A DNA stretch of 64,000 nucleotides. Origin: Nitrosospira multiformis (lineage in GTDB: Bacteria > Pseudomonadota > Gammaproteobacteria > Burkholderiales > Nitrosomonadaceae). The DNA lies in NCBI GenBank assembly GCA_017306155.1, contig JAFKJB010000007.1, positions 1 to 64,000 of the forward strand, given 5' to 3'. Both the position numbers and the translations under genes were made by a program. The notes beneath the pieces are model-generated. The model saw only the letters and a list, made by a program, of their open reading frames with translations, ran no database searches and was not told the DNA's origin. The first letter of the stretch is position 1; every line of letters begins with the position of its first letter. This document shows positions 1-64,000 of the stretch, piece by piece.

Positions 1-18
1 GACGTGCAATGGAACAAG

Positions 19-78
19 CAAAGCCGCGTCATCCTGGATAACGTTGTCTCAAAGCCGGGTAATTCTGGATAACGTCGT
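19..78. repeat. Two imperfect direct repeats, 31-bp period
   Basis: Two copies of a 29-base unit (19-47 and 50-78) share CAAAGCCG at the left and CTGGATAACGT at the right (34-44 and 65-75) and differ at about five positions. The period is 31 bases. The unit sits just before a terminator, in non-coding sequence at the window edge. It could be the end of a longer tandem array outside the window. No function can be assigned. Confidence 0.6.
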
Positions 79-116
79 TTATTAAGTTGCAATCCAGTTG
101 TAACTCCCGCAGCACA

Positions 117-148
117 CCCCATCCGCTTTCACAGGGATGGGGGTTTTT
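117..148 (+). terminator. Rho-independent terminator of a gene left of the window
   Basis: The arms CCCCATCC (117-124) and GGATGGGG (135-142) form a perfect 8-bp stem with a 10-base loop. One more G and TTTTT (144-148) follow. This is a standard intrinsic terminator for + strand transcription. No gene in the window ends before it, so it probably belongs to a gene beyond the left edge. Confidence 0.7.
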
Positions 149-351
149 GACAAGAACAGCATTACCGGAAGATCCCTGGCGCTTCTCTTCCGATCCTCCT
201 CCAGGGAAATCAACTCTACACCTTTCGCCGTCATTCTCGCCGTCATGCCCGGCTTTCACCCCGGATTGCCTCAGCTTTCGTGCCCATCACCTTCCGGATA
301 TGGCCGTCAAAGTCCTGAAAGTGGCAGTCTCAAAAATCCGGAAAATACCTT

Positions 352-380
352 TTGACAGCCGTCGGAAAATATAGGACTAT
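352..380 (+). promoter_or_regulatory. Probable nrdAB promoter
   Basis: A perfect -35 hexamer TTGACA (352-357) is followed after 17 bases by a weak -10 element GACTAT (375-380). Transcription would start near 387, just before the paired NrdR-like boxes. The -35 and the spacing are good; the -10 matches the consensus at only three positions. It is the best sigma-70 candidate ahead of nrdA. Confidence 0.45.
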
Positions 381-390
381 TGCGCCTTGG

Positions 391-438
391 ACACTAGAGA
401 TAGTTGAACGCACTCTCATGTACTACTATATATAGTAG
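391..438 (+). promoter_or_regulatory. Tandem NrdR boxes upstream of nrdA
   Basis: Two partly palindromic sites resemble the NrdR box (acaCwAtATaTwGtgt): ACACTAGAGATAGTTG at 391-406 and CTACTATATATAGTAG at 423-438. Their cores CTAGAGATAG (394-403) and CTATATATAG (426-435) lie exactly 32 bases apart, about three helical turns. Paired boxes about 31-32 bases apart are the known binding arrangement of the ATP/dATP-sensing repressor NrdR. They lie just downstream of the predicted promoter and about 100 bases before nrdA, so repression of nrdAB by NrdR is a strong inference. Confidence 0.75.
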
Positions 439-533
439 TGCACAGGTTTTCCACAGCATTTCCACAACACCCGCAATATCAGGCTTTGCCCAGGGATTCG
501 GCACATTTCCCTTACAAATGAGGAGCATCCAGC

Positions 534-3401
534 ATGCAGCTTTCTACAGATCAAACATCTCGGCCGGTCATGGCAGGCCACGGGTTTTCTTCGAACCCTC
601 CCGGCTACGACCCGCGCTATTCCCAATACAGGATCATTCGCCGCAACGGCTCAGTAGCCGGATTCGAGCCGGACAAAATCTCCATTGCCATGACGAAAGC
701 GTTTCTCGCCGTCGAGGGCAGCCAGGGGGCCGCTTCGGCCCGGGTACGCGAAGTGGTGGCGCGCCTGACCGAAGATGTGGTGAACGCCTTGATGCGTCGT
801 CAGCCCTCGGGTGGAACTTTTCACATCGAGGATATCCAGGATCAGGTGGAACTCGCACTGATGCGCTCGGGCGAGCACGATGTGGCGCGTGCCTATGTGT
901 TGTACCGCGAGGATCGCGCGCGCAAGCGGGCACAGCAAAAGGAGGCGGGTGCAGCGGAGGTACCCGGCAGCGTCCTGCACGTGCTTGAGGAGGGACGCAG
1001 GGTTCCGCTCGATACCGCGAGACTCCTGGCGCTGATCGAGTCCTGCTGCGAAGGCCTGGGTGAAGCGGTCGATCCTGAGCTGATACTTAAAGCCACGCTC
1101 AAGGATTTGTACGATGGAGTGCCGATGGAAGAAGTAAGGAAATCGGTAATCCTGTCGGCGCGGGCATTGCTGGAAAAAGAACCGGCCTACAGTTACGTTA
1201 CCGCGCGATTGCTGCTGCACTCGCTCCGCTTCGAGGTGCTGGGCGAGGAAATCGTACAAAGGGAAATGGCGGAGCGCTATCTGGAATATTTCCCGGCTTT
1301 CATAAAGCGCGGGATCGAGGCCGAACTGCTGGATGAGCGGCTGGCGCAGTTTGACCTGCTGCGGCTGGCACAAGCCCTCCATGCGGAGCGCGATCTTAAA
1401 TTTGGCTATCTCGGTTTGCAAACCCTGTATGACCGTTATTTTCTGCATATGCAGGAGCGCCGCATCGAGTTGCCGCAGGCATTTTTCATGCGGGTGGCGA
1501 TGGGGCTTGCATTGAACGAAATCGACCGCGAAGCACGGGCGATAGAGTTCTACCATGTGCTGTCGAATTTCGATTTCATGAGTTCCACACCCACCCTGTT
1601 CAATTCCGGCACGCGCCGCTCGCAATTGTCTTCGTGCTATCTCACGACAGTGCCGGACGACCTGGATGGCATTTACGAGGGAATCAAGGAAAACGCGCTG
1701 CTTGCCAAGTATGCGGGAGGACTGGGCAATGACTGGACGCGTGTGCGGGCAATGGGATCGCATATCAAGGGCACCAACGGCAAATCCCAGGGCGTAGTGC
1801 CCTTTCTGAAGGTAGTATCCGACACGGCCGTGGCAGTGAACCAGGGCGGCAAACGCAAGGGCGCCGTTTGCGCCTACCTCGAATCCTGGCATCTGGATAT
1901 CGAAGAGTTTCTGGAATTGCGCAAGAATACCGGGGACGATCGCCGGCGCACGCATGACATGAACACGGCCACATGGGTTCCCGACCTGTTCATGAAACGG
2001 GTAATGGAAGGGGGCGAATGGACACTTTTTTCGCCTTCTGACGTGCCCGATCTGCACGAGAAGTATGGCAAGGCATTCGAGCAGGCTTATCTCGCCTATG
2101 AGGATAAAGTCGCGCGCGGCGAACTCGGCCTGTACAAGACGATACCCGCAGTGCAGTTATGGCGCAAAATGCTGAGCATGCTGTTCGAAACCGGGCATCC
2201 GTGGATCACCTTCAAGGATGCCTGCAATATCCGCTCGCCGCAAAACCATATCGGCGTGGTGCACAGTTCCAATCTCTGCACTGAGATAACGCTGAATACC
2301 AGTGATCATGAAATCGCGGTATGCAATCTCGGCTCGATCAATCTGGCGGCCCACATCGATGATGCCGGCAAGATCGACGGCGACAAGCTCAAGCGCACTG
2401 TCAGCCTCGCCATGCGCATGCTCGACAATGTGATCGATATCAATTTCTATGCCGTCGCCAAGGCACGCAACTCCAACCTCAGGCACCGGCCTGTCGGGCT
2501 GGGTATCATGGGCTTCCAGGATTGCCTGCACAGGATGCGCATTCCCTATGCCTCGGATGAAGCGGTCGAATTTGCGGACCATACCATGGAAGCGATCGCC
2601 TACCATGCCTACTGGGCCTCGACCGAACTGGCCGAAGAGCGGGGACGCTATGCTTCCTATCGCGGCAGTCTCTGGGATCGCGGCATTCTGCCTCAGGATA
2701 CGCTCGACCTGCTGCAGGAAGAACGCGGCGGATACATCGAGGCGGACAGGTCATCGATGCTGGACTGGGAAGCGCTGCGCGAACGCATCAGAAACCATGG
2801 CATGCGTAACTCCAACTGCCTGGCGATAGCGCCCACCGCGACCATTTCCAACATTGTCGGCGTTTCGGCCAGCATCGAACCCACCTTCAAGAATCTTTAC
2901 GTCAAATCCAACTTGTCGGGAGAATTCACCATTGCCAACCAGTATCTGGTAAGCGACCTGAAAAAGCTTGGGCTATGGGACGAGGTCATGATTTCTGATA
3001 TCAAGTATTTCGATGGAGCCCTGGGCAAGATAGACCGCGTACCCGCCGATCTTCGCAGGCTTTATGCCACTGCCTTCGAGGTAGAACCTCAATGGCTGAT
3101 CGAAGCGGCGGCGCGCAGGCAGAAATGGATAGATCAGTCCCAGTCCCTGAATATCTATATCGGGGGCGTCTCCGGCAAGAAGCTGGATGAAACCTACAAA
3201 CTGGCCTGGTTACGTGGCTTGAAGACGACCTACTATCTGCGCTCGCTTGGAGCAACGTCCGCAGAAAAATCTACAGTCCAGGCTGGCTCTTTGAATGCGG
3301 TGTCCGCAGAAGGAAGCCTGCCAGCCATGAGTGCGGCAGCGCCGGCAACAGATGTGTCGTTCTGCTCCATCGATGATCCGGAATGTGAATCATGCCAATA
3401 A
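534..3401 (+). CDS. nrdA: Ribonucleoside-diphosphate reductase, alpha subunit (class Ia)
   Basis: This is the large subunit of aerobic ribonucleotide reductase, which reduces NDPs to dNDPs in the cytoplasm together with NrdB. The protein has 955 residues, longer than the E. coli enzyme (about 760). The extra length is N-terminal: an ATP-cone at about 30-125 and a second ATP-cone-like segment at about 145-235, the allosteric dATP/ATP sites. Catalytic residues are visible: C368 (SSCYL) and C597 (AVCNL) as the active-site redox pair, N580-C582-E584 (NLCTE) as the radical site, and C951/C954 in the C-terminal CESCQ tail that re-reduces the active site. The ATG at 534 follows an AGGAG ribosome site. 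nrdB starts 29 bases downstream, so the two form an operon, probably under NrdR control. Confidence 0.97.
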   Translation: MQLSTDQTSRPVMAGHGFSSNPPGYDPRYSQYRIIRRNGSVAGFEPDKISIAMTKAFLAVEGSQGAASARVREVVARLTEDVVNALMRRQPSGGTFHIEDIQDQVELALMRSGEHDVARAYVLYREDRARKRAQQKEAGAAEVPGSVLHVLEEGRRVPLDTARLLALIESCCEGLGEAVDPELILKATLKDLYDGVPMEEVRKSVILSARALLEKEPAYSYVTARLLLHSLRFEVLGEEIVQREMAERYLEYFPAFIKRGIEAELLDERLAQFDLLRLAQALHAERDLKFGYLGLQTLYDRYFLHMQERRIELPQAFFMRVAMGLALNEIDREARAIEFYHVLSNFDFMSSTPTLFNSGTRRSQLSSCYLTTVPDDLDGIYEGIKENALLAKYAGGLGNDWTRVRAMGSHIKGTNGKSQGVVPFLKVVSDTAVAVNQGGKRKGAVCAYLESWHLDIEEFLELRKNTGDDRRRTHDMNTATWVPDLFMKRVMEGGEWTLFSPSDVPDLHEKYGKAFEQAYLAYEDKVARGELGLYKTIPAVQLWRKMLSMLFETGHPWITFKDACNIRSPQNHIGVVHSSNLCTEITLNTSDHEIAVCNLGSINLAAHIDDAGKIDGDKLKRTVSLAMRMLDNVIDINFYAVAKARNSNLRHRPVGLGIMGFQDCLHRMRIPYASDEAVEFADHTMEAIAYHAYWASTELAEERGRYASYRGSLWDRGILPQDTLDLLQEERGGYIEADRSSMLDWEALRERIRNHGMRNSNCLAIAPTATISNIVGVSASIEPTFKNLYVKSNLSGEFTIANQYLVSDLKKLGLWDEVMISDIKYFDGALGKIDRVPADLRRLYATAFEVEPQWLIEAAARRQKWIDQSQSLNIYIGGVSGKKLDETYKLAWLRGLKTTYYLRSLGATSAEKSTVQAGSLNAVSAEGSLPAMSAAAPATDVSFCSIDDPECESCQ

Positions 3402-3430
3402 CAATTAAAATGTAATGTCAGGAGGAAAAC

Positions 3431-4660
3431 ATGTTGATATTCGAGGATGAAATGATGCAACCGGCGCCGCGGAGAAACGGCGATCCGGGATTGCCTGCCG
3501 GAGGAGCCGGGGTGGGTCCTGAAGCAGCGAGCCGCCTTGCCGGCACGAGCGGGACCGGGGCAGAAGGTGACGCGAGCGATGTCACTGGAGAGCGTGCAGG
3601 GAATGGAGCGGGAGAAATGGAATATTCGGCAGAGGACATCCATCGTCGCGTATCGGTGGAAGACAAGCGCATCATCAATTGCAAGGCGGATGTCAACCAG
3701 CTGGTGCCTTTCAAGTACAAATGGGCCTGGGAGAAATATCTGTCGGCCTGCGCCAACCACTGGATGCCACAGGAGATCAACATGAGCCGCGATATCGCCC
3801 TCTGGAAAGATCCCAACGGACTGACCGAGGATGAGCGGCGGATAGTCAAGCGCAACCTGGGCTTCTTCGTTACCGCGGATTCGCTCGCCGCCAATAACAT
3901 TGTACTTGGCACTTACCGGCACATCACCAATCCGGAATGCCGCCAGTACCTGTTGCGGCAGGCATTTGAAGAGGCGATTCATACGCATGCCTATCAGTAC
4001 ATCGTCGAGTCGCTGGGGCTGGACGAAGGCGAGATTTTCAACGCCTATCATGAAGTGAAATCCATCCGCGAGAAGGATGAGTTTCTGATCCCCTTTATCG
4101 ATACGCTGACCGATCCGGCATTCAGGACGGGCACGCTCGAAGCGGACCAGAAACTGCTGAAAAGCCTGGTCGTATTCGCCTGCATCATGGAAGGCCTGTT
4201 CTTTTATGTGGGTTTCATACAGGTCCTGGCGCTGGGAAGGCAGAATAAGATGACGGGCTCAGCCGAGCAGTATCAATACATCCTGCGGGATGAATCCATG
4301 CACTGCAATTTCGGCATCGATGTGGTGAATCAGATCAAGATGGAAAACCCGCACTTGTGGACCAGGGAATTTCGCAGCGAAATCAGCGCACTGATGCAAA
4401 AAGCGGTGGAACTGGAATATCGTTATGCCGAGGACACCATGCCGCGCGGGGTTCTGGGGTTGAACGCGCCCATGTTCAAGGAATACCTGCGCTATATCGC
4501 CAACCGCCGCTGCCAGCAGATAGGCCTGGACATTCTCTATCCGGGAGCGAGCAACCCTTTCCCCTGGATGTCTGAAATGATCGACCTGAAAAAGGAAAAG
4601 AACTTTTTTGAAACACGCGTTACCGAGTATCAAACCGGCGGAGTGTTGAACTGGGACTAG
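3431..4660 (+). CDS. nrdB: Ribonucleoside-diphosphate reductase, beta subunit
   Basis: This is the small ferritin-like subunit that holds the diiron-tyrosyl radical and passes it to NrdA. Metal-ligand motifs are all present: [17 protein letters not shown] (with the likely radical tyrosine), CIMEGLFF and DESMH. The ATG at 3431 is preceded by a perfect AGGAGG with good spacing, so this start is firm. The 409-residue protein has a normal-looking beginning (MLIFEDE) followed by about 55 Gly/Ala-rich low-complexity residues (about 9-62) before the conserved region starts near residue 70. Most NrdB proteins lack this spacer. An internal ATG at 3617 would remove it but has a poorer ribosome site. 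Confidence 0.96.
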
Positions 4661-4783
4661 GGTAAAAGAGATGGATGCGTATCATCAATACGTTTTCCAT
4701 ACACTGATTATTTGCGCTGGTAAAATCTTAAGGACGAGGTTAACATTGACTTTCATTCGAATCTCTATCTGATGGAGGTGGCA

Positions 4784-5062
4784 ATGGCTCGTACAATCCC
4801 ACAAGGGTCTCGCGACTATGACACCACGCGGGTTGTTGAACGGCCCGATGGTTTTTATTGGCATGATGAAAAAGAGGGTGACAGGGTATTCGGTCCCTTC
4901 CCCACTTTACTTGAAGCCATCCAGGATATGGAGTACAACGCCGACTCGGACTATGAACCGGGAGAAACCCTGGAGCAAGCCGAGGACGAGATTGGCATAT
5001 CCGACTGGATCGATCCTGAAACCGGTCAACCCGGGGAAGGATCCTTCCGGATCGAAAACTGA
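4784..5062 (+). CDS. Small acidic protein of unknown function
   Basis: This is a 92-residue acidic soluble protein with no signal peptide or membrane segment. I recognise no domain; it has many Asp/Glu residues, aromatic positions in a FYWHDEKEGDRVFGPF-like core and an acidic C-terminal half. The ATG at 4784 follows GGAGGT with ideal spacing; an ATG at 4772 overlaps that ribosome site and is less likely. The gene lies 123 bases after nrdB on the same strand. No terminator is obvious between them, only a weak 5-bp stem near 4678, so it may be cotranscribed with nrdAB. The following 269 bases up to fumC hold nothing I can identify. Confidence 0.75.
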   Translation: MARTIPQGSRDYDTTRVVERPDGFYWHDEKEGDRVFGPFPTLLEAIQDMEYNADSDYEPGETLEQAEDEIGISDWIDPETGQPGEGSFRIEN

Positions 5063-5331
5063 TCAGTACATAATTGATCCGGCACGTCTCATCACCATGC
5101 CCAGGCGATTTGACGTGTCGTTCCTCAGAATAAGTACGAATAAACTTTCGCTGGATCAGTTTTCAATCTCCGCAGAGCGCCCACACGGATTTCCGTGGCC
5201 GGTTCAAGCATGCAGCCCTCTCCGCAGTCTCCCTTCCTGGCTGCCTGCTTTTATTTCTGCCTGAGCCGGCGAATGCGTGCGCTCAGATATTTCTTATACG
5301 CCTGCCTGTCTTTCCCTGATCCAAGACTAAT

Positions 5332-6720
5332 ATGAATTACCGGGATGAACGAGATACGATGGGCACAGTACAGGTGCCCGCGCAGGCGCTATGGGGCGCG
5401 CAGACCCAGCGCTCCCTGCGGAATTTCAGAATTTCGGGGGAGCGCATGCCGCCCGCGCTGCTTCACGCGCTGGCACTCGTGAAGCGTGCGGCAGCCGCCG
5501 TAAATCGTGACCTGGGTGTTCTGGACGGCGAGCGCGCTACCGCCATCATCCAGGCTGCGGATGAGGTGATTGCAGGGAAGCATGACGCGGAATTTCCGCT
5601 GGTCGTATGGCAGACCGGTTCCGGAACCCAGACCAACATGAATATGAACGAAGTGCTGGCAAACCGCGCTTCTGAACTGCTGGGGTGCGGAAGAGGACCG
5701 GATTGCAGGATTCATCCCAACGACGATGTAAACAAGGGACAGTCGTCCAATGATGTGTTTCCCTCTGCCATGCATGTGGCGGCTGCCTGCTCCCTCCATC
5801 ATCAGTTGAAACCTGCCATTGCCGCGTTGCGGAATACGCTGGCCGCCAAGGCGGAGGCATTTTCAGGCATTGTCAAAATCGGTCGCACCCATTTGCAGGA
5901 TGCTACTCCCCTCACCTTGGGGCAGGAATTCTCGGGCTATGTTTCCCAGCTGGACCACGGGCTGGAGCATATCGACGCCGCGCTTCCGCATATCTATGAA
6001 CTGGCCCTGGGAGGAACAGCGGTTGGCACCGGACTGAACACTCATCCTGAGTTTGCAGTGCGGGTCGCAGCGGAATTGGCGAGATTGACGGGCCTGCCAT
6101 TTGTGACAGCTCCCAACAAGTTCGAGGCTCTCGCCGCCAATGATGCGCTCGTCCATGCGCATGGTGCGCTCAAGACCCTGGCAGCCTCGCTTATGAAAAT
6201 CGCCAATGATATCCGCTGGCTTGCGTCGGGTCCGCGTTGCGGAATCGGCGAACTGAAAATTCCTGAAAATGAGCCGGGCAGTTCCATCATGCCGGGCAAA
6301 GTCAATCCGACTCAGTCAGAGGCGCTTACCATGCTGTGCTGCCAGGTGATGGGCAATGATGTCGCTATCAATATGGGCGGCGCAATGGGAAATTTCGAGC
6401 TCAACGTCATGAAACCGCTTATCATCCATAATTTCCTGCAAAGCGTGCGCCTGCTGGGGGATGGTATGTTAAGCTTTAACGAGCATTGCGCAACAGGAAT
6501 CACCGCAAACGTCGATCGCATAGGCGAACTGCTGCGCAAATCCCTGATGCTGGTGACTGCACTCGCGCCTCACATCGGCTACGACAAGGCGGCTGAAATC
6601 GCGAAGAAAGCGCATCGCGAAGGCACTACGCTGGAACAGGCAGCCGTTGCAACCGGCTACATTACCGTCGATCAATTCCAGGACTGGGTAAGACCGGAAG
6701 ACATGATTCAGCCGCAATGA
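5332..6720 (+). CDS. fumC: Class II fumarate hydratase
   Basis: This oxygen-stable, iron-free fumarase interconverts fumarate and L-malate in the TCA cycle in the cytoplasm, as a homotetramer. At 462 residues it matches the family (E. coli 467). The signature [11 protein letters not shown] is at 316-326, with the catalytic serine at 317/318, and [10 protein letters not shown] carries the active-site histidine H187. The substrate-binding stretch [13 protein letters not shown] is intact. The ATG at 5332 agrees with the family N-terminus, although its ribosome site is weak. The adjacent patatin gene is 52 bases downstream on the same strand, but a functional link is not evident. Confidence 0.97.
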
Positions 6721-6772
6721 TTCTTGGTTTGAATAAATGCTGCTGCTCGCGCGGCCTCTGCCATTCCGGTGA

Positions 6773-8005
6773 ATGAGCTTGCTCCCGTCACCCTCCCAGG
6801 CGCCGAAGATAGGCCTTGTCCTGACTGGCGGAGGCGCGCGCGCGGCCTATCAGGTAGGCGTTCTGCAGGCTATCGCGACGATGCTGCCAAAGAGAACGCG
6901 CACCCCCTTCCCGGTAATTTGCGGCACGTCCGCCGGTGCATTCAATGCCGCGGTTCTCGCTATCTCCGCCCGCAACTTTCATGAGGGTGTGCGACGCCTT
7001 TCGGCCGTATGGGAAAACGCGCACGTCAATCAGGCCTACCGGACAGACCCTCTCGGCGTATATGGAAATGCGGCGCGCTGGCTTGCATCTCTCCTGTTTG
7101 GCAGCCTGAAAAAGCAGGGCGCGATTTCGCTGCTCGACAACTCGCCGCTTGCGCAACTGTTGAAAAACAGCCTGCCGCTTCAAGGTATTCAGAAGAGTAT
7201 CGACGCGGGCGCTCTTCATGCTCTCGGTATTACTGCCTGGGGCTATACCAGTGGACAATCGGTGACCTTCTATCAGGGTGCAGACAGCATACGGTCGTGG
7301 AAGCGGGAACGCCGTATCGGTGTGGCTGTACCTATCGAGATTGAGCACCTGCTGGCTTCTTCCGCCATTCCGCTTCTTTTTCCAGCCGTACGGCTCAACC
7401 GTGAATACTTTGGAGACGGTTCAATGCGCCAGCTTGCGCCGTTGAGCCCTGCGCTGCATCTCGGGGCGGATCGCGTGCTGGTAATTGGCGTGCGCAAGAT
7501 AGAGGATACGCAGCCCGAGCGTGTCAAGGTGGACAGCTATCCCACCCTCGCGCAGATCGGCGGCCATATCATGAGCAGTATTTTTCTCGACAACCTTTAT
7601 GTCGATCTGGAACGATTGCAGCGCATCAACCGGACCCTAAGCATGATTCCCGAAGAAAACATGAGAAATCATCACATGCCGCTGCGCCAGATTCAGCACA
7701 TGGTCATTTCTCCCAGTGTCGAATTCACTGAAATTGCACAGCATCACGCTGCCACCCTGCCACATACCATCCGGCTTTTTTACCGGGCCATCGGCGCAAT
7801 GAGACGCGATGGCTCGTCTCTCCTGAGCTATGTTCTGTTTGAAGAATCCTTCTGCCGAGCCCTCATCGATCTCGGCTATCAGGATACACTGCCGCGTAAA
7901 GCCGAACTCCTGCGGTTCCTCGGTGCAGCGCCAATCGATGGACCGATACAAGCAGATTTATCCGACGCTGGTATAATCCACAATCCAGTTCCTGGGATAG
8001 GCTGA
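6773..8005 (+). CDS. Patatin-like phospholipase family protein
   Basis: This is a predicted serine acyl hydrolase of 410 residues. The N-terminal glycine-rich oxyanion loop GGGARAAYQVG (about 18-28) is followed by the nucleophile elbow GTSAG with S53, and by the DGS motif with D215, so the Ser-Asp dyad of patatin lipases is complete. No signal peptide is seen; the protein is probably cytoplasmic or membrane-associated. It resembles bacterial patatins whose C-terminal part lacks a recognised domain. The substrate cannot be named from sequence; phospholipids or other acyl esters are likely. It lies between fumC and a TerC-family gene, all co-directional. Confidence 0.88.
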   Translation: MSLLPSPSQAPKIGLVLTGGGARAAYQVGVLQAIATMLPKRTRTPFPVICGTSAGAFNAAVLAISARNFHEGVRRLSAVWENAHVNQAYRTDPLGVYGNAARWLASLLFGSLKKQGAISLLDNSPLAQLLKNSLPLQGIQKSIDAGALHALGITAWGYTSGQSVTFYQGADSIRSWKRERRIGVAVPIEIEHLLASSAIPLLFPAVRLNREYFGDGSMRQLAPLSPALHLGADRVLVIGVRKIEDTQPERVKVDSYPTLAQIGGHIMSSIFLDNLYVDLERLQRINRTLSMIPEENMRNHHMPLRQIQHMVISPSVEFTEIAQHHAATLPHTIRLFYRAIGAMRRDGSSLLSYVLFEESFCRALIDLGYQDTLPRKAELLRFLGAAPIDGPIQADLSDAGIIHNPVPGIG

Positions 8006-8051
8006 ACATCCTGGTAGCTTTACCTGATTCCCTATTTTTCAGAGACTTCTT

Positions 8052-8783
8052 ATGGACCTTGCCAGTCCGCAATTCTGGATTGCCGTATTCCAGATCATCG
8101 CCATTGATATCATTCTGGGAGGCGATAATGCCGTGGTTATCGCGCTTGCATGCCGGCGACTTCCCGAAAAGCAGCGAAATCTCGGTATTTTCTGGGGAGT
8201 GTTCGGTGCCATTGCGCTGCGGGTCGTCCTGATCTACTTCGCTTTCACCTTGATGACAATTCCATTCCTGAAAATCGTAGCGGCACTGCTGCTATTATGG
8301 ATCGGCATCAAACTGCTTCAACCCGAGCCGGGAGAGAATGGACATGAGATCAGCGCAAGCGCAACCCTGCTGGGCGCGATTAAAACCATCATTATCGCCG
8401 ACGCCATGATGAGCCTGGATAATGTGATTGCCATTGCCGGAGCCGCCAGGGACAGTATCGTTCTGGTGATCTTTGGCCTGGCGGTGAGTGTGCCCATCAT
8501 CGTTTGGGGCAGCAAGCTGGTAATGAAGCTCATGGAAAGATTTCCCGTCACTATCTTCATCGGTGCGGGCCTGCTTGGCTGGATCGCAGGGGGCATGAGC
8601 ACTACCGACGCGGTCAGCAGGGAGTGGGTGGATAGCAATGCGGCTTTTCTGCACTGGGCTGCACCCGCGACAGGCGCTCTGCTGATCGTGGTCATCGGCA
8701 AATGGCTTGCGGACAGGACCGGGGCAAGAAGAGCCGCGATTGTCGACCTGATGGACGATATGAACGATAAACCGCGTTCGTAG
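8052..8783 (+). CDS. TerC family integral membrane protein (YjbE-type)
   Basis: This polytopic inner-membrane protein of 243 residues has about seven hydrophobic segments. Two internally related acidic motifs within membrane segments, GGDNAVVIALA near residue 20 and SLDNVIAIAGAA near 120, mark the TerC/YjbE family. Members are linked to manganese or other metal efflux, or to metalation of exported proteins; the exact substrate here is unknown. A cytoplasmic basic/acidic tail follows the last segment. There is only a 46-base gap after the patatin gene and no sign of a manganese riboswitch there. A universal stress gene follows after 29 bases, suggesting cotranscription. Confidence 0.9.
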   Translation: MDLASPQFWIAVFQIIAIDIILGGDNAVVIALACRRLPEKQRNLGIFWGVFGAIALRVVLIYFAFTLMTIPFLKIVAALLLLWIGIKLLQPEPGENGHEISASATLLGAIKTIIIADAMMSLDNVIAIAGAARDSIVLVIFGLAVSVPIIVWGSKLVMKLMERFPVTIFIGAGLLGWIAGGMSTTDAVSREWVDSNAAFLHWAAPATGALLIVVIGKWLADRTGARRAAIVDLMDDMNDKPRS

Positions 8784-8812
8784 GCGCAAATTAACTGTCA
8801 TGAGAGGGAAAC

Positions 8813-9238
8813 ATGCTGAAACTCCTGTTGCCGGTAGATGGCTCAGAGGCGTCGGGCAATGCAGTCGGGAAATTCATTAAACTGATTCCCTCATATAGGG
8901 AAACACCTGCAATACATTTGCTGAACGTGCAGTTCCCCCTGCGCGGCAACGTGCCGATGTTCATAGACAAGAAGAGCATAGAACTGTATTACCAGGAAGA
9001 AGGTACCAAAGAGCTGTCAGCGGCGCGGGCATTGCTCGATCAGGCCGGGATCGGCTACCGGTTCCATGTCTCTTCAGGGCATCCGCCAAACATCATTCTG
9101 CGTTATGCGGAAGAAATGAATTTTGATCAGATCGTGCTTGGCCCGCGTGGACTTGGAACGGTGAAAGGAATATTGCTGGGTTCGGTTGCAAGCAAGATCA
9201 TACAGCTTTCAACGATTCCGGTACTCCTGATCAAATAG
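8813..9238 (+). CDS. Universal stress protein, UspA family
   Basis: This is a single-domain 141-residue protein of the UspA alpha/beta fold. The N-terminal strand LLLPVDGSEAS and the C-terminal nucleotide loop GPRGLGTVKGILLGSVAS fit the ATP-binding G-2x-G-9x-G(S) pattern of the ATP-binding subgroup. Such proteins act in the cytoplasm as dimers in stress tolerance or as ATP-dependent switches. The ATG at 8813 is preceded by GAGAGGG. Close spacing after the TerC-family gene suggests a shared transcript. No specific stress can be inferred. Confidence 0.92.
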   Translation: MLKLLLPVDGSEASGNAVGKFIKLIPSYRETPAIHLLNVQFPLRGNVPMFIDKKSIELYYQEEGTKELSAARALLDQAGIGYRFHVSSGHPPNIILRYAEEMNFDQIVLGPRGLGTVKGILLGSVASKIIQLSTIPVLLIK

Positions 9239-9293
9239 GAATGGCAGATATCAGAAGATAATAATGCGTTTAACCAGGAAGGAGCTTTTTAGG

Positions 9294-9782
9294 ATGAAGC
9301 AGGATCAGAAGGGCTTAACCTTGATCGAGACAATGATGGTAATTGCCCTCATTGGCATTCTGGCGACGATCGCTATCCCACCTGCATTTCAGCTCTATGA
9401 GGATTCCCAGGCCCGTAAACAGGTAGTCGAAGCGGTCGATCTTCTCGACAGCGTGAAATCTCCTGTTGCCACGTTTTATTCGGATAACGGAAGATGGCCT
9501 ACCTTCGAAGAATTCGATAATCTGGTACCCGCACGGACCGGAAAGTATGTTGCAAGCCTCACACCGGAATCCCGGGAAAAAGGTTTTGAGGTAATAGCAA
9601 AATTCAAGAGTACCGGAGTGAGCCCGGGCCTGGTGATGGGGGGGTCCGGCAGAACACTGGTTCTGGCGACAACAAATGGCAAGGAATGGTTCTGCAATGA
9701 TAATATTGATCCTGCTTCGGGGATTCCAGACCTTGTCCCGGGTACTGTCCTGCCTCAGCATCGCCCCCCGTCCTGCAAATAG
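9294..9782 (+). CDS. Type IV pilin-like / pseudopilin protein, orphan
   Basis: The 162-residue protein begins with a short basic leader ending in glycine, then LTLIETMMVIALIG. This is a class III prepilin signal: PilD-type cleavage after G, E at mature position 5, and a long hydrophobic N-terminal helix. The C-terminal domain has a pilin-like size and two cysteines (WFCND, PPSCK) that could form the D-region disulfide. The ATG at 9294 is chosen because GGAAGGAG lies upstream; an earlier ATG at 9264 would put a charged extension before the leader. No pilus or type II secretion assembly genes are nearby, so the machinery must be elsewhere. Confidence 0.85.
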   Translation: MKQDQKGLTLIETMMVIALIGILATIAIPPAFQLYEDSQARKQVVEAVDLLDSVKSPVATFYSDNGRWPTFEEFDNLVPARTGKYVASLTPESREKGFEVIAKFKSTGVSPGLVMGGSGRTLVLATTNGKEWFCNDNIDPASGIPDLVPGTVLPQHRPPSCK

Positions 9783-10337
9783 GTGGGGCCCGAAAAAGAG
9801 AATTTGCAGTCCACCTCGGCCCTTTCACTTCGTCCGCTTCTGCCGCTTCGGTGTCCATCAGGGATTACAAATCTGGTCCAATAGTTCCTGAAGGTTGATT
9901 CGCTCTCAGTTACAGGTCCTTTATCCTTTACATCCTGAAATTACGCCATAAGGGCGCTGTCAGGGCGCTTCGGCCGTCAGAACTGGAAGTGCTTCCCTGT
10001 CAAATCCCTTCATTAATTTTTCCATATCCTGAGATTCACGGGAGTTTTCATCTGTGAGATTCAGCCGGATTATTGGCTATTCCGAGGAGCAGGCAAAGCT
10101 GCTGCCGGAAAATCGTGCCATGGAGCATTGACCCCCGCCTTCCAAAGCATATAATCTTCGAATAGTCGTGCTCCATTTTAGAGCAGAGCCATACTTTTTC
10201 CGGGCTCCCTACGCTGCCCGCCTCTCTGAGCACTGGCTATCCGGCCAGGCTCACTCCCGGAACCTGGAAAAAAAGAAAAAAGGTGATACGCCCCACGTTT
10301 TGGCACGTTCTATAGCAACAAGATAACCGGAAAAATC
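9783..10337. other. Non-coding gap of 555 bases
   Basis: No convincing coding sequence is present on either strand; the short open frames here lack ribosome sites and recognisable composition. The right half holds a good promoter for the next gene (10128-10155), leaving a leader of about 175 bases. Within the leader, GCTC/GAGC arms near 10171-10187 and A-rich stretches at 10268-10280 can be seen, but no known riboswitch pattern. Confidence 0.5.
10128..10155 (+). promoter_or_regulatory. Sigma-70 promoter for the 10338 gene or a leader RNA
   Basis: TTGACC (10128-10133) and a perfect TATAAT (10150-10155) are separated by 16 bases. Transcription would begin near 10162. The first gene starts at 10338, so the 5' leader would be about 175 nt, or the promoter drives an independent small RNA. 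Confidence 0.55.
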
Positions 10338-10787
10338 ATGAACGAATTTAGCGATCAAATATCAGCATACTTTACTCACGTACCCATGTGGCCCCTGGTT
10401 TTACTGGGTGCGGGAATCGTAGTGGCCGGTATTTATGAAATGTTCACCCGCAAGCGGCGGACAGAGGCTGCTGAAGAATTCCGCTCGGCCATTTTATCCA
10501 CCCTTTCGGGCCTGTATCCCGAACCTGTCAACTGGCCGAGAAGTATCGATACGTATCTGCGGGCACGCTTGCCGGTCATGCATGAAATCATCGAGGACTT
10601 CAGATCGAGTGTGCGGCAGCAGGATATTCCGGCGTATAACAGAGATTGGGATAATTACTATGAGTTCTGCCGCAATGAGATTACCGATGACAAATGTATT
10701 GCCGCGGAAACGAACCCAGGCAGGGAATCAGACCCGAAAAAAACTTTTCACCAGCTTGTCTCAAACCTTTTGCGTTATGCGGAATGA
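10338..10787 (+). CDS. Hypothetical protein with one N-terminal membrane segment
   Basis: I do not recognise this 149-residue protein. One hydrophobic segment (about 17-36, PLVLLGAGIVVAGIY) is followed by a basic stretch (TRKRR) and a mostly helical hydrophilic domain, suggesting a signal-anchor protein with its C-terminal part in the cytoplasm. Two cysteines (EFCRNE, DDKCIA) occur in the second half. The gene has its own promoter. Its 3' end overlaps the convergent gene on the other strand by 13 bases (10775-10787). Confidence 0.7.
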   Translation: MNEFSDQISAYFTHVPMWPLVLLGAGIVVAGIYEMFTRKRRTEAAEEFRSAILSTLSGLYPEPVNWPRSIDTYLRARLPVMHEIIEDFRSSVRQQDIPAYNRDWDNYYEFCRNEITDDKCIAAETNPGRESDPKKTFHQLVSNLLRYAE

Positions 10788-11266
10788 GGCCGGGACAATA
10801 ATTTGTAAGGAACGGCCAGCGAGATTCCGAATATGATATGGGTAACCAGAGTGATCCAGTCCCGTGCTACCGAGAACCAGGGAAAAAACAGGGTCATTCC
10901 GTACATATTCGTTGCATAGATGATCAGCCCGAAGACAGTGCCTGCCAGCATGGAAGCCGCCATGCCAGAACGGGAAATGAGGGGCGCCAGAATCAGGCCA
11001 TACGCAGTGGAGAGCATGACATGAATAAAGGTTGCGATGATCATGACTTTCCACTCGAATGTGGCGGGCGGCGGGAGAACATCGGGACCCATTAACATTG
11101 CCGCAGCGAGCCGGGCATCCCGAAAAAAAATGGAGGGAAGCGCATCGGTGAATACCCACCAGAGAACAAGCTGGGCGCCGGTGGCAATGACGCCAGCGAT
11201 GATTCCGGCAGCAGCGGCCGCGCCGGGATTGATGGACATTTGCGATAGCGAGAAAAGGTTCTTCAT
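10775..11266 (-). CDS. Hypothetical four-helix membrane protein
   Basis: This is a predicted integral inner-membrane protein of 163 residues with about four hydrophobic segments (near 12-37, 68-90, 96-118 and 126-150). I recognise no family with confidence. The ATG at 11266 is chosen because GGTGA precedes it at good spacing; an upstream ATG at 11326 would add a polar 20-residue extension. The gene is convergent with the preceding one and divergent from yqgE. Its 3' end overlaps the facing gene by 13 bases. Confidence 0.7.
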   Translation of the reverse strand: MKNLFSLSQMSINPGAAAAAGIIAGVIATGAQLVLWWVFTDALPSIFFRDARLAAAMLMGPDVLPPPATFEWKVMIIATFIHVMLSTAYGLILAPLISRSGMAASMLAGTVFGLIIYATNMYGMTLFFPWFSVARDWITLVTHIIFGISLAVPYKLLSRPHSA

Positions 11267-11441
11267 GGTTTCACCACTGAGAAACGTATTCGTTCTACAA
11301 TGATAGTAAAGTTCCGAAAACCTCACCCTGCAGGCTCGCGGCCGGACGGTACTTTACGGGTGAGCATGAAATGGGCAGGCAGCCGCCAGTCCACCCCGGA
11401 ATACCATCCCACGAGATGGTAATCGCATAATCATTCGCCTC

Positions 11442-12002
11442 ATGCAAAGCGTCGACCTGACCCATCATTTCCTCATCGCCATGCCCGCCATGACAGATCC
11501 CTTCTTTGCGAAGACGCTGACCTATATCTGCGAGCATAGTGACCAGGGTGCACTGGGCCTGGTGGTGAACCGGCCGATCGATCTTACCTTGAAAGACCTG
11601 CTGGACCAGCTTGATATTTCTTCAGATGACCAATTGACGGGAAGATTTCCAGTCATGTTCGGCGGCCCGATACAACTCGATCGCGGCTTCGTCCTCCACC
11701 AACCCGTGGGCGAATGGCAATCGACCATGGCAGTAAATGAGGATGTAGGGCTTACTACTTCCCTCGACATTTTACGGGCGATAGCAAACGGCAAAAGTCC
11801 CAGGCAACTCCTGGTCGCGCTAGGCTATTCCGGGTGGGCGCCGGGCCAGATAGAGCATGAATTATCGCAGAATGCCTGGCTGACGGTGCCTGCATCTCCC
11901 ACCATCATTTTTGAGCTACCTGCGGAAGAACGTTTGACAGCTGCGATGCAGTTGCTTGGAGTGGACTTTTCGAGCCTGTCGGATGAAGTGGGTCATGCCT
12001 GA
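11442..12002 (+). CDS. yqgE: YqgE/AlgH family protein
   Basis: This 186-residue cytoplasmic protein belongs to the UPF0301/AlgH family. The N-terminal [15 protein letters not shown] and [16 protein letters not shown] motifs are diagnostic, as are FGGPI and [16 protein letters not shown]. The biochemical role is not established; family members have been tied to alginate regulation in Pseudomonas. It heads a compact run with ruvX, pyrR, pyrB and pyrC', an order also known from pseudomonads. The gap to ruvX is 80 bases. Confidence 0.93.
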
Positions 12003-12082
12003 AAATATCGCTCATTCAACCAGGGGGCGATACTTCGGCCATTACCGGCAGAGCTGACGGATCGGATCGGCAGATACCCGAT

Positions 12083-12538
12083 ATGGAGGAGGCTGAAAAA
12101 GCGGGTCAGCCGCGCATCGGCACGGTGCTGGCTTTCGATTTCGGCGAAAAACGGATCGGCGTCGCGATCGGGAATCTGGAATTGGGATTGGCCCATCCTC
12201 TTGTTACCCTATCCAACGAGAATAAGGAGGAATGCTTGAGAAGCATCACCCGGTTAATCAAGGAGTGGGAGCCTGTTTTGCTGGTGGTTGGACTGCCGGT
12301 GCATGCGGACGGTGCAGAGCACGAACTTACCCGTCGAAGCCGCCGCTTCGCGCATCGTCTTCAGCGCCAGCTTGGCATTCGCACTGTCCTGGAGGATGAG
12401 CGTTATACCTCGATCAACGCCAGTGCAGCGCTGGACGAAGCGAATGTCAGAGGCAGGAGACAGAAACAGGTGTTGGATCAGATCGCGGCTCAACTGATAT
12501 TGCAATCTTATTTTGACAAACGAAATGCAATTACCTGA
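12083..12538 (+). CDS. ruvX: RuvX/YqgF family RNase H-fold nuclease
   Basis: This 151-residue RNase H-like protein is a putative Holliday junction resolvase that also acts in 16S rRNA 5' maturation. Motifs: FDFGEKRIGVAIG (first catalytic Asp), VVGLPVHADG and LEDERYTSINA (second acidic pair), with an Asp in the C-terminal helix (VLDQIAAQLILQ). The ATG at 12083 gives a leader of about 12 residues before the first strand, and its ribosome site is unclear. The 3' end overlaps the start of pyrR by 14 bases, so translation is probably coupled. Confidence 0.9.
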   Translation: MEEAEKAGQPRIGTVLAFDFGEKRIGVAIGNLELGLAHPLVTLSNENKEECLRSITRLIKEWEPVLLVVGLPVHADGAEHELTRRSRRFAHRLQRQLGIRTVLEDERYTSINASAALDEANVRGRRQKQVLDQIAAQLILQSYFDKRNAIT

Positions 12539-13034
12539 GGCGGAAGACCTGCTGGCGGTGCTGACTGCCCGGATCCGGCAAGGCATTTCCAGTGATACCG
12601 CAGTCGTGGGAATTCATACCGGCGGAGCATGGCTTGCAGAAAGGCTGCATAGGGATCTGCAACTGGCCCTCCCCCTGGGGACGCTCGATATCTCCTTCTA
12701 TCGCGACGATTTTGGACAGATCGGCCTGCATCCCCAGATCAGACCTTCGGACATCCCGTTCAAAGTGGAAGGAAGTCATATCATTCTCGTGGATGATGTG
12801 CTTTATACGGGGCGAACGATCCGGGCTGCCATCAATGAACTATTCGATTACGGGCGACCGGCAAGCATTCGCCTCGCTGCGCTGATAGACAGGGGCGGAA
12901 GAGAGCTACCCATTGCTGCACAATACATTGGCGCAACACTGGAGATCCCTCCTGCAAAAATGCTGGCGCTGGAAAAAAAAGCGGATGGAAAGCTGGGCCT
13001 GAGCCTGTACGACAAGCACCAGGGCAATGAGTAA
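12525..13034 (+). CDS. pyrR: PyrR family phosphoribosyltransferase / pyrimidine regulator
   Basis: This protein of about 169 residues has the type I PRTase fold. The PRPP-binding loop [14 protein letters not shown] is complete and the family motifs LDISFYRDD and [10 protein letters not shown] are present. In Bacillus PyrR attenuates pyr mRNA and has uracil phosphoribosyltransferase activity; in proteobacteria its role is less defined. The ATG at 12525 is preferred over an in-frame TTG at 12513; both overlap the end of ruvX. It overlaps pyrB by 8 bases. I see no PyrR-type attenuator upstream. Confidence 0.92.
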
Positions 13035-13977
13035 CAATCCGCAGTTGAATAAAAATGGTCAACTGCAGCACCTTCTGACTACCGAGGGACTGCCCGCTTC
13101 CATTCTCCTGAATATTCTCGATACTGCCGAGCCATTCGTCGGAGTCACGGAACGTGATGTCAAGAAAGTGCCGTTGTTGCGCGGAAAATCCATATTCAAT
13201 CTGTTCTTCGAACCCAGTACACGTACACGCACGACCTTTGAAATTGCTGCAAAACGGTTGTCTGCCGATGTCATCAATCTCAACATTGCGGTGTCTTCCC
13301 AGTCCAAAGGAGAGACACTGCTGGACACGGTGAACAATCTTTCTGCCATGCATGCCGATATGTTCGTGGTGAGGCACGCTCAAAGCGGCGCGGCACACCT
13401 CATTGCGCAGCATGTCCGTCCTGAAATTCATGTCATCAATGCCGGGGATGGCCGGCACGCACATCCCACGCAGGCGCTGCTCGACATGTTTACCATTCGT
13501 CGCTGCAAGCGCGACTTTCATAACCTGCGCGTCGCCATAGTGGGCGACATCCTTCATTCCCGGGTGGCCCGCTCGCAGATTCATGCATTGACGACGCTCG
13601 GCGTACCGGAGGTACGCGTCATCGCACCCAAGACATTACTGCCCGCCAAGGTCGAACGTCTGGGCGTGCATGTTTATCATGATATGGCGAAAGGGCTGAA
13701 GGATGTCGATGTGCTGATGATGCTTCGTCTGCAGAATGAACGCATGCTCAGCGCGCGTCTTCCGAGCGCTGAAGAATACTTCAAATATTACGGGCTCACC
13801 CCCGAGAAACTGGCACTGGCGAAGCCGGATGCAATCGTTCTGCATCCCGGACCCATGAATCGCGGGGTCGAAATCGATTCGGTCGTAGCCGATGGAAAGC
13901 AATCTGTAATCCTGCCCCAGGTAACATTCGGCATCGCAGTGCGCATGGCGGTAATGTCCATTCTGGCTGGAAGCTGA
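13027..13977 (+). CDS. pyrB: Aspartate carbamoyltransferase catalytic subunit
   Basis: This enzyme condenses carbamoyl phosphate with aspartate, the first committed step of pyrimidine synthesis. At 316 residues it carries the carbamoyl-phosphate site [12 protein letters not shown] (about 61-72), the KGET loop and [11 protein letters not shown] near 275-285. No pyrI-type regulatory chain is present. Instead the next gene is a dihydroorotase homologue lacking metal ligands, which fits the class A ATCase of Pseudomonas, built from PyrB and pseudo-PyrC. Translation is coupled to pyrR (8-base overlap), and pyrC' starts 5 bases after the stop. Confidence 0.97.
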
Positions 13978-13982
13978 AAGCC

Positions 13983-15257
13983 ATGAATATCGCCATCTGC
14001 AATGGTCGCGTCGTTGACCCGAAAAACAGCTTCGACCGCGTAACGGATATTTATATCCGTTCCGGCAAAATCGCTTCTCTCGGCACTGTCCCGCCCGGCT
14101 TTGAGGCACGCCGGGAAATAAACGCTCAGGGATTGATCGTATGCCCCGGACTTGTGGATCTCTCGGCCCGGCTGCGGGAGCCTGGCCTGGAATACAAGGC
14201 GACGCTTGAATCAGAAATGGGAGCTGCGGTGGCGGGAGGCGTTACAAGCCTGGCGTGCCCCCCCGATACCGATCCGGTGCTGGACGAGCCCGGACTGGTG
14301 GAAATGCTGAAGTATCGCGCAAGGGGACGCAATCAGACGCGTGTTTATCCCATTGGAGCGCTTACCCGCGGATTGAGAGGTGAATGGCTGACTGAGATGG
14401 CTGAGCTGCACAGCGCAGGGTGTGTCGCATTCGGCCAGTCGGACAAGCCGCTCCCCAACAACCGGGTGCTCATGCAGGCAATGCAGTATGCATCCACCTT
14501 CGGGTTTTGCCTGTGGCTGCGTCCCCAGGATGTAAATCTCGCTGATGGCGGAGTTGCCCACGATGGGGAAGTGGCAACACGCCTCGGCCTGGCCGCCATT
14601 CCCGTCTGCGCTGAAACCATCGCCCTGTCCCACATCATCCTGATGGTAAAAGAAACGGGCGCCAGGGTGCACTTGTGTCGCATCTCCAGCGCGGAAGGTG
14701 TGGCCATGACACGCGTAGCCCGGAAGCAAGGATTGCCGATTACCTGCGACGTGGCAGCCAATCATGTCCACCTGTCTGAAATGGATATTGGCTTCTTCGA
14801 TTCCAACTGTCATCTGGTACCGCCGTTGAGAAGCCTGGGAGACCGCGACGCCTTGCGTGCAGGGCTGCTGGATGGCACTATAGATGCCATATGCTCCGAC
14901 CACGCCCCCGTGGACGAGGATGCAAAGCTGCTGCCCTTCGCAGAGGCGGAGGCTGGCGCAACCGGCCTTGAATTGCTGCTGCCGCTTACGCTGAAATGGG
15001 CGGCGGAAACCAAGCTGCCGCTGGTAGCGGCGTTATCGAGGATCACGGGAGAACCTGCCCGCATCCTTGGGGTGGAAGCCGGCCATCTCACGCCCGGGGC
15101 CGATGCCGATTTGTGTATTTTCGACCCTGACCATTACTGGACGATTGAAGCCTCGGCACTCAAAAGCCAGGGCAAGAACACGCCGTTTCTGGGCTGGGAA
15201 CTGCAAGGCAAGGTAAAGTATACGCTGATCAATGGAAACGTTGTTTATGCGGACTAG
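13983..15257 (+). CDS. pyrC': Dihydroorotase-like protein, probably inactive PyrC' subunit
   Basis: The protein has 424 residues and the amidohydrolase fold of class I dihydroorotases. The metal-binding DxHxH motif is replaced by D59-L-S61-A-R63 before the conserved LREPG, so two zinc-ligand histidines are missing. The usual HxCHxS strand reads HLCRISS, whereas the late SDHAP (D306) remains. In Pseudomonas a similarly degenerate pyrC' directly follows pyrB and is needed to assemble active aspartate transcarbamoylase. The same role is the most likely one here. A catalytic dihydroorotase must then be encoded elsewhere. Loss of catalysis is inferred from the missing ligands. Confidence 0.9.
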   Translation: MNIAICNGRVVDPKNSFDRVTDIYIRSGKIASLGTVPPGFEARREINAQGLIVCPGLVDLSARLREPGLEYKATLESEMGAAVAGGVTSLACPPDTDPVLDEPGLVEMLKYRARGRNQTRVYPIGALTRGLRGEWLTEMAELHSAGCVAFGQSDKPLPNNRVLMQAMQYASTFGFCLWLRPQDVNLADGGVAHDGEVATRLGLAAIPVCAETIALSHIILMVKETGARVHLCRISSAEGVAMTRVARKQGLPITCDVAANHVHLSEMDIGFFDSNCHLVPPLRSLGDRDALRAGLLDGTIDAICSDHAPVDEDAKLLPFAEAEAGATGLELLLPLTLKWAAETKLPLVAALSRITGEPARILGVEAGHLTPGADADLCIFDPDHYWTIEASALKSQGKNTPFLGWELQGKVKYTLINGNVVYAD

Positions 15258-15322
15258 GCGCCGCAACACGGGCATGTATTTCCGAGTTCTCTTCTTTCAA
15301 ACTGACTGACTGAATTTCCATA

Positions 15323-17431
15323 ATGAACCCTTTGCTCGATTTTTCCGGATTGCCGCGCTTTGCCGAGATTCGCACCGAACATATCACACCGGCTGTAAGT
15401 CAATTGCTGAGTGACAATCGCGCCCTCATTGGGCGAATACGGCAGAATACCGACTTGCCGACCTGGGACAGCTTCGTTCAACCCCTGGCGGATGCCAACG
15501 AGCGGCTCTCCCGTGCGTGGGGGCAGGTATCCCACTTGAATGCCGTGGCAAACACGCCGGAACTGCGCGAGGCTTATAATGCCAACCTGCCTCTTGTCAC
15601 GCAGTATTATGCGGAGCTGGCCCAGGATCAGGCCCTGTTCGAGAAATTCAAGGAATTGCGCGGCGGCAAGGAATTCGAAGGACTGAGCGCTGCCCGGCAA
15701 AAGATCGTCGAGAATGAGCTGCGGGACTTCCGCCTGGGCGGGGCAGAACTACCCTCCGAGAAGAAAGCACGCTTCCTCCAGATTCAGGAAGAGCTGTCGG
15801 CGCTGGGCTCACGCTTCAACGACAATCTCCTGGATGCCACCAACGCGTTTGTATTGCACGTGGAGGATGCCGGCGAGCTTTCCGGTATTCCTGATGATGT
15901 ATTGCAAACAGCGAGAAAAGTTGCGGAAAGGGATAAGGCGGCTGGCTGGAAATTCACCTTGCATGCGCCTTCCTACCTGCCTCTTATGCAATACGCGGAC
16001 AACAGGGAATTGCGTGAAAAAATGTACCGCGCTTATTCCACTCGCGCCAGCGAACTGAATGCAGCCGCCTCCCCATCCGGGGATACGGGCAATCTGGATA
16101 ACACTCCACTCATTGCAGGAACACTTGAACTGCGCAAGGAGGAGGCACAGCTGCTTGGATTCGAATGCTATGCCGAAGTATCGCTGGCAACGAAAATGGC
16201 TTCGACTCCGGCGCAGGTGCTGGACTTTCTTGGCGAACTCGCCGCCAAGGCTCGACCGTATGCCGAACGCGACCTGAAGGAGTTGCGCCAGTTTGCGGCC
16301 GACCAGCTGCAACTGGATACTCTCGAAGCGTGGGATCTGGCATATGTCAGCGAAAAGCTGCGTCTCGAGCGCTATGCCTTCTCAGAACAGGAAGTAAAGC
16401 AATATTTTCCGGAAACGAGCGTGCTGCCGGGTATGTTTGGTCTGGTAGAGAATCTTTACGGCATCCACATCACTCCGGTGGAGGCAACCACCATTCAGCT
16501 CTGGCATCCGGATGCCAAGCTGTTCAATATAGCGGACAGTGAGGGAAAGCTCATCGGCCGGTTCTACCTCGATCTCTACGCGCGAGCAGGCAAGCGGGGT
16601 GGAGGCTGGATGGACGATGCGATCAGCCGCCGGTATGTTGGGGGTGGGGACAATCGGGAATACGCGGTTCAAGCGCCCGTCGCATACCTCAATTGTAATT
16701 TTTCCGGACCTGTCTCTCATGGGGAGAAAGTTCGCCCTGCCCTGTTCACTCATGATGAAGTCATTACCTTGTTTCATGAATTCGGACATGGCCTCCATCA
16801 CCTGCTAACCCGGGTAGACGACCTCGGCGTATCCGGCATCCATGGCGTGGAATGGGATGCGGTGGAACTGCCCAGCCAGTTCATGGAAAATTTCTGCTGG
16901 GAATGGGAAGTAATCAGCAGGATGGCAAGGCATGTGGATACGGGCGCGTCCATGCCGCGCGACCTGTTCGACAAGATGCTGGCGGGGAAGAATTTCCAGA
17001 GCGGTCTGCAAATGCTCAGACAAATCGAATTTGCATTGTTCGATATGCATTTGCATTTCGATTTCGACCCGTATGGCCATAAGACCGCACAGCAGCTGCT
17101 CGATGAAGTTCGCGAGCAGGTGGCCGTCATCATCCCTCCCGGATTCAACCGCTTTCCGAACAGTTTCTCGCATATTTTCGGCGGAGGCTATGCCGCCGGA
17201 TATTACAGCTACAAATGGGCGGAAGTGTTGTCCGCGGATGCATACAGCATGTTCGAGGAAGATTCCGCAGGAACCGTTGTCAATTCTGAAACCGGATTAC
17301 GCTTCTGGAAAGAAATTCTCGCAGTCGGTGGAAGCCGGCCGGCATTGGAATCTTTTATTGCATTTCGCGGACGCGAGCCAGAAATAAATGCGCTCCTGCG
17401 GCATAATGGCATGGCGCCAGCGCCTGCATGA
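15323..17431 (+). CDS. prlC: Oligopeptidase A, M3 family metallopeptidase
   Basis: This 702-residue cytoplasmic zinc endopeptidase is close in size to E. coli PrlC (680). The zinc site HEFGHGLHHLL (HExxH plus a downstream Glu within GVEWDAVELPSQFMENF) lies near residue 485. The N-terminal NPLLDFSGLPRFAEIRTEHI is typical of oligopeptidase A. It degrades short peptides, including cleaved signal peptides. It is single and co-directional with the pyr block but separated by 65 bases. Confidence 0.96.
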   Translation: MNPLLDFSGLPRFAEIRTEHITPAVSQLLSDNRALIGRIRQNTDLPTWDSFVQPLADANERLSRAWGQVSHLNAVANTPELREAYNANLPLVTQYYAELAQDQALFEKFKELRGGKEFEGLSAARQKIVENELRDFRLGGAELPSEKKARFLQIQEELSALGSRFNDNLLDATNAFVLHVEDAGELSGIPDDVLQTARKVAERDKAAGWKFTLHAPSYLPLMQYADNRELREKMYRAYSTRASELNAAASPSGDTGNLDNTPLIAGTLELRKEEAQLLGFECYAEVSLATKMASTPAQVLDFLGELAAKARPYAERDLKELRQFAADQLQLDTLEAWDLAYVSEKLRLERYAFSEQEVKQYFPETSVLPGMFGLVENLYGIHITPVEATTIQLWHPDAKLFNIADSEGKLIGRFYLDLYARAGKRGGGWMDDAISRRYVGGGDNREYAVQAPVAYLNCNFSGPVSHGEKVRPALFTHDEVITLFHEFGHGLHHLLTRVDDLGVSGIHGVEWDAVELPSQFMENFCWEWEVISRMARHVDTGASMPRDLFDKMLAGKNFQSGLQMLRQIEFALFDMHLHFDFDPYGHKTAQQLLDEVREQVAVIIPPGFNRFPNSFSHIFGGGYAAGYYSYKWAEVLSADAYSMFEEDSAGTVVNSETGLRFWKEILAVGGSRPALESFIAFRGREPEINALLRHNGMAPAPA

Positions 17432-17579
17432 TACGCAGAGAAAAAGAGGGCAATGAAGCTTAAATCAACCTCATCCTGCAACTGAATTCGGGATCCACGA
17501 GCCCAGGAGTATGAGCCCATGCCTTCCCCTATACCGGTTGCAACCTGAGAATTGTGGGAAACGACTCCAACTCAGCCCC

Positions 17580-17608
17580 TTGAACCCAAGGAAATGAAAA
17601 ACCATAAG
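17580..17608 (+). promoter_or_regulatory. Possible promoter of the cytochrome P460 gene
   Basis: TTGAAC (17580-17585) and CATAAG (17603-17608) are 17 bases apart, about 35 bases before the ribosome site of the cytochrome gene. The -10 element is only a four-of-six match, so the call is tentative. Confidence 0.35.
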
Positions 17609-17642
17609 TAATTCAACGGTGTCGACTATAGGAGAAAACCAG

Positions 17643-18209
17643 ATGAAAGGTGTGACACGGGAAGTCATTACGGCAGTGGTGCTGATAACGGCATTAGCGG
17701 GCTGTGCGCAAAAACCGCCTGCTCCGAAAGTGGAGGAGCAGACGCAGAAATATAGTGACGGTGAGCTGCCGCTCCCGAATGACTATAAAAGCTGGCCCAA
17801 GTTTCTATCCGAAGTACAGCGTCCGGACAATAAGCAAATCCGGGAAATCTATATCAACCCTACCGGTCACGGAACCAAGATGGGGGAGGCCTTCCCTGAC
17901 GGAACCATTACGGTGATGGAAATCTATAAGGCAGGCGAGGCGGCTGACGGAACACCGCTCAAAGGGCCGGACGGCAAGCTCGTCAAAGGGGAATTACAGA
18001 AGATCGGCGTGATGGCGAAAGGAACCGGTTGGGGTGAAAGCGCGCCGCCGGACCTCAGGAACGGAGACTGGGTATATGCAATGTATATGGCGGACGGTAA
18101 AACGAAAGCGCCCGACGACCTCAATACCTGCCGGGGATGTCATCTGCCTTTGAAAGACAAGGATTATATCTTCCGCTACGATGAGTATTTCCAGAAGCGG
18201 GCAAGCTGA
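17643..18209 (+). CDS. Cytochrome P460 family c-type haem lipoprotein
   Basis: This 188-residue exported haem protein matches the cytochrome P460 fold: GELPLPNDYKSW near 40, YINPTGHG near 70, FPDGTITV at 84-91 and a C-terminal CRGCH haem site at 163-167. In ammonia oxidisers, cytochrome P460 oxidises hydroxylamine, with N2O as a product. The leader ends in LAGC (C21), a lipobox, so the protein is probably a periplasmic lipoprotein. The ATG at 17643 follows AGGAGA; a GTG at 17619 is an alternative. By my recalled alignment, the lysine that cross-links to the haem in Nitrosomonas europaea P460 (Lys70) aligns with M92 here. The protein may therefore be a non-cross-linked, cytochrome c'-beta-like member, and the enzymatic role is uncertain. 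Confidence 0.85.
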   Translation: MKGVTREVITAVVLITALAGCAQKPPAPKVEEQTQKYSDGELPLPNDYKSWPKFLSEVQRPDNKQIREIYINPTGHGTKMGEAFPDGTITVMEIYKAGEAADGTPLKGPDGKLVKGELQKIGVMAKGTGWGESAPPDLRNGDWVYAMYMADGKTKAPDDLNTCRGCHLPLKDKDYIFRYDEYFQKRAS

Positions 18210-18531
18210 TGCAGCATCAGCGTATTGAAACTGCGTATTGAAACTGTTTCAGGGAGCAACCATTGAATCCTGCCGCCGAGCCACCTCTCGGCGGCAAAAC
18301 CAGGACCCGGGTTTCACTTAAGGCAACCGGATTACATTCTGCTATCCTGCTGAGCTTCGTTTCTGCCAGTCCCTTTTCTTTCCGGCCATCCCATCAGGCA
18401 GAGAGGCCGGTGTCAACATCGCTCCATCGACTTTACCGCCGGACGCAGACGCTACCGGAACGGGAATGTTCTTCGCGCTGCGCGCCATTACATACCAAAA
18501 TAGACGGAACTGCGCAGGTAAGCAGGAGAAA
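18210..18531. other. Non-coding gap between the cytochrome and secA
   Basis: This gap between two convergent genes contains a 13-base tandem duplication (GCGTATTGAAACT at 18220-18232 and 18233-18245) and a perfect hairpin at 18271-18296. A 90-codon open frame on the + strand is rich in Ser, Arg and Pro, with no recognised motif, and is probably not a gene. No T-run is found beside the hairpin. Confidence 0.5.
18271..18296. repeat. Perfect 10-bp inverted repeat (hairpin)
   Basis: TGCCGCCGAG (18271-18280) and CTCGGCGGCA (18287-18296) are exact complements around the loop CCACCT. The stem is very GC-rich. It lies between the convergent ends of the cytochrome gene and secA and may stop or stabilise either transcript, although no U-tract follows in either direction. 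Confidence 0.7.
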
Positions 18532-21285
18532 TTAATTCAGCTTGCCATGACACTGTTTATATTTCTTTCCTGAGCCACAGGGGCATGGGTCATTACGTCC
18601 GATCTTTTCTCCTTGGCGGACGAACGGCTGATGTTTCTGCGAACGCTCCTGGACCCCGGTATCTTCCCCAATACCGTCGGAACCTCCTTCTTCATCCAGC
18701 GCTTCTTCAAAAGCAGCGTGATGGTACTGCACATTGACTGGCGCGTGGTGGGTTTCCGCCACGGCTTCCACCTGCTGCTCACTCCTGATCTGCACTGCCA
18801 TAAGCGTCTTGCTGACTTCCGCCTTGATTTCTTCGAGCATCGACGTGAAGAGTTCAAAAGCTTCGCGCTTGTATTCCTGCTTGGGATTTTTCTGCGCATA
18901 TCCGCGCAAATGAATTCCCTGGCGCAGGTGATCCAGTGAGGCGAGATGCTCGCGCCAGTGAATGTCAAGGCTTTGCAGCATCACCGCGCGCTCGTACTGA
19001 TGCATGATTGGCGCTCCTACCTGCTCCACCTTGCCGGAGTAGAGCGCATTCGCCGCCTCTATGATGCGCTGATGAAGGCTATCCTCATGCAGGTCCGGTT
19101 CCTTTTCCAGCCATTCCCGCAAGGGCAGGGGCAGATAATACTCGGCAGCCAGCGCCTTCTCCAGTCCTGGAATGTCCCATTCCTCCTCGACACTCTGCGG
19201 CGGCACATGGAGCGTGATGAGATTGCGCAGCATGTCCGCCCGCATCGCGGTTGTCGTTTCGGTAATATCTGCCGACTCAAGCAGTTCATTGCGTTGCTGA
19301 TAGATGACTTTGCGCTGATCATTGGCAACATCATCGTACTCCAGCAGTTGCTTGCGTATGTCGAAGTTGCGCGCCTCCACCTTGCGTTGCGCGTTCTCGA
19401 TTGCGCGCGTCACCCAGGGGTGTTCAATGGCTTCCCCCTGCGGCATTTTGAGCCGCTGCATGATGCTTGCCACCCGGTCGGATGCAAAAATACGCAACAG
19501 CGCATCCTCCAGCGATAGATAAAACCGGCTGGAACCAGCATCTCCCTGGCGGCCGGAACGGCCACGCAACTGATTATCCACCCGACGCGATTCATGGCGC
19601 TCGGTGCCGATGATGTGCAGCCCTCCTTTTTCCAGCACTTCATCATGGAGAGCCTGCCACTGCTGTTGCAGTTCCGCAATCCGTTCTGTTTTCTCTGATT
19701 CGCTCAGAGTCTCATCGGAGCGGATGCGCTCGAATTCAGGTTCGGGATTGCCACCCAGCACGATATCCGTGCCCCGGCCAGCCATGTTCGTGGCAATGGT
19801 GATCATTTTCGGACGACCCGCCTGGGCGACGATTTCCGCCTCTCGCGCGTGCTGCTTCGCGTTCAGCACCTGATGCGGCAATTTATCGCGGGTCAACAGG
19901 GAGGAAAGCAGTTCGTTGTTTTCAATCGAGGTGGTACCCACCAGAACAGGTTGACCTCTTTCCTGACAATCCTTGATATCCGCGATAATTGCCTGGTGCT
20001 TTTCGTCCATCGTGCGAAATACCTGATCCATCCGGTCGACACGGATCATGGGGCGATGGGTCGGAATGATCACGGTCTCCAGCCCGTAAATCTGCTGGAA
20101 TTCGTAAGCTTCAGTATCGGCAGTGCCGGTCATGCCTGCCAGTTTCTCGTACATCCGGAAATAATTCTGGAAGGTGATCGAGGCGAGCGTCTGATTCTCC
20201 TTCTGGATGGTAACACCTTCCTTTGCCTCCACCGCCTGATGCAAGCCTTCGGACCAACGCCTGCCTGACATGAGCCGGCCGGTAAACTCATCTACGATAA
20301 CGACTTCGCCATTCTGAATTACGTAGTGCTGATCCCGATGGAACAAGGCGTGTGCGCGCAGACCGGCATAAAGGTGGTGAACGAGACTGATATTGGCGGG
20401 ATCGTACAGGCTTGTTCCGGGGGGAAGCAAACCGCTCTGGACCAGCAGTTTTTCCGCGTGCTCGAATCCCGACTCGCTCAACAGTACCTGCTGAGTTTTT
20501 TCATCCACGCTGAAATCCCCCGGACTGTCCTCGTTTTCCTGCCGGACCAGTTTGGGAATCAGCGTGTTCATGCGCACATAAACATCCGTGTTGCCTTCCG
20601 CCTGTCCGGAAATGATCAAAGGAGTACGCGCCTCATCAATCAGGATGGAGTCGACCTCATCGACAATGGCAAAATTGAGCAGGCGCTGTACCCGTTCGAT
20701 CGAATGATTCACCATGTTGTCGCGCAAATAATCGAATCCGTATTCGTTGTTGGTGCCATAGGTTATATCGGCTGCGTAAGCTGCCTGCTTGTCGCCATGA
20801 TCCATCTGGGACAGAATCACTCCTACGCTGATCCCCAGGAACCGATAGATGCGCCCCATCCATTCGGCATCGCGCTTTGCCAGATAATCGTTCACGGTGA
20901 TAAGGTGCACCCCCTTGCCCGCAAGAGCATTGAGGTAAGCAGGCAAAGTTGCCATCAGTGTCTTGCCTTCACCTGTCCGCATTTCGGCAATTCTGCCATC
21001 GTGAAGCACCATGCCACCAATCAACTGCACATCGAAATGACGCATTCCGAGCACACGCTTGCCTGCTTCGCGCACGACTGCAAACGCCTCCGGCAGCAGC
21101 ATATCGAGATTGGCCCCTTCCCCGATGCGCTGCCTGAACTCTTCTGTCTTTCCACGCAACTCAGCATCGCTCAGCGCCGCAATCGTCGCTTCCAGCGCAT
21201 TGATCGTCGCCACGGTCTGTGAATACTGTTTGATGAGCCTGTCGTTACGGCTCCCGAACACTTTTTTGAGCAGATTGTTGAGCAT
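18532..21285 (-). CDS. secA: Preprotein translocase ATPase SecA
   Basis: This is the motor of Sec-dependent export, acting at SecYEG on the inner membrane. The 917-residue length is typical. Walker A ([10 protein letters not shown], about 103-112), Walker B/DEAD-like [13 protein letters not shown] and the second nucleotide fold [10 protein letters not shown] are present. The C-terminal zinc finger [13 protein letters not shown] supplies C901, C903, C912 and H913 for SecB and phospholipid contact. The start at 21285 ([16 protein letters not shown]) matches the family. It lies downstream of the M23 peptidase gene, behind a strong terminator, so it probably has its own promoter. Confidence 0.98.
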
Positions 21286-21314
21286 GAAAATTCTATTTCT
21301 ATTAAACGATCGTC

Positions 21315-21352
21315 AAAAAAATAGGGGGTGAGGTTTTTTCGGCCTCACCCCC
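21315..21352 (-). terminator. Rho-independent terminator after the M23 peptidase gene
   Basis: On the minus strand the stem GGGGGTGAGG / CCTCACCCCC (21352-21343 and 21333-21324) closes a loop of nine bases, and the transcript continues as TATTTTTTT (T-run at 21321-21315). It lies between the end of the peptidase gene and the start of secA, so it should insulate secA from upstream transcription. Confidence 0.88.
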
Positions 21353-21375
21353 CACTGCAAAGTATTTATCCCGGA

Positions 21376-22293
21376 TCAACCCGGCATCTTCAGGAACCGT
21401 GACGGATTTTGCGGCGAGCCCCTGTGCCTGACTTCAAAGTGAAGATGCGGGCCGGTAGAGCGACCTGTGCTGCCCACCTGCGCGATCTTCTGTCCACGCA
21501 CCACTACCTGGCCCACCTTCACCAGGCGCTTGGAGGCATGAGCATAGCGGCTGACAAAGTCATTGCCGTGGTCAACATCAATCATATTACCATACTCAGG
21601 ATGATAATCGGAATACACTACCACGCCCCCCGCCGCCGCGAGAATGGGCGATCCGGCAGGCATTATGAAGTCGATACCTTCATGAAAATGACGCTTTCCG
21701 GAAAAAGGATCGATACGCAAGCCAAAACCGGAGGAGTACGCCTTCCCCTCTACCGGCATTGCCGATGGAAGAGACTTCTTCCTGAGCCTGTCCTCCATCA
21801 GCAATGAATCCAGGGCGTCGAGTTTGTCGGTGCGATCATCCAGCGTCCGTGCCAACTCCTGTATCTGGCTGTTGAATTCAGTAAATGAGATATCCTGTAA
21901 TTGCTGTGTAGACAACGTACCTCCCTGTCCCGGATTCTGGTTGAACAGGTATTCCTGCGGCTTCATGCCGGCCATCTCTGCCAGCCGCATGCCAACGGAA
22001 TCGAGCCGCAACAGCTGGGCCTGCATCTGGCCCATCTTGATCGCCATGGCGTTGAGATTGTCGCGCAGATAGGATTGCGTTTTCTGGTGCTCTTCCTGCT
22101 GTGCACTTAAAACCAGTGATCTCAATGTGGGACTGTCGATCTTGTCTGCATACCGCAGAGATATATAGTTGAGTACCATTGCTATCAGCATGGAAGCAAA
22201 AAAGAACCCGGAAACCACGAGCATAAGATGCTTACTGGTTAAAGTCAGGGTTTTTGCTTTTGCCGAATTATTGGAAATTAGAATAATATTCAT
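21376..22293 (-). CDS. M23 family peptidoglycan metallopeptidase, membrane-anchored
   Basis: The 305-residue protein has an N-terminal transmembrane anchor (about 24-46), a helical, probably coiled-coil region (60-175) and a C-terminal LytM/M23 domain. The zinc and catalytic residues are intact: H204 and D208 in HEGID, the RYAHAS histidine, and H283/H285 in HLHFEV. It should therefore be an active endopeptidase, or an activator, acting on peptidoglycan in the periplasm. The C-terminal glycine-rich SGFGLRIDP motif is typical. It is divergent from the DciA-like gene with only 32 bases between the starts and ends in a strong terminator. Confidence 0.93.
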   Translation of the reverse strand: MNIILISNNSAKAKTLTLTSKHLMLVVSGFFFASMLIAMVLNYISLRYADKIDSPTLRSLVLSAQQEEHQKTQSYLRDNLNAMAIKMGQMQAQLLRLDSVGMRLAEMAGMKPQEYLFNQNPGQGGTLSTQQLQDISFTEFNSQIQELARTLDDRTDKLDALDSLLMEDRLRKKSLPSAMPVEGKAYSSGFGLRIDPFSGKRHFHEGIDFIMPAGSPILAAAGGVVVYSDYHPEYGNMIDVDHGNDFVSRYAHASKRLVKVGQVVVRGQKIAQVGSTGRSTGPHLHFEVRHRGSPQNPSRFLKMPG

Positions 22294-22325
22294 CTTCTCC
22301 CCTAATCATTGATCATGATTCAGCC

Positions 22326-22778
22326 ATGATTGCCCGCAAGATCGATTTCTACCTTGGGACCCTGAGGCTGACGCCTGAGCATCAGCGGTTATTCAATCAC
22401 GTGGAAAAGTTAACCGAGATGCAACGGGCATTTAAGAAAATTATGCCCCCTAACCTGGGCAAGCACTGCGCTTTAGGTGGCTTCTCTGAAGGAAGCCTGA
22501 CAATTTGCGCGGATAACGGTGCGATTGCTGCAAAACTCAGACACATGCTGCCATCATTATTATTAAAGCTTCAGGCAGCCGGGTACGAGGTTACTGCAAT
22601 TCGGATTGCTGTGCAAGCAAATTACCGCGACATTCGCGGAAATGATCTCCCGGAGAGAAAACGCCAAATAAATGAAGGAGGCATCAAGAGCCTGAATGTC
22701 CTGGCTGCGGGTCTGGGAGATTCACCCTTGAAAACCGCGGTGGAGTCGCTGCTGGAAAAACAGGAAAGGAAACCCTGA
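22326..22778 (+). CDS. DUF721 / DciA-like protein
   Basis: This 150-residue protein of the DUF721 family is related to DciA, the loader of replicative helicase in bacteria without DnaC. The conserved KH-like domain occupies about residues 30-105 (LGKHCALGGFSEGSLTICADN and LRHMLPSLLLKL-like segments) and the C-terminal tail is polar. The ATG at 22326 has no strong ribosome site. A role in replication initiation is a family-based inference. The position between ftsZ and secA, divergent from an M23 peptidase gene, is common in betaproteobacteria. Confidence 0.8.
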   Translation: MIARKIDFYLGTLRLTPEHQRLFNHVEKLTEMQRAFKKIMPPNLGKHCALGGFSEGSLTICADNGAIAAKLRHMLPSLLLKLQAAGYEVTAIRIAVQANYRDIRGNDLPERKRQINEGGIKSLNVLAAGLGDSPLKTAVESLLEKQERKP

Positions 22779-23220
22779 AAGAAAGGCGATGATGCCTTGT
22801 TCCATCCCTGTTTTATCCCTATTTTTATCTCCATATTCTGAACAAAACAAAACCGCGAGCCGGCCGAAGGGGAGCAAGACTGGAAGGGAACAAACGCAGA
22901 AGGAAGGATGTCCAACCATCAGGGTTGAATCAGCAGGAATCAGCAGATTGCCGCGCATCATGAGCGGTGCTGAACGCTACCCAGGCGAAGGAAATTCCAT
23001 CGCAGGAAGTAACGGACCGCTGATTTGCTGAGGCGATCTCCAGGAAAAAACTCCAGGCGATAACAGCCTGTTCCGCCTATTTGCGCTTCTGAGCCTGAAT
23101 CAAGGTAGATCAGAAGGCAAGAGATATCCCAGTGCAGTCATGCTGCCGGTGAACCTCACCCCGACAGTCTCGCTCCAGACCGGATACAACCGGTTATCGT
23201 CGCTCGATCAGCCTGCTTCC
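22779..23220. other. Non-coding gap between the DciA-like gene and ftsZ
   Basis: These 442 bases hold no supported gene. In many proteobacteria lpxC follows ftsZ here, but neither lpxC nor a remnant is visible. No clear terminator hairpin with a T-run was found for either flanking gene, though both end facing this gap. Confidence 0.6.
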
Positions 23221-24390
23221 TCAGTCGGCCTGTTTTCTCAGGAATGCAGGAATATCCAGTAGATCCACCCCTGACTGCTTCATCGCTTCGACAGCTGCAT
23301 CCCGCTGCCTGTTCGTCCGGATCGAAGCAGGACCTTCCGAATCCTTCCAGTTCATGCTGTCGATACTGTCCACTGGGCTGCGTGGGTGGACAACGCTCAA
23401 AGGCTTGGGCGGGACGCGATTTGCGCCTCCCAGGCCGACTCCGCCCAGACCGGTCGCCACCACCGTCACACGCAGATCATCATGCATATCGTCGTCAATG
23501 ACCGTCCCGATGATCACGGTAGCGTCCTCGGCGGTGAAGTCCTTGATCGTGTTCATTACATCATGTACCTCGCGCATCTTCATTGCGGCGTTGGCGGTGA
23601 TGTTTACCAGTACTCCACGGGCACCGGCAAGATTGATGTCTTCCAGCAAGGGACTTGCAACCGCTTGCTCGGCTGCGGCATGAGCGCGATCGGGACCACA
23701 GGCAATCGCCGAACCCATCATTGCCATACCCATTTCGGACATCACCGTTTTCACATCGGCAAAATCGACATTGACAAGGCCCGGACAATTGATTACTTCA
23801 GCAATACCGGCGACCGCGCTATACAATACGTTGTTGGCTGCCTTGAATGCATCCAGCATGCTGACGTCATCTCCCAGCACCGCCATCAGCTTGTCATTGG
23901 GAATCACAATCAGGGAATCAACGTATTGCGCAAGCGCTTCCAGCCCCGCCTGGGCCGCTCTCACGCGCCTGCCTTCAAATACAAAAGGTTTCGTGACTAC
24001 GGCGACGGTCAGAATTCCCATTTCCCTTGCAACCTGAGCCACTACCGGCGCAGCCCCTGTTCCGGTTCCGCCACCCATGCCCGCAGTGATGAATAGCATG
24101 TCCGCCCCTTCAATCAGCTCGGCAATGCGGTCGCGATCCTCAAGCGCGGCATGCCGTCCAATCTCTGGATCCGCACCCGCCCCCAACCCCTTGGTGATCG
24201 TCGACCCCAGTTGCACCAGGGTGCGCGCCTGATTGCGCTTCAATGCCTGCGAATCGGTATTGGCGCAAATAAATTCGACGCCTTGCACACCGTTTTCCAT
24301 CATGTGATCTACGGCATTACCACCACACCCGCCAACGCCGATCACCTTGATAACAGCTTCCTGTGTTTGTGTATCCATGATTTGGAACAT
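23221..24390 (-). CDS. ftsZ: Cell division GTPase FtsZ
   Basis: This tubulin-like GTPase forms the division ring at midcell. In 389 residues it has the N-terminal [12 protein letters not shown] nucleotide motif, the tubulin signature [10 protein letters not shown], the T7 loop region around [11 protein letters not shown] and the C-terminal peptide [11 protein letters not shown] that binds FtsA and ZipA. The start at 24390 ([10 protein letters not shown]) is chosen because GAGAGGTG lies just upstream and family members begin this way; an ATG at 24420 would add ten residues. It is the last gene of the dcw cluster, 146 bases after ftsA. Confidence 0.98.
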
Positions 24391-24536
24391 CACGCACCTC
24401 TCTTTTATATGTTCAAACAATAAACGCTACCCATTGAGACCCTGACGGTATGCAACTCGCGCTTGCACTTGCCAGGTACAAAGTACTGCTTTCGAACTCT
24501 TCCATGCCCCTTCCATGCCCGTACGCAGTCAGCAAC

Positions 24537-25775
24537 TCAGAAATTGACCTGGAACCAGCTTTTCATCCTGTCCAGAATCCGCGTGAATGAATTACCTTCC
24601 AGCCTGCTTTGCTGGTGCTGTTGAAACTGATCCACCCCTGAGAGGATCAAGCCTATTCCGGTGGAATATCTCGGTGTGACCACCACTTCCTCCAGGCTGC
24701 CGTGGTAATTGGGCAATCCCAGTCGCACCGGCATGTGGAATATTTCTTCACCGAGTTCCACCATCCCTTCCAGCGAACTGCTGCCACCCGTGATCACGAT
24801 CCCCGACGACAGCAATTTTTCGAATCCGCTGCGGCGCAATTCAGCCTGTACCAGAGAGTAGAGTTCTTCCACGCGCGGCTCGATGACTTCCGCCAATGTC
24901 TGCCTTGACAGATGGCGGATCCCGCGATTGCCCACTCCCGCCACTTCCACCACTTCGTTCGGGTCAGCCATGCTGCGCAACGCGCACCCATAGCGGCATT
25001 TGATGCCTTCGGCATCGCTTGGGGAGGTGCGCAGCGCCAACGCAATATCGTTGGTAATCTGATCTCCTGCAATCGGAATCACCGCGGTGTGACGGATGGC
25101 GCCCCGGGCAAATACCGCAATATCGGTCGTACCCCCGCCGATATCCAGCAGACAAACGCCGAGATCTTTCTCATCTTCCGATAGAACAGCCATTGCAGAA
25201 GCAAGAGGCTGCAACACCAGGTCGCGCACTTCCAGACCGCAGCCGCGTACGCACTTGAGGATGTTCTGGACGGCCGATACCGAACCCGTAACGATATGAA
25301 CCTTGACTTCGAGCCGCACACCACTCATGCCAACCGGCTCCAGAACATCCTCTTGCTCGTCTATGATGAATTCCTGGTTGAGCACATGGAGCACCTGCTG
25401 GTCGTTCAGGATATTCACGGCCTTTGCCGTCTCCATCACCCGCTCCACATCCTGCCGCGTCACCTCCTTGTTCCTGATAGGCACCATCCCGTGCGAATTG
25501 AAACTTTTGATATGACTGCCTGCGATACCGGTATAAACCTCACGGATCTTGCAGTCCGCCATCAACTCCGCCTCCTCCAGCGCACGTTGAATCGCATTCA
25601 TGGTTGCATCGATATTGACGACCACGCCTTTCTTCAGTCCCCGTGATGGATGACTGCCCATACCGATCACTGTATATCCGCCTTCGGGCTTCATTTCAGC
25701 GACAACAGTCACAATCTTCGAAGTGCCGATATCAATGCCGACAACCAGATTTTTCGCTTCATTCCCTCTATTCAT
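24537..25775 (-). CDS. ftsA: Cell division protein FtsA
   Basis: This actin-like ATPase anchors FtsZ to the membrane. The phosphate loop VVGIDIGTSKIVTVVAE begins about nine residues after the chosen start, and DIGGGTTDIAVF plus VITGGSSSLEGM complete the ATPase fold. The C-terminal amphipathic membrane-targeting helix is visible as ILDRMKSWFQVNF. The ATG at 25775 gives 412 residues, the family length. An ATG at 25898, overlapping ftsQ by 35 bases, would add a polar 41-residue Gln/Glu-rich extension. Neither start has a strong ribosome site, so the longer form cannot be excluded. Confidence 0.95.
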   Translation of the reverse strand: MNRGNEAKNLVVGIDIGTSKIVTVVAEMKPEGGYTVIGMGSHPSRGLKKGVVVNIDATMNAIQRALEEAELMADCKIREVYTGIAGSHIKSFNSHGMVPIRNKEVTRQDVERVMETAKAVNILNDQQVLHVLNQEFIIDEQEDVLEPVGMSGVRLEVKVHIVTGSVSAVQNILKCVRGCGLEVRDLVLQPLASAMAVLSEDEKDLGVCLLDIGGGTTDIAVFARGAIRHTAVIPIAGDQITNDIALALRTSPSDAEGIKCRYGCALRSMADPNEVVEVAGVGNRGIRHLSRQTLAEVIEPRVEELYSLVQAELRRSGFEKLLSSGIVITGGSSSLEGMVELGEEIFHMPVRLGLPNYHGSLEEVVVTPRYSTGIGLILSGVDQFQQHQQSRLEGNSFTRILDRMKSWFQVNF

Positions 25776-25863
25776 TTGCCTTGCAATCCCTGCTTCCTCC
25801 CGCTCCACGGGATTCCCGGAAATCCTGCCTGTCTGCTCTGTCTGCTCCTGAGGAGCTTCACTG

Positions 25864-26574
25864 CTATTGCGCTCCACGCGCTGCGAAACCACTGACATAA
25901 CGTAAATCTACATAACTCAAACGTTGATTCAATCGCGCTGCGACCAGATCATGTGTCTGTACATAGCGCTCCAATCGCTTCTCCAGATGCTCTCGCCCAA
26001 GCTCCAGTATCGTTCCGTTCCCAAGGCGAACCCGCCACGCACGCCGAGGTGAAAGTTCCATCTGATCGACATCCTGCCTCAACGGCTGTAGCATTCTGGT
26101 AAAAACCGCATGCTGATGCACCATTTCACGAACACTCTCCCTTGGTCCTTCAAATATCGGCATCGGCTCATCCGATGTAGCATTGAATATCTCTCCCTGC
26201 CTGTTGACCAGAGCACTATCGCCCCAGTGTGCTAGCGGCACATGCTCCTCGACCACTACGTCCAGCCCATTCGGCCAGATCCGCCGAACACTTGCCACCC
26301 TTACCCAGGCCAGTTTTTCGAACGTGCGCCGCGCAGCCTCAAGATCAATGGTTAAAAAATTTCCTCCCATTTCGCGATGAATTGCGTCAGAAACCTGTTC
26401 TCGCGTCACATGCTTAAGCTCGCCGCTGCCGCTGTTGCTCCTGATATTGACCTCCTTCAGAGGCAGCAGCGGCAGATGGATCGCCCACTGGACCGCCAGA
26501 TAGATCGCTACCAGTCCCGCCAGCGTAAACAGCCAGTCCGCCACCTGGTTCAATGCCTGATGGTTATCCCACAT
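25864..26574 (-). CDS. ftsQ: Cell division protein FtsQ
   Basis: This 236-residue bitopic division protein has a short cytoplasmic N-terminus, one transmembrane segment (about 13-30) and a periplasmic POTRA domain ([12 protein letters not shown] onward), followed by the beta domain that binds FtsB/FtsL. The motif [31 protein letters not shown] is split here only for description: [12 protein letters not shown] and [10 protein letters not shown] are both present. It overlaps ddl by 11 bases, so translation is probably coupled. Confidence 0.95.
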
Positions 26575-27484
26575 GAGCCAGTTCCAGTATCTTCAGTACC
26601 AGTTCCTCGAACGATATTCCTGCCGTTTTTGCCGCCATGGGAACGAGACTATGGGCGGTCATCCCGGGCGAGGTGTTCGCTTCGAGGAAATAGGGAGTGC
26701 CCGACCCGTCCAGTATCAAATCCACCCTTCCCCAACCTTCGCAGCCCAACAGTCTGTGCGCCTGCAATGCCTGTTTCCGAATGACGCACTCCTGCTCTTC
26801 GGACACCCCGCTCGGACAGAAATACTGCGTCTTGTCCGACAGATATTTCGCTTCGTAGTCGTACAGATCACCTTCGACCTGAATTCGCACCAGCGGCAAC
26901 GCAACATCTCCAAGAATGGAAGCCGTGAGCTCAGTTCCTTCGATAAACTGCTCCGCCAGCACCATGGCATCATGGCGGGCGGCAAGACGCCATGCGGCGG
27001 CGACTTCCCCTGCCTTTCTTACCTTGCTCAAGCCAATGGTGGAACCCTCTCGTGAAGGTTTCACAATCAGCGGCAGGCCGAGTTCTTCTGCCACCGCATC
27101 AAAATCGCTCTGCTCATCGAGCAGGATATGGCGCGGCGTGTTGATACCTGCGGACTGCCAGAGCAATTTGGTGCGCCATTTGTCCATCGCCAGGGCGCTG
27201 GCCAGCACGCCGCTCCCGGTATAGGGAAGCCCCAGCAGTTCCAGCGCACCCTGGACTGTCCCATCTTCGCCATAACGGCCATGTAGAGCGATATGAGCGC
27301 GCGCATACCCTTGCTGCAAAAGCGCGTCCATGTGCTGTTCGGAGGGGTCGAATGGATGCGCGTCCACTCCGCAGCGACGCAGGGCATCAAGTACGGCTTT
27401 GCCACTTTCAAGGGAAATCTCGCGCTCCGCTGATCGCCCTCCGAGGAGAACTGCGACTTTCCCGAAGTCATGCCTATCGGCCAT
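26564..27484 (-). CDS. ddl: D-alanine--D-alanine ligase
   Basis: This ATP-grasp enzyme makes the D-Ala-D-Ala dipeptide that MurF adds to the cell-wall precursor. In 306 residues it has [17 protein letters not shown] at the N-terminus, the ATP-binding [18 protein letters not shown], the late [15 protein letters not shown] and ELTASILGD. The ATG at 27484 is preceded by AGGAAGG at nine bases; upstream ATGs at 27493 and 27520 are less well placed. It overlaps murB by 11 bases and ftsQ by 11. Confidence 0.96.
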
Positions 27485-28520
27485 ATTCACCATCCTTCCT
27501 GTACTCAGTCTGGGAAACACGCAATTCAGGTCTGACGGGAATTCCGATAATGCGCACCTCCTGTTTCAATTCCACGCTGGTCTGCTTTTTTACGGTTTCA
27601 CGTACCGCAGCAATCACCGCTTCTATATCGGAGGCGGTAGCACCGCCGGTGTTCACAATGAAATTCGCATGCTGTGGCGAAACCATGGCGCCCCCGATAC
27701 AAAACCCCTTAAGCCCGCACGACTCGATGAGCCGCGCCGCCTTGTCATTCTCCGGATTGCGGAACACGGACCCGGCATTAGGCAGGTTTAAAGGCTGACT
27801 CTGGATACGGCGGGCAAGCAACTCCTTGATCTTCTGCCGAACTGACGCAGCATCGTCCCGCGGTAACGCGAACCACGCGCCCGAGAACCATTCGCCCGCC
27901 AGAGAATCGTCAGGAACGTCTTCTGTGCCCCCAGCCTTCTGGCCCCCGACGCTCCCCTCTGTCTTCAACGCCACGTGCCGGTAGGCGATTTCGTAATTTC
28001 CCGGCAACCGTCTGCGCAATTCCCCCGAGCGATCCATGGTTTGCACGCTGGAGACGATTTCCCAAGTTTCGACCCCGTAGCATCCGGCATTCATTGCCAG
28101 TGCGCCGCCCACGGTGCCGGGAATGCCTGCCAGGAATTCCGCTCCTCCCAACCCCTGCAACGCAGCAAACCGGGCGACTTTGGCGCAGGCCACCCCTGCG
28201 CCGGCGTAAATCAGCATCTCGCCCGCATCGGATTGTTCCAGCCGCAAATCGTTCAGGCGGGCATGCAGTACAACGATGCTGCCCCGCACCCCACCATCGC
28301 GTACCAGGAGATTGCTGCCAAGTCCCACCACATACACCGGTTCATTCCAGGGCAGACCGCGCAGAAATGTCGCAAAATCATCCAGGTCCACCGGCAGAAA
28401 GATGCGCTCCGCACTCCCGCCCGCGCGCCAGGAAGTGTAGTTCTTCATCGGCTGATTATGGCGCAGTTCGCCACGAACGCTGGCATAATCAAGAGAAAGG
28501 TTGATTTCTGACATATCCAT
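27474..28520 (-). CDS. murB: UDP-N-acetylenolpyruvoylglucosamine reductase
   Basis: This FAD- and NADPH-dependent enzyme forms UDP-MurNAc. At 348 residues it has the N-terminal [11 protein letters not shown], the FAD-site [31 protein letters not shown], and the late [17 protein letters not shown] that carries the serine proton donor. An insertion near residues 195-215 ([18 protein letters not shown]) looks low in complexity. The start codon directly abuts the murC stop, consistent with one transcript. It overlaps ddl. Confidence 0.96.
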
Positions 28521-30002
28521 TCAGGAGCCCTGTAACAAAAGTGCTGCGGGTTCCCTGTTTTCTTTTGGACTGACCGGCAGGCGAGCTTCAGCCTGTGAGT
28601 CCCGCGAAAGTGTGGGTGCCACTCCCCCCACGGACCCTGCTCCCATTACCAGCACCACATCCTTATCCCTGGCGATGCTGTGAATTGCCTCCTCCAGTTC
28701 GTCCACCCGCTCGACAAAAATGGGTTCCACCTTGCCGAGCACGCGCAACGACCGCGCGAGCGATTTGCTGTCCGCGGCAATGATGGGCGCTTCGCCAGCG
28801 GAATAAACTTCTGTCAGGAGCAGTACATCGGCAGTGGATAGAACTTTGATGAAATCTTCGAACAGGTCGCGTGTGCGTGTATAACGGTGCGGCTGAAATG
28901 CCAATACCAGACGGCGCCCCGGGAACGCGCCGCGTGCTGCGGCAATTGTGGCTGCCATCTCCACGGGATGGTGACCGTAGTCATCGATCAGGGTAAAACT
29001 TCCGTTTCTGCCGGTTTCTGAATCAGCCAGGGAAATTTCGCCGTAACGCTGGAATCTCCGGTCAACCCCCTTGAAGTCCGCCAGAGCCCGGACGATGGCA
29101 GCATCCGGCAACCCGACTTCATTGCACACGGCTATTGCCGCCAATGCATTTTGCACGTTATGCAGGCCAGGCAGATTCAGCACGATTTTCAGTTTCCGGG
29201 TTTTGCCGTTGACCCCTATCAGGGCGGTAAAGTGCATCTGACCTTCACTGTGACGAATATCCGCGGCGCGCACCTGCGCGGCTTCCGATAACCCGTACGT
29301 GGTCACGGGCTTGGTAATAGCCGGCATGATCTCGAGTACGTGGGCATCATCCACGCACAGTACCGCCATGCCGTAGAAAGGCAAATGCTGTACAAAATCC
29401 ACGAACGCCTGCTTGAGCTTGCCGAAATCATGCTCGTAGGTGTCCATGTGGTCGGCGTCGATATTGGTGACTACGGCCAGCACGGGTTGCAGGTGGAGAA
29501 ACGAAGCGTCGGATTCATCCGCTTCCACCACGATGAACTCGCCACGACCCAGCTTTGCGTGGGAACCCGCCGCCTCCAGCCGGCCGCCGATAACGAATGT
29601 GGGGTCCATGCCTGCTTCCGCCAGTACGCTGGTGATCAGGCTGGTGGTAGTGGTTTTGCCATGCGTACCCGCGATGGCGATCCCCTGCCGCAATCGCAGG
29701 AGTTCGGCCAGCATGATAGCGCGTGGCACCACTGGCACTTTGCTCTCCCGCGCCGCGAGAACCTCCGGATTATCGGGCAGAATCGCGGTCGACGTTACGA
29801 CTGCATCCGCCGATGCCACGTGAGTGCACGCGTGACCGATGTAAACCGTCGCGCCCAGTTTTTTCAGTCGCCGGGTAGTCGCGCTGTCATGTATATCGGA
29901 GCCACTGATCTGGTATCCCAGATTGAGCAGCACTTCGGCGATTCCGCTCATACCGGATCCGCCAATGCCCACGAAATGAATATGTTTAACTTTGTGTTTC
30001 AT
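28521..30002 (-). CDS. murC: UDP-N-acetylmuramate--L-alanine ligase
   Basis: This is the first Mur ligase, adding L-alanine to UDP-MurNAc with ATP. The start at 30002 ([20 protein letters not shown]) matches the family; an ATG at 30035 would add eleven residues. In 493 residues the uridine-binding [12 protein letters not shown], the P-loop [11 protein letters not shown] and [12 protein letters not shown] of the C-terminal domain are intact. A short low-complexity tail ends the protein. murG ends 63 bases upstream and murB begins immediately after. Confidence 0.97.
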
Positions 30003-30065
30003 ACTTTCCGTTGTTGACCCATAAAGCAAGTGCAACTGCTGTAAGACGGAGGAAACATGATCACC

Positions 30066-31139
30066 TTAAACTGCAACCATTTCCATGCACGTCTCGGCCA
30101 CGCACCGGGTAGCATCAGGTTGCGCCAGCTCTCTCGCCCTGCATGCCATTTCCATAAATTGATCCCTGCCCATACCCATCAGCAGCTCTGCCAGTCCTTC
30201 CGGAGTCAGCTGGCTCTGCGGCAGCAATATCGCAGCGCCTTTCCCACTCAAAAATTTTGCGTTCGTGGTCTGATGATCATCCACAGCATAGGGAAAGGGC
30301 ACCAGAATGCTGGCCACCCCCGCCGCGGCCAACTCCGCGACAGTGAGCGCGCCCGCGCGACAGATCACGAGATCATTCTCTCCATAGCGGGACGCCATAT
30401 TATCGATAAACGTAAGCAGTTCACCCTCCACTCCCGCTTCGAAGTAATTCTGCTTCAGTGCCTCCAGATGCCGGGTCCCCGCCTGATGCGTCACCTGCGG
30501 ACGCATCCCTTCGGGTATCCGCTTCAATGCCTGCGGTACGATGGTATTCAGTGCCTGAGCACCCAGGCTGCCGCCTACCACCAGCAGCCTGATATTTCCG
30601 CTGCGGGATGCATACCTCTGTGCAGGGGGCGCCAGCCTGGTGATTTCGTCACGTACGGGATTGCCGCAAAACACTGCTTTTTTTTCACCTTTGATCGCGT
30701 CGGGAAATCCCAGCAATATCCTGTCGGCGAGTCTCGAGAGGATTCTGTTGGCGAGTCCTGGAATGGAGTTCTGTTCGTGTATCAGCAATGGCCGTGCCAG
30801 CAGCGCGGCCATCATCCCCCCGGGAAACGCGGGATAGCCGCCCATGCCAAGGACCACATCCGGCCGAACCTTCCGTATTACTCTTGCGCTTTGCCAGAAT
30901 GCCAGCAACAGACGCGCGGGCAGCAATAACCACGTGCGAACGTTTTTTCCCCTCAATCCGGAGAAGCGAATCGTCTCCAGGATATGTCCCTGCTGCCGTG
31001 CCAGCGTTGTTTCCATTCCCCCCTCAGTTCCAAGCCAGACTATGCGCCACCCGGCCCGCTTCAAATACTCCGCCACGGCAAGACCGGGAAATACATGCCC
31101 GCCGGTTCCCCCCGCCATAATGAGAATCGTATGGCTCAA
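30066..31139 (-). CDS. murG: UDP-GlcNAc:lipid I GlcNAc transferase MurG
   Basis: This GT-B glycosyltransferase at the inner face of the membrane converts lipid I to lipid II. From a TTG at 31139 the protein has 357 residues and begins MSHTILIMAGGTGGHVFPG, the canonical MurG N-terminus; AGGGA lies a few bases upstream. The longer ATG start at 31238 would lie inside ftsW and add 33 unrelated residues. Other motifs: HEQNSIPG, GGSLGAQALN and the donor-site CRAGALTVAELAA. ftsW ends 19 bases upstream. Confidence 0.95.
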   Translation of the reverse strand: MSHTILIMAGGTGGHVFPGLAVAEYLKRAGWRIVWLGTEGGMETTLARQQGHILETIRFSGLRGKNVRTWLLLPARLLLAFWQSARVIRKVRPDVVLGMGGYPAFPGGMMAALLARPLLIHEQNSIPGLANRILSRLADRILLGFPDAIKGEKKAVFCGNPVRDEITRLAPPAQRYASRSGNIRLLVVGGSLGAQALNTIVPQALKRIPEGMRPQVTHQAGTRHLEALKQNYFEAGVEGELLTFIDNMASRYGENDLVICRAGALTVAELAAAGVASILVPFPYAVDDHQTTNAKFLSGKGAAILLPQSQLTPEGLAELLMGMGRDQFMEMACRARELAQPDATRCVAETCMEMVAV

Positions 31140-31158
31140 GACGCCATCCCTGTATTTT

Positions 31159-32319
31159 TCATATCCGGAAACTCCTCCCCAACTGCCGGTTTTCCCAATC
31201 CGCGCGCAGCAGCACCGCCAGCGAGAAACAGCTTGCAACTATGCTGCTGCCGCCGAAACTCATCAGCGGCAGGGTGAGCCCCTTTGGCGGGAGCACCCCC
31301 ATATTCACGCCCATGTTGATGAATGTCTGCACTCCCAGCCATACACCGATACCCTGCGCCACGAGTGCGGAAAAATGACGTCCCCTGACTGCCGACTGGC
31401 GGCCGATCATGAAAGCGCGTGCAATTATCCAGGCAAACAACGCCAGCACGATCAGGACGCCGACGAAACCGAGTTCTTCTGCAATCACCGCCAGAAGAAA
31501 GTCGGTATGCGCTTCCGGCAGATAGAAAAGCTTTTCGACACTTCCGCCCAGGCCGACACCCAGCCATTCACCGCGTCCGAATGCAATCAGCGCATGGCTC
31601 AACTGGTATCCTTTTCCGTAGGGGTCGTCCCAGGGATCCAGAAACCCGAAGAAACGCTGCATGCGATAAGGGGCGTTCCAGACCAGGGCAAGCAGGCCGG
31701 CAACCAGGAAAGCAATCAGTCCGGCGAACAGTTTCAGATCCATTCCTCCCAGAAACAATATCGCCATCATGACAGTGGTAATGACAACGAAGGCGCCAAA
31801 ATCCGGCTCGAGCAGCAGGAGAGCTCCCACGATGAGCATGATGATCAGCATGGGAAGAAAACCCTTGCGAAAACTTTCCAGGACGGCGGACTTGCGCACC
31901 GTGTAATTGGCGACGTAGATCACCATGAACAATTTCATGAATTCCGATGGTTGGAGATTCACCACCAGCAAGGATATCCAGCGGCGGCTGCCATTGATTT
32001 CGCGGCCCACGCCGGGAACCAGCACCAGTGCCAACAGGCACGAGCCAAGCAGAAACAGGTGGAAAGAATATTTCTGCCACGACTCCATAGGGACCTGGAA
32101 CGCAACCGCGGCTACCAGCAAACCCGCCGCGACATAGGCAGCGTGCCGGATGAGAAAATAGGCGGGGTAGCCACTGCCATCAGCCTCGGCAATCGAAATC
32201 GAGGCGGAATAAACCATCACCAGCCCAAGGCTCAACAGGAGTATGGCTGTCCAGATCAGAGCCTGGTCAAGATCCGCAGACAAAACCTTCTGCTTTCCGG
32301 TACCGTACCGATAAATCAT
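31159..32319 (-). CDS. ftsW: Lipid II polymerase FtsW, SEDS family
   Basis: This polytopic SEDS-family membrane protein of 386 residues has about ten hydrophobic segments. It is the division-specific glycosyltransferase that works with FtsI. Motifs include QPSEFMKLF, the [11 protein letters not shown] loop (periplasmic) and [13 protein letters not shown] near the C-terminus. The ATG at 32319 follows the murD stop by four bases; an ATG at 32364 would overlap murD by 41 bases. It is placed between murD and murG as in other dcw clusters. Confidence 0.95.
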
Positions 32320-32323
32320 CTGC

Positions 32324-33778
32324 TCAATGCCATCCTGCAACCGCAGCTGAACTGCCGCCTGCACATGCGGCCTGCATGCTTTTTACCGCCGCAACGAACA
32401 CCTCTGCCCGATGCACATAGTTGTCGAACATATCTAAGCTTGCGCATGCCGGCGACATCAGGACTGCATCACCTTTCCGCGCCACCTGAAAACTTTTCCG
32501 AACCGCCTCCTCCATCGTTTGAGCACGATACAGAGGCACTCCGCATGCATTTATCGCCACTGCAATTTTTTCCGCATCCCGCCCGATGAGCACTACTGCG
32601 CGCCCATGCTCGCCTATCGGCGCAGCCAGGGGCGAAAAGTTCTGCGCCTTTCCATCTCCGCCGGCAATCAAAACCACCGGTTGCCCAAGACCTTTCAGAG
32701 CAGCCACCGTTGCACCTACGTTAGTACCTTTTGAATCATCGTAGAAGGTAATGCCGCTGAAAGCAGCCACTTTTTCAACCCGGTGAGGCAAACCCCTGAA
32801 TTCGCGGAGCGCCTGTAACAAAGGATCAAACGGAACGGCCAGGGCGCGGCATAGCGCCAGTGCCGACAGCGCATTTGCGCAATTGTGCCGGCCGGTAATG
32901 GCAAGTTCGCTGGTTTTCATGAGACGCGCGTCTCCCTGCATCAGGTAAGTGTCTCCACCCTCGCAAAGCAAGCCGAAATCGCGGTCACGTTGTGGCATGC
33001 CAAGACTGAAAGTGACGCGAGGTCTTCCCGCCAATGCCATTTGCCGGACAAGAGGATCGTCGCCATTCAGGATCTGCACGCCCTCGCTGCCACTCCTGCC
33101 TCCAGCGCCGGTCTCGTTGCTGCCCTCAAGAAATATCCGCGCCTTGGCAGCGGCGTATTCCTGCATTCCCGCGTAGCGGTCCAGATGATCCTCGCTTACA
33201 TTCAACACCGCGGCCGCATCCAGTCCCAGATTTTTCGTGGTTTCCAGCTGAAAACTGGAAAGCTCCAGCACCCAAGCCTGGGGCATTTTTCCTGCATCTT
33301 CCCGGCGCATTAATGCGTCCAGGATCGCAGGGCCGATATTTCCCGCCACTTCGACGTCCCACCCCGCTTTTTTTAACATTGCCCCCGTCATGGCGGTTAC
33401 CGTGGTTTTGCCATTGGAGCCGGTAATTCCGATGAGTTTTGACCTGCCAATCCCCGCATCTCTGACCGCCCAGGCAAAAAGCTCCATATCCCCCACCACC
33501 GGAGTGCCTTCTTTCAACGCCTGCTGCACAAGAGGCTCCGACAGGGGCAGGCCAGGACTGATTGCGATTAAATCCACGCCGGAAAAGGCTCTGGCAGCCA
33601 GTGAACCTGCAAAAACCTCCGCCTGGGGCAGCGCGCTGTTAAATGCGGTCACACCCGGCGGCTTGTTTCGGGTATCAGCTGCTCGCACCCGCGCTCCCCG
33701 CCGAAACAACCATTTTGCCATGGAAAGACCGGTCTCTCCGAGACCCAGCACCAGAACAGTTCTGCCTTGCAGATTCAT
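32324..33778 (-). CDS. murD: UDP-MurNAc-L-Ala--D-Glu ligase
   Basis: This Mur ligase adds D-glutamate. In 484 residues, slightly longer than E. coli MurD (438), it carries [14 protein letters not shown] at the N-terminus, the P-loop [14 protein letters not shown] near 118, [10 protein letters not shown] and the late [16 protein letters not shown]. Short insertions around residues 225-240 ([13 protein letters not shown]) explain part of the extra length. ATG 33778 is well supported by the conserved start. The mraY stop lies ten bases upstream. Confidence 0.96.
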
Positions 33779-33788
33779 GATTTCAACT

Positions 33789-34874
33789 TCATCTCAGCTT
33801 CAGGGAAGACAAACCGAACAACACCAGCATCATGGTAATGATCCAGAACCGGACCACTACCTGGTTTTCCTTCCAGCCTTTCAATTCATAATGATGATGC
33901 AACGGCGCCATGCGAAAAATGCGCTTGCCGATCAGCTTGAATGAAGCCACCTGCAACATGACCGACAGGGTTTCCACTACAAACACGCCTCCCATGATGA
34001 GCATAACGATTTCCTGCCGCACTATCACTGTCACGATTCCAAGTGCCGCGCCCAGGGCAAGCGCTCCGACATCTCCCATGAAAACTTCCGCCGGATAAGC
34101 GTTGAACCACAGAAAAGCAAGACCCGCACCTGCCAGCGCGCCACAGAAAACCGCGAGTTCGCCGGCCTGGGGGATATGAGGAATACCGAGATATTTTGCG
34201 AATACCGCATGACCGGCCACATAGGAAAAAATCGCCAGAGCGCTGCTGATCATCACGGTAGGCATGATAGCGAGGCCATCCAGCCCGTCGGTCAGGTTTA
34301 CCGCATTGCTGGTACCGACGATGACGAAATAGGCAAGCACCACGAATCCTGTCACGCCCAGCGGAACAGCCACCTGTTTGAAGAAGGGAACGATCAGGGT
34401 TGTCTGCGCGGGTAGTTCGGCTGTCAGCGCCAGGTAGAGCGCCACCAGGATCGCAATGGCCGATTGCCAGAAAAGCTTCGCCCTGGCGGAAAGTCCTTTC
34501 GGGTTGCGATATACCACCTTGCGGTAATCATCCACCCAACCGATCATGCCGAAACCCAGGGTTGTAATCAGGACAATCCATACGTAGCGATTGCTGAGAT
34601 CTGCCCAGAGCAGGGTGGTAATGGCGATAGAGACGAGTATCAACGCTCCGCCCATGGTAGGCGTACCTGCCTTGACCAGATGTGTCTGAGGACCGTCATC
34701 CCGCACCGCCTGCCCGATCTTGTAGGCGGTAAGTTTCCGTATCATCGTCGGGCCTACAATGAACGAGATGACCAGCGCGGTGAGTGCAGCCAGAACGGTA
34801 CGCAACGTAATGTAACTGAATACATTGAACAGACGGATGTCTCCGGCAAGCCATTGAGCAAGCTCTAGCAGCAT
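33789..34874 (-). CDS. mraY: Phospho-MurNAc-pentapeptide translocase MraY
   Basis: This integral membrane enzyme of 361 residues with ten predicted helices transfers phospho-MurNAc-pentapeptide to undecaprenyl phosphate, making lipid I. Signature stretches: [10 protein letters not shown] (cytoplasmic loop), the catalytic aspartates in WVDDYRKV and [22 protein letters not shown] and [12 protein letters not shown]. The ATG at 34874 ([11 protein letters not shown]) matches family starts; another ATG is nine bases earlier. It lies between murF and murD as expected. Confidence 0.97.
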
Positions 34875-34962
34875 GACAGGCATCCGTGTGGAATATTCGG
34901 GGATTTACCAGAATCTTCGAAGAAGACCATGACATCCATAACCTGACTCACGATCCGTAAAC

Positions 34963-36378
34963 TCATAATCCGGATTCCAGACGCTTTACGACTCGTTCCA
35001 TCTGCATGAAACGCGATCCTTTGATCAGCAGCGTGACGTCCGGCCCGGGCAGCGTTTCTATATCGGCCAACAGATCCTCCATTTTTCTGAAATGGCGGGC
35101 TCCCCTGCCGAATTTCTCCGCCGCGTATGCACTCAAATCTCCCAGAGCCATGAGTTCGTCTATCCCCGCAACTCTCGCTTCGTCACCAATCTGTTCATGA
35201 AACTCTCTTCCTTTGTCGCCCAGTTCTCCCATATCCCCCAGCACCAGGACTTTTTTACCTTCCGCCCTTGCAAGCACCGCCAGGGCCGCCCGTACCGAGT
35301 CGGGGTTGGCGTTGTAACAATCATCGATCAGCGTTGCTCCGCGCACACCGCATTTTCTTTGCATTCTTCCTTTCACTCCGCCAAATGTGCTCAATCCCGC
35401 CGCGATCGTCTTCGGAGACATACCGACCGCTACGGCCGCAGCCGCAGCCGCCAGCGCATTCCGCACGTTATGTTCGCCCGGCACCTGCAGAGTCACCTCC
35501 TCGACCCCTTGAGGTAAAATCAGTGTCATTTGCACGCCGGAAAAAGCCAGTTTGTAGGCTGCGCTCACTTTTGCTTTGCTCTTCAGGCCAAAATCGATTA
35601 TCTGCCTGTCACCCGCAAGTTCACGCCACAGCTCATTGTACGGGTCATCTGCATTGATAACCGCCATCCCCTGCTGGCTGAGTCCTTCGAAGATCTCACC
35701 CTTTGCGCGGGCTACTGCTTCAACTGATCCAAGTCCCTGAATGTGCGCATCGCCGGCATTGGTGATGAGCGCCACCGAAGGCTTTGCAAGGCGGGTAAGG
35801 TATGAGATTTCGCCCGGATGGTTCATGCCCATCTCTATAACGGCATAGCGATGCCGCTCACTTAATCGCAAAAGCGTGAGCGGCATGCCTATATCATTGT
35901 TGAGGTTGCCCTGGGTTGCCAGCACTGCATCCGGGGCGTCCGTCTCCCCCCCCCCCGCCGCCTGCTTCGCGGCGCGCCTTAAAATGGAGGCGATCATCTC
36001 CTTTACGGTCGTCTTGCCATTGCTTCCCGTTACTGCGACCAGCGGTATGGTGAAGCGCTCGCGCCAGCATGCCGCCAGTTGTCCCAATGCCAGCCGTGTA
36101 TTCTGCACCTGTATCAGGGGAATCCCGTATTCTGGATCCCCGGTCAGCCTGCCCTGCTGCACCAGGGCCGCCGCTGCGCCCCTCTCCCGTGCCTGGACGA
36201 TAAAATCGTGACCATCGAAGCTGGGACCGACCAGAGCGACAAACAGATCACCCCGCGCAAGTGCGCGGCTATCCGTGCTCACGCCTGTGAAATCGATCTT
36301 TCCAGCTGCCGCTCGATCGGGTTGGTCCCCGGTCAGGGTTGCGGACACGATCAGGGCCGCCTCCTGCAAATTCATCAT
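34963..36378 (-). CDS. murF: UDP-MurNAc-tripeptide--D-Ala-D-Ala ligase
   Basis: This Mur ligase adds D-Ala-D-Ala. In 471 residues it has the N-terminal FTGVSTDSRAL and GDLFVAL, the P-loop [14 protein letters not shown] near 118, EMGMNHPGEI and DDCYNANPDSVRAAL. Codons 144-147 contain a run of eleven G (on the coding strand; 35946-35956) within AAGGGET, in a spot where family members vary. Length changes of that run would truncate the enzyme. The start overlaps the end of murE by four bases. Confidence 0.96.
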   Translation of the reverse strand: MMNLQEAALIVSATLTGDQPDRAAAGKIDFTGVSTDSRALARGDLFVALVGPSFDGHDFIVQARERGAAAALVQQGRLTGDPEYGIPLIQVQNTRLALGQLAACWRERFTIPLVAVTGSNGKTTVKEMIASILRRAAKQAAGGGETDAPDAVLATQGNLNNDIGMPLTLLRLSERHRYAVIEMGMNHPGEISYLTRLAKPSVALITNAGDAHIQGLGSVEAVARAKGEIFEGLSQQGMAVINADDPYNELWRELAGDRQIIDFGLKSKAKVSAAYKLAFSGVQMTLILPQGVEEVTLQVPGEHNVRNALAAAAAAVAVGMSPKTIAAGLSTFGGVKGRMQRKCGVRGATLIDDCYNANPDSVRAALAVLARAEGKKVLVLGDMGELGDKGREFHEQIGDEARVAGIDELMALGDLSAYAAEKFGRGARHFRKMEDLLADIETLPGPDVTLLIKGSRFMQMERVVKRLESGL

Positions 36379-37949
36379 ATTCGCGCCTGTGTCTTCTCCG
36401 TCATCAATGCTCTTCTCGCGACCTCTGCATCGCTGAAAGGGAATTTTTTACCGCCTGCCTCCTGCCAGGTTTCGTGCCCCTTGCCCGCGATTAATATGAC
36501 ATCGCCCTTATGTGCGCCCTGTATCGCGCAATAGATCGCGTCGGCCCGATTCTTCTCGATGCGATGATTGGCGGCAGCTCCCGCGGCGATGTCACGAATA
36601 ATGGAATCCGGATCCTCGCCTCGCGGGTTGTCGCTGGTGATGATGGCTTCGTCAGCCAACCGGGTCGCCACTTCCCCCATCAAGGGACGCTTGCCTTGAT
36701 CGCGCTCGCCCCCGCAACCGAAGACGCAGACAAGCCTTCCTGATTCCGTCTCCTGCTTCCCGCCAGAGAAACCGGCATCCACCGCTTCCCGCAGCGTGGT
36801 CAATACCTTTTCCAGGGCGTCCGGAGTATGAGCGTAATCCACAACGATGAGGGGCTCATCTCCCTCTCCACCTATCTGCTGCATGCGCCCTGCTACCGGC
36901 TGGACTTCCCGCAAGGCTCGAACCGCTTCCGCGAAAGCGATACCGCTTGCAAGCAGGGCAGCGAGCACTCCCAATAAGTTGGAAGCGTTGAAGCTGCCCA
37001 GCACTTCCGTTTTAAATTTCAGGGATTCCGCTTCGAATTCAATATCGAATTCCAGTCCTGCCATGCTTGCCCGGAGATTGCGCCCCCATACCCTCCTGAA
37101 TGAGCCAGGATCAGGATGCGCGATTGCGGTATCGGCAAACCCGTAGCCGATCATGCCGATTCCGGTTCCTTCCAGATCATGCAGAAGCTGCATGCCAAAT
37201 GCGTCATCGAGGTTCAGCACGGCATACTTGAGCCCGCTCCAATGAAACAGCCGTGCCTTGGCGGCTGCGTACACTTCCATGTTGCCGTGATAATCGAGGT
37301 GATCGCGCGAAAGATTGGTAAGCATGGCAACTGCAAACGTCGCTCCGTTTATCCGTCCTTGTACAATCCCATGCGAAGAGACTTCCATTGCCACGCATTC
37401 TGCGCCACGCCGCAAAAAATTAGCTATTTTAGCTTGCAATAACACGGAATCGGGGGTGGTATTTGTAGAAAATTCCATTTCTCCGGGAAAACCGGTTCCC
37501 AGCGTGCCGATGACCGCGGCTTTACGATCCAGTGCAGCCATCGCCTGGACAATCCAATGGCTGCAGGAGGTTTTGCCGTTCGTTCCCGTCACTCCGATCA
37601 ACCATAGCTTTTGCGAGGGATGATCATACAGATAATCTGCAATGAATCCCGCTCTGGATTTCAAGTCCGGCACTGGCAGATTGGGTGTTTTCCATTGGGG
37701 ATCCCACACAAAGCCATCACGTTCCCACACTACTGTGCAGGCACCCCGCTCTATTGCTTGCAGAATGAATTTACGTCCATCCGTCTTTTCCCCGGGATAG
37801 GCCAGAAAAGTATCTCCCGGCTTCACGGTGCGGCTGTCAACCGCAAGATGCTCCCTCCTCGCTCCGAGCCGGTCAAGCGCATGGAAATCAAAACCGGCTT
37901 CGGAACCGCCGGGACGTTCCGCTATCTTCCTCCCCGACCCGGGACTCAT
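36375..37949 (-). CDS. murE: UDP-MurNAc-L-Ala-D-Glu--meso-DAP ligase
   Basis: This Mur ligase adds the third peptide residue. In 524 residues it has VDSRTVKPGDTFLA, the P-loop VTGTNGKTSCSHW near 120, and the DNPRGEDP motif that identifies meso-diaminopimelate as substrate. The late VLIAGKGHETWQ is conserved. The first 15 residues before the conserved domain are variable. The start overlaps ftsI by four bases and the end overlaps murF by four. Confidence 0.97.
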   Translation of the reverse strand: MSPGSGRKIAERPGGSEAGFDFHALDRLGARREHLAVDSRTVKPGDTFLAYPGEKTDGRKFILQAIERGACTVVWERDGFVWDPQWKTPNLPVPDLKSRAGFIADYLYDHPSQKLWLIGVTGTNGKTSCSHWIVQAMAALDRKAAVIGTLGTGFPGEMEFSTNTTPDSVLLQAKIANFLRRGAECVAMEVSSHGIVQGRINGATFAVAMLTNLSRDHLDYHGNMEVYAAAKARLFHWSGLKYAVLNLDDAFGMQLLHDLEGTGIGMIGYGFADTAIAHPDPGSFRRVWGRNLRASMAGLEFDIEFEAESLKFKTEVLGSFNASNLLGVLAALLASGIAFAEAVRALREVQPVAGRMQQIGGEGDEPLIVVDYAHTPDALEKVLTTLREAVDAGFSGGKQETESGRLVCVFGCGGERDQGKRPLMGEVATRLADEAIITSDNPRGEDPDSIIRDIAAGAAANHRIEKNRADAIYCAIQGAHKGDVILIAGKGHETWQEAGGKKFPFSDAEVARRALMTEKTQARI

Positions 37950-39718
37950 ACATCACCCTTGTTGTCCTTGGGCGGAGCGGCTGTCAGGGACGTCGCATTG
38001 CCGCTCGGCGCATCTTGCGGCACATTCTGCATGTGCAGAATGCCTTGCATCACCCGACTGAAAATCGGCGCCGCCACCGTCCCTCCGTAATATTGTCCAG
38101 CTGACGGCTCGTCCAGCATCACTGCAATGACATATCTCGGATTCGAGACAGGCGCATAACCGACAAAGGTCGAGAGATAGCGGTTTTTTGCATAGCCTCT
38201 GCCTTCCAGCTTGTGCGCGGTTCCAGTCTTCCCCGCCACCCGATACCCATTGACCTGCGCCCGTGGAGCGGTACCGCCCGGCTGCGCCACCATCTCCAGC
38301 ATACGGCTCACGGCCAGCGCTGTGTCGCGTGAAATCGCGCGCTTGCTGACGGGATCCGAGTCCAGCTTCAGCAGCGATACCGGTTTTATTTCACCTTCCG
38401 CGGCAAAAATCATATAAGCGCGAGCAAGCTGCATCAGGCTCACTGCAATGCCGTGACCATACGACATGGTCGCCTGCTCGATGGGACGCCAGGTTTTATA
38501 AGGCCGCAGCTTGCCGCTCACCTCACCCGGAAAGCCGGAGCCGGGCAGTTCTCCGAATCCTGCTCCATTCAGCATTTCCCACAGTGTCTGCGGCGGAAGC
38601 GACAGCGCGATCTTTGCTGAACCGACGTTGCTGGATTTCTGGATCACCTGCGTGACAGTCAAGGCCTCTGTCCTGTGCGCATCGCGTATGGTCGCCTTGC
38701 CTATGGAGAATGAACCCGGTGCGGTTTGAAATACAGTGTCCGGAGTGATTCTCCCTGCTTCCAGCGCTGCCGCTACCGTGAACGGCTTGAGCGTGGAACC
38801 CGGCTCGAACATATCGGTGACGGCCCTGTTACGCGACTGCGCGCTATTCCTGTTGGACCGGTTGTTCGGGTTGTAGGTCGGGAGATTCACCAAGGCCAGG
38901 ACCTCGCCTGTCTTCACATCGAGCACCACCAGGCCTCCAGCCTTGGCCTTGTGGGTTTCCACTGCCTGCTTCAATTCACGGTAAGCGAGGTATTGTATTT
39001 TGCTGTCTATCGACAGCGCCATGTTTTGTCCCGGCCTCGGGGCGCGGATGCTTTCGACGTCCTCGATGATGTGGCCTTTGCGGTCCTTGATGACCCGACG
39101 GCTTCCCGGTTTTCCGGCAAGCTCATCCTGCCAGGCCAGTTCAATCCCCTCCTGCCCCCTGTCGTCCAGATCGGTGAACCCGAGAACATGGGAAGTCAGG
39201 TCCCCTGCAGGGTAGTAGCGCCGATACTCGCGCTTGAGAAAAATGCCGGGGATTTTCAGTTCGATGATACCGGCCGCCACGGCTGGGGACAAATGCCGCT
39301 TCAGGTATACGAAATCGCGCCTGGACGCTGCCCGGGAACCCTGGGAGACTCCTGCCAGCCCATCCAGGCGCTTGTGAAGCTCATTCGCATCCATATCGAT
39401 CAGACCTGCTAGCCTGTTTAACTGCTCGGGGGTGGCAACCATGTCCTGCGGGCTCAGCCACACGGATTCCACGGGGGTGCTGATCGCCAGCGGCTTGCCG
39501 TAACGGTCGGTGATCATTCCCCGGTTTGCGTTCATCTCAAGCACGCGGCTATAACGCGATTCACCCTTCTGCTGCAAAAACCCGTTGTGCATTCCCTGCA
39601 GATAAGCGGCGCGTCCTGCCAGGCCAGCGAATCCAAGCAACAATAGACTCACCAGGAGGCGTGAGCGCTGCGCGGGCAGCGCAGGCCGCATAGCAGGCGA
39701 CTTTTGATTGGCTTTCAT
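37946..39718 (-). CDS. ftsI: Septal peptidoglycan transpeptidase FtsI (PBP3)
   Basis: This class B penicillin-binding protein of 590 residues has a short cytoplasmic N-terminus, one membrane anchor (about 23-40), a pedestal domain and the transpeptidase domain. Catalytic motifs are all visible: STLK with the acylated serine near 307, SSN in IQKSSNVGSAK and KTGT near 498. It cross-links septal peptidoglycan in complex with FtsW. Overlaps of four bases with both ftsL and murE indicate tight coupling. Confidence 0.97.
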   Translation of the reverse strand: MKANQKSPAMRPALPAQRSRLLVSLLLLGFAGLAGRAAYLQGMHNGFLQQKGESRYSRVLEMNANRGMITDRYGKPLAISTPVESVWLSPQDMVATPEQLNRLAGLIDMDANELHKRLDGLAGVSQGSRAASRRDFVYLKRHLSPAVAAGIIELKIPGIFLKREYRRYYPAGDLTSHVLGFTDLDDRGQEGIELAWQDELAGKPGSRRVIKDRKGHIIEDVESIRAPRPGQNMALSIDSKIQYLAYRELKQAVETHKAKAGGLVVLDVKTGEVLALVNLPTYNPNNRSNRNSAQSRNRAVTDMFEPGSTLKPFTVAAALEAGRITPDTVFQTAPGSFSIGKATIRDAHRTEALTVTQVIQKSSNVGSAKIALSLPPQTLWEMLNGAGFGELPGSGFPGEVSGKLRPYKTWRPIEQATMSYGHGIAVSLMQLARAYMIFAAEGEIKPVSLLKLDSDPVSKRAISRDTALAVSRMLEMVAQPGGTAPRAQVNGYRVAGKTGTAHKLEGRGYAKNRYLSTFVGYAPVSNPRYVIAVMLDEPSAGQYYGGTVAAPIFSRVMQGILHMQNVPQDAPSGNATSLTAAPPKDNKGDV

Positions 39719-40029
39719 GATTTCGATGCTTCCTTGTCGGTCGAATCGATAGGTTCCCCCACGGGAGGACTCAGGGGTATGGTCTGGATAAGCTTGGGGT
39801 CCGGCAGGCGCATCCGCAACTGCTCCGTGGCAATTTTTTCAATACGGGCATGCGTCGCCCACGTGCTTTGCTCAAGCTGCAACTGCCCCCATTCCTCGGT
39901 CAGCTGCCTCGCCAGCTGCTGCTCCTTTTCCAGTTCCACAAACAGCTTGCGCGCCTTGTGCTGTGAAGTCACAACACCCAGCGCGCAAGCGACGAGAATT
40001 AAGGTCAACAAAATATTTATTCTGATCAC
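39715..40029 (-). CDS. ftsL: Cell division protein FtsL
   Basis: This small bitopic protein of 104 residues has one transmembrane helix (about 3-22) followed by a heptad-like coiled coil (KARKLFVELEKEQQLARQL) that pairs with FtsB in the FtsQLB complex. Sequence conservation is low in this family, so the call rests on size, topology and its place between rsmH and ftsI. The ftsI start overlaps its stop by four bases. Confidence 0.93.
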   Translation of the reverse strand: MIRINILLTLILVACALGVVTSQHKARKLFVELEKEQQLARQLTEEWGQLQLEQSTWATHARIEKIATEQLRMRLPDPKLIQTIPLSPPVGEPIDSTDKEASKS

Positions 40030-40069
40030 ACCGACCTCTCATCAACCAAAAACGCGCAACGAGATTCCC

Positions 40070-41020
40070 CTAAGTAGTGTTTATCCGCTCCGCCACACGC
40101 ATTATCGCGCTGCGTGCGCGAGGATTGCATTCAACCTCCGCCAGGCTGGGCCGTACCGCTTTCCCGACCCTTTGCAGATTTACTCTGCTGAAGCGCCGGA
40201 CCTCATCGGCGCGCAACGGCAAGTGCTTCGGCAGCTTGTCGGGGTTCGCTCCTTCCCGTATGAAACGCTTGACTATTCTATCTTCCAGCGAGTGAAAACT
40301 GATAATGACCAGTCGGCCACCCGGCTTCAGCATCTCGACGCACTGCGGTAAGGCAAGCGACAGCCTCTCAAGCTCCTGATTGAGGTAAATCCGGATGGCC
40401 TGAAAGGTACGCGTCGCCGGATTCTGTTTTGGCTCACGCGCGCGCGCGGGTATGGCCGCTGCCACGATCGCGGCAAGTTGAGCGGTAGTGACGAGAGGTT
40501 GTCGCGCTCTAGCCTTAACAATCGCTCTTGCAATCTGCTTAGCAAACCGCTCTTCGCCATATTCTCTTATCACCTCTTCCAATTGGACTTCCGACGCCGA
40601 AGCCAACCACTGAGCTGCTGTCTGCCCCTCTGTTGTATCCATGCGCATATCGAGCGGTCCCTCCATGCTGAAACTGAAGCCGCGTGTGGCGTCCTCGAGT
40701 TGCGGTGACGACACGCCCAGATCCAGTAATACCCCATCGATCTGACCGACATTCAACTGCCGCAGCACCTCCTGCAATCTGGAATAACTGCTGTGAACCA
40801 TGCAGAAACGTTCGTCTCCAAAATTCCGTCCAACCGCACAAGCGGCCGGATCCCTATCGAACGCGATTAGTCTTCCGCTCTTCCCCAGGCGCTCCAGTAT
40901 CAGCCGGCTGTGTCCGCCCCGACCAAACGTCCCATCCACATATATCCCGTCTGGCTTGAGTGCCAGCGCCTCCACCGCCTCCTGTAGCAGAACAGTGGTA
41001 TGCCTCCCTGTCTCAGCCAC
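40070..41020 (-). CDS. rsmH: 16S rRNA (cytosine-1402-N4) methyltransferase
   Basis: This SAM-dependent methyltransferase modifies C1402 of 16S rRNA. From a GTG at 41020 the protein has 316 residues and starts [19 protein letters not shown], the family N-terminus. The SAM-binding [14 protein letters not shown] and the [13 protein letters not shown] motif follow. The ATG at 41131 lies inside mraZ and would add 37 unrelated residues. The GTG lies four bases after the mraZ stop, consistent with coupled translation. Confidence 0.95.
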
Positions 41021-41024
41021 AAAA

Positions 41025-41468
41025 TTACAGTGAAAAACCTTCGAGTTCTTCGGGAATGCCGTCTCTGAACGCGAGCGCGCTCTCCATCTGCAGGTTCCAT
41101 TTTTCGCTGTCCCACAGCTCGAATTTGGCACCTTGTCCTACCAGAACCACCTCTTTGCTCAAGCCTGCAAATGCCCGCAGAGAGGGAGGCACAAGAATGC
41201 GGCCGGCGCCATCCATCTCCACATCGCAGGCATTGCCAACGAGAAGCCGCTGCAAACTGCGGGTTTGTGGATTAAAGCTGGAAAGACTGTTGAGCTTTTG
41301 CTCTATGGGCTCCCATACGGGCTGAGGATAAATCAACAGGCACTTGGATGGGTCGGCAGTGACAATCAGATGACCTGCGCAAAGGGATATGAGCGTCTCC
41401 CGGTATCTTGCAGGCACGGCGAGCCTACCCTTGTTATCCAGACTGACAGGCGTCCCACCGCGAAACAT
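41025..41468 (-). CDS. mraZ: Transcriptional regulator MraZ
   Basis: This 147-residue protein has two tandem AbrB/SpoVT-like half domains, each with a DxxxR-type motif ([14 protein letters not shown] near 10-25 and [14 protein letters not shown] near 85-100). MraZ forms ring-shaped oligomers and binds GTGGG repeats in its own promoter, controlling the dcw operon. Three such repeats are present just upstream. It is the first gene of the cluster. GGGAG precedes its ATG. Confidence 0.97.
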
Positions 41469-41514
41469 TGCTCCCTTTCTTTACTTTACGGAGGAAAACT
41501 GCAGAAAATCATCT

Positions 41515-41566
41515 CCCACTTCTACCCACTTTTACCCACTGTAGTTAAAAAAAAAGCCAAAGTCAA
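41515..41566 (-). promoter_or_regulatory. dcw promoter with three MraZ-type repeats
   Basis: On the minus strand, TTGACT (41566-41561) and TACAGT (41543-41538) are 17 bases apart. AGTGGG occurs three times at exactly 10-base steps (41540-41535, 41530-41525, 41520-41515), overlapping the -10 and the start region. This matches known MraZ operators (GTGGG repeats, 10-base period). The spacer contains a run of nine T. MraZ autoregulation of the whole dcw cluster is a firm inference. Confidence 0.85.
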
Positions 41567-41985
41567 GGAAGAGAATGGGGGATTAAAAAAGTAGGGGAAT
41601 ATGGAAATTTCCGGCCTCGACAAATAGGAAGAAATAAATGTTCCGGTTGCAAACTGCCGATGGGAAGAGGATTGCATTCGGGCCGGCAAGCCTTCGAACG
41701 ACTTTTTATGCACACTTGCCTTTGCTGCGTGCTCTCTATAAACGCACTGTCCCGCGTCCATACCTGCATGGAGGAATAATGGGCATGACCAGGATCCCGG
41801 CTTTATCGCCGAATTTACCATCAAACATCAACTTGCCACTCGCGTTTCTACTGTAATTTCCATACTGTAGTTCAACTACAATCAACAGGGAGGCGTCCGA
41901 AATGAAATTTAAACGGGTTAACACTGGTCAGTCATGTGCGGAGTATCGGAGTGCTGGCAGTGCGTCGCCGGAACTTGAATTACGT
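41567..41985. other. Gap between relA and the dcw promoter, with a 15-base palindrome
   Basis: No supported gene lies here. TGTAGTTcAACTACA (41866-41880) is a perfect 7+7 palindrome around one base, the kind of site bound by a dimeric regulator. It lies about 110 bases beyond the relA stop and about 300 bases upstream of the dcw promoter. I see no T-tailed terminator for relA. Confidence 0.5.
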
Positions 41986-44175
41986 TTATTTGCGCGATGC
42001 CGATATGACTCCGGGGACGCCTGCTATCAGCCCGAGAACACGCCGCAATTGATTCACGTTGCCAATCTTGATCACGAACTGCATGGTCGCGTTCAGGTCG
42101 CGGCTATAGGCGCGGGTAGCGGCCACATCAATTTTTTCGCGCGACAGAACGCTCGAAATGTCGTTCAGCAGTCCTTGACGATCCTGCGCCTGAATCTCCA
42201 CCTCCACGGCGTAACTCGCATTTTTAGATAAATCCCATTGCGTACTGACGAGACGCGCCACGCCTTCTCCTGACAAGCGGGATACATTGGCGCAACTTGC
42301 CCGGTGGATGGTGATTCCCCGTCCGCGGGTGACAAAACCGATGATGGGATCAGGAGGTACAGGCTTGCAGCACTTTGCCAGTACGGTAAGCAGTTTATCG
42401 ACCCCAACGACGAGTACCTCTCCCTGAAATTCTGAAGTAAGGGTCTGTTTTTTGACGACTGGCGTTTCGGGAGCGGACAGGCCAGGTTCAGTCCCCCCGC
42501 TCAGGAATGCCGATAGCTGGCGCGCGTTGATATCCCCCCTTGCGACGGCCGCAAGAAAGGAATCAAGTCTGGTAAATTTGAACTCGACTGCCAGCTTATC
42601 CAGACTCATCGCAGTCATGCCGTGACGCTGCAGTTCCTTTTCCACCAAAGCCCGGGCTTGCGTGAGGGAAGCAGTACGCATTTCACTGCTGAACCACTGC
42701 CTGACTTTCGTCCGGGCGCGCGGACTCCTGATATAACCCAGTGCAGGGTTGAGCCAGTCGCGGCTGGGCCCCCCCTGCTTGATCGAAATGATCTCCACCC
42801 TTTGCGCATTTTGCAGCGGGTAATCGAGGGGCACCATGATGCCATCCACCTTGGCGCCCCGGCAACGGTGCCCCAGGTCGCTATGCACATGGTACGCAAA
42901 ATCCACGGGAGTGGCTCCTTTGGGCAGTGCTATCACCTTCCCTTGTGGCGTCAGTACATAGACCGAATCTTCGAACAGTGCAACCTTGAAATGCTCAGCC
43001 AGTTCTCCCGCGCCCTCGACATCATTCTTCCACTCCAGTATCTGCCTCAACCAGGCGATCTTTTCCTCATACCGCGCATCCCGCTTTGCGCCTTCCTTGT
43101 AGCGCCAATGCGCAGCAACCCCCATCTCCGAATGCCGGTGCATCTCATGGGTCCGGATCTGCACCTCGACCACTTTGCCTTCCGGGCCGATGACAGCAGT
43201 ATGCAGCGACCGGTAGTCATTGCCTTTCGGCTTGGCAATATAGTCGTCGAACTCCTTGGGGATCGGCACCCAAAGGTTGTGCACCACCCCCAATGCCGCG
43301 TAGCAATCCCTGACTTCGTCCACGAGAATGCGAACGGCACGGTTATCCTGGATTTCCTCGAAGCCCACCCCCTTGCGTTTCATTTTCCTGTAAATGCTGT
43401 AAATGTGCTTGGGGCGTCCTGAGATTTGAGCCTTGATCCCGGCCTGATGCAGTTCGTTTTGCAACTTGTCAACTACCAGCGCGATATATTGTTCCCTGCT
43501 GCGGCGGGTCTCCTCCAGCAATATGGCGATTTTTTTATAGCGTTCAGGTTCAGTGATCCGAAACGACAAATCCTCCAGTTCCCACTTCACTTGCCACAGC
43601 CCCAGTCGATTGGCGAGAGGCGCGAAAATGTTCAGGGTGACCTCAGCGGCCTCCCATCTTCCCGCAATATTGCTGGCAGCGACGTAGCGCATCGTTTGCA
43701 GCCGGTTGGCCAGGGCGATGATCACCACCCGGATGTCCTCCGCCATGGCGAGCAGCATCTTCCTCAATGCTTCAATCTGCGCGTTGTCGTTCCCGATATT
43801 GTCCGTGCTGTTTGCTGAGCGCAGCACCTGGATTCGGCTGACGCGCCTCACACCTTCCACGAGATGAGCGACTGTCGAACCAAAAGCGGTTGTCAATTCT
43901 TCCTCATACCCCTCCAGATATCCCGGAACTGCATGCAGCACTCCTGCTGCCAGCGTATCGCTGTCCACCCGCAATCCGGCAAGAATCTCCGCGACTCCCT
44001 CTACATGCGAAGAGAGCAATTCACCGTCAGGCAGGCTTTTATCCCTATAGAGTGATTCGCAAAAAGCTTGCGCTTTCCGGAGCAGATCGATTTCTGCCGG
44101 GGAGAAGATTGAACCCGGGGACTGGAGCCGGAAAGGTTCGTCCCCTTTTCCGGGAATGAGGGAGGAAGCGTTCAT
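41986..44175 (-). CDS. relA: (p)ppGpp synthetase RelA
   Basis: This stringent-response enzyme makes (p)ppGpp from ATP and GTP/GDP on stalled ribosomes. Order: a degenerate hydrolase-like domain in which the HD pair is lost (VLHAVPGY), the synthetase domain (RILVDEVRDCYAALG, with the EFDDY acidic motif typical of RelA rather than SpoT), TGS (VYVLTPQGKVIALPKGATPVDFAY), a zinc-finger-like CCKPVPPD segment and an ACT domain. The ATG at 44175 gives 729 residues; an ATG at 44307 would overlap comEC by 49 bases. The enzyme is probably synthetase-only. Confidence 0.95.
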   Translation of the reverse strand: MNASSLIPGKGDEPFRLQSPGSIFSPAEIDLLRKAQAFCESLYRDKSLPDGELLSSHVEGVAEILAGLRVDSDTLAAGVLHAVPGYLEGYEEELTTAFGSTVAHLVEGVRRVSRIQVLRSANSTDNIGNDNAQIEALRKMLLAMAEDIRVVIIALANRLQTMRYVAASNIAGRWEAAEVTLNIFAPLANRLGLWQVKWELEDLSFRITEPERYKKIAILLEETRRSREQYIALVVDKLQNELHQAGIKAQISGRPKHIYSIYRKMKRKGVGFEEIQDNRAVRILVDEVRDCYAALGVVHNLWVPIPKEFDDYIAKPKGNDYRSLHTAVIGPEGKVVEVQIRTHEMHRHSEMGVAAHWRYKEGAKRDARYEEKIAWLRQILEWKNDVEGAGELAEHFKVALFEDSVYVLTPQGKVIALPKGATPVDFAYHVHSDLGHRCRGAKVDGIMVPLDYPLQNAQRVEIISIKQGGPSRDWLNPALGYIRSPRARTKVRQWFSSEMRTASLTQARALVEKELQRHGMTAMSLDKLAVEFKFTRLDSFLAAVARGDINARQLSAFLSGGTEPGLSAPETPVVKKQTLTSEFQGEVLVVGVDKLLTVLAKCCKPVPPDPIIGFVTRGRGITIHRASCANVSRLSGEGVARLVSTQWDLSKNASYAVEVEIQAQDRQGLLNDISSVLSREKIDVAATRAYSRDLNATMQFVIKIGNVNQLRRVLGLIAGVPGVISASRK

Positions 44176-44258
44176 GGAACGGGTGTGGTGAGTGTGGGAG
44201 CCGCCTTTTTCAACCGGGTCCTCGAATCCTTTCAAAACTGCTTTATCTTTATTTCCGG

Positions 44259-46658
44259 TTAAAACGTTGCTGAATCGTGCCAGTAACGCATTCGCCGCAC
44301 GCGCCATTGCTCCACGGCAAGGCCATTACCGGCAAAGCGCAGCAATATGGCGCCATCGGCGTCGCTGCGCAACACTCTGCTTCCCGCCGACCGGTATCGC
44401 TCCGCGATTTCCTCCTTCGGATGGCCAAAACGGTTGCGGTAACCGACGGTAAATACTACCAGCTGCGGATTCACCTTGCGCACGAACCCCTCGGTGGAAG
44501 AAGTTTTGCTTCCATGATGAGGAGCGATCAATACCGTTGAGGAGAGCGCTTCCCCATAGCGTTTGAGCAATTGATACTCGGATTTTTTCTCGATATCCGC
44601 CGGCAGAAGTACGCTGCCATGCCGGGTAGTAATTTTCAACACGCAACTCAAGGCGTTGCTCTTGAGGCGGAAGTCATTGTAGCTCTCTTCCGCCGGATGA
44701 AGCATGTCGAAGCGAACACTATCCCATTCCCACGACTGCCCCGCCTTGCATCGGCGCCTGTTGAAAGCGGCCTGTTGCATGGGATGATCATCGCGCAACG
44801 ATGAGACGAACCATTCCACGGGTACCGCTTGCAGCACGGACAACCCTCCGCCGCTATGATCCGAATCGGCATGGGTGACGATCATTGCATCAAGATGCCT
44901 TATCCCTTCTCCGCGGAGAAAAGGAACGATGGTGCGGCTCCCGCTATCGGCCTCTGATGTGAAGGCAGGACCCGCATCATAGAGCAGCGTGTGCTTTTCC
45001 GTGCGCGCCAGTACCGCCAGTCCCTGACCGACATCCAGCACGGTCAGCCACAGTTCTCCTTGCTCTGGCTTTGGGAGAGGCAGCAGAAACATCGGCAGCA
45101 GGGCGATGAGGCCGAGCCAGCGAGCAGGAAAACCGGTGCCGAGGCCGAGCCGCCAGCCCCACTTCCCAGGCAACAGCATCCAGAAAATGCCTGCCACTCC
45201 CACGGCTATTGCCCAGAAAGGCGGCGCTTGCTGACTCCAGACGGCCTGAGGCGCATCGCTCAGCCATTGCATCACGATCATGCAACCGTCCAGTGCTGCA
45301 TGCGCCGGGATCAACAGAAAATCGAGGGGCGGCAGGGTTGCCAGCAGGGTTAGCGGCACCACGACAAGACTCACCAGTGGAATCGCCACCGCATTGGCGA
45401 TTGGGGAAACCAGCGATATCTGCTGAAACATCGCCAATAAAAGAGGTATCAGGCCCAGGGTTATGGCCCACTGCACGATTGCCCAACTGCTCAGCCAGTG
45501 CGGCCTGCCGATGCGGCCGACAGATACCAGCATGATTACCGCGACGGCGCCAAAAGATAACCAGAAGCCGGGTGAAAGCACTGCCCACGGATCGAGAACC
45601 ACGACTGCGAGCAATGCCCAGGCCAGGACTGTAGTCATTGCAATGGGACGGCCGAGCCATAGGGTAACGGCGACCGCGGCAAGCATATAGAGCGTGCGCT
45701 GTGCCGGAATCGCAAAACCGGCCAGCAGCGTATAACCGAGCGCTGCCACCAGCCCGGCTACGACTGCCGCTTTCCTGGCCGGCAACCACAGCGTCAGATA
45801 ATAGCTTCTGCGCCACAACCAGTATGTTATCGTAAACACAAGCCCCGACAGCATGGTGATATGAAGGCCGGATATGCTGACGAGATGGTTTATCCCGGTC
45901 CGTGTGAATATCTGCCACTGCTCATGCGGAATCGCTCGCTGATCCCCTACCGCCAGCGCAATCAGGATGCCGCCATAAGCATGGTCCGGCAGCGCGGCAA
46001 TGAAATTATCGCGAATATCCTGGCGCAAACGCTCGACATGATAACCGGGACGCCCCACCACTTTTTCCAGGCGTAAATTTTCGTCATCCTTGCGCACATA
46101 GCCTGTGGCTCGAATGTTGCGCTCCAGCGCCCACTGCTCGAAGTCGGAAGCATGCGGATTGGCGGTTCCATGGGGGCGCTTGAGCCGTATAGTAAGCCGC
46201 CAGCGTTCCCCAACATTGAGGAAAGGTATTGAAGGCCCTCGCGTAAAGCCGCTGCCACGCTCCTTGTACCAGGAAAGAGAAAGACGCGCAGGCACGATTG
46301 CGCCTTCCGTCAGGACCTGCTCCACATCGAAAGTAAAGCGGACACTGTTTTCGCCGGTTTGCGGCAATTCCGCAACCACGCCAATTACCTGGATGTCTCT
46401 CCCTTCCCATTCGTGCGGAAGCACGTCGCTCAAGCGCCATTGCGCAAAAGCAGCCGCCCAGAAAAAGCCCGTTCCCAGGAAAAGGCAAATCCAAAACGTC
46501 TTGCCGATGCGAGCAAGAACAGGAGTACGGCAGCGAAGCAGCAGGATCCCGCACACCACGCCGGGGAGAAGAATCCACGCCCCCGCAGGCGCCGGCAGTA
46601 GCGGCTGCTGTTGCAGCAGCACTACTCCAGCCACAAATGCCAGAATACAAATTCGCAT
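44259..46658 (-). CDS. comEC: ComEC/Rec2 family DNA uptake channel
   Basis: This large inner-membrane protein of 799 residues is the family that carries single-stranded DNA into the cytoplasm during natural transformation. It has an N-terminal DUF4131-like soluble part, the competence domain with about ten helices (VSISGLHITMLSGLVF near 240) and a C-terminal metallo-beta-lactamase-like domain (VTHADSDHSGG near 575; the motif reads HADSDHSGGG). All parts are intact. No other competence genes are nearby. The 3' end is close to relA (83 bases). Confidence 0.93.
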   Translation of the reverse strand: MRICILAFVAGVVLLQQQPLLPAPAGAWILLPGVVCGILLLRCRTPVLARIGKTFWICLFLGTGFFWAAAFAQWRLSDVLPHEWEGRDIQVIGVVAELPQTGENSVRFTFDVEQVLTEGAIVPARLSLSWYKERGSGFTRGPSIPFLNVGERWRLTIRLKRPHGTANPHASDFEQWALERNIRATGYVRKDDENLRLEKVVGRPGYHVERLRQDIRDNFIAALPDHAYGGILIALAVGDQRAIPHEQWQIFTRTGINHLVSISGLHITMLSGLVFTITYWLWRRSYYLTLWLPARKAAVVAGLVAALGYTLLAGFAIPAQRTLYMLAAVAVTLWLGRPIAMTTVLAWALLAVVVLDPWAVLSPGFWLSFGAVAVIMLVSVGRIGRPHWLSSWAIVQWAITLGLIPLLLAMFQQISLVSPIANAVAIPLVSLVVVPLTLLATLPPLDFLLIPAHAALDGCMIVMQWLSDAPQAVWSQQAPPFWAIAVGVAGIFWMLLPGKWGWRLGLGTGFPARWLGLIALLPMFLLPLPKPEQGELWLTVLDVGQGLAVLARTEKHTLLYDAGPAFTSEADSGSRTIVPFLRGEGIRHLDAMIVTHADSDHSGGGLSVLQAVPVEWFVSSLRDDHPMQQAAFNRRRCKAGQSWEWDSVRFDMLHPAEESYNDFRLKSNALSCVLKITTRHGSVLLPADIEKKSEYQLLKRYGEALSSTVLIAPHHGSKTSSTEGFVRKVNPQLVVFTVGYRNRFGHPKEEIAERYRSAGSRVLRSDADGAILLRFAGNGLAVEQWRVRRMRYWHDSATF

Positions 46659-46937
46659 CAGCGGTTTTCCGCTATCGATAGAACGTACAGGCGGTTGAAG
46701 TATCCAGGATAAAAATCATTGGAGAAGTCTGAGAAAACAGACAAGACCGGTGACAGCATCGCGTCCACAAATGTCTTTTCATCGCACGCAGAATTTCATA
46801 TACCCATAGCTTCAGCTGAGCAAGTGGTGTATGTTTGCATCAAGGAATCCTACCGCCAGGAATCCCGCCGCTGGCCGAACCGGAGGATTTATCGGAGTTC
46901 CCTGACTCCTGTTCCTGTATATATTTCATGCCACCCT

Positions 46938-47534
46938 GTGTTTCGAAAATTTTTCAAAAAATACCTGCCTTCGCACGAAACCATCCGGCACAACCGGTTT
47001 ATTGCCCCTTTCGGAGAGCGACTGCAACATCACAATCTCTGGCACCTGCATCGGAGGTCAGTCGCGGGCGGCTTTGCAGTCGGATTGTTCGCCGGCCTTA
47101 TCCCGGGAAGCAATCCTGTGCAATTCTTTTTTGCCGCGTTATTCGCCGTTGCCTTCAAGGTCAACCTTCCCGTAGCAGTCATAACGACGCTTTATTCCAA
47201 TCCCTTTACCATTCTGCCGATCTACGTGGCTGCCTACGAAATCGGCGCTTTTGTAACGGGAAGTACGTCGAACGGCATGCCTGAGGTGGGACTGCACCTC
47301 ATGGATAAAAGTATCAGCGAATGGGGGCCTGCCCTGATCGACTGGGTCGTGTCACTCGGCAAGCCTTTGCTGGTCGGAATGTTGCTGCTGGCTCTGTTAC
47401 TTTCTTCAACGGGCTATTTTGCAGTGCGCGCCGCATGGCGCCTGTTCGCGATTTATGAATGGCGCAAGCGCGCAAAACGGCGCAGACAGAAGAATGAGCA
47501 GAATATGGGTGGAATGGATGAAGATAGCGGATAG
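46938..47534 (+). CDS. DUF2062 family membrane protein
   Basis: The protein has about 198 residues and belongs to the DUF2062 family. After a basic N-terminus (FRKFFKKYLPS) and NRFIAPFGERLQHHNLWHLHRRSVAGGFAVG (described here by its HNLWHLHRRS core), two long hydrophobic regions follow (about 45-90 and 145-170), and a basic tail ends it. The function is unknown. The GTG at 46938 matches family starts but has no clear ribosome site; the open frame continues upstream to a TTG at 46719, whose extra sequence looks non-coding. Confidence 0.82.
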   Translation: MFRKFFKKYLPSHETIRHNRFIAPFGERLQHHNLWHLHRRSVAGGFAVGLFAGLIPGSNPVQFFFAALFAVAFKVNLPVAVITTLYSNPFTILPIYVAAYEIGAFVTGSTSNGMPEVGLHLMDKSISEWGPALIDWVVSLGKPLLVGMLLLALLLSSTGYFAVRAAWRLFAIYEWRKRAKRRRQKNEQNMGGMDEDSG

Positions 47535-47637
47535 AGCAAAGCCGTTAAGGCCATTCAACTGATACCGGGATGCGGCCTGACAGAAGTTCATGAACTGCTG
47601 GATAGGAGCAGCCGGCCCCAGCCCCATTACCTGTGCC

Positions 47638-48315
47638 TCAGGGGGTCAGGATGCCATCCTCCAGATGCAGGATTCTTCCGGCCTTTCTGGCGAGATCGGG
47701 ATCATGTGTGACAATGACAAGGCTCGCGCCGGCATCCTGGTTGAGTTCGAGCATCAGATCGAACACTTCTCCCGCGGTTCGCCGGTCGAGATTGCCCGTA
47801 GGCTCATCCGCAAGCACGCATGCTGGCCGGGTCACCAGTGCACGCGCCACGGCGGCCCGCTGGCGCTCGCCCCCCGAAAGCTCTCCGGGAGTGTGCGTCA
47901 GCCGATGTCCCAGACCGACCTGCTTCAGAACTCCGCGGGCGCTGTCATAGGCTTTGGCCTTGGACGTGCGACGGATCAAAAGCGGCATGGCCACGTTTTC
48001 CAACGCGGTAAACTCGGGCAGCAGATGATGAAACTGATAAACGAAACCGAGTGACCTGTTACGCAACTGGCATCTCTCCGCTTCACCGATGTCAGCAATT
48101 TCCTGTCCCATGATGCGAATTTCGCCCCCGGTAGGAACATCAAGGCCGCCTAGCAGGTGCAGCAGCGTGCTCTTTCCCGAGCCTGATGCGCCGACGATAG
48201 CGACAGTATCTCCCTTCCCCACCTTCAGGTCTATTCCCATCAGGACCGGCACTTCGATCTGGCCTTGATAATAGCTCTTCCGCAGGCTGCGGCAGGAAAT
48301 GATATTGTCACTCAT
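47638..48315 (-). CDS. lolD: Lipoprotein-releasing ABC transporter ATPase LolD
   Basis: This is the ATPase of the LolCDE complex, which extracts lipoproteins from the inner membrane for delivery to LolA. In 225 residues: Walker [12 protein letters not shown] near 40, ABC signature [15 protein letters not shown] near 145, Walker [12 protein letters not shown]. The start at 48315 overlaps the end of lolC by eight bases, so the two are coupled. This is relevant to the several predicted lipoproteins in this window. Confidence 0.96.
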
Positions 48316-49552
48316 ACCGCAGCGCCTCGGCGGGGTTGATCTTCGATGCGCGATAGCTCGGATAGAGCGTTGCCAGCAGTGTCAGCACGAAAGAAACGAC
48401 AGCGACTGCAATCACGTCATCGAGTTGCAGATCGGATGGAATTTCGCTGATATAGTAGACTTCCCTGGACAGGAACTGCACGCTGAACAGGCGTTCTATC
48501 ATTGCAATGACCGCCTCCACGTTGTAGGCAAGCAACACGCCGCCGATCACGCCCAACGTGGTACCGACCACTCCGATCCAGGTTCCCTGCACGATAAATA
48601 TTTTCATGATGCTGCGCGGACTCGCACCCAGCGTGCGCAATATCGCGATATCCGACTGCTTGTCCGTCACGGCCATCACCAGCGTGGAGACGATATTAAA
48701 CGCAGCGACCGCAATGATCAGTGCGAGAATGAGTGCCAGCATGCGTTTCTCGATTTGTATGGCACGAAAATAATTGGCGTGCTGGCGCGTCCAGTCGGTG
48801 ATGTAGACGTCGCTGGAAATCAGCGGCACGAGTTCCTGCGCGACTTGCGGCGCCTTGAAAAGATCATGCAGCTTGAGGCGAACGCCTGACACCTGATGTT
48901 CCATGCGATACAGCTTTTGTGCATCTGCCAGATGGATGAGCACCAGCCCGGAATCGTATTCGAAATGCCCCGCCTCGAATATACCGGTGATGGTGAACTG
49001 TTTGAGGCGCGGAATGATTCCCGCGGGCGTCACCTGTCCCTGTGGCGAAATCAATACGACCTTGTCACCCGTAAAGACCCCCAGGGCGCGAGCCAGTTCG
49101 CGGCCGATGACCATGCCGAATTCTCCCGGCGCCAGGTTTTCCAGTCTGCCGTCTATCATCATCCGTCCGAGATCCGCCACATGATCTTCCATGCCAGGCA
49201 GGATGCCTCGCACGGCAACCCCGCTCACCGACTGATCGAACGAAATCATCCCTTGTGCGCCGATGTAGGGTGCAGCAGCTTCCACCTCGGGCTGCCTCAG
49301 CGCTTCTTCCGCAATTTTCCGCCAGTCCGTCAGCGTGCCGTCCACTCCGCTCACCTGGATATGCGCCGCGACACCGAGGATGCGTGAACGGACTTCTTTC
49401 TGGAATCCGTTCATAACCGACATAACGGTAATGAGCGCTGTCATCCCGAGCGTAATGCCGAGCAAGGAAATGAGAGAAATGAATGAGATGAAGTGATTGC
49501 GGCGCTTGGCGCGGGTGTAGCGCAAACCGATGAAGAGTTCGTACGAAGACAC
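48308..49552 (-). CDS. lolC: Lipoprotein-releasing system permease LolC/LolE
   Basis: This inner-membrane permease of 414 residues has four helices (one near the N-terminus and three in the last third) and a large periplasmic MacB-like domain between them. The family start [22 protein letters not shown] and the C-terminal FtsX-type segment [17 protein letters not shown] are diagnostic. Only one permease gene is present here; many proteobacteria use a single LolF-like or paired LolC/LolE. It lies directly upstream of lolD. Confidence 0.94.
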
Positions 49553-49718
49553 GGATCGATATAACCGGATTAGGACGTAACCCCGAAGTTTGCCACATTC
49601 TGCTCAGGGTTAACAGGAGAGCTTGAGTGTCGGGGCCAGAGGTGGCGTGCAAGCGCCCCCTACATGCCACAGCACGAGTGTCTTGAAGGCTGATCACCCG
49701 GTCGAATTGCTCTGCCTG

Positions 49719-51785
49719 CTAAAATTCCCCTCTCAGGCCAGCGACGAGCGCCCTGCCCGGTAATGGCGCGAAGTTCTTCAGGAAAGACGTATGGACCCGC
49801 ATATCCTCGTTGAGCAAATTTTTACCCTGCAGAAAAATCATGATGCCGTTCGACCTGATTTTCTTGATAAGATAAGTCGCCTCGACATTCACCACCGTGT
49901 AGCCCGGAGTAGGCGTTTCCAGTTCCGCCACGCGATTCTGGCGCATTATCCGCGTGACACTCACATTGGTCGTCCATGGACCCATCCTGTGATTCAGTTC
50001 CAGCCCAAACCGGAGCGGAGTGATCCGTGGGACATTGCCTCCACGATTCAATTTTCCGCGAACATAGTCGGTAAACAACCGTAAATCGATGGCATCGGGC
50101 TTCAGGGTGAATATCGCTTCAGCCTCGGCGCCATAGAATTGCGCGTTGGTTTGCGCAAAATTCTGTACCAGGAATTCGCCATTGGGGTCTAGTGCGCCGG
50201 TATCATCGGAGCGATCAGGGATGCCGTCACCATTCACGTCGGCGCTGTGGACAAAAATATAATTGTTGATCCAGTTATGAAAGAAGTTGATTTTCCACTT
50301 TACGTTCCCATCAGTCTTGCGCAGCGCCAGATCGATGTTATTAGTTGTTTCGCTGCTTAGAGCTGGATCGCCTGTCTGAAAGGTGGCAGTGCCGCGATGC
50401 GCGCCATGTATGTACAGTTCTTCTGTTGATGGAGCGCGTTGCCCTCGCGTACCGGATAGGGCAAGCCCGTAGCCATCCATGAACTTCCACAAAGTGCCCA
50501 TGGAAACGTTATAGAGATGGAATGCGCGCGATGGATCGACATTATTCTGCGGATTCTGCGTTGCGCGCTCGATCCTTCCACCGAGTTCCAGCCGCCAGCG
50601 GTCCCAGTTTCGCTCTTCGACCAGGAAAAGGCCGGCGGAATCGGATTTGGTAACCGGTACCACCGCCTCCTCGCCCAGTGCGGAAAAATTCCGGTCCTGA
50701 AACTGGAAGCCGAATACCCCCTGCCAGTTCGCTATGGGTTTATGCGCAAGCTCGGCACGGCTCTCCAATGCCTGATTCCTGAATCTTGTAGCAACCTCTC
50801 CTGAACTTTCGATTTCATTATGCTTGTAATCGTTGTAGCCGACGCGTACCTTGAGCCGCTCGAAACCGCGCAATGGCTCATTCAGCTCGCCTGACAGATC
50901 ATATCGCGTCTGCCCGAGGTCGATCTTCGAATGTTCAGGACTCGGTATGCCGTATTTGCTATCCAGCCGGGAAACCGACAGGCCGATAAAACCCTTCTCT
51001 CCGACAAACGATCCACCGATATAGCCGCCACCGGAGTTAACCGCGCTGTTTTCGACGACGCCTTTTTTACTGCTCGCCTCCGCCTGTCCCGGAATATGAT
51101 AATCCCCGGTTTTACGCCTGAAGCCACCCGCGCTCCAGGAGATGCTTCCAATACTGCCCGATGCATTCAGCGCCCCCGTACGTTCTTCGGTCGCGGTATT
51201 GCCGCGCACTTCGAAATCACCTTTCGGAGTTTTGAACAGTCGATCGGGGATTCGGCGACTTACCACGTTGACCACGCCGCCCGATTGACCGCTGCCATAG
51301 AGCAAGGTGGCCGGGCCTCGCAATATTTCGATCTGCGAAGCATTGAGCGATTCGGCTGTTACCGCATGATCCGGACTGATGCTTGAAATATCGAGGGTGC
51401 CGATGCCATTGTCGAGCACGCGAATGCGCGGCCCATTCAGACCCCGGATTATCGGACGGCCTGCGCCAGGACCAAACGAGCTTGACGCCACTCCCAGCTC
51501 GCGAGAAAGGGTATCGCCCAGGCTCGCTTCCCGTTTGCGGCGCAGATCATCGCCTTTCAATATAGAGACGGGCTGGGCTATATCCAGTTCAGTGCGGTCC
51601 TCAAAAGGGGTTGCGGTGACAACCACGGGATCGAGCACCTCAATTTTTTCCGCTTCTTGAGCCTGAACAGAGACCGCATCGAGCGCGAGCAGCAACATCG
51701 TCAGTGCCAATGCAGCGTATGGCTGCGGCCTTCCATGTGCACGAAGAACAGGTGTGCACGCAAAATCACAATTTGTACAACTCAT
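49719..51785 (-). CDS. TonB-dependent outer-membrane receptor, ZnuD-like
   Basis: The protein has 688 residues: a signal peptide ending near residue 42 (SVQAQ), a plug domain with the TonB-box-like EVLDPVVVTATPFE, FGPGAGRPIIRGLNGPRIRVLDNG and SPDHAVTAESLNASQIEILRGPATLLYGSG split only for description, then a 22-strand barrel ending in GRALVAGLRGEF with terminal Phe. The plug resembles ZnuD zinc receptors, and a Fur/Zur-type regulator lies just upstream on the same strand. Zinc uptake is therefore the best guess; other metals remain possible. I see no histidine-rich loop of the ZnuD type. Confidence 0.85.
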   Translation of the reverse strand: MSCTNCDFACTPVLRAHGRPQPYAALALTMLLLALDAVSVQAQEAEKIEVLDPVVVTATPFEDRTELDIAQPVSILKGDDLRRKREASLGDTLSRELGVASSSFGPGAGRPIIRGLNGPRIRVLDNGIGTLDISSISPDHAVTAESLNASQIEILRGPATLLYGSGQSGGVVNVVSRRIPDRLFKTPKGDFEVRGNTATEERTGALNASGSIGSISWSAGGFRRKTGDYHIPGQAEASSKKGVVENSAVNSGGGYIGGSFVGEKGFIGLSVSRLDSKYGIPSPEHSKIDLGQTRYDLSGELNEPLRGFERLKVRVGYNDYKHNEIESSGEVATRFRNQALESRAELAHKPIANWQGVFGFQFQDRNFSALGEEAVVPVTKSDSAGLFLVEERNWDRWRLELGGRIERATQNPQNNVDPSRAFHLYNVSMGTLWKFMDGYGLALSGTRGQRAPSTEELYIHGAHRGTATFQTGDPALSSETTNNIDLALRKTDGNVKWKINFFHNWINNYIFVHSADVNGDGIPDRSDDTGALDPNGEFLVQNFAQTNAQFYGAEAEAIFTLKPDAIDLRLFTDYVRGKLNRGGNVPRITPLRFGLELNHRMGPWTTNVSVTRIMRQNRVAELETPTPGYTVVNVEATYLIKKIRSNGIMIFLQGKNLLNEDMRVHTSFLKNFAPLPGRALVAGLRGEF

Positions 51786-51837
51786 GTTGATTGCCTGAAT
51801 CTGCAGGGAGACTGATAATCAGAGTGACACGGCTTTA

Positions 51838-51857
51838 CCGCCGCAAAGGGGCGGCGG
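51838..51857. repeat. GC-rich hairpin in the leader of the TonB receptor gene
   Basis: CCGCCGC (51838-51844) and GCGGCGG (51851-51857) are exact complements around six bases, about 55 bases before the receptor start. A second short palindrome, CTGATaATCAG, is at 51812-51822. No riboswitch pattern for cobalamin is visible in the 219-base gap. A role in mRNA control is possible but unproven. Confidence 0.5.
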
Positions 51858-52004
51858 GTCGAATACTGATTACCCTGGATAAATACCGGTTTACTGGGTT
51901 ACTGATATCTGCCCGATCGACCGTAAACCCTGACGATCTCGGTCAGAATCTCCTGGGGAATACCGCCAATGCCCGCCGTGTCGCCTTGTATGGCCTATGG
52001 GACG

Positions 52005-52373
52005 CTATGCTTGCGGGGGACCGCGCGTGGAGTAGGGAGTATAAGAATTGAAGAAAAGACGCTGTGGTTTTCGATAAAGACGCGCCTGGCGTCTTGTCTG
52101 ACTCGAAAATACAATTACAAGGATAGAGAAAATAACGCTGAAACCTGTCAGCGCAAGGCAGTCGAGACAGAGCCGGTCATTGTCGGCCTCGCCATCCGCC
52201 TCGCCAACCGCCGGAGGAATTACACCTTTGACTGCGACGCCCTCCACCGTTTCCAGTTCGGAAACGATGGGACTGGTGATTTCGCCGACGTGAGTCAGCG
52301 CGTGCGCCGCCTGAAGGACGGGCACCCATGCCAATACGAGCGCCAAAACCAAGAATAATTGCTTACGCAACAT
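52005..52373 (-). CDS. Small exported protein with CxxC, DUF2946-like
   Basis: The 122-residue protein has an N-terminal signal peptide or anchor (LFLVLALVLAWVPVLQAAHA), an acidic middle, the motif LCLDCLAL near 75 and a second hydrophobic helix (TGFSVIFSILVIVFS), then a basic tail. The layout resembles small DUF2946-type proteins found next to metal-uptake genes. It lies between a Fur/Zur-like regulator and a ZnuD-like receptor on the same strand. Function unknown; binding of a metal by the CxxC pair is a possibility. Confidence 0.7.
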   Translation of the reverse strand: MLRKQLFLVLALVLAWVPVLQAAHALTHVGEITSPIVSELETVEGVAVKGVIPPAVGEADGEADNDRLCLDCLALTGFSVIFSILVIVFSSQTRRQARLYRKPQRLFFNSYTPYSTRGPPQA

Positions 52374-52429
52374 TATCGGCCACCGCTATTCATCCGGCGT
52401 CTTTACTGCATCAGCAAACGATTCATCGA

Positions 52430-52879
52430 TCAGGTACATTCGGCACACAAGCCTTTAACGGTTAGCTCAATCTCCCGGGAGCGGTAACCTGCCGGCAGCT
52501 CAAAGTCATGCGCAGCCTCGAAGTCATCGAGACAGACTACCTTTGTGCAACGCAAGCATTCAAAGTGAGCGTGTGGCTGGGAATATTCATGAATATTGGC
52601 CCGAAAACGCCAGACTCTATCCGCATTCACCAGTCGATGCACAAAACCTTTCTCATTCAGCCACTCCAGCACCCGATAGAGCGTAACCCGATCAAACCGA
52701 TGTTCGCCCTTCAATCGCTCTTCAATTTCGTGATGCGTAACAGCTCGGCGTTCCGACAGTAGCATGGCAAGGGTATGAATCCGTCCGGGGGTGATACGCT
52801 CCCCGCGATAACGGATCATCTCTTCGGCTTTTTTCTGAAGATTAACCAATGGATTTGTGGATTTGCAACAGAGTTGCAT
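52430..52879 (-). CDS. Fur family transcriptional regulator, probably Zur
   Basis: The 149-residue protein has an N-terminal winged helix (ITPGRIHTLAMLL, RVTLYRVLEWLNEKGFVHR) and a metal-binding dimerisation domain with two structural CxxC pairs, CLRC near 108-111 and CAEC at the C-terminus, plus HAHFEC. This is the Fur/Zur layout. Its position ahead of a ZnuD-like receptor favours Zur, but Fur or a peroxide sensor cannot be excluded from sequence alone. No clear Zur or Fur box is visible in the flanking gaps. A shorter start (ATG at 52819, MIRYRGERIT) is also possible. Confidence 0.85.
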   Translation of the reverse strand: MQLCCKSTNPLVNLQKKAEEMIRYRGERITPGRIHTLAMLLSERRAVTHHEIEERLKGEHRFDRVTLYRVLEWLNEKGFVHRLVNADRVWRFRANIHEYSQPHAHFECLRCTKVVCLDDFEAAHDFELPAGYRSREIELTVKGLCAECT

Positions 52880-52989
52880 TTACTATAGCTGAAAAGGCAA
52901 GTATTTGCAATCTCGTGCGACGAGGTCGACATGCATCATCCCATTGACTTCACAATGTATTGATGGCAGAACAGCTGTAACAAATAACG

Positions 52990-54369
52990 ATGGAATCAGG
53001 ACGCGCTCTTTTTTTACTGCTTGCGAGCATGCTCGCCCACATCATTTCTGGATGTGCGCCCGTTTCTGCGGCCACGACGTATAGGGGAACACCCTCCAAT
53101 TATCGGGTGCTACTGAAGGGACTCAAGCCGGGTGACCGCCTGCAACTCGCCCCAGGGAATTATAAGGAGGGGCTGCCAGTCCACTATCTTCATGGAACCC
53201 CGGATGGGCCCATCACGATTAGCGGAGCCAATGGAAAAAACCGGCCGGTCTTCCTGGCGCGGCCGGGTCACAACACCATCAGCATCCTCAATTCCGGTTA
53301 TATCGTCATTCGCGATCTGGTCATCGAGGGCAATAACTTACCGGTGAGCGGAGTAAAATGCGAGGGACATGCAGACTGGGCACATCACATTACCCTCGAG
53401 GGGTTACGCATGCGCGGCCATGGCAATAATCAGCAGACCGTTGCCATCTCCACCAAATGCCCCGCCTGGAACTGGATAATACGCAACAATATCATCGAAG
53501 GCGCCGGCACGGGAATCTACCTCGGCAATTCGGATGGTCGAGCGCCGTTTGTGGCTGGTTTGATCGAGCACAATCTGATCGTTGACACGATCGGCTACAA
53601 CTTGCAGATCAAGCATCAGGCGCCGCGCCCAGTGCTTTCGGGGATGCCGCACGGACGTAACACAACGGTTATCCGCCATAATGTTTTCAGCAAGGCTGAC
53701 GGCGGATCCGGGGAGTCGGCGCGCCCTAACGTACTGGTCGGCCACTGGCCTCTCGCCGGTCCCGGCTCAAGTGATCTTTATCTCATCTATGGCAATTTCT
53801 TTTATCAGAATCCGCACGAATCATTGCTCCAGGGTGAAGGGAACATTGCTCTGTACAATAACGTGTTTGTAAATCACTCTGGCGATGCGGTTCGCATCCA
53901 GCCTCACAATGACATACCTCGATCGGTCAGTGTTTTCCACAACACCGTGCTAGCGAAGGGGACAGGCATCAGGCTGGTCCATCACGGATCAGGCTCAGGG
54001 TATCCTCAATTTGTCGTTTCCAATATTATTTTCGCAGAATCACCCGTAAACAGCGCGTTCATGAGAAGCAATCTGATCGGCAAATTCAATGAGGCTTCGA
54101 ATTATCTTGCTCGCCCGTTTGCGCCACTGGGAGAGATGAACCTTAGCCCCTTGGCGACCGTCCTGTCCAAGGCAACAAGGAACGCGGAAGATATTCCTCG
54201 TTTTACCGTCTATCCGGACGCCGATCGGGATTTCGATGGCAGTTCGTACGGCACGAAAGGAATAGGCGCATACGCCTCCGGAAAAAAAATGCCTCGTTGG
54301 CTCCCCGTACTGGAAATCAAGCCTGTACTCCCAACGCATGAAAAATCGCCGGCCCTTTTCTTCGACTGA
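52990..54369 (+). CDS. Right-handed beta-helix lipoprotein, lyase/epimerase-like
   Basis: The protein has 459 residues. The leader ends in ISGC (near residue 22), a lipobox, so it is a probable lipoprotein. PGDRLQLAPGNYKEGLPV and GPITISGANGKNRP near 45-80 match the first coil of pectate lyase/chondroitinase-B-like beta-helices, followed by many short strand repeats (RDLVIEGNN, IIRNNIIEGAG, VIRHNVFSKADG, ALYNNVFVNHSG). Catalytic residues and substrate cannot be assigned. The 3' end overlaps the next gene, for a VanZ-like membrane protein, by 32 bases, suggesting coupled expression and a role on a cell-surface glycan. Confidence 0.85.
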   Translation: MESGRALFLLLASMLAHIISGCAPVSAATTYRGTPSNYRVLLKGLKPGDRLQLAPGNYKEGLPVHYLHGTPDGPITISGANGKNRPVFLARPGHNTISILNSGYIVIRDLVIEGNNLPVSGVKCEGHADWAHHITLEGLRMRGHGNNQQTVAISTKCPAWNWIIRNNIIEGAGTGIYLGNSDGRAPFVAGLIEHNLIVDTIGYNLQIKHQAPRPVLSGMPHGRNTTVIRHNVFSKADGGSGESARPNVLVGHWPLAGPGSSDLYLIYGNFFYQNPHESLLQGEGNIALYNNVFVNHSGDAVRIQPHNDIPRSVSVFHNTVLAKGTGIRLVHHGSGSGYPQFVVSNIIFAESPVNSAFMRSNLIGKFNEASNYLARPFAPLGEMNLSPLATVLSKATRNAEDIPRFTVYPDADRDFDGSSYGTKGIGAYASGKKMPRWLPVLEIKPVLPTHEKSPALFFD

Positions 54370-56542
54370 ACACCATTCCGGAACGCGAATCCTCGCGATC
54401 ATCCTGCTGCTGATTGCTTACGGGTCACTATACCCCGGCAATTTTTCCGCCCCTCCCGCCGGCAGTGTTCAAAGATTTCTTACTGACTTCCACTGGTTCA
54501 CTTCCCTGGGGGATGTATTAGGCAATATCGCACTGTTTTTTCCACTGGGCATGGCCGGCGTTATCTTTCGGCGTTCCAGAGCGAGCGACAGGAACGGGTT
54601 CATCATCCTGTTTTTTCTGTCATTCGCGTACGCATTCGCTCTTCAGTTTGCACAGATTTGGCTGCCGTCCCGATCTGCAGCGTTAACCGATGTGATGTGG
54701 AATGAGGTGGGCACGATCTCGGGCATGGGGGCCGCTCACCTTGTTGAGACACATTTCAGGAAGAATAAAGGGAAGGCAATGTCATTCCATTATTCTTCTC
54801 TCCTTCCATTATCGATATTGGCGCTGTGGTTGCTCAGTCAATTGATGCCCCTGGTTCCCTCTCTGGATTGGCAGAAATTCAAGGACGCGCTGAAGCCGCT
54901 TTTCCTCGATTTCAGCTTCTCCTTCCCGGAACTCCTTCTGCAGGCAGCCGGTATGTTTGCTGTTGCCAGCGCAATACTGGCATTGAACCGCCCGCTGGCC
55001 TTGTGGTTGACAGGTATGCTTGCACTAACCCTGCTGGGAAAAATTGTCACCGTGAATCTGACCTTGAATGCATCGACCGTAACCGGATTGCTGGCGGGCT
55101 ATGCAGGATGCCTCGTGGCGCTGCGGCTTGGCCGAGCGAGGATAATCATTGAAACAGCCTTCCTGGCACTCCTCATCGCCTGGACCATTGTCGGAATAAC
55201 GCCTTTCTCTCCCGGTTCGGGGGGCAGCTTCAATGGGATTCCGTTTGCAACCATGCTCCAGGGATCAATGGAAGCTGCCGCCCGAGGATTGTCGCAATCT
55301 CTGTTTATTTATACTTCTCTGCTTTGGCTGGCGCAGAAACTGGGAATCGGCCACTACAAAGCCGTAGCCGGTGTTGTCATATGGTCATTTCTGATCGAAC
55401 TCATGCAGATGGGCCTGCTGGGCCGGGTGGCAGATATTACCGAACCTGTATTGGTGCTGCTGGTTGGATTTGCATTACACGCGATACAGAACGCGGAAAC
55501 AGCTTCTTCAGAACCACTCGCCCCTGCTATTCCAAGGAAACCGGGCACAGAAATGAGTGGAGAAATAAGCGCAGAAGCGGGCTATAGGCGTTTGCTTGCC
55601 CGAACCGCAGCAGGAATTGTCATATGGGTAGCGATTGCCTGGGTAATCACAAAGTCTTCCTTGACTCCTTATAATGTCAGGGAACTGGTATATGAAGGAC
55701 ACCCTTTCCGATCCCTGCTGCTGCTAGGCCTGCTGCTGTACTGGACACTGGGTTTTCCGGTGCTGATCTTGCAGTGGCTGATGCGAGGGGGGCGATATCT
55801 GCTCGCTTTTGTGCCGCTGGTCTTGCTGCACAGTCTAGTCGCATGGCTGCTGGTATGGGCTGCCGTACCCACGGAGAGCATCCATGACGTGGTTGGGTCA
55901 CCTGTTCTGGGTTGGCCGTGGGAATGGGAACTGCTGGGACGTTTCGTGGCATTGTTCAGCATATGGAGTGTGGCAGCGACGATGGGCAGTCTCATCGGTG
56001 CAGGGCATTTTCTTGAGAATCCGGGGACAGCACTATCCGGATGGGCACTCGGCGCCTGCGCGATTATGCCAGTTGCTTATCACGTCGTCGTGCGCGAAGC
56101 CTCCACGGATAATCTGGTCGAACTCATGGCGGATAATGGCAGCGCAGGCGCCTTTTTCCTGATCAGCCTGGCTATGATCATACTCACGTTTGCTGGAACG
56201 AAAGCAGGATTGGCGTTCGTTGTGCGAGGGAAGGACATAATAAGGACGGCGATATGGGTACTCGTGGCTGGCGTTTTAAGCTACCTTGCGCTATATTCCG
56301 GCCTTGAGCAGGTAATTATCAAGTACGGGCAGGTTTTTTCCGCGATGCAGTTCCTGCTGAGCAGTGATCGCGCTCAGCTTGCAGGTCCAGGTGAGTTATT
56401 GCTTCGATACGCCGTGGTCTATTTTGGTATGGTCATCGCAATCGTGACGGTGCAGAATCCAATATGGCATTGGTTTACCAGGCTATTGCCTCGACCGACC
56501 AGGACTCGCGATATTATTCCCGCGGAGAACCGCTCAGCTTGA
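54338..56542 (+). CDS. Large VanZ-like membrane protein
   Basis: A 734-residue polytopic membrane protein with some 18 hydrophobic segments. The first VanZ-like module covers about 15-140 (AYGSLYPGNFS, LGDVLGNIALFFPLGMAG, QIWLPSRSAALTDVMWNEVG). A second occurs near 320-390 (FLIELMQMGLLGRVADITEPVL). The remaining 330 residues are membrane segments with an unknown relationship; SSLTPYNVRELV near 447 hints at a third VanZ-type start. VanZ proteins are of unknown biochemical role, with links to glycopeptide resistance. The ATG at 54338 is inside the end of the beta-helix gene and has no ribosome site of its own, so coupling is likely. Confidence 0.8.
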   Translation: MKNRRPFSSTEHHSGTRILAIILLLIAYGSLYPGNFSAPPAGSVQRFLTDFHWFTSLGDVLGNIALFFPLGMAGVIFRRSRASDRNGFIILFFLSFAYAFALQFAQIWLPSRSAALTDVMWNEVGTISGMGAAHLVETHFRKNKGKAMSFHYSSLLPLSILALWLLSQLMPLVPSLDWQKFKDALKPLFLDFSFSFPELLLQAAGMFAVASAILALNRPLALWLTGMLALTLLGKIVTVNLTLNASTVTGLLAGYAGCLVALRLGRARIIIETAFLALLIAWTIVGITPFSPGSGGSFNGIPFATMLQGSMEAAARGLSQSLFIYTSLLWLAQKLGIGHYKAVAGVVIWSFLIELMQMGLLGRVADITEPVLVLLVGFALHAIQNAETASSEPLAPAIPRKPGTEMSGEISAEAGYRRLLARTAAGIVIWVAIAWVITKSSLTPYNVRELVYEGHPFRSLLLLGLLLYWTLGFPVLILQWLMRGGRYLLAFVPLVLLHSLVAWLLVWAAVPTESIHDVVGSPVLGWPWEWELLGRFVALFSIWSVAATMGSLIGAGHFLENPGTALSGWALGACAIMPVAYHVVVREASTDNLVELMADNGSAGAFFLISLAMIILTFAGTKAGLAFVVRGKDIIRTAIWVLVAGVLSYLALYSGLEQVIIKYGQVFSAMQFLLSSDRAQLAGPGELLLRYAVVYFGMVIAIVTVQNPIWHWFTRLLPRPTRTRDIIPAENRSA

Positions 56543-56715
56543 TTTTCCCGTTCCCATTCCCGAATGAGCTTCTCATCCTCGCCTGAACTGCCGAGGGTAA
56601 GCCTGTACGGAATATTGAAATTTCCGCTGATGCCTTCGGCTGCGGTGGGAGTAAGAGGCCCAGTTTAGCCCTACAGCATCGAACAAAAATGCGCAGCTCT
56701 CTCTGAGCCACATCA

Positions 56716-59700
56716 TTGAGTAACGCCACGAACTCAGGACAATATCAGCTCAACAGGTCATCGCTTGTTGGGCCTGTCCTGGTCTATCTGGTGATTATCG
56801 TATATGGAAGCTTGATTCCATTCCATTGGAATGGTCTCTCGCTTGACGCCGCATGGGTAAATTTCCAGCATATCCCGCTGTTGAAACTGGGAGTAGCCAG
56901 CCGCGCAGACCTGGTAGCCAACCTGCTTTTATATATCCCTTTCGGACTGCTGCTCTGCGGTTGGCTGGTCGGAGAAGATCGACAACCCCGGTTAATGTCG
57001 ATCGGCATGCTGTTGTCGTTGCTGTTTTCATTGACAGTTGCGCTAGGCGTGGAATTTATCCAGCAATTTTTTGCTCCTCGAACCGTCTCGCTGAACGATA
57101 TTTTTGCAGAGCTTGCCGGCTCGATATTAGGAATCGCGCTCTGGCCTGTCATTGGGAAATACCTGACGCTTCTGCCACGAACCATTGCCAGTGGAGGTGT
57201 GCAGGCACGACAGGGTGTACTGATCGCGTACGTCCTGCTGTATGCGGTACTCAGCTTATTTCCTTATGATTTTCTACTGTCCTTCGACGAATGGCGGGAC
57301 AAATTGGCCTCCGGTAACGCCGGATGGGTTTTTGCCCCGAATTGCGGTGAAAAATGCTTTTTACGACTCATCCCGGAGGCGCTACTGGCTGCCCCGCTGG
57401 CCGCGCTGATCTTTCAGCATTCCAGACAATACCATCTACCTTCCCTGCTTCTTTCCGCAGCAATTACGGGCGCAATACTGGGCGTTCTGATCGAAAGCCT
57501 GCAATTGACGATTGCATCCGGCATCAGCCAGGGGGCCTCGGTTATCTCACGTGCGGCAGGCCTGACACTTGGAGCCGGACTGATACCGTTCGCCAGCAAC
57601 CTGGATTGGCTGGCATTGCGCCGATATATCAAACCGGTACTGGGCCTGTGCATCCTCCCCTACCTTGGGGCGCTTGCGTGGCTGAACGGCTGGTTTTCGG
57701 GCGAGCGGCTGGGTGCATCCGAAGGTTTGGAGAGGCTTGGAGACATACGCTTTATACCGTTTTACTATCACTACTTCACCACTGAAACAGCCGCGCTTAT
57801 AAGCCTGTTATTTCAAGCCGCGCTTTATCTACCTATCGGGGCAGGCTTATGGATCTGGCGCTGGAGCTGTTTCCCGAGCGGGTGGCAGCAAGACTTCCAG
57901 CGGAGAGCAGCCGTTGCTGGACTGGTCGCCGGAATAGCTGCATGTATTATTGAAGCCGGCAAGCTCTTCATTGCCGAGAAGCATCCAGATCCAACCAATG
58001 TCCTGATAGCGGCAGCGGCAGCGATGGGAGCATATCGCCTGCTCCATGCATTATCTCCCACTCAACCAGACACCACGGCATCATCTGCGCAGCTCAAGCC
58101 CGAGGAAACTGCCCCGCGTCATTATTTGCCTCCGGTTCTGGGAAAGTTTGCGGAAATCCATCGATCTGAGCGGCTTTTCTCTAATGAACGTCCTCATTGG
58201 GCAGTGGCCGCTGGTATTCTCGCTATCGTTGTTGCGGCCTGGGCTGCGATAACGACTCCACTCGGCGCAGGCTGGGTTTCCTTATCTCTTATCGTATATG
58301 CAGCATTGATCTGGTGGCAACCCGGTCTATGGCTCGTCTGGGTGCCCGCCTTGTTACCCCTGCTTGATCTAACGCATTGGACCGGCCGATTGTTCTGGAC
58401 CGAATTTGATACGGTACTTCTGGTTACCCTGGGCGTGGCCTATCTCAGGCTCGGCTCCAGGCTGCCTCCGCAACGCTCGTTGAGAAAGCTGGGACGATGG
58501 CTGTTCTTCCTTTTTATACTGTCCGCAGCAATCAGCTTCATCATCGGCTTGTTCCCGCTGGCGGCACTCGACCATAACGCCTTCTCGAGCTACATCAGTT
58601 CTTATAATGCGTTACGGGCGGTCAAAGGTTTGTTATTTGTTCTGGCTTTTATGCCTTTGCTGGCACTTCAATGGGAAGAGCCGCTGCGCGCCACAAACCG
58701 CCTAGCTCTGGGAATGACGCTGGGGCTGGCAGGAACGGTAGCTTATGTATTGTGGGAACGCGCTACATTCCCGGGACTTTTCAATTTCGAGAATGACTAT
58801 CGCATTACCGGACCTTTCCCGGGCATGCATGTTGGCGGAGCTTATATCGAAGCCTTTTTGACGGCTGCGTTGCCGTTCGTGGCACTTCTTGCATGGGGGC
58901 AACGCCGCGCCTGGGTTACGGTATTGGCGGTGGGCCTGTATGGCTTGGGGGGATATAGTGTGATGGTGACGTTCTCCCGCGGCGGCCAGGCAGCTTTTGC
59001 ATTGGCGAGCCTGGTTCTGCTGCTCGGCTTCCTGAAGCTTGCAGCACATGGGCGTTCGCATCGCTTTTCCAACATGATAGCAGTGAGCATAATTGTCGGA
59101 GTTGCGGCAGTCATCACATGGCCCATTTTCAGCGGACAATATAGCCAGGCACGCTGGGCAACAGCAGAGCAGGACATGGAGGCGCGCACCACGCATTGGG
59201 CTGATGCCATTAGTATTGCCCAGAGGCAAAATGCGTCGCTTTTTGGCATGGGCTTAGGCTCGTTTCCAGCAGCCTATTTCTGGAATTCGAATGCACCCTC
59301 TCGCCCCGCCACTTATGGATTCATCAGCAAAAACGGAAACAGCATATTACGGCTCGGCAGTGGTAGTCCTCTATATTTCGAACAGATCGTGGCGGTTGTA
59401 GCGGAGCAATGGTATACGCTGTCAATGGATTTGCGTGCGGAAACCGGAAACCCGACGCTGATCGCAACGGTCTGCGAAAAAGCAATGCTTTATTCTTACA
59501 CCTGTACGCACGTGCCGCTGCAGGATAATGCAGGTAATAGGGATTGGTCTCATTTTGAGATGCAAATTCATGCCACGAATTTTGGCCCTCCGGGAAGCCG
59601 GCTCACGCGGCCAGTAAAATTATCACTCTATAACAGCCAGCCCGGCACTGTAGTGGATGTAGACAATGTCACGCTGCTGGATATCTCCGGAAAAAACCTG

Positions 59701-60072
59701 GTGCGTAATGGCGATTTTTCCGAAGGCATGCATCATTGGTTTTTCTCGGCAGATGACTACCTGCCGTGGCATGTGGAAAATCTGTATTTGAGTGTTTTCT
59801 TTGAACAGGGCTGGTTCGGGCTGCTCTGCTTCCTTGCGCTCATTGTCTATGCGATCGTACGGTGGTTGCCGCACGCATGGAGAAATGATCCGCTGAGCCT
59901 GGTACTATGCGCATCGCTCACGGCCTTTCTTGCCGTCGGCCTCTTGAACAGTTGGGCAGACGAGCCCCGCCTCAGTTTCCTGTTCTACCTGTTACTGATC
60001 GCGGGATTGATCGCCGAAGCACCTTCTGTTCAGGCAAGGCAGCACTCCGCCCTGGTTCGGAACAGTCCATGA
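56716..60072 (+). CDS. Triple VanZ–O-antigen ligase/polymerase-like fusion
   Basis: This protein has 1118 residues and starts with TTG at 56716; an in-frame stop at 56704 and no ATG before the first helix leave little choice. Three VanZ-like modules occur in sequence: about 20-150 (GVEFIQQFF near 111), 168-290 (LIESLQLT near 258) and 345-440 (IIEAGKLFI near 411). From about 490 follows a Wzy/WaaL-type domain with FSRGGQAA near 753. The large periplasmic loop (about 870-1018) carries a beta-rich insert, including NLVRNGDFSEGMHHW near 992, like a CBM4/9-type module. It is followed by HVENLYLSVFFEQGWFG, close to the ligase signature. A role in glycan polymerisation or ligation is inferred. Confidence 0.82.
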   Translation: MSNATNSGQYQLNRSSLVGPVLVYLVIIVYGSLIPFHWNGLSLDAAWVNFQHIPLLKLGVASRADLVANLLLYIPFGLLLCGWLVGEDRQPRLMSIGMLLSLLFSLTVALGVEFIQQFFAPRTVSLNDIFAELAGSILGIALWPVIGKYLTLLPRTIASGGVQARQGVLIAYVLLYAVLSLFPYDFLLSFDEWRDKLASGNAGWVFAPNCGEKCFLRLIPEALLAAPLAALIFQHSRQYHLPSLLLSAAITGAILGVLIESLQLTIASGISQGASVISRAAGLTLGAGLIPFASNLDWLALRRYIKPVLGLCILPYLGALAWLNGWFSGERLGASEGLERLGDIRFIPFYYHYFTTETAALISLLFQAALYLPIGAGLWIWRWSCFPSGWQQDFQRRAAVAGLVAGIAACIIEAGKLFIAEKHPDPTNVLIAAAAAMGAYRLLHALSPTQPDTTASSAQLKPEETAPRHYLPPVLGKFAEIHRSERLFSNERPHWAVAAGILAIVVAAWAAITTPLGAGWVSLSLIVYAALIWWQPGLWLVWVPALLPLLDLTHWTGRLFWTEFDTVLLVTLGVAYLRLGSRLPPQRSLRKLGRWLFFLFILSAAISFIIGLFPLAALDHNAFSSYISSYNALRAVKGLLFVLAFMPLLALQWEEPLRATNRLALGMTLGLAGTVAYVLWERATFPGLFNFENDYRITGPFPGMHVGGAYIEAFLTAALPFVALLAWGQRRAWVTVLAVGLYGLGGYSVMVTFSRGGQAAFALASLVLLLGFLKLAAHGRSHRFSNMIAVSIIVGVAAVITWPIFSGQYSQARWATAEQDMEARTTHWADAISIAQRQNASLFGMGLGSFPAAYFWNSNAPSRPATYGFISKNGNSILRLGSGSPLYFEQIVAVVAEQWYTLSMDLRAETGNPTLIATVCEKAMLYSYTCTHVPLQDNAGNRDWSHFEMQIHATNFGPPGSRLTRPVKLSLYNSQPGTVVDVDNVTLLDISGKNLVRNGDFSEGMHHWFFSADDYLPWHVENLYLSVFFEQGWFGLLCFLALIVYAIVRWLPHAWRNDPLSLVLCASLTAFLAVGLLNSWADEPRLSFLFYLLLIAGLIAEAPSVQARQHSALVRNSP

Positions 60073-60270
60073 TATCGCCGCCGCTTTTATCTTTCGGCGG
60101 TGCTCAGGCCAGTATGTAATGGGTATTTACTTCGGATTAAGCAGAGATCAGTTCACTGGACACCAAGGATCGTGAAATCGGGACCTCAGCTTGGGATGCC
60201 AGCAGTGTCTCAAGCCGCCTATCGGAAACGAACCCGACATAGCTGGCCAAGCTATGTCTCAGGACTACAT

Positions 60271-60915
60271 CTAGATCGCCGAGCGAAACCTGAGTCCAGC
60301 GCTGGTGGCACCCGGCACCATCAACAAATGGCCACTGAGCGTGCATAGCATTATTGGGCCGGTTTTCCAGCCTGCGTGCTCGAAGACAGCGAGAGAGGGC
60401 ACATTAGTTGCGCGAACATGCGCGATTATCCGATGAACGTTACGAGTTGAAAGATCGCTTACGGTTGCGGCGATTAATCGCTGGGCGGCACCTCGTCGAC
60501 GATATGCTGGCCATGTATATAGATAACTCAGGAAGGCATCTGTTTCGGCCATCCCCAAGTATAGCGGCGGTGAATCGATCCGGCAGGCGGGTCCACGCTC
60601 GATACTGAGCTGCGCTACGAGCGAATCATCAGCCAGCAATAGATGCAAACTGCCTCCATGCCTAAGAAGTTGTTTTGGATTTGAACCGCATTGCTCAGCT
60701 GCACGTTCAATTATATCGCTGGAGAGATTGGACAGTGCCTCGTCAGTGTACAAGCTCAAGTAGCGCCAACCGGACGGTAGCATCAATGACTTGCTCGGCT
60801 GAGCAAATATCCAAACAATACGAAATACGTCAATCCGGGTAAGTAATTTCAGTCCGAAATAAGCGGCGGCTCGCAGTCCTCCGGGGCCTTTCAAGAATTC
60901 CAGTCTCTCCTTCAT
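60271..60915 (-). CDS. GNAT family N-acetyltransferase
   Basis: The protein has 214 residues with the acetyl-CoA binding motif A visible as YRRRGAAQRLIAATVSDL near 145-160, followed by VRATNVPSLAVFEHAGW, the typical motif B. The N-terminal 90 residues are variable; YLSLYTDEAL and CGSNPKQLLRHGG are notable. Substrate unknown; a surface sugar or amino sugar is plausible from context. The start is seven bases after the stop of the upstream transferase gene, so the two are one unit. Its end faces the VanZ fusion gene across 198 bases with no clear terminator. Confidence 0.85.
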   Translation of the reverse strand: MKERLEFLKGPGGLRAAAYFGLKLLTRIDVFRIVWIFAQPSKSLMLPSGWRYLSLYTDEALSNLSSDIIERAAEQCGSNPKQLLRHGGSLHLLLADDSLVAQLSIERGPACRIDSPPLYLGMAETDAFLSYLYTWPAYRRRGAAQRLIAATVSDLSTRNVHRIIAHVRATNVPSLAVFEHAGWKTGPIMLCTLSGHLLMVPGATSAGLRFRSAI

Positions 60916-60921
60916 TAAAGC

Positions 60922-62073
60922 TCAGTTTCCGCCTGTGGAGCGCCTGACGGCGATATCCCGGACCATCCGCTTGATATGCGCTTTGAGGCCGCTCTTATCA
61001 AGCCAGCTTCCAATTGCCTCGGATAGCGTGTTGGTCGCGATCAGTGCATATGCATAAGCTGTGCCCGGCCAGCCGCGCGGGATCAAGTAATAGTGCCGTT
61101 CCTCCCGTGATGCATTTGACATTCTCTGCTTATATAAACTGTCTCCAGCCAGGAAATCAAAGCGGTAAATTCCTGCTGTCATTAGATCGGCCATAACCTC
61201 GGTATGCAGATAAATACCCGGTTGCAGCTTGGATATGGCTGGATCATACCCTACATGGTGTGCATAATAGGTGTGCCTGTCGTGATAGCCAAGCTGGAAA
61301 GCAACCGGTTTGTCCCCGATCTGGAGAATGTACGCCCTAAGCCAGCGATTTTCGGCCATCTTACGAAGGTACGCGACCTGTTCCGCTGTGTTTTCAAGCC
61401 CAAGGCCAAGCAGATGATATTGATAAGTCTTGCGGGATACTTCCGCCAGAGCCGCTGCGAGCTCCTCGATTTGTTCCATTTCTGTGTAACAGGCCAGGGT
61501 TACCGCCTCCCCCGCCTTCACGCTGAAATTCCTGCGGGTGCGCCGCACATCCTTACGGCTTTCACTTCCCAACGTTCGAAGATAGTCCTCGAATTGCGCT
61601 CCCTCGGGTAGCTCGATGAGTCGCCGGGTATAGGAGGGGCCGTAGGGCACCACATGGAAAAGACTGTAAACCATGGTGTCTCGCGATGTCAGCAGATTGG
61701 CCAAAGGCGAGCCTGCTGGTACACCCTCGAAAAACACAACCCCTCGCGCGCCTATTGTTTCCCGGAGAAGCTTGAGCAATCCTGTCAGCGACGAAGAATC
61801 CACACACACAGGCTCTCCCTGCATTGCATGCCTTCGCACTGGAATGCGGAATAAGGTTGTCTCGCCAAAGCAGTACGCAAGTGCTCCTGGATGAACAAAA
61901 AAGGGAGCATACCCGCAAGGGTTTTGTGAATCCCCCTGAAAAAAATAATGAATAGACTTGTCCAGACTATCGACACGACTGCTCAGCCAGCGGGGATCCA
62001 GTGCAAGGGGTATAGTGCCTGGCAGAGAGAGGTCAGGAATATTGCCTGGAACGTCAGCCAAGTACCACTGCAT
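60922..62073 (-). CDS. FemAB/GNAT-fold transferase, copy 1
   Basis: This 383-residue cytoplasmic protein belongs to the BioF2/FemAB-like acyltransferase group (GNAT_6). Conserved parts: SESRKDVRRTRRNF near 170, then ILQIGDKPVAFQLGYHDRHTYYAHHVGYDP near 265 (shown here by its KPVAFQLGY core), the PGIYLHTEVMADLM helix and FDFLAGDSLYKQRM. The ATG at 62073 is chosen for AAGAAGG five bases upstream; an ATG at 62121 overlaps the previous gene. The C-terminus LDKSGLKAHIKRMVRD resembles that of the next gene upstream, so the two are paralogues. Substrate unknown; in such loci they often modify exopolysaccharide or peptides. Confidence 0.85.
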   Translation of the reverse strand: MQWYLADVPGNIPDLSLPGTIPLALDPRWLSSRVDSLDKSIHYFFQGDSQNPCGYAPFFVHPGALAYCFGETTLFRIPVRRHAMQGEPVCVDSSSLTGLLKLLRETIGARGVVFFEGVPAGSPLANLLTSRDTMVYSLFHVVPYGPSYTRRLIELPEGAQFEDYLRTLGSESRKDVRRTRRNFSVKAGEAVTLACYTEMEQIEELAAALAEVSRKTYQYHLLGLGLENTAEQVAYLRKMAENRWLRAYILQIGDKPVAFQLGYHDRHTYYAHHVGYDPAISKLQPGIYLHTEVMADLMTAGIYRFDFLAGDSLYKQRMSNASREERHYYLIPRGWPGTAYAYALIATNTLSEAIGSWLDKSGLKAHIKRMVRDIAVRRSTGGN

Positions 62074-62110
62074 CATAACCTTCTTTGAAATGGATGATAT
62101 GGACAAAGCA

Positions 62111-63052
62111 TCAAATTCCAAACCTCATCATTTTTTTTAGCCTTGACTTAAGCCCGAGCTCATCAAGTTTATCGCCGATTGCATTACTGATATAGTCGAC
62201 AGTCCGCTGACCATGCAGCAGAAACCTATTCTGGATGTTGTTGCGCAGAAAAAAAACATTGGCGCACTGAATGCTGTGTGTTGCAAACAGCTTTTTGTGC
62301 TCGGATTGCCCCTCTGTAAAGTCAAAAAAACGGAATTTGCGCTCTTCGAATAAATACTCCAGGGCGAGCCACTGCAAAACGGTGCCGACTGAAAAATTCA
62401 TATAACCGGGATCATACCCAAGAAATGCATAAATTAGCACGCCGTTTATAACAGGGCAGTAGAGATACGAGATGGGTTTATCTTGATAAAAAAGAATGAA
62501 CCCACGTACCCTATCCTCGCCAGCAAGCTGTTCAACTCCCCGACAGAATTCCTCTGAATCTGGCAGCCCTTCATCAAACAATCTCTCCTGATAGCTTATT
62601 CTGGACACAATGCGTGCAAGCCGAAAGAATTCGGCCATTTCGCCAGGAGATCTGTAGACTCTCCAGGAGATACTGCCACCGCAATGCTCTGTGTACTTCC
62701 GTATTTTGCGGCTGATAGTCGAGCGCGTCTTAGCGGAAAACTTGCCCTTGTATTCCGCAAACGACTGCTGCATGTCGATGTAATAGCGGGGATACTGGGC
62801 GGGAACATAGCACAGATATACGCCTTGCTGCCGTAGCACGGGTTGTGGTCCGGTGATGCGCAGCGATCTTATCAGGAAGCCCTGGCTTCCTTCATGCAGA
62901 GGATCAGCGGGCACTATTGGCTCGGCTACGGGGAGTGCTTCATCATCAAGTCCCGCTTCCCGCACCTGCAACAATAACCGGGGGGCAAGTAGAGTCTTGT
63001 CGCCCAGTTGTATCTTTATCGGCACCTGCTGGCAATGCCATGTCTGATTCAA
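62111..63052 (-). CDS. FemAB/GNAT-fold transferase, copy 2
   Basis: The protein has 313 residues from a TTG at 63052. The start is firm: AGGAGG lies five bases upstream, and the TTG overlaps the stop of the deacetylase gene in the sequence TTGA. An ATG at 63181 would extend into that gene. The fold matches the BioF2/GNAT_6 group: KFSAKTRSTISRKIRK near 110, then GFILFYQDKPISYLYCPVING and GTVLQWLALEYLFE, and FFDFTEGQSEHKKLFA. The C-terminus LDELGLKSRLKKMM parallels the neighbouring copy. Substrate unknown. Translation is coupled to the deacetylase. Confidence 0.85.
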   Translation of the reverse strand: MNQTWHCQQVPIKIQLGDKTLLAPRLLLQVREAGLDDEALPVAEPIVPADPLHEGSQGFLIRSLRITGPQPVLRQQGVYLCYVPAQYPRYYIDMQQSFAEYKGKFSAKTRSTISRKIRKYTEHCGGSISWRVYRSPGEMAEFFRLARIVSRISYQERLFDEGLPDSEEFCRGVEQLAGEDRVRGFILFYQDKPISYLYCPVINGVLIYAFLGYDPGYMNFSVGTVLQWLALEYLFEERKFRFFDFTEGQSEHKKLFATHSIQCANVFFLRNNIQNRFLLHGQRTVDYISNAIGDKLDELGLKSRLKKMMRFGI

Positions 63053-64000
63053 CGAAGCCTCCTGAGCAAACCCTGCTCCAGCATTCTGAATCCCGTTTTC
63101 CAGACCGGTGAGGTAAGCGGAGCGGGTTGCAGGGGAGCAGACACAGGTATCAGGCCATGAAAGCCCCGTACGCGAAAACAATCCCGATGCCGGTCAAGGA
63201 AAGAGCAAAGTTTATGAAAACGCTCTATTACAATCCCGTCCGGACGGTCCATCGCCGGGTTAAGCAATTCGAAATTATGCGACAGGATGACAAAGGCTTT
63301 ACGTCCGGACTCCAGCGACTGCCAGAGCAGGCCCTCCATCTCCCGATAAGAACATGCAGTCAGTTGGGCATGCCGCAACCCGCCCAGGCCGCTGTCGAAG
63401 ACCGTCATCGGATATTCGTACACACCTTCGCATTCGACAGGCTCCACCAGTGGCATTTCAGGACTGACGCCGCTATCTTGTCCGAGCATGCTCGCGTTGT
63501 AGCTGCTGTCGAAAGTGATCTGGTTCGCCTTCAGGGCGCGCAACGTGTCCCGGTTGAAGCCAAAACCTCCCGCACGAAACGCGTTTACACGCGGCGCTCC
63601 TGCTGATTCGATCAACCGTACGCCTGCCTGTATCAGGATTGTTTGCTCTTCCAGTGAAAAATAGCGCAGATGCTGCCTTTTGCGGCTCACATTGTCGAGC
63701 AATGGCCGGTTCGATTCATCTACCCATTCGGTGTGGAGATGAAGCTGTATTTCATGATCTTCCTCCCGAATGAGAGCAAGAATCTCCGCCAGCGGCTCAC
63801 GACCAAACCGCGTCGAGAACAGGGGTTCAACAAAAAATACCCCCGTCAATCCGTAATCCCGCAACTGGCGCAACTGGTATGGCAGGCCATAATCCCCGTT
63901 AGGGGTAGAACCATAGATATACCTCCGGAAGGCTGACGGGAATTTGGCGTCGAGGTCCTCCCAGCCATTGCACCATACCTCGACGTCAACAGTAAGGAAT
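63049..64000 (-). CDS. Polysaccharide deacetylase, WalW-like (5' end cut by window)
   Basis: The reading frame runs without a stop from 63049 to the window end, so the start is outside. The visible N-terminal end reads FLTVDVEVWCNGWEDLD, with the metal-binding aspartate of a NodB-type first motif, and QLHLHTEWVDE holds the second-motif histidines. FRAGGFGFN and LSHNFELLNP follow. This is the layout of WalW-like deacetylases in exopolysaccharide loci, which remove acetyl groups from glycans. About 317 residues are visible. The stop overlaps the TTG start of the next gene by four bases. Confidence 0.88.
   Translation of the reverse strand, partial: FLTVDVEVWCNGWEDLDAKFPSAFRRYIYGSTPNGDYGLPYQLRQLRDYGLTGVFFVEPLFSTRFGREPLAEILALIREEDHEIQLHLHTEWVDESNRPLLDNVSRKRQHLRYFSLEEQTILIQAGVRLIESAGAPRVNAFRAGGFGFNRDTLRALKANQITFDSSYNASMLGQDSGVSPEMPLVEPVECEGVYEYPMTVFDSGLGGLRHAQLTACSYREMEGLLWQSLESGRKAFVILSHNFELLNPAMDRPDGIVIERFHKLCSFLDRHRDCFRVRGFHGLIPVSAPLQPAPLTSPVWKTGFRMLEQGLLRRLR

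Follow-up and report, generated by a model that had tools for sequence, protein, structure and literature searches.

Three VanZ modules joined to an O-antigen-ligase-like domain with a CBM-like insert, encoded beside an exosortase A locus of Nitrosospira multiformis

Here we have confirmed that one gene in the window, the whole stretch of 64,000 nucleotides that was analysed, encodes three VanZ modules and an O-antigen-ligase-like domain interrupted by a carbohydrate-binding module (CBM)-like insert (Table 1), and that this fused architecture is real, conserved and informative; chance is excluded by conservation, because the architecture recurs in 23 distinct proteins. With about as much confidence as doubt, we propose that the protein faces the periplasm and serves the exosortase A (XrtA/PEP-CTERM) exopolysaccharide (EPS) system as a glycan transferase or polymerase. 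The reading frame, translated from its TTG start, contains no internal stops, and the closest named relative of its product, from Nitrosospira multiformis, is 88% identical. It should be noted that the start position is unsure, since no ribosome-binding site was evident upstream of the TTG on inspection by eye.

Table 1. Positions in the window of the fused gene, its domains and neighbouring genes.
Feature	Positions	Strand	Basis
Right-handed beta-helix protein of 459 aa, found repeatedly near triple-VanZ genes	52990..54369	+	neighbour clustering
Upstream VanZ gene, 734 aa, 2 Pfam stretches, C-terminal membrane domain common with L035-L037	54338..56542	+	Pfam, sequence comparison
Fused gene (1118 aa), three VanZ modules ahead of an O-antigen-ligase-like domain that contains a CBM-like insert	56716..60072	+	ORF call, Pfam
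VanZ module 1, aa 15-152; N69, E113, D128 (predicted Lipocone/VanZ-1 site) and invariant R122 kept	56758..57171	+	Pfam, hhalign, model, alignment
VanZ module 2, aa 162-298; E260 kept, S275 in place of the H4 Asp and E221 in place of the H2 Asn, D185 invariant	57199..57609	+	hhalign, alignment
VanZ module 3, aa 300-446; E413 kept, D425 in 35/36, invariant E357, conserved PFYYHY motif	57613..58053	+	hhalign, alignment
Ligase domain, N-terminal part, aa 490-868; R696, R755, R824, GxGxG 844-848	58183..59319	+	Pfam, alignment
CBM4/16-like beta-sandwich insert, aa 869-1012, conserved C920/C930, NGDF..W 998-1008	59320..59751	+	model, fold match, alignment
Ligase domain, C-terminal part, aa 1013-1100; W1018-H1019-x-x-N1022, FEQGWFG	59752..60015	+	alignment
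GNAT-like protein, weak RimI-model match far below cut-off	60271..60915	-	profile match
Acetyltransf_6/FemAB-like protein, edge of XrtA cluster	60922..62121	-	profile match
Second Acetyltransf_6 protein	62111..63181	-	profile match

The first-pass annotation of this DNA had proposed three VanZ-like modules, marked by an E-x-x-Q/K motif at about residues 111, 258 and 411 and followed by a Wzy/WaaL-type domain, and both parts of this proposal hold. Pfam VanZ (PF04892) matches the protein in three stretches with 50.1 bits (cut-off 30.1; E 5.5e-13), which makes it a member of the family, and the motifs are found at E113/Q116, E260/Q263 and E413/K416. The modules are mutually homologous in hhalign comparisons of profiles cut as slices from a 17-row alignment (93.7% for modules 1 and 2, 86.7% for modules 1 and 3, and 61.3% for modules 2 and 3), whereas pairing a module with a slice of the ligase or insert gave at most 2.6% in all 15 control pairings; the only control-control pairs with high scores were the three whose sequences overlap (C1-C2, C2-C3 and C4-INS). 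The full-length AlphaFold model, which is weak (pLDDT 59.4, pTM 0.47), repeats the pattern TM-handle-TM-TM-TM three times, giving 12 helices in total. It is too weak for matching to VanZ or ligase folds, and among the 50 listed of its 553 matches in the PDB most are apparently due to the insert. A PDB sequence search with the single fused protein gave no match at E 10, and counting charged loop residues in the triple-VanZ alignment did not fix the membrane topology.

VanZ has been placed in the Lipocone superfamily, with a site formed by residues of helices H2, H3 and H4 and a proposed action on lipid-carrier-linked sugars (Burroughs et al. 2025, PMC12419801). As that paper predicts action on lipid-linked sugar head groups, the first-pass statement that VanZ function is unknown is outdated; the chemistry is offered there as a prediction, and the role of VanZ in antibiotic resistance is still called unknown. 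We assigned the site residues by motif and by our own alignment, taking N69 as the H2 Asn, E113 as the H3 Glu and D128 as the H4 Asp, and compared 36 triple-VanZ proteins (23 ligase-fused, 7 heparinase-fused and 6 with the cassette alone); duplicates and partial copies (L001, L002, L048, L050, L051, L053 and L057) were removed first from this set and from the set of 40 ligases discussed below, and the divergent VanZ-heparinase proteins L076-L079 and the triple-VanZ proteins L035-L037, L039 and L072 lie outside the 36. Sixteen positions are invariant, including N69, E113, R122 and D128 in module 1, D185, E221 and E260 in module 2, and E357 and E413 in module 3. The predicted Lipocone/VanZ-1 site is thus whole in module 1 of all 36 proteins and partial in the other two modules: in module 2, Ser occupies the H4 Asp position in 34 of the 36, and in module 3 the N428 position is variable, with D425 kept in all proteins except one. 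The full H4 motif, DxDDxxxN, is absent from module 1, which reads SLNDIFAE, keeping the last Asp and having Ser, Asn and Glu at the other positions. That the whole predicted site occurs only in module 1 goes beyond the first-pass annotation; judged by these sequences, module 1 therefore looks like the active unit, and modules 2 and 3 look derived.

Behind the cassette, Wzy_C (PF04932; cut-off 31.7) scores 30.0 bits by hmmscan, just under the cut-off, and 36.6 bits in the genome scan, over it; the relative L021 also scores 36.6 bits. R696 and R755 are conserved in all 40 related ligases and H1019 in 33. This histidine is replaced by Arg in six ligases and by Asn in one, all seven belonging to the fused group, and these substitutions may mean that some of the fused ligases are inactive or altered. 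The fused protein shares the motifs RxxG, SRGG, GxGxG and H-x-x-N..ExGxxG with the O-antigen ligase/Wzy_C type. For the related PglS, the account in PMC12800693 hypothesises pyrophosphate-guiding arginines and a catalytic histidine from comparison with WaaL, with H324A as the inactive control; the arginines and histidine of the fused protein are matched to those of WaaL and PglS by motif, not by alignment to PglS. The protein falls outside TIGR03097 (PEP_O_lig_1), scoring 30.5 bits against a cut-off of 188.1. A true member (506.9 bits) is encoded on another contig of the genome, and the fused gene is therefore no stand-in for it.

The catalytic loop of the ligase had been described as lengthened by about 130 residues with a CBM4/9-like jelly roll beside the H-x-x-N motif. 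The insert proved to comprise about 144 residues (about aa 869-1012). Modelled alone, it is almost entirely beta (pLDDT 80.9, pTM 0.80), and VIA-align, applied to the insert only, identifies a jelly roll that matches CBM4/CBM16 folds, with jelly rolls that do not bind sugars scoring close behind. The resemblance to CBM_4_9 (PF02018) thus stood for the fold and did not for the profile in its natural order, which found no match for the fused protein at E 1 or for the insert at E 10; some relatives have matches below the cut-off. NGDFSEGMHHW (aa 998-1008) lies at the end of the insert, with H1019-V-E-N1022 directly after it. This location of the NGDF strand points to circular permutation, and the insert looks like a permuted CBM_4_9. 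All 40 related ligases found carry the insert, and 23 of these have the triple-VanZ cassette fused to them, which makes the insert a family trait, with the reservation that the searches started from the fused protein or its alignment and that relatives lacking the insert could be under-sampled. Neither of the outcomes named in advance as refuting the first-pass annotation, N-terminal segments unlike VanZ or an insert lacking a beta-sandwich, was seen. The insert could, as proposed there, position the acceptor glycan; that it is instead purely structural, serving as a loop stabiliser or lid and binding no sugar, is possible, though we think it doubtful. One insert-bearing ligase (L066:166-3429) has its domains at residues 36-642 of 1087 and about 440 more residues for which there is no Pfam match at E 0.01.

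Named genome contigs contain eight loci with relatives, six ligase-fused and two heparinase-fused. At the level of the order, some match was found in 34 of 200 genomes and the full fused length in nine, and at the level of the class the corresponding numbers were 65 of 369 and, for the full-length ligase fusion, ten, the own genome being included in both cases; the remaining matches correspond to the VanZ or the ligase part, or to heparinase fusions. Within the genus the distribution is patchy, with the fused gene in 6 of 23 genomes. The 28 pattern-matching stretches on viral contigs encode no relative.

The partner of the cassette is not always a ligase, a point that also goes beyond the first-pass annotation. 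In seven proteins a heparinase II/III-like domain replaces the ligase behind the triple-VanZ cassette; it was identified by Pfam matches in L010 and L011 and by a profile built from those two in L062, L063, L068, L069 and L070. Six proteins have the triple cassette without a fused partner. In G028, G088 and G129 a ligase gene with the insert stands apart from the triple-VanZ gene, on the same contig at a distance of about 3 to 4 kb, and in the latter two genomes the separate ligase gene itself has a weak N-terminal VanZ-like stretch (20 and 28 bits). In the divergent proteins L076-L079 a heparinase II/III-like domain is fused to one recognisable VanZ, and at L096 two VanZ-heparinase genes are adjacent.

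A tree of 123 module copies, built on few columns and with 55 of its 119 inner branches open, places the module 2 and module 3 copies of the 36 proteins each in one group (SH-aLRT 99 and 98), and the triplication therefore looks older than the partner change. The module 1 copies need three changes, as the first modules of L035-L037 and L072 fall among them. These four proteins belong to a second triple-VanZ family; L035-L037 share a C-terminal membrane domain with the VanZ gene upstream of the fused gene, and all three of their copies read by eye as ordinary VanZ. Their module 1, together with that of L072, nests within the ligase-fused module 1 (L036 with L006, SH-aLRT 98), which suggests that single modules have been exchanged between genes. 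The starred branches of the partner tree force at least two changes for the ligase, at least one for the heparinase and at least two for the cassette alone, with 14 of 37 forks open.

The fused gene is located at an XrtA/PEP-CTERM locus, the XrtA gene starting about 7 kb downstream. The XrtA cluster comprises an amidotransferase, exosortase A, glycosyltransferases, FemAB, a deacetylase, an ATPase, an outer-membrane protein and a chain-length determinant, and members of TIGR03108, 03088, 03087, 03019, 03006, 03015, 03016 and 03007 score over their cut-offs there; the listed genes between the fused gene and XrtA are on the opposite strand. An exosortase is present in all 17 fused-ligase genomes versus 7 of 19 genomes taken from those without any match to the fused ligase, numbers that are uncorrected for kinship, and five of these seven exosortase-positive genomes belong to the own family.

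Neighbouring genes were clustered for 29 context loci and for nine control regions, which are arbitrary stretches from nine of the same genomes; flank lengths were unequal, L005 is closely related to the own genome, clusters are named from one representative each, and ORF picking missed the triple-VanZ-heparinase gene of L098. In this comparison, five families occur at context loci and at none of the nine controls: one with a Trypsin_2 representative (11 of 29), the beta-helix family (9 of 29), a family of secreted proteins of about 140 aa (7 of 29; the one member scanned had no Pfam match), the asparagine-synthase-like family to which the XrtA amidotransferase belongs (7 of 29), and one that includes a TIGR03099 decarboxylase (6 of 29). 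The first of these includes the short trypsin-like (HtrA-type) protease L092:16303-17067 and its relatives, and the small secreted proteins include L007:7254-7679, L009:11181-11597, L011:7224-7817 and L096:14173-14583. An NCBIfam scan covered 122 of the 141 ORFs within 6 kb that encode at least 250 aa, 18 longer than 700 aa and another of 671 aa being excluded; its count is dominated by ABC-transporter models, and HtrA/MarP-type models matched nine of the 122.

In the mechanism that we propose for the transferase or polymerase, the GT-C ligase domain would take a glycan chain off its undecaprenyl-pyrophosphate carrier and pass it to an acceptor, with R696 and R755 holding the pyrophosphate, H1019 acting as the base, and the CBM-like insert, just ahead of H1019 in the catalytic loop, gripping the glycan chain. 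Within the same membrane, the triple-VanZ cassette would act on this lipid-linked glycan at its carrier end. Module 1 would be catalytic, cleaving a phosphoester and thereby freeing or recycling the carrier or ending chain growth, and modules 2 and 3 may be derived partners that shape or bind. With four helices per module and the N-terminus inside, all predicted sites would be periplasmic. This proposal takes the domain layout, conservation and locus as observed and the roles from the families. It is supported by the invariant positions of the triple-VanZ proteins, N69, E113 and D128 among them, by the conserved arginines of the ligases and the CBM4/16-like fold of the insert, by the joining of the cassette in other proteins to a further kind of glycan enzyme, the heparinase II/III-type lyases, by the genomes in which the cassette and the insert-bearing ligase are separate but near, by the adjoining XrtA EPS cluster, and by the exosortase found in every fused-ligase genome. 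Counting against it are the loss of H1019 in seven ligases, the partial sites in modules 2 and 3 and the departure of module 1 from DxDDxxxN, the patchy distribution, the opposite-strand neighbours, the close-scoring jelly rolls that bind no sugar, and L004 and L006, whose flanks, as far as fetched, have no gene cluster in common with the XrtA locus.

The cassette could alternatively be a non-catalytic scaffold that docks a ligase or lyase at sites of lipid-linked glycans, leaving the C-terminal enzyme as the only active part. Such a scaffold would fit the incomplete predicted site of modules 2 and 3, and the association of the cassette with unrelated enzymes is as expected for a targeting unit; we nevertheless consider it unlikely, since the retention of N69, E113, R122 and D128 in all 36 proteins is more than a scaffold seems to require. 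We regard it as quite improbable that the fused protein mainly terminates chains instead of polymerising them, with the VanZ cassette freeing mature EPS from the carrier and the ligase anchoring it to a surface lipid or protein. Terminal release is indeed put forward as one possible role of VanZ (PMC12419801), and a heparinase-type partner elsewhere would likewise act on formed chains; however, sequence tests do not separate a ligase from a polymerase. An artefact of sequencing or assembly that joined two genes can practically be dismissed, because the identical join is present in 23 distinct proteins from independent genomes and the full-length fused matches in the order and class searches are all without an internal stop. 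Teicoplanin resistance as a role of the fused protein was set aside on context.

Returning to the transferase or polymerase, a broader and more tentative view, which we hold with more doubt than belief, is that the triple-VanZ cassette is a general platform for undecaprenyl-pyrophosphate-linked glycans in exosortase-type EPS systems, in which one catalytic and two derived Lipocone units would act on the carrier end and the glycan enzyme (a ligase with a permuted insert, a heparinase-type lyase or another membrane domain) would be swappable. If so, the ancestral job of VanZ would be to cleave or exchange the carrier-phosphate end of lipid-linked glycans. VanZ is widespread, and its joining in one polypeptide to an enzyme of known reaction type makes its predicted chemistry directly testable, to which the full conservation of the predicted site in module 1 contributes by allowing the test in a single protein. 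The change of partner (ligase, lyase or none) limits the likely substrates to exopolysaccharide that is lipid-linked or nascent, and a glycan ligase with a permuted CBM built into its catalytic loop would, if true, represent a new mode of chain handling.

The link of VanZ to EPS and to WaaL-like ligases, which are among the associates of VanZ in PMC12419801, is already published, and the triple-VanZ fusions are a new arrangement of known parts. Like the VanZ-1 family (PF04892) as described in PMC12419801, the fused protein has a predicted four-helix unit with a handle between H1 and H2, an EPS context and, in module 1, the H2 Asn, H3 ExxQ and H4 Asp; unlike it, the protein has three modules in tandem, two of them derived, an H4 that departs from the consensus, and a fused ligase, elsewhere a lyase. 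Neither "heparinase" nor "exosortase" occurs in the main text of that paper, whose figures and tables may hold such fusions. O-antigen ligases of the Wzy_C type, the TIGR03097 ligase and PglS differ from the fused protein in lacking the beta-sandwich in the catalytic loop and the N-terminal cassette. The heparinase II/III-type VanZ proteins (PF07940) likewise carry the triple-VanZ cassette ahead of a glycan enzyme, which is a lyase instead of a ligase. The insert can be compared with the CBM of the Xyn10C xylanase (PDB 4mgq), although the latter is a soluble xylan-degrading enzyme and the fused protein a membrane transferase; the catalytic domain of Xyn10C-like enzymes is interrupted by CBM4s, and the studied Pm25 has a tandem of CBM4s (PMC7848910), as opposed to the single insert here. 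In the open-licence literature searched, we found no triple cassette joined to heparinases or to a ligase that bears a permuted CBM. Outside the window, the genome has a single VanZ match (G000:C4:78858-83595), with a second exosortase match about 250 bases away and a further O-antigen-ligase match at a distance of about 4 kb.
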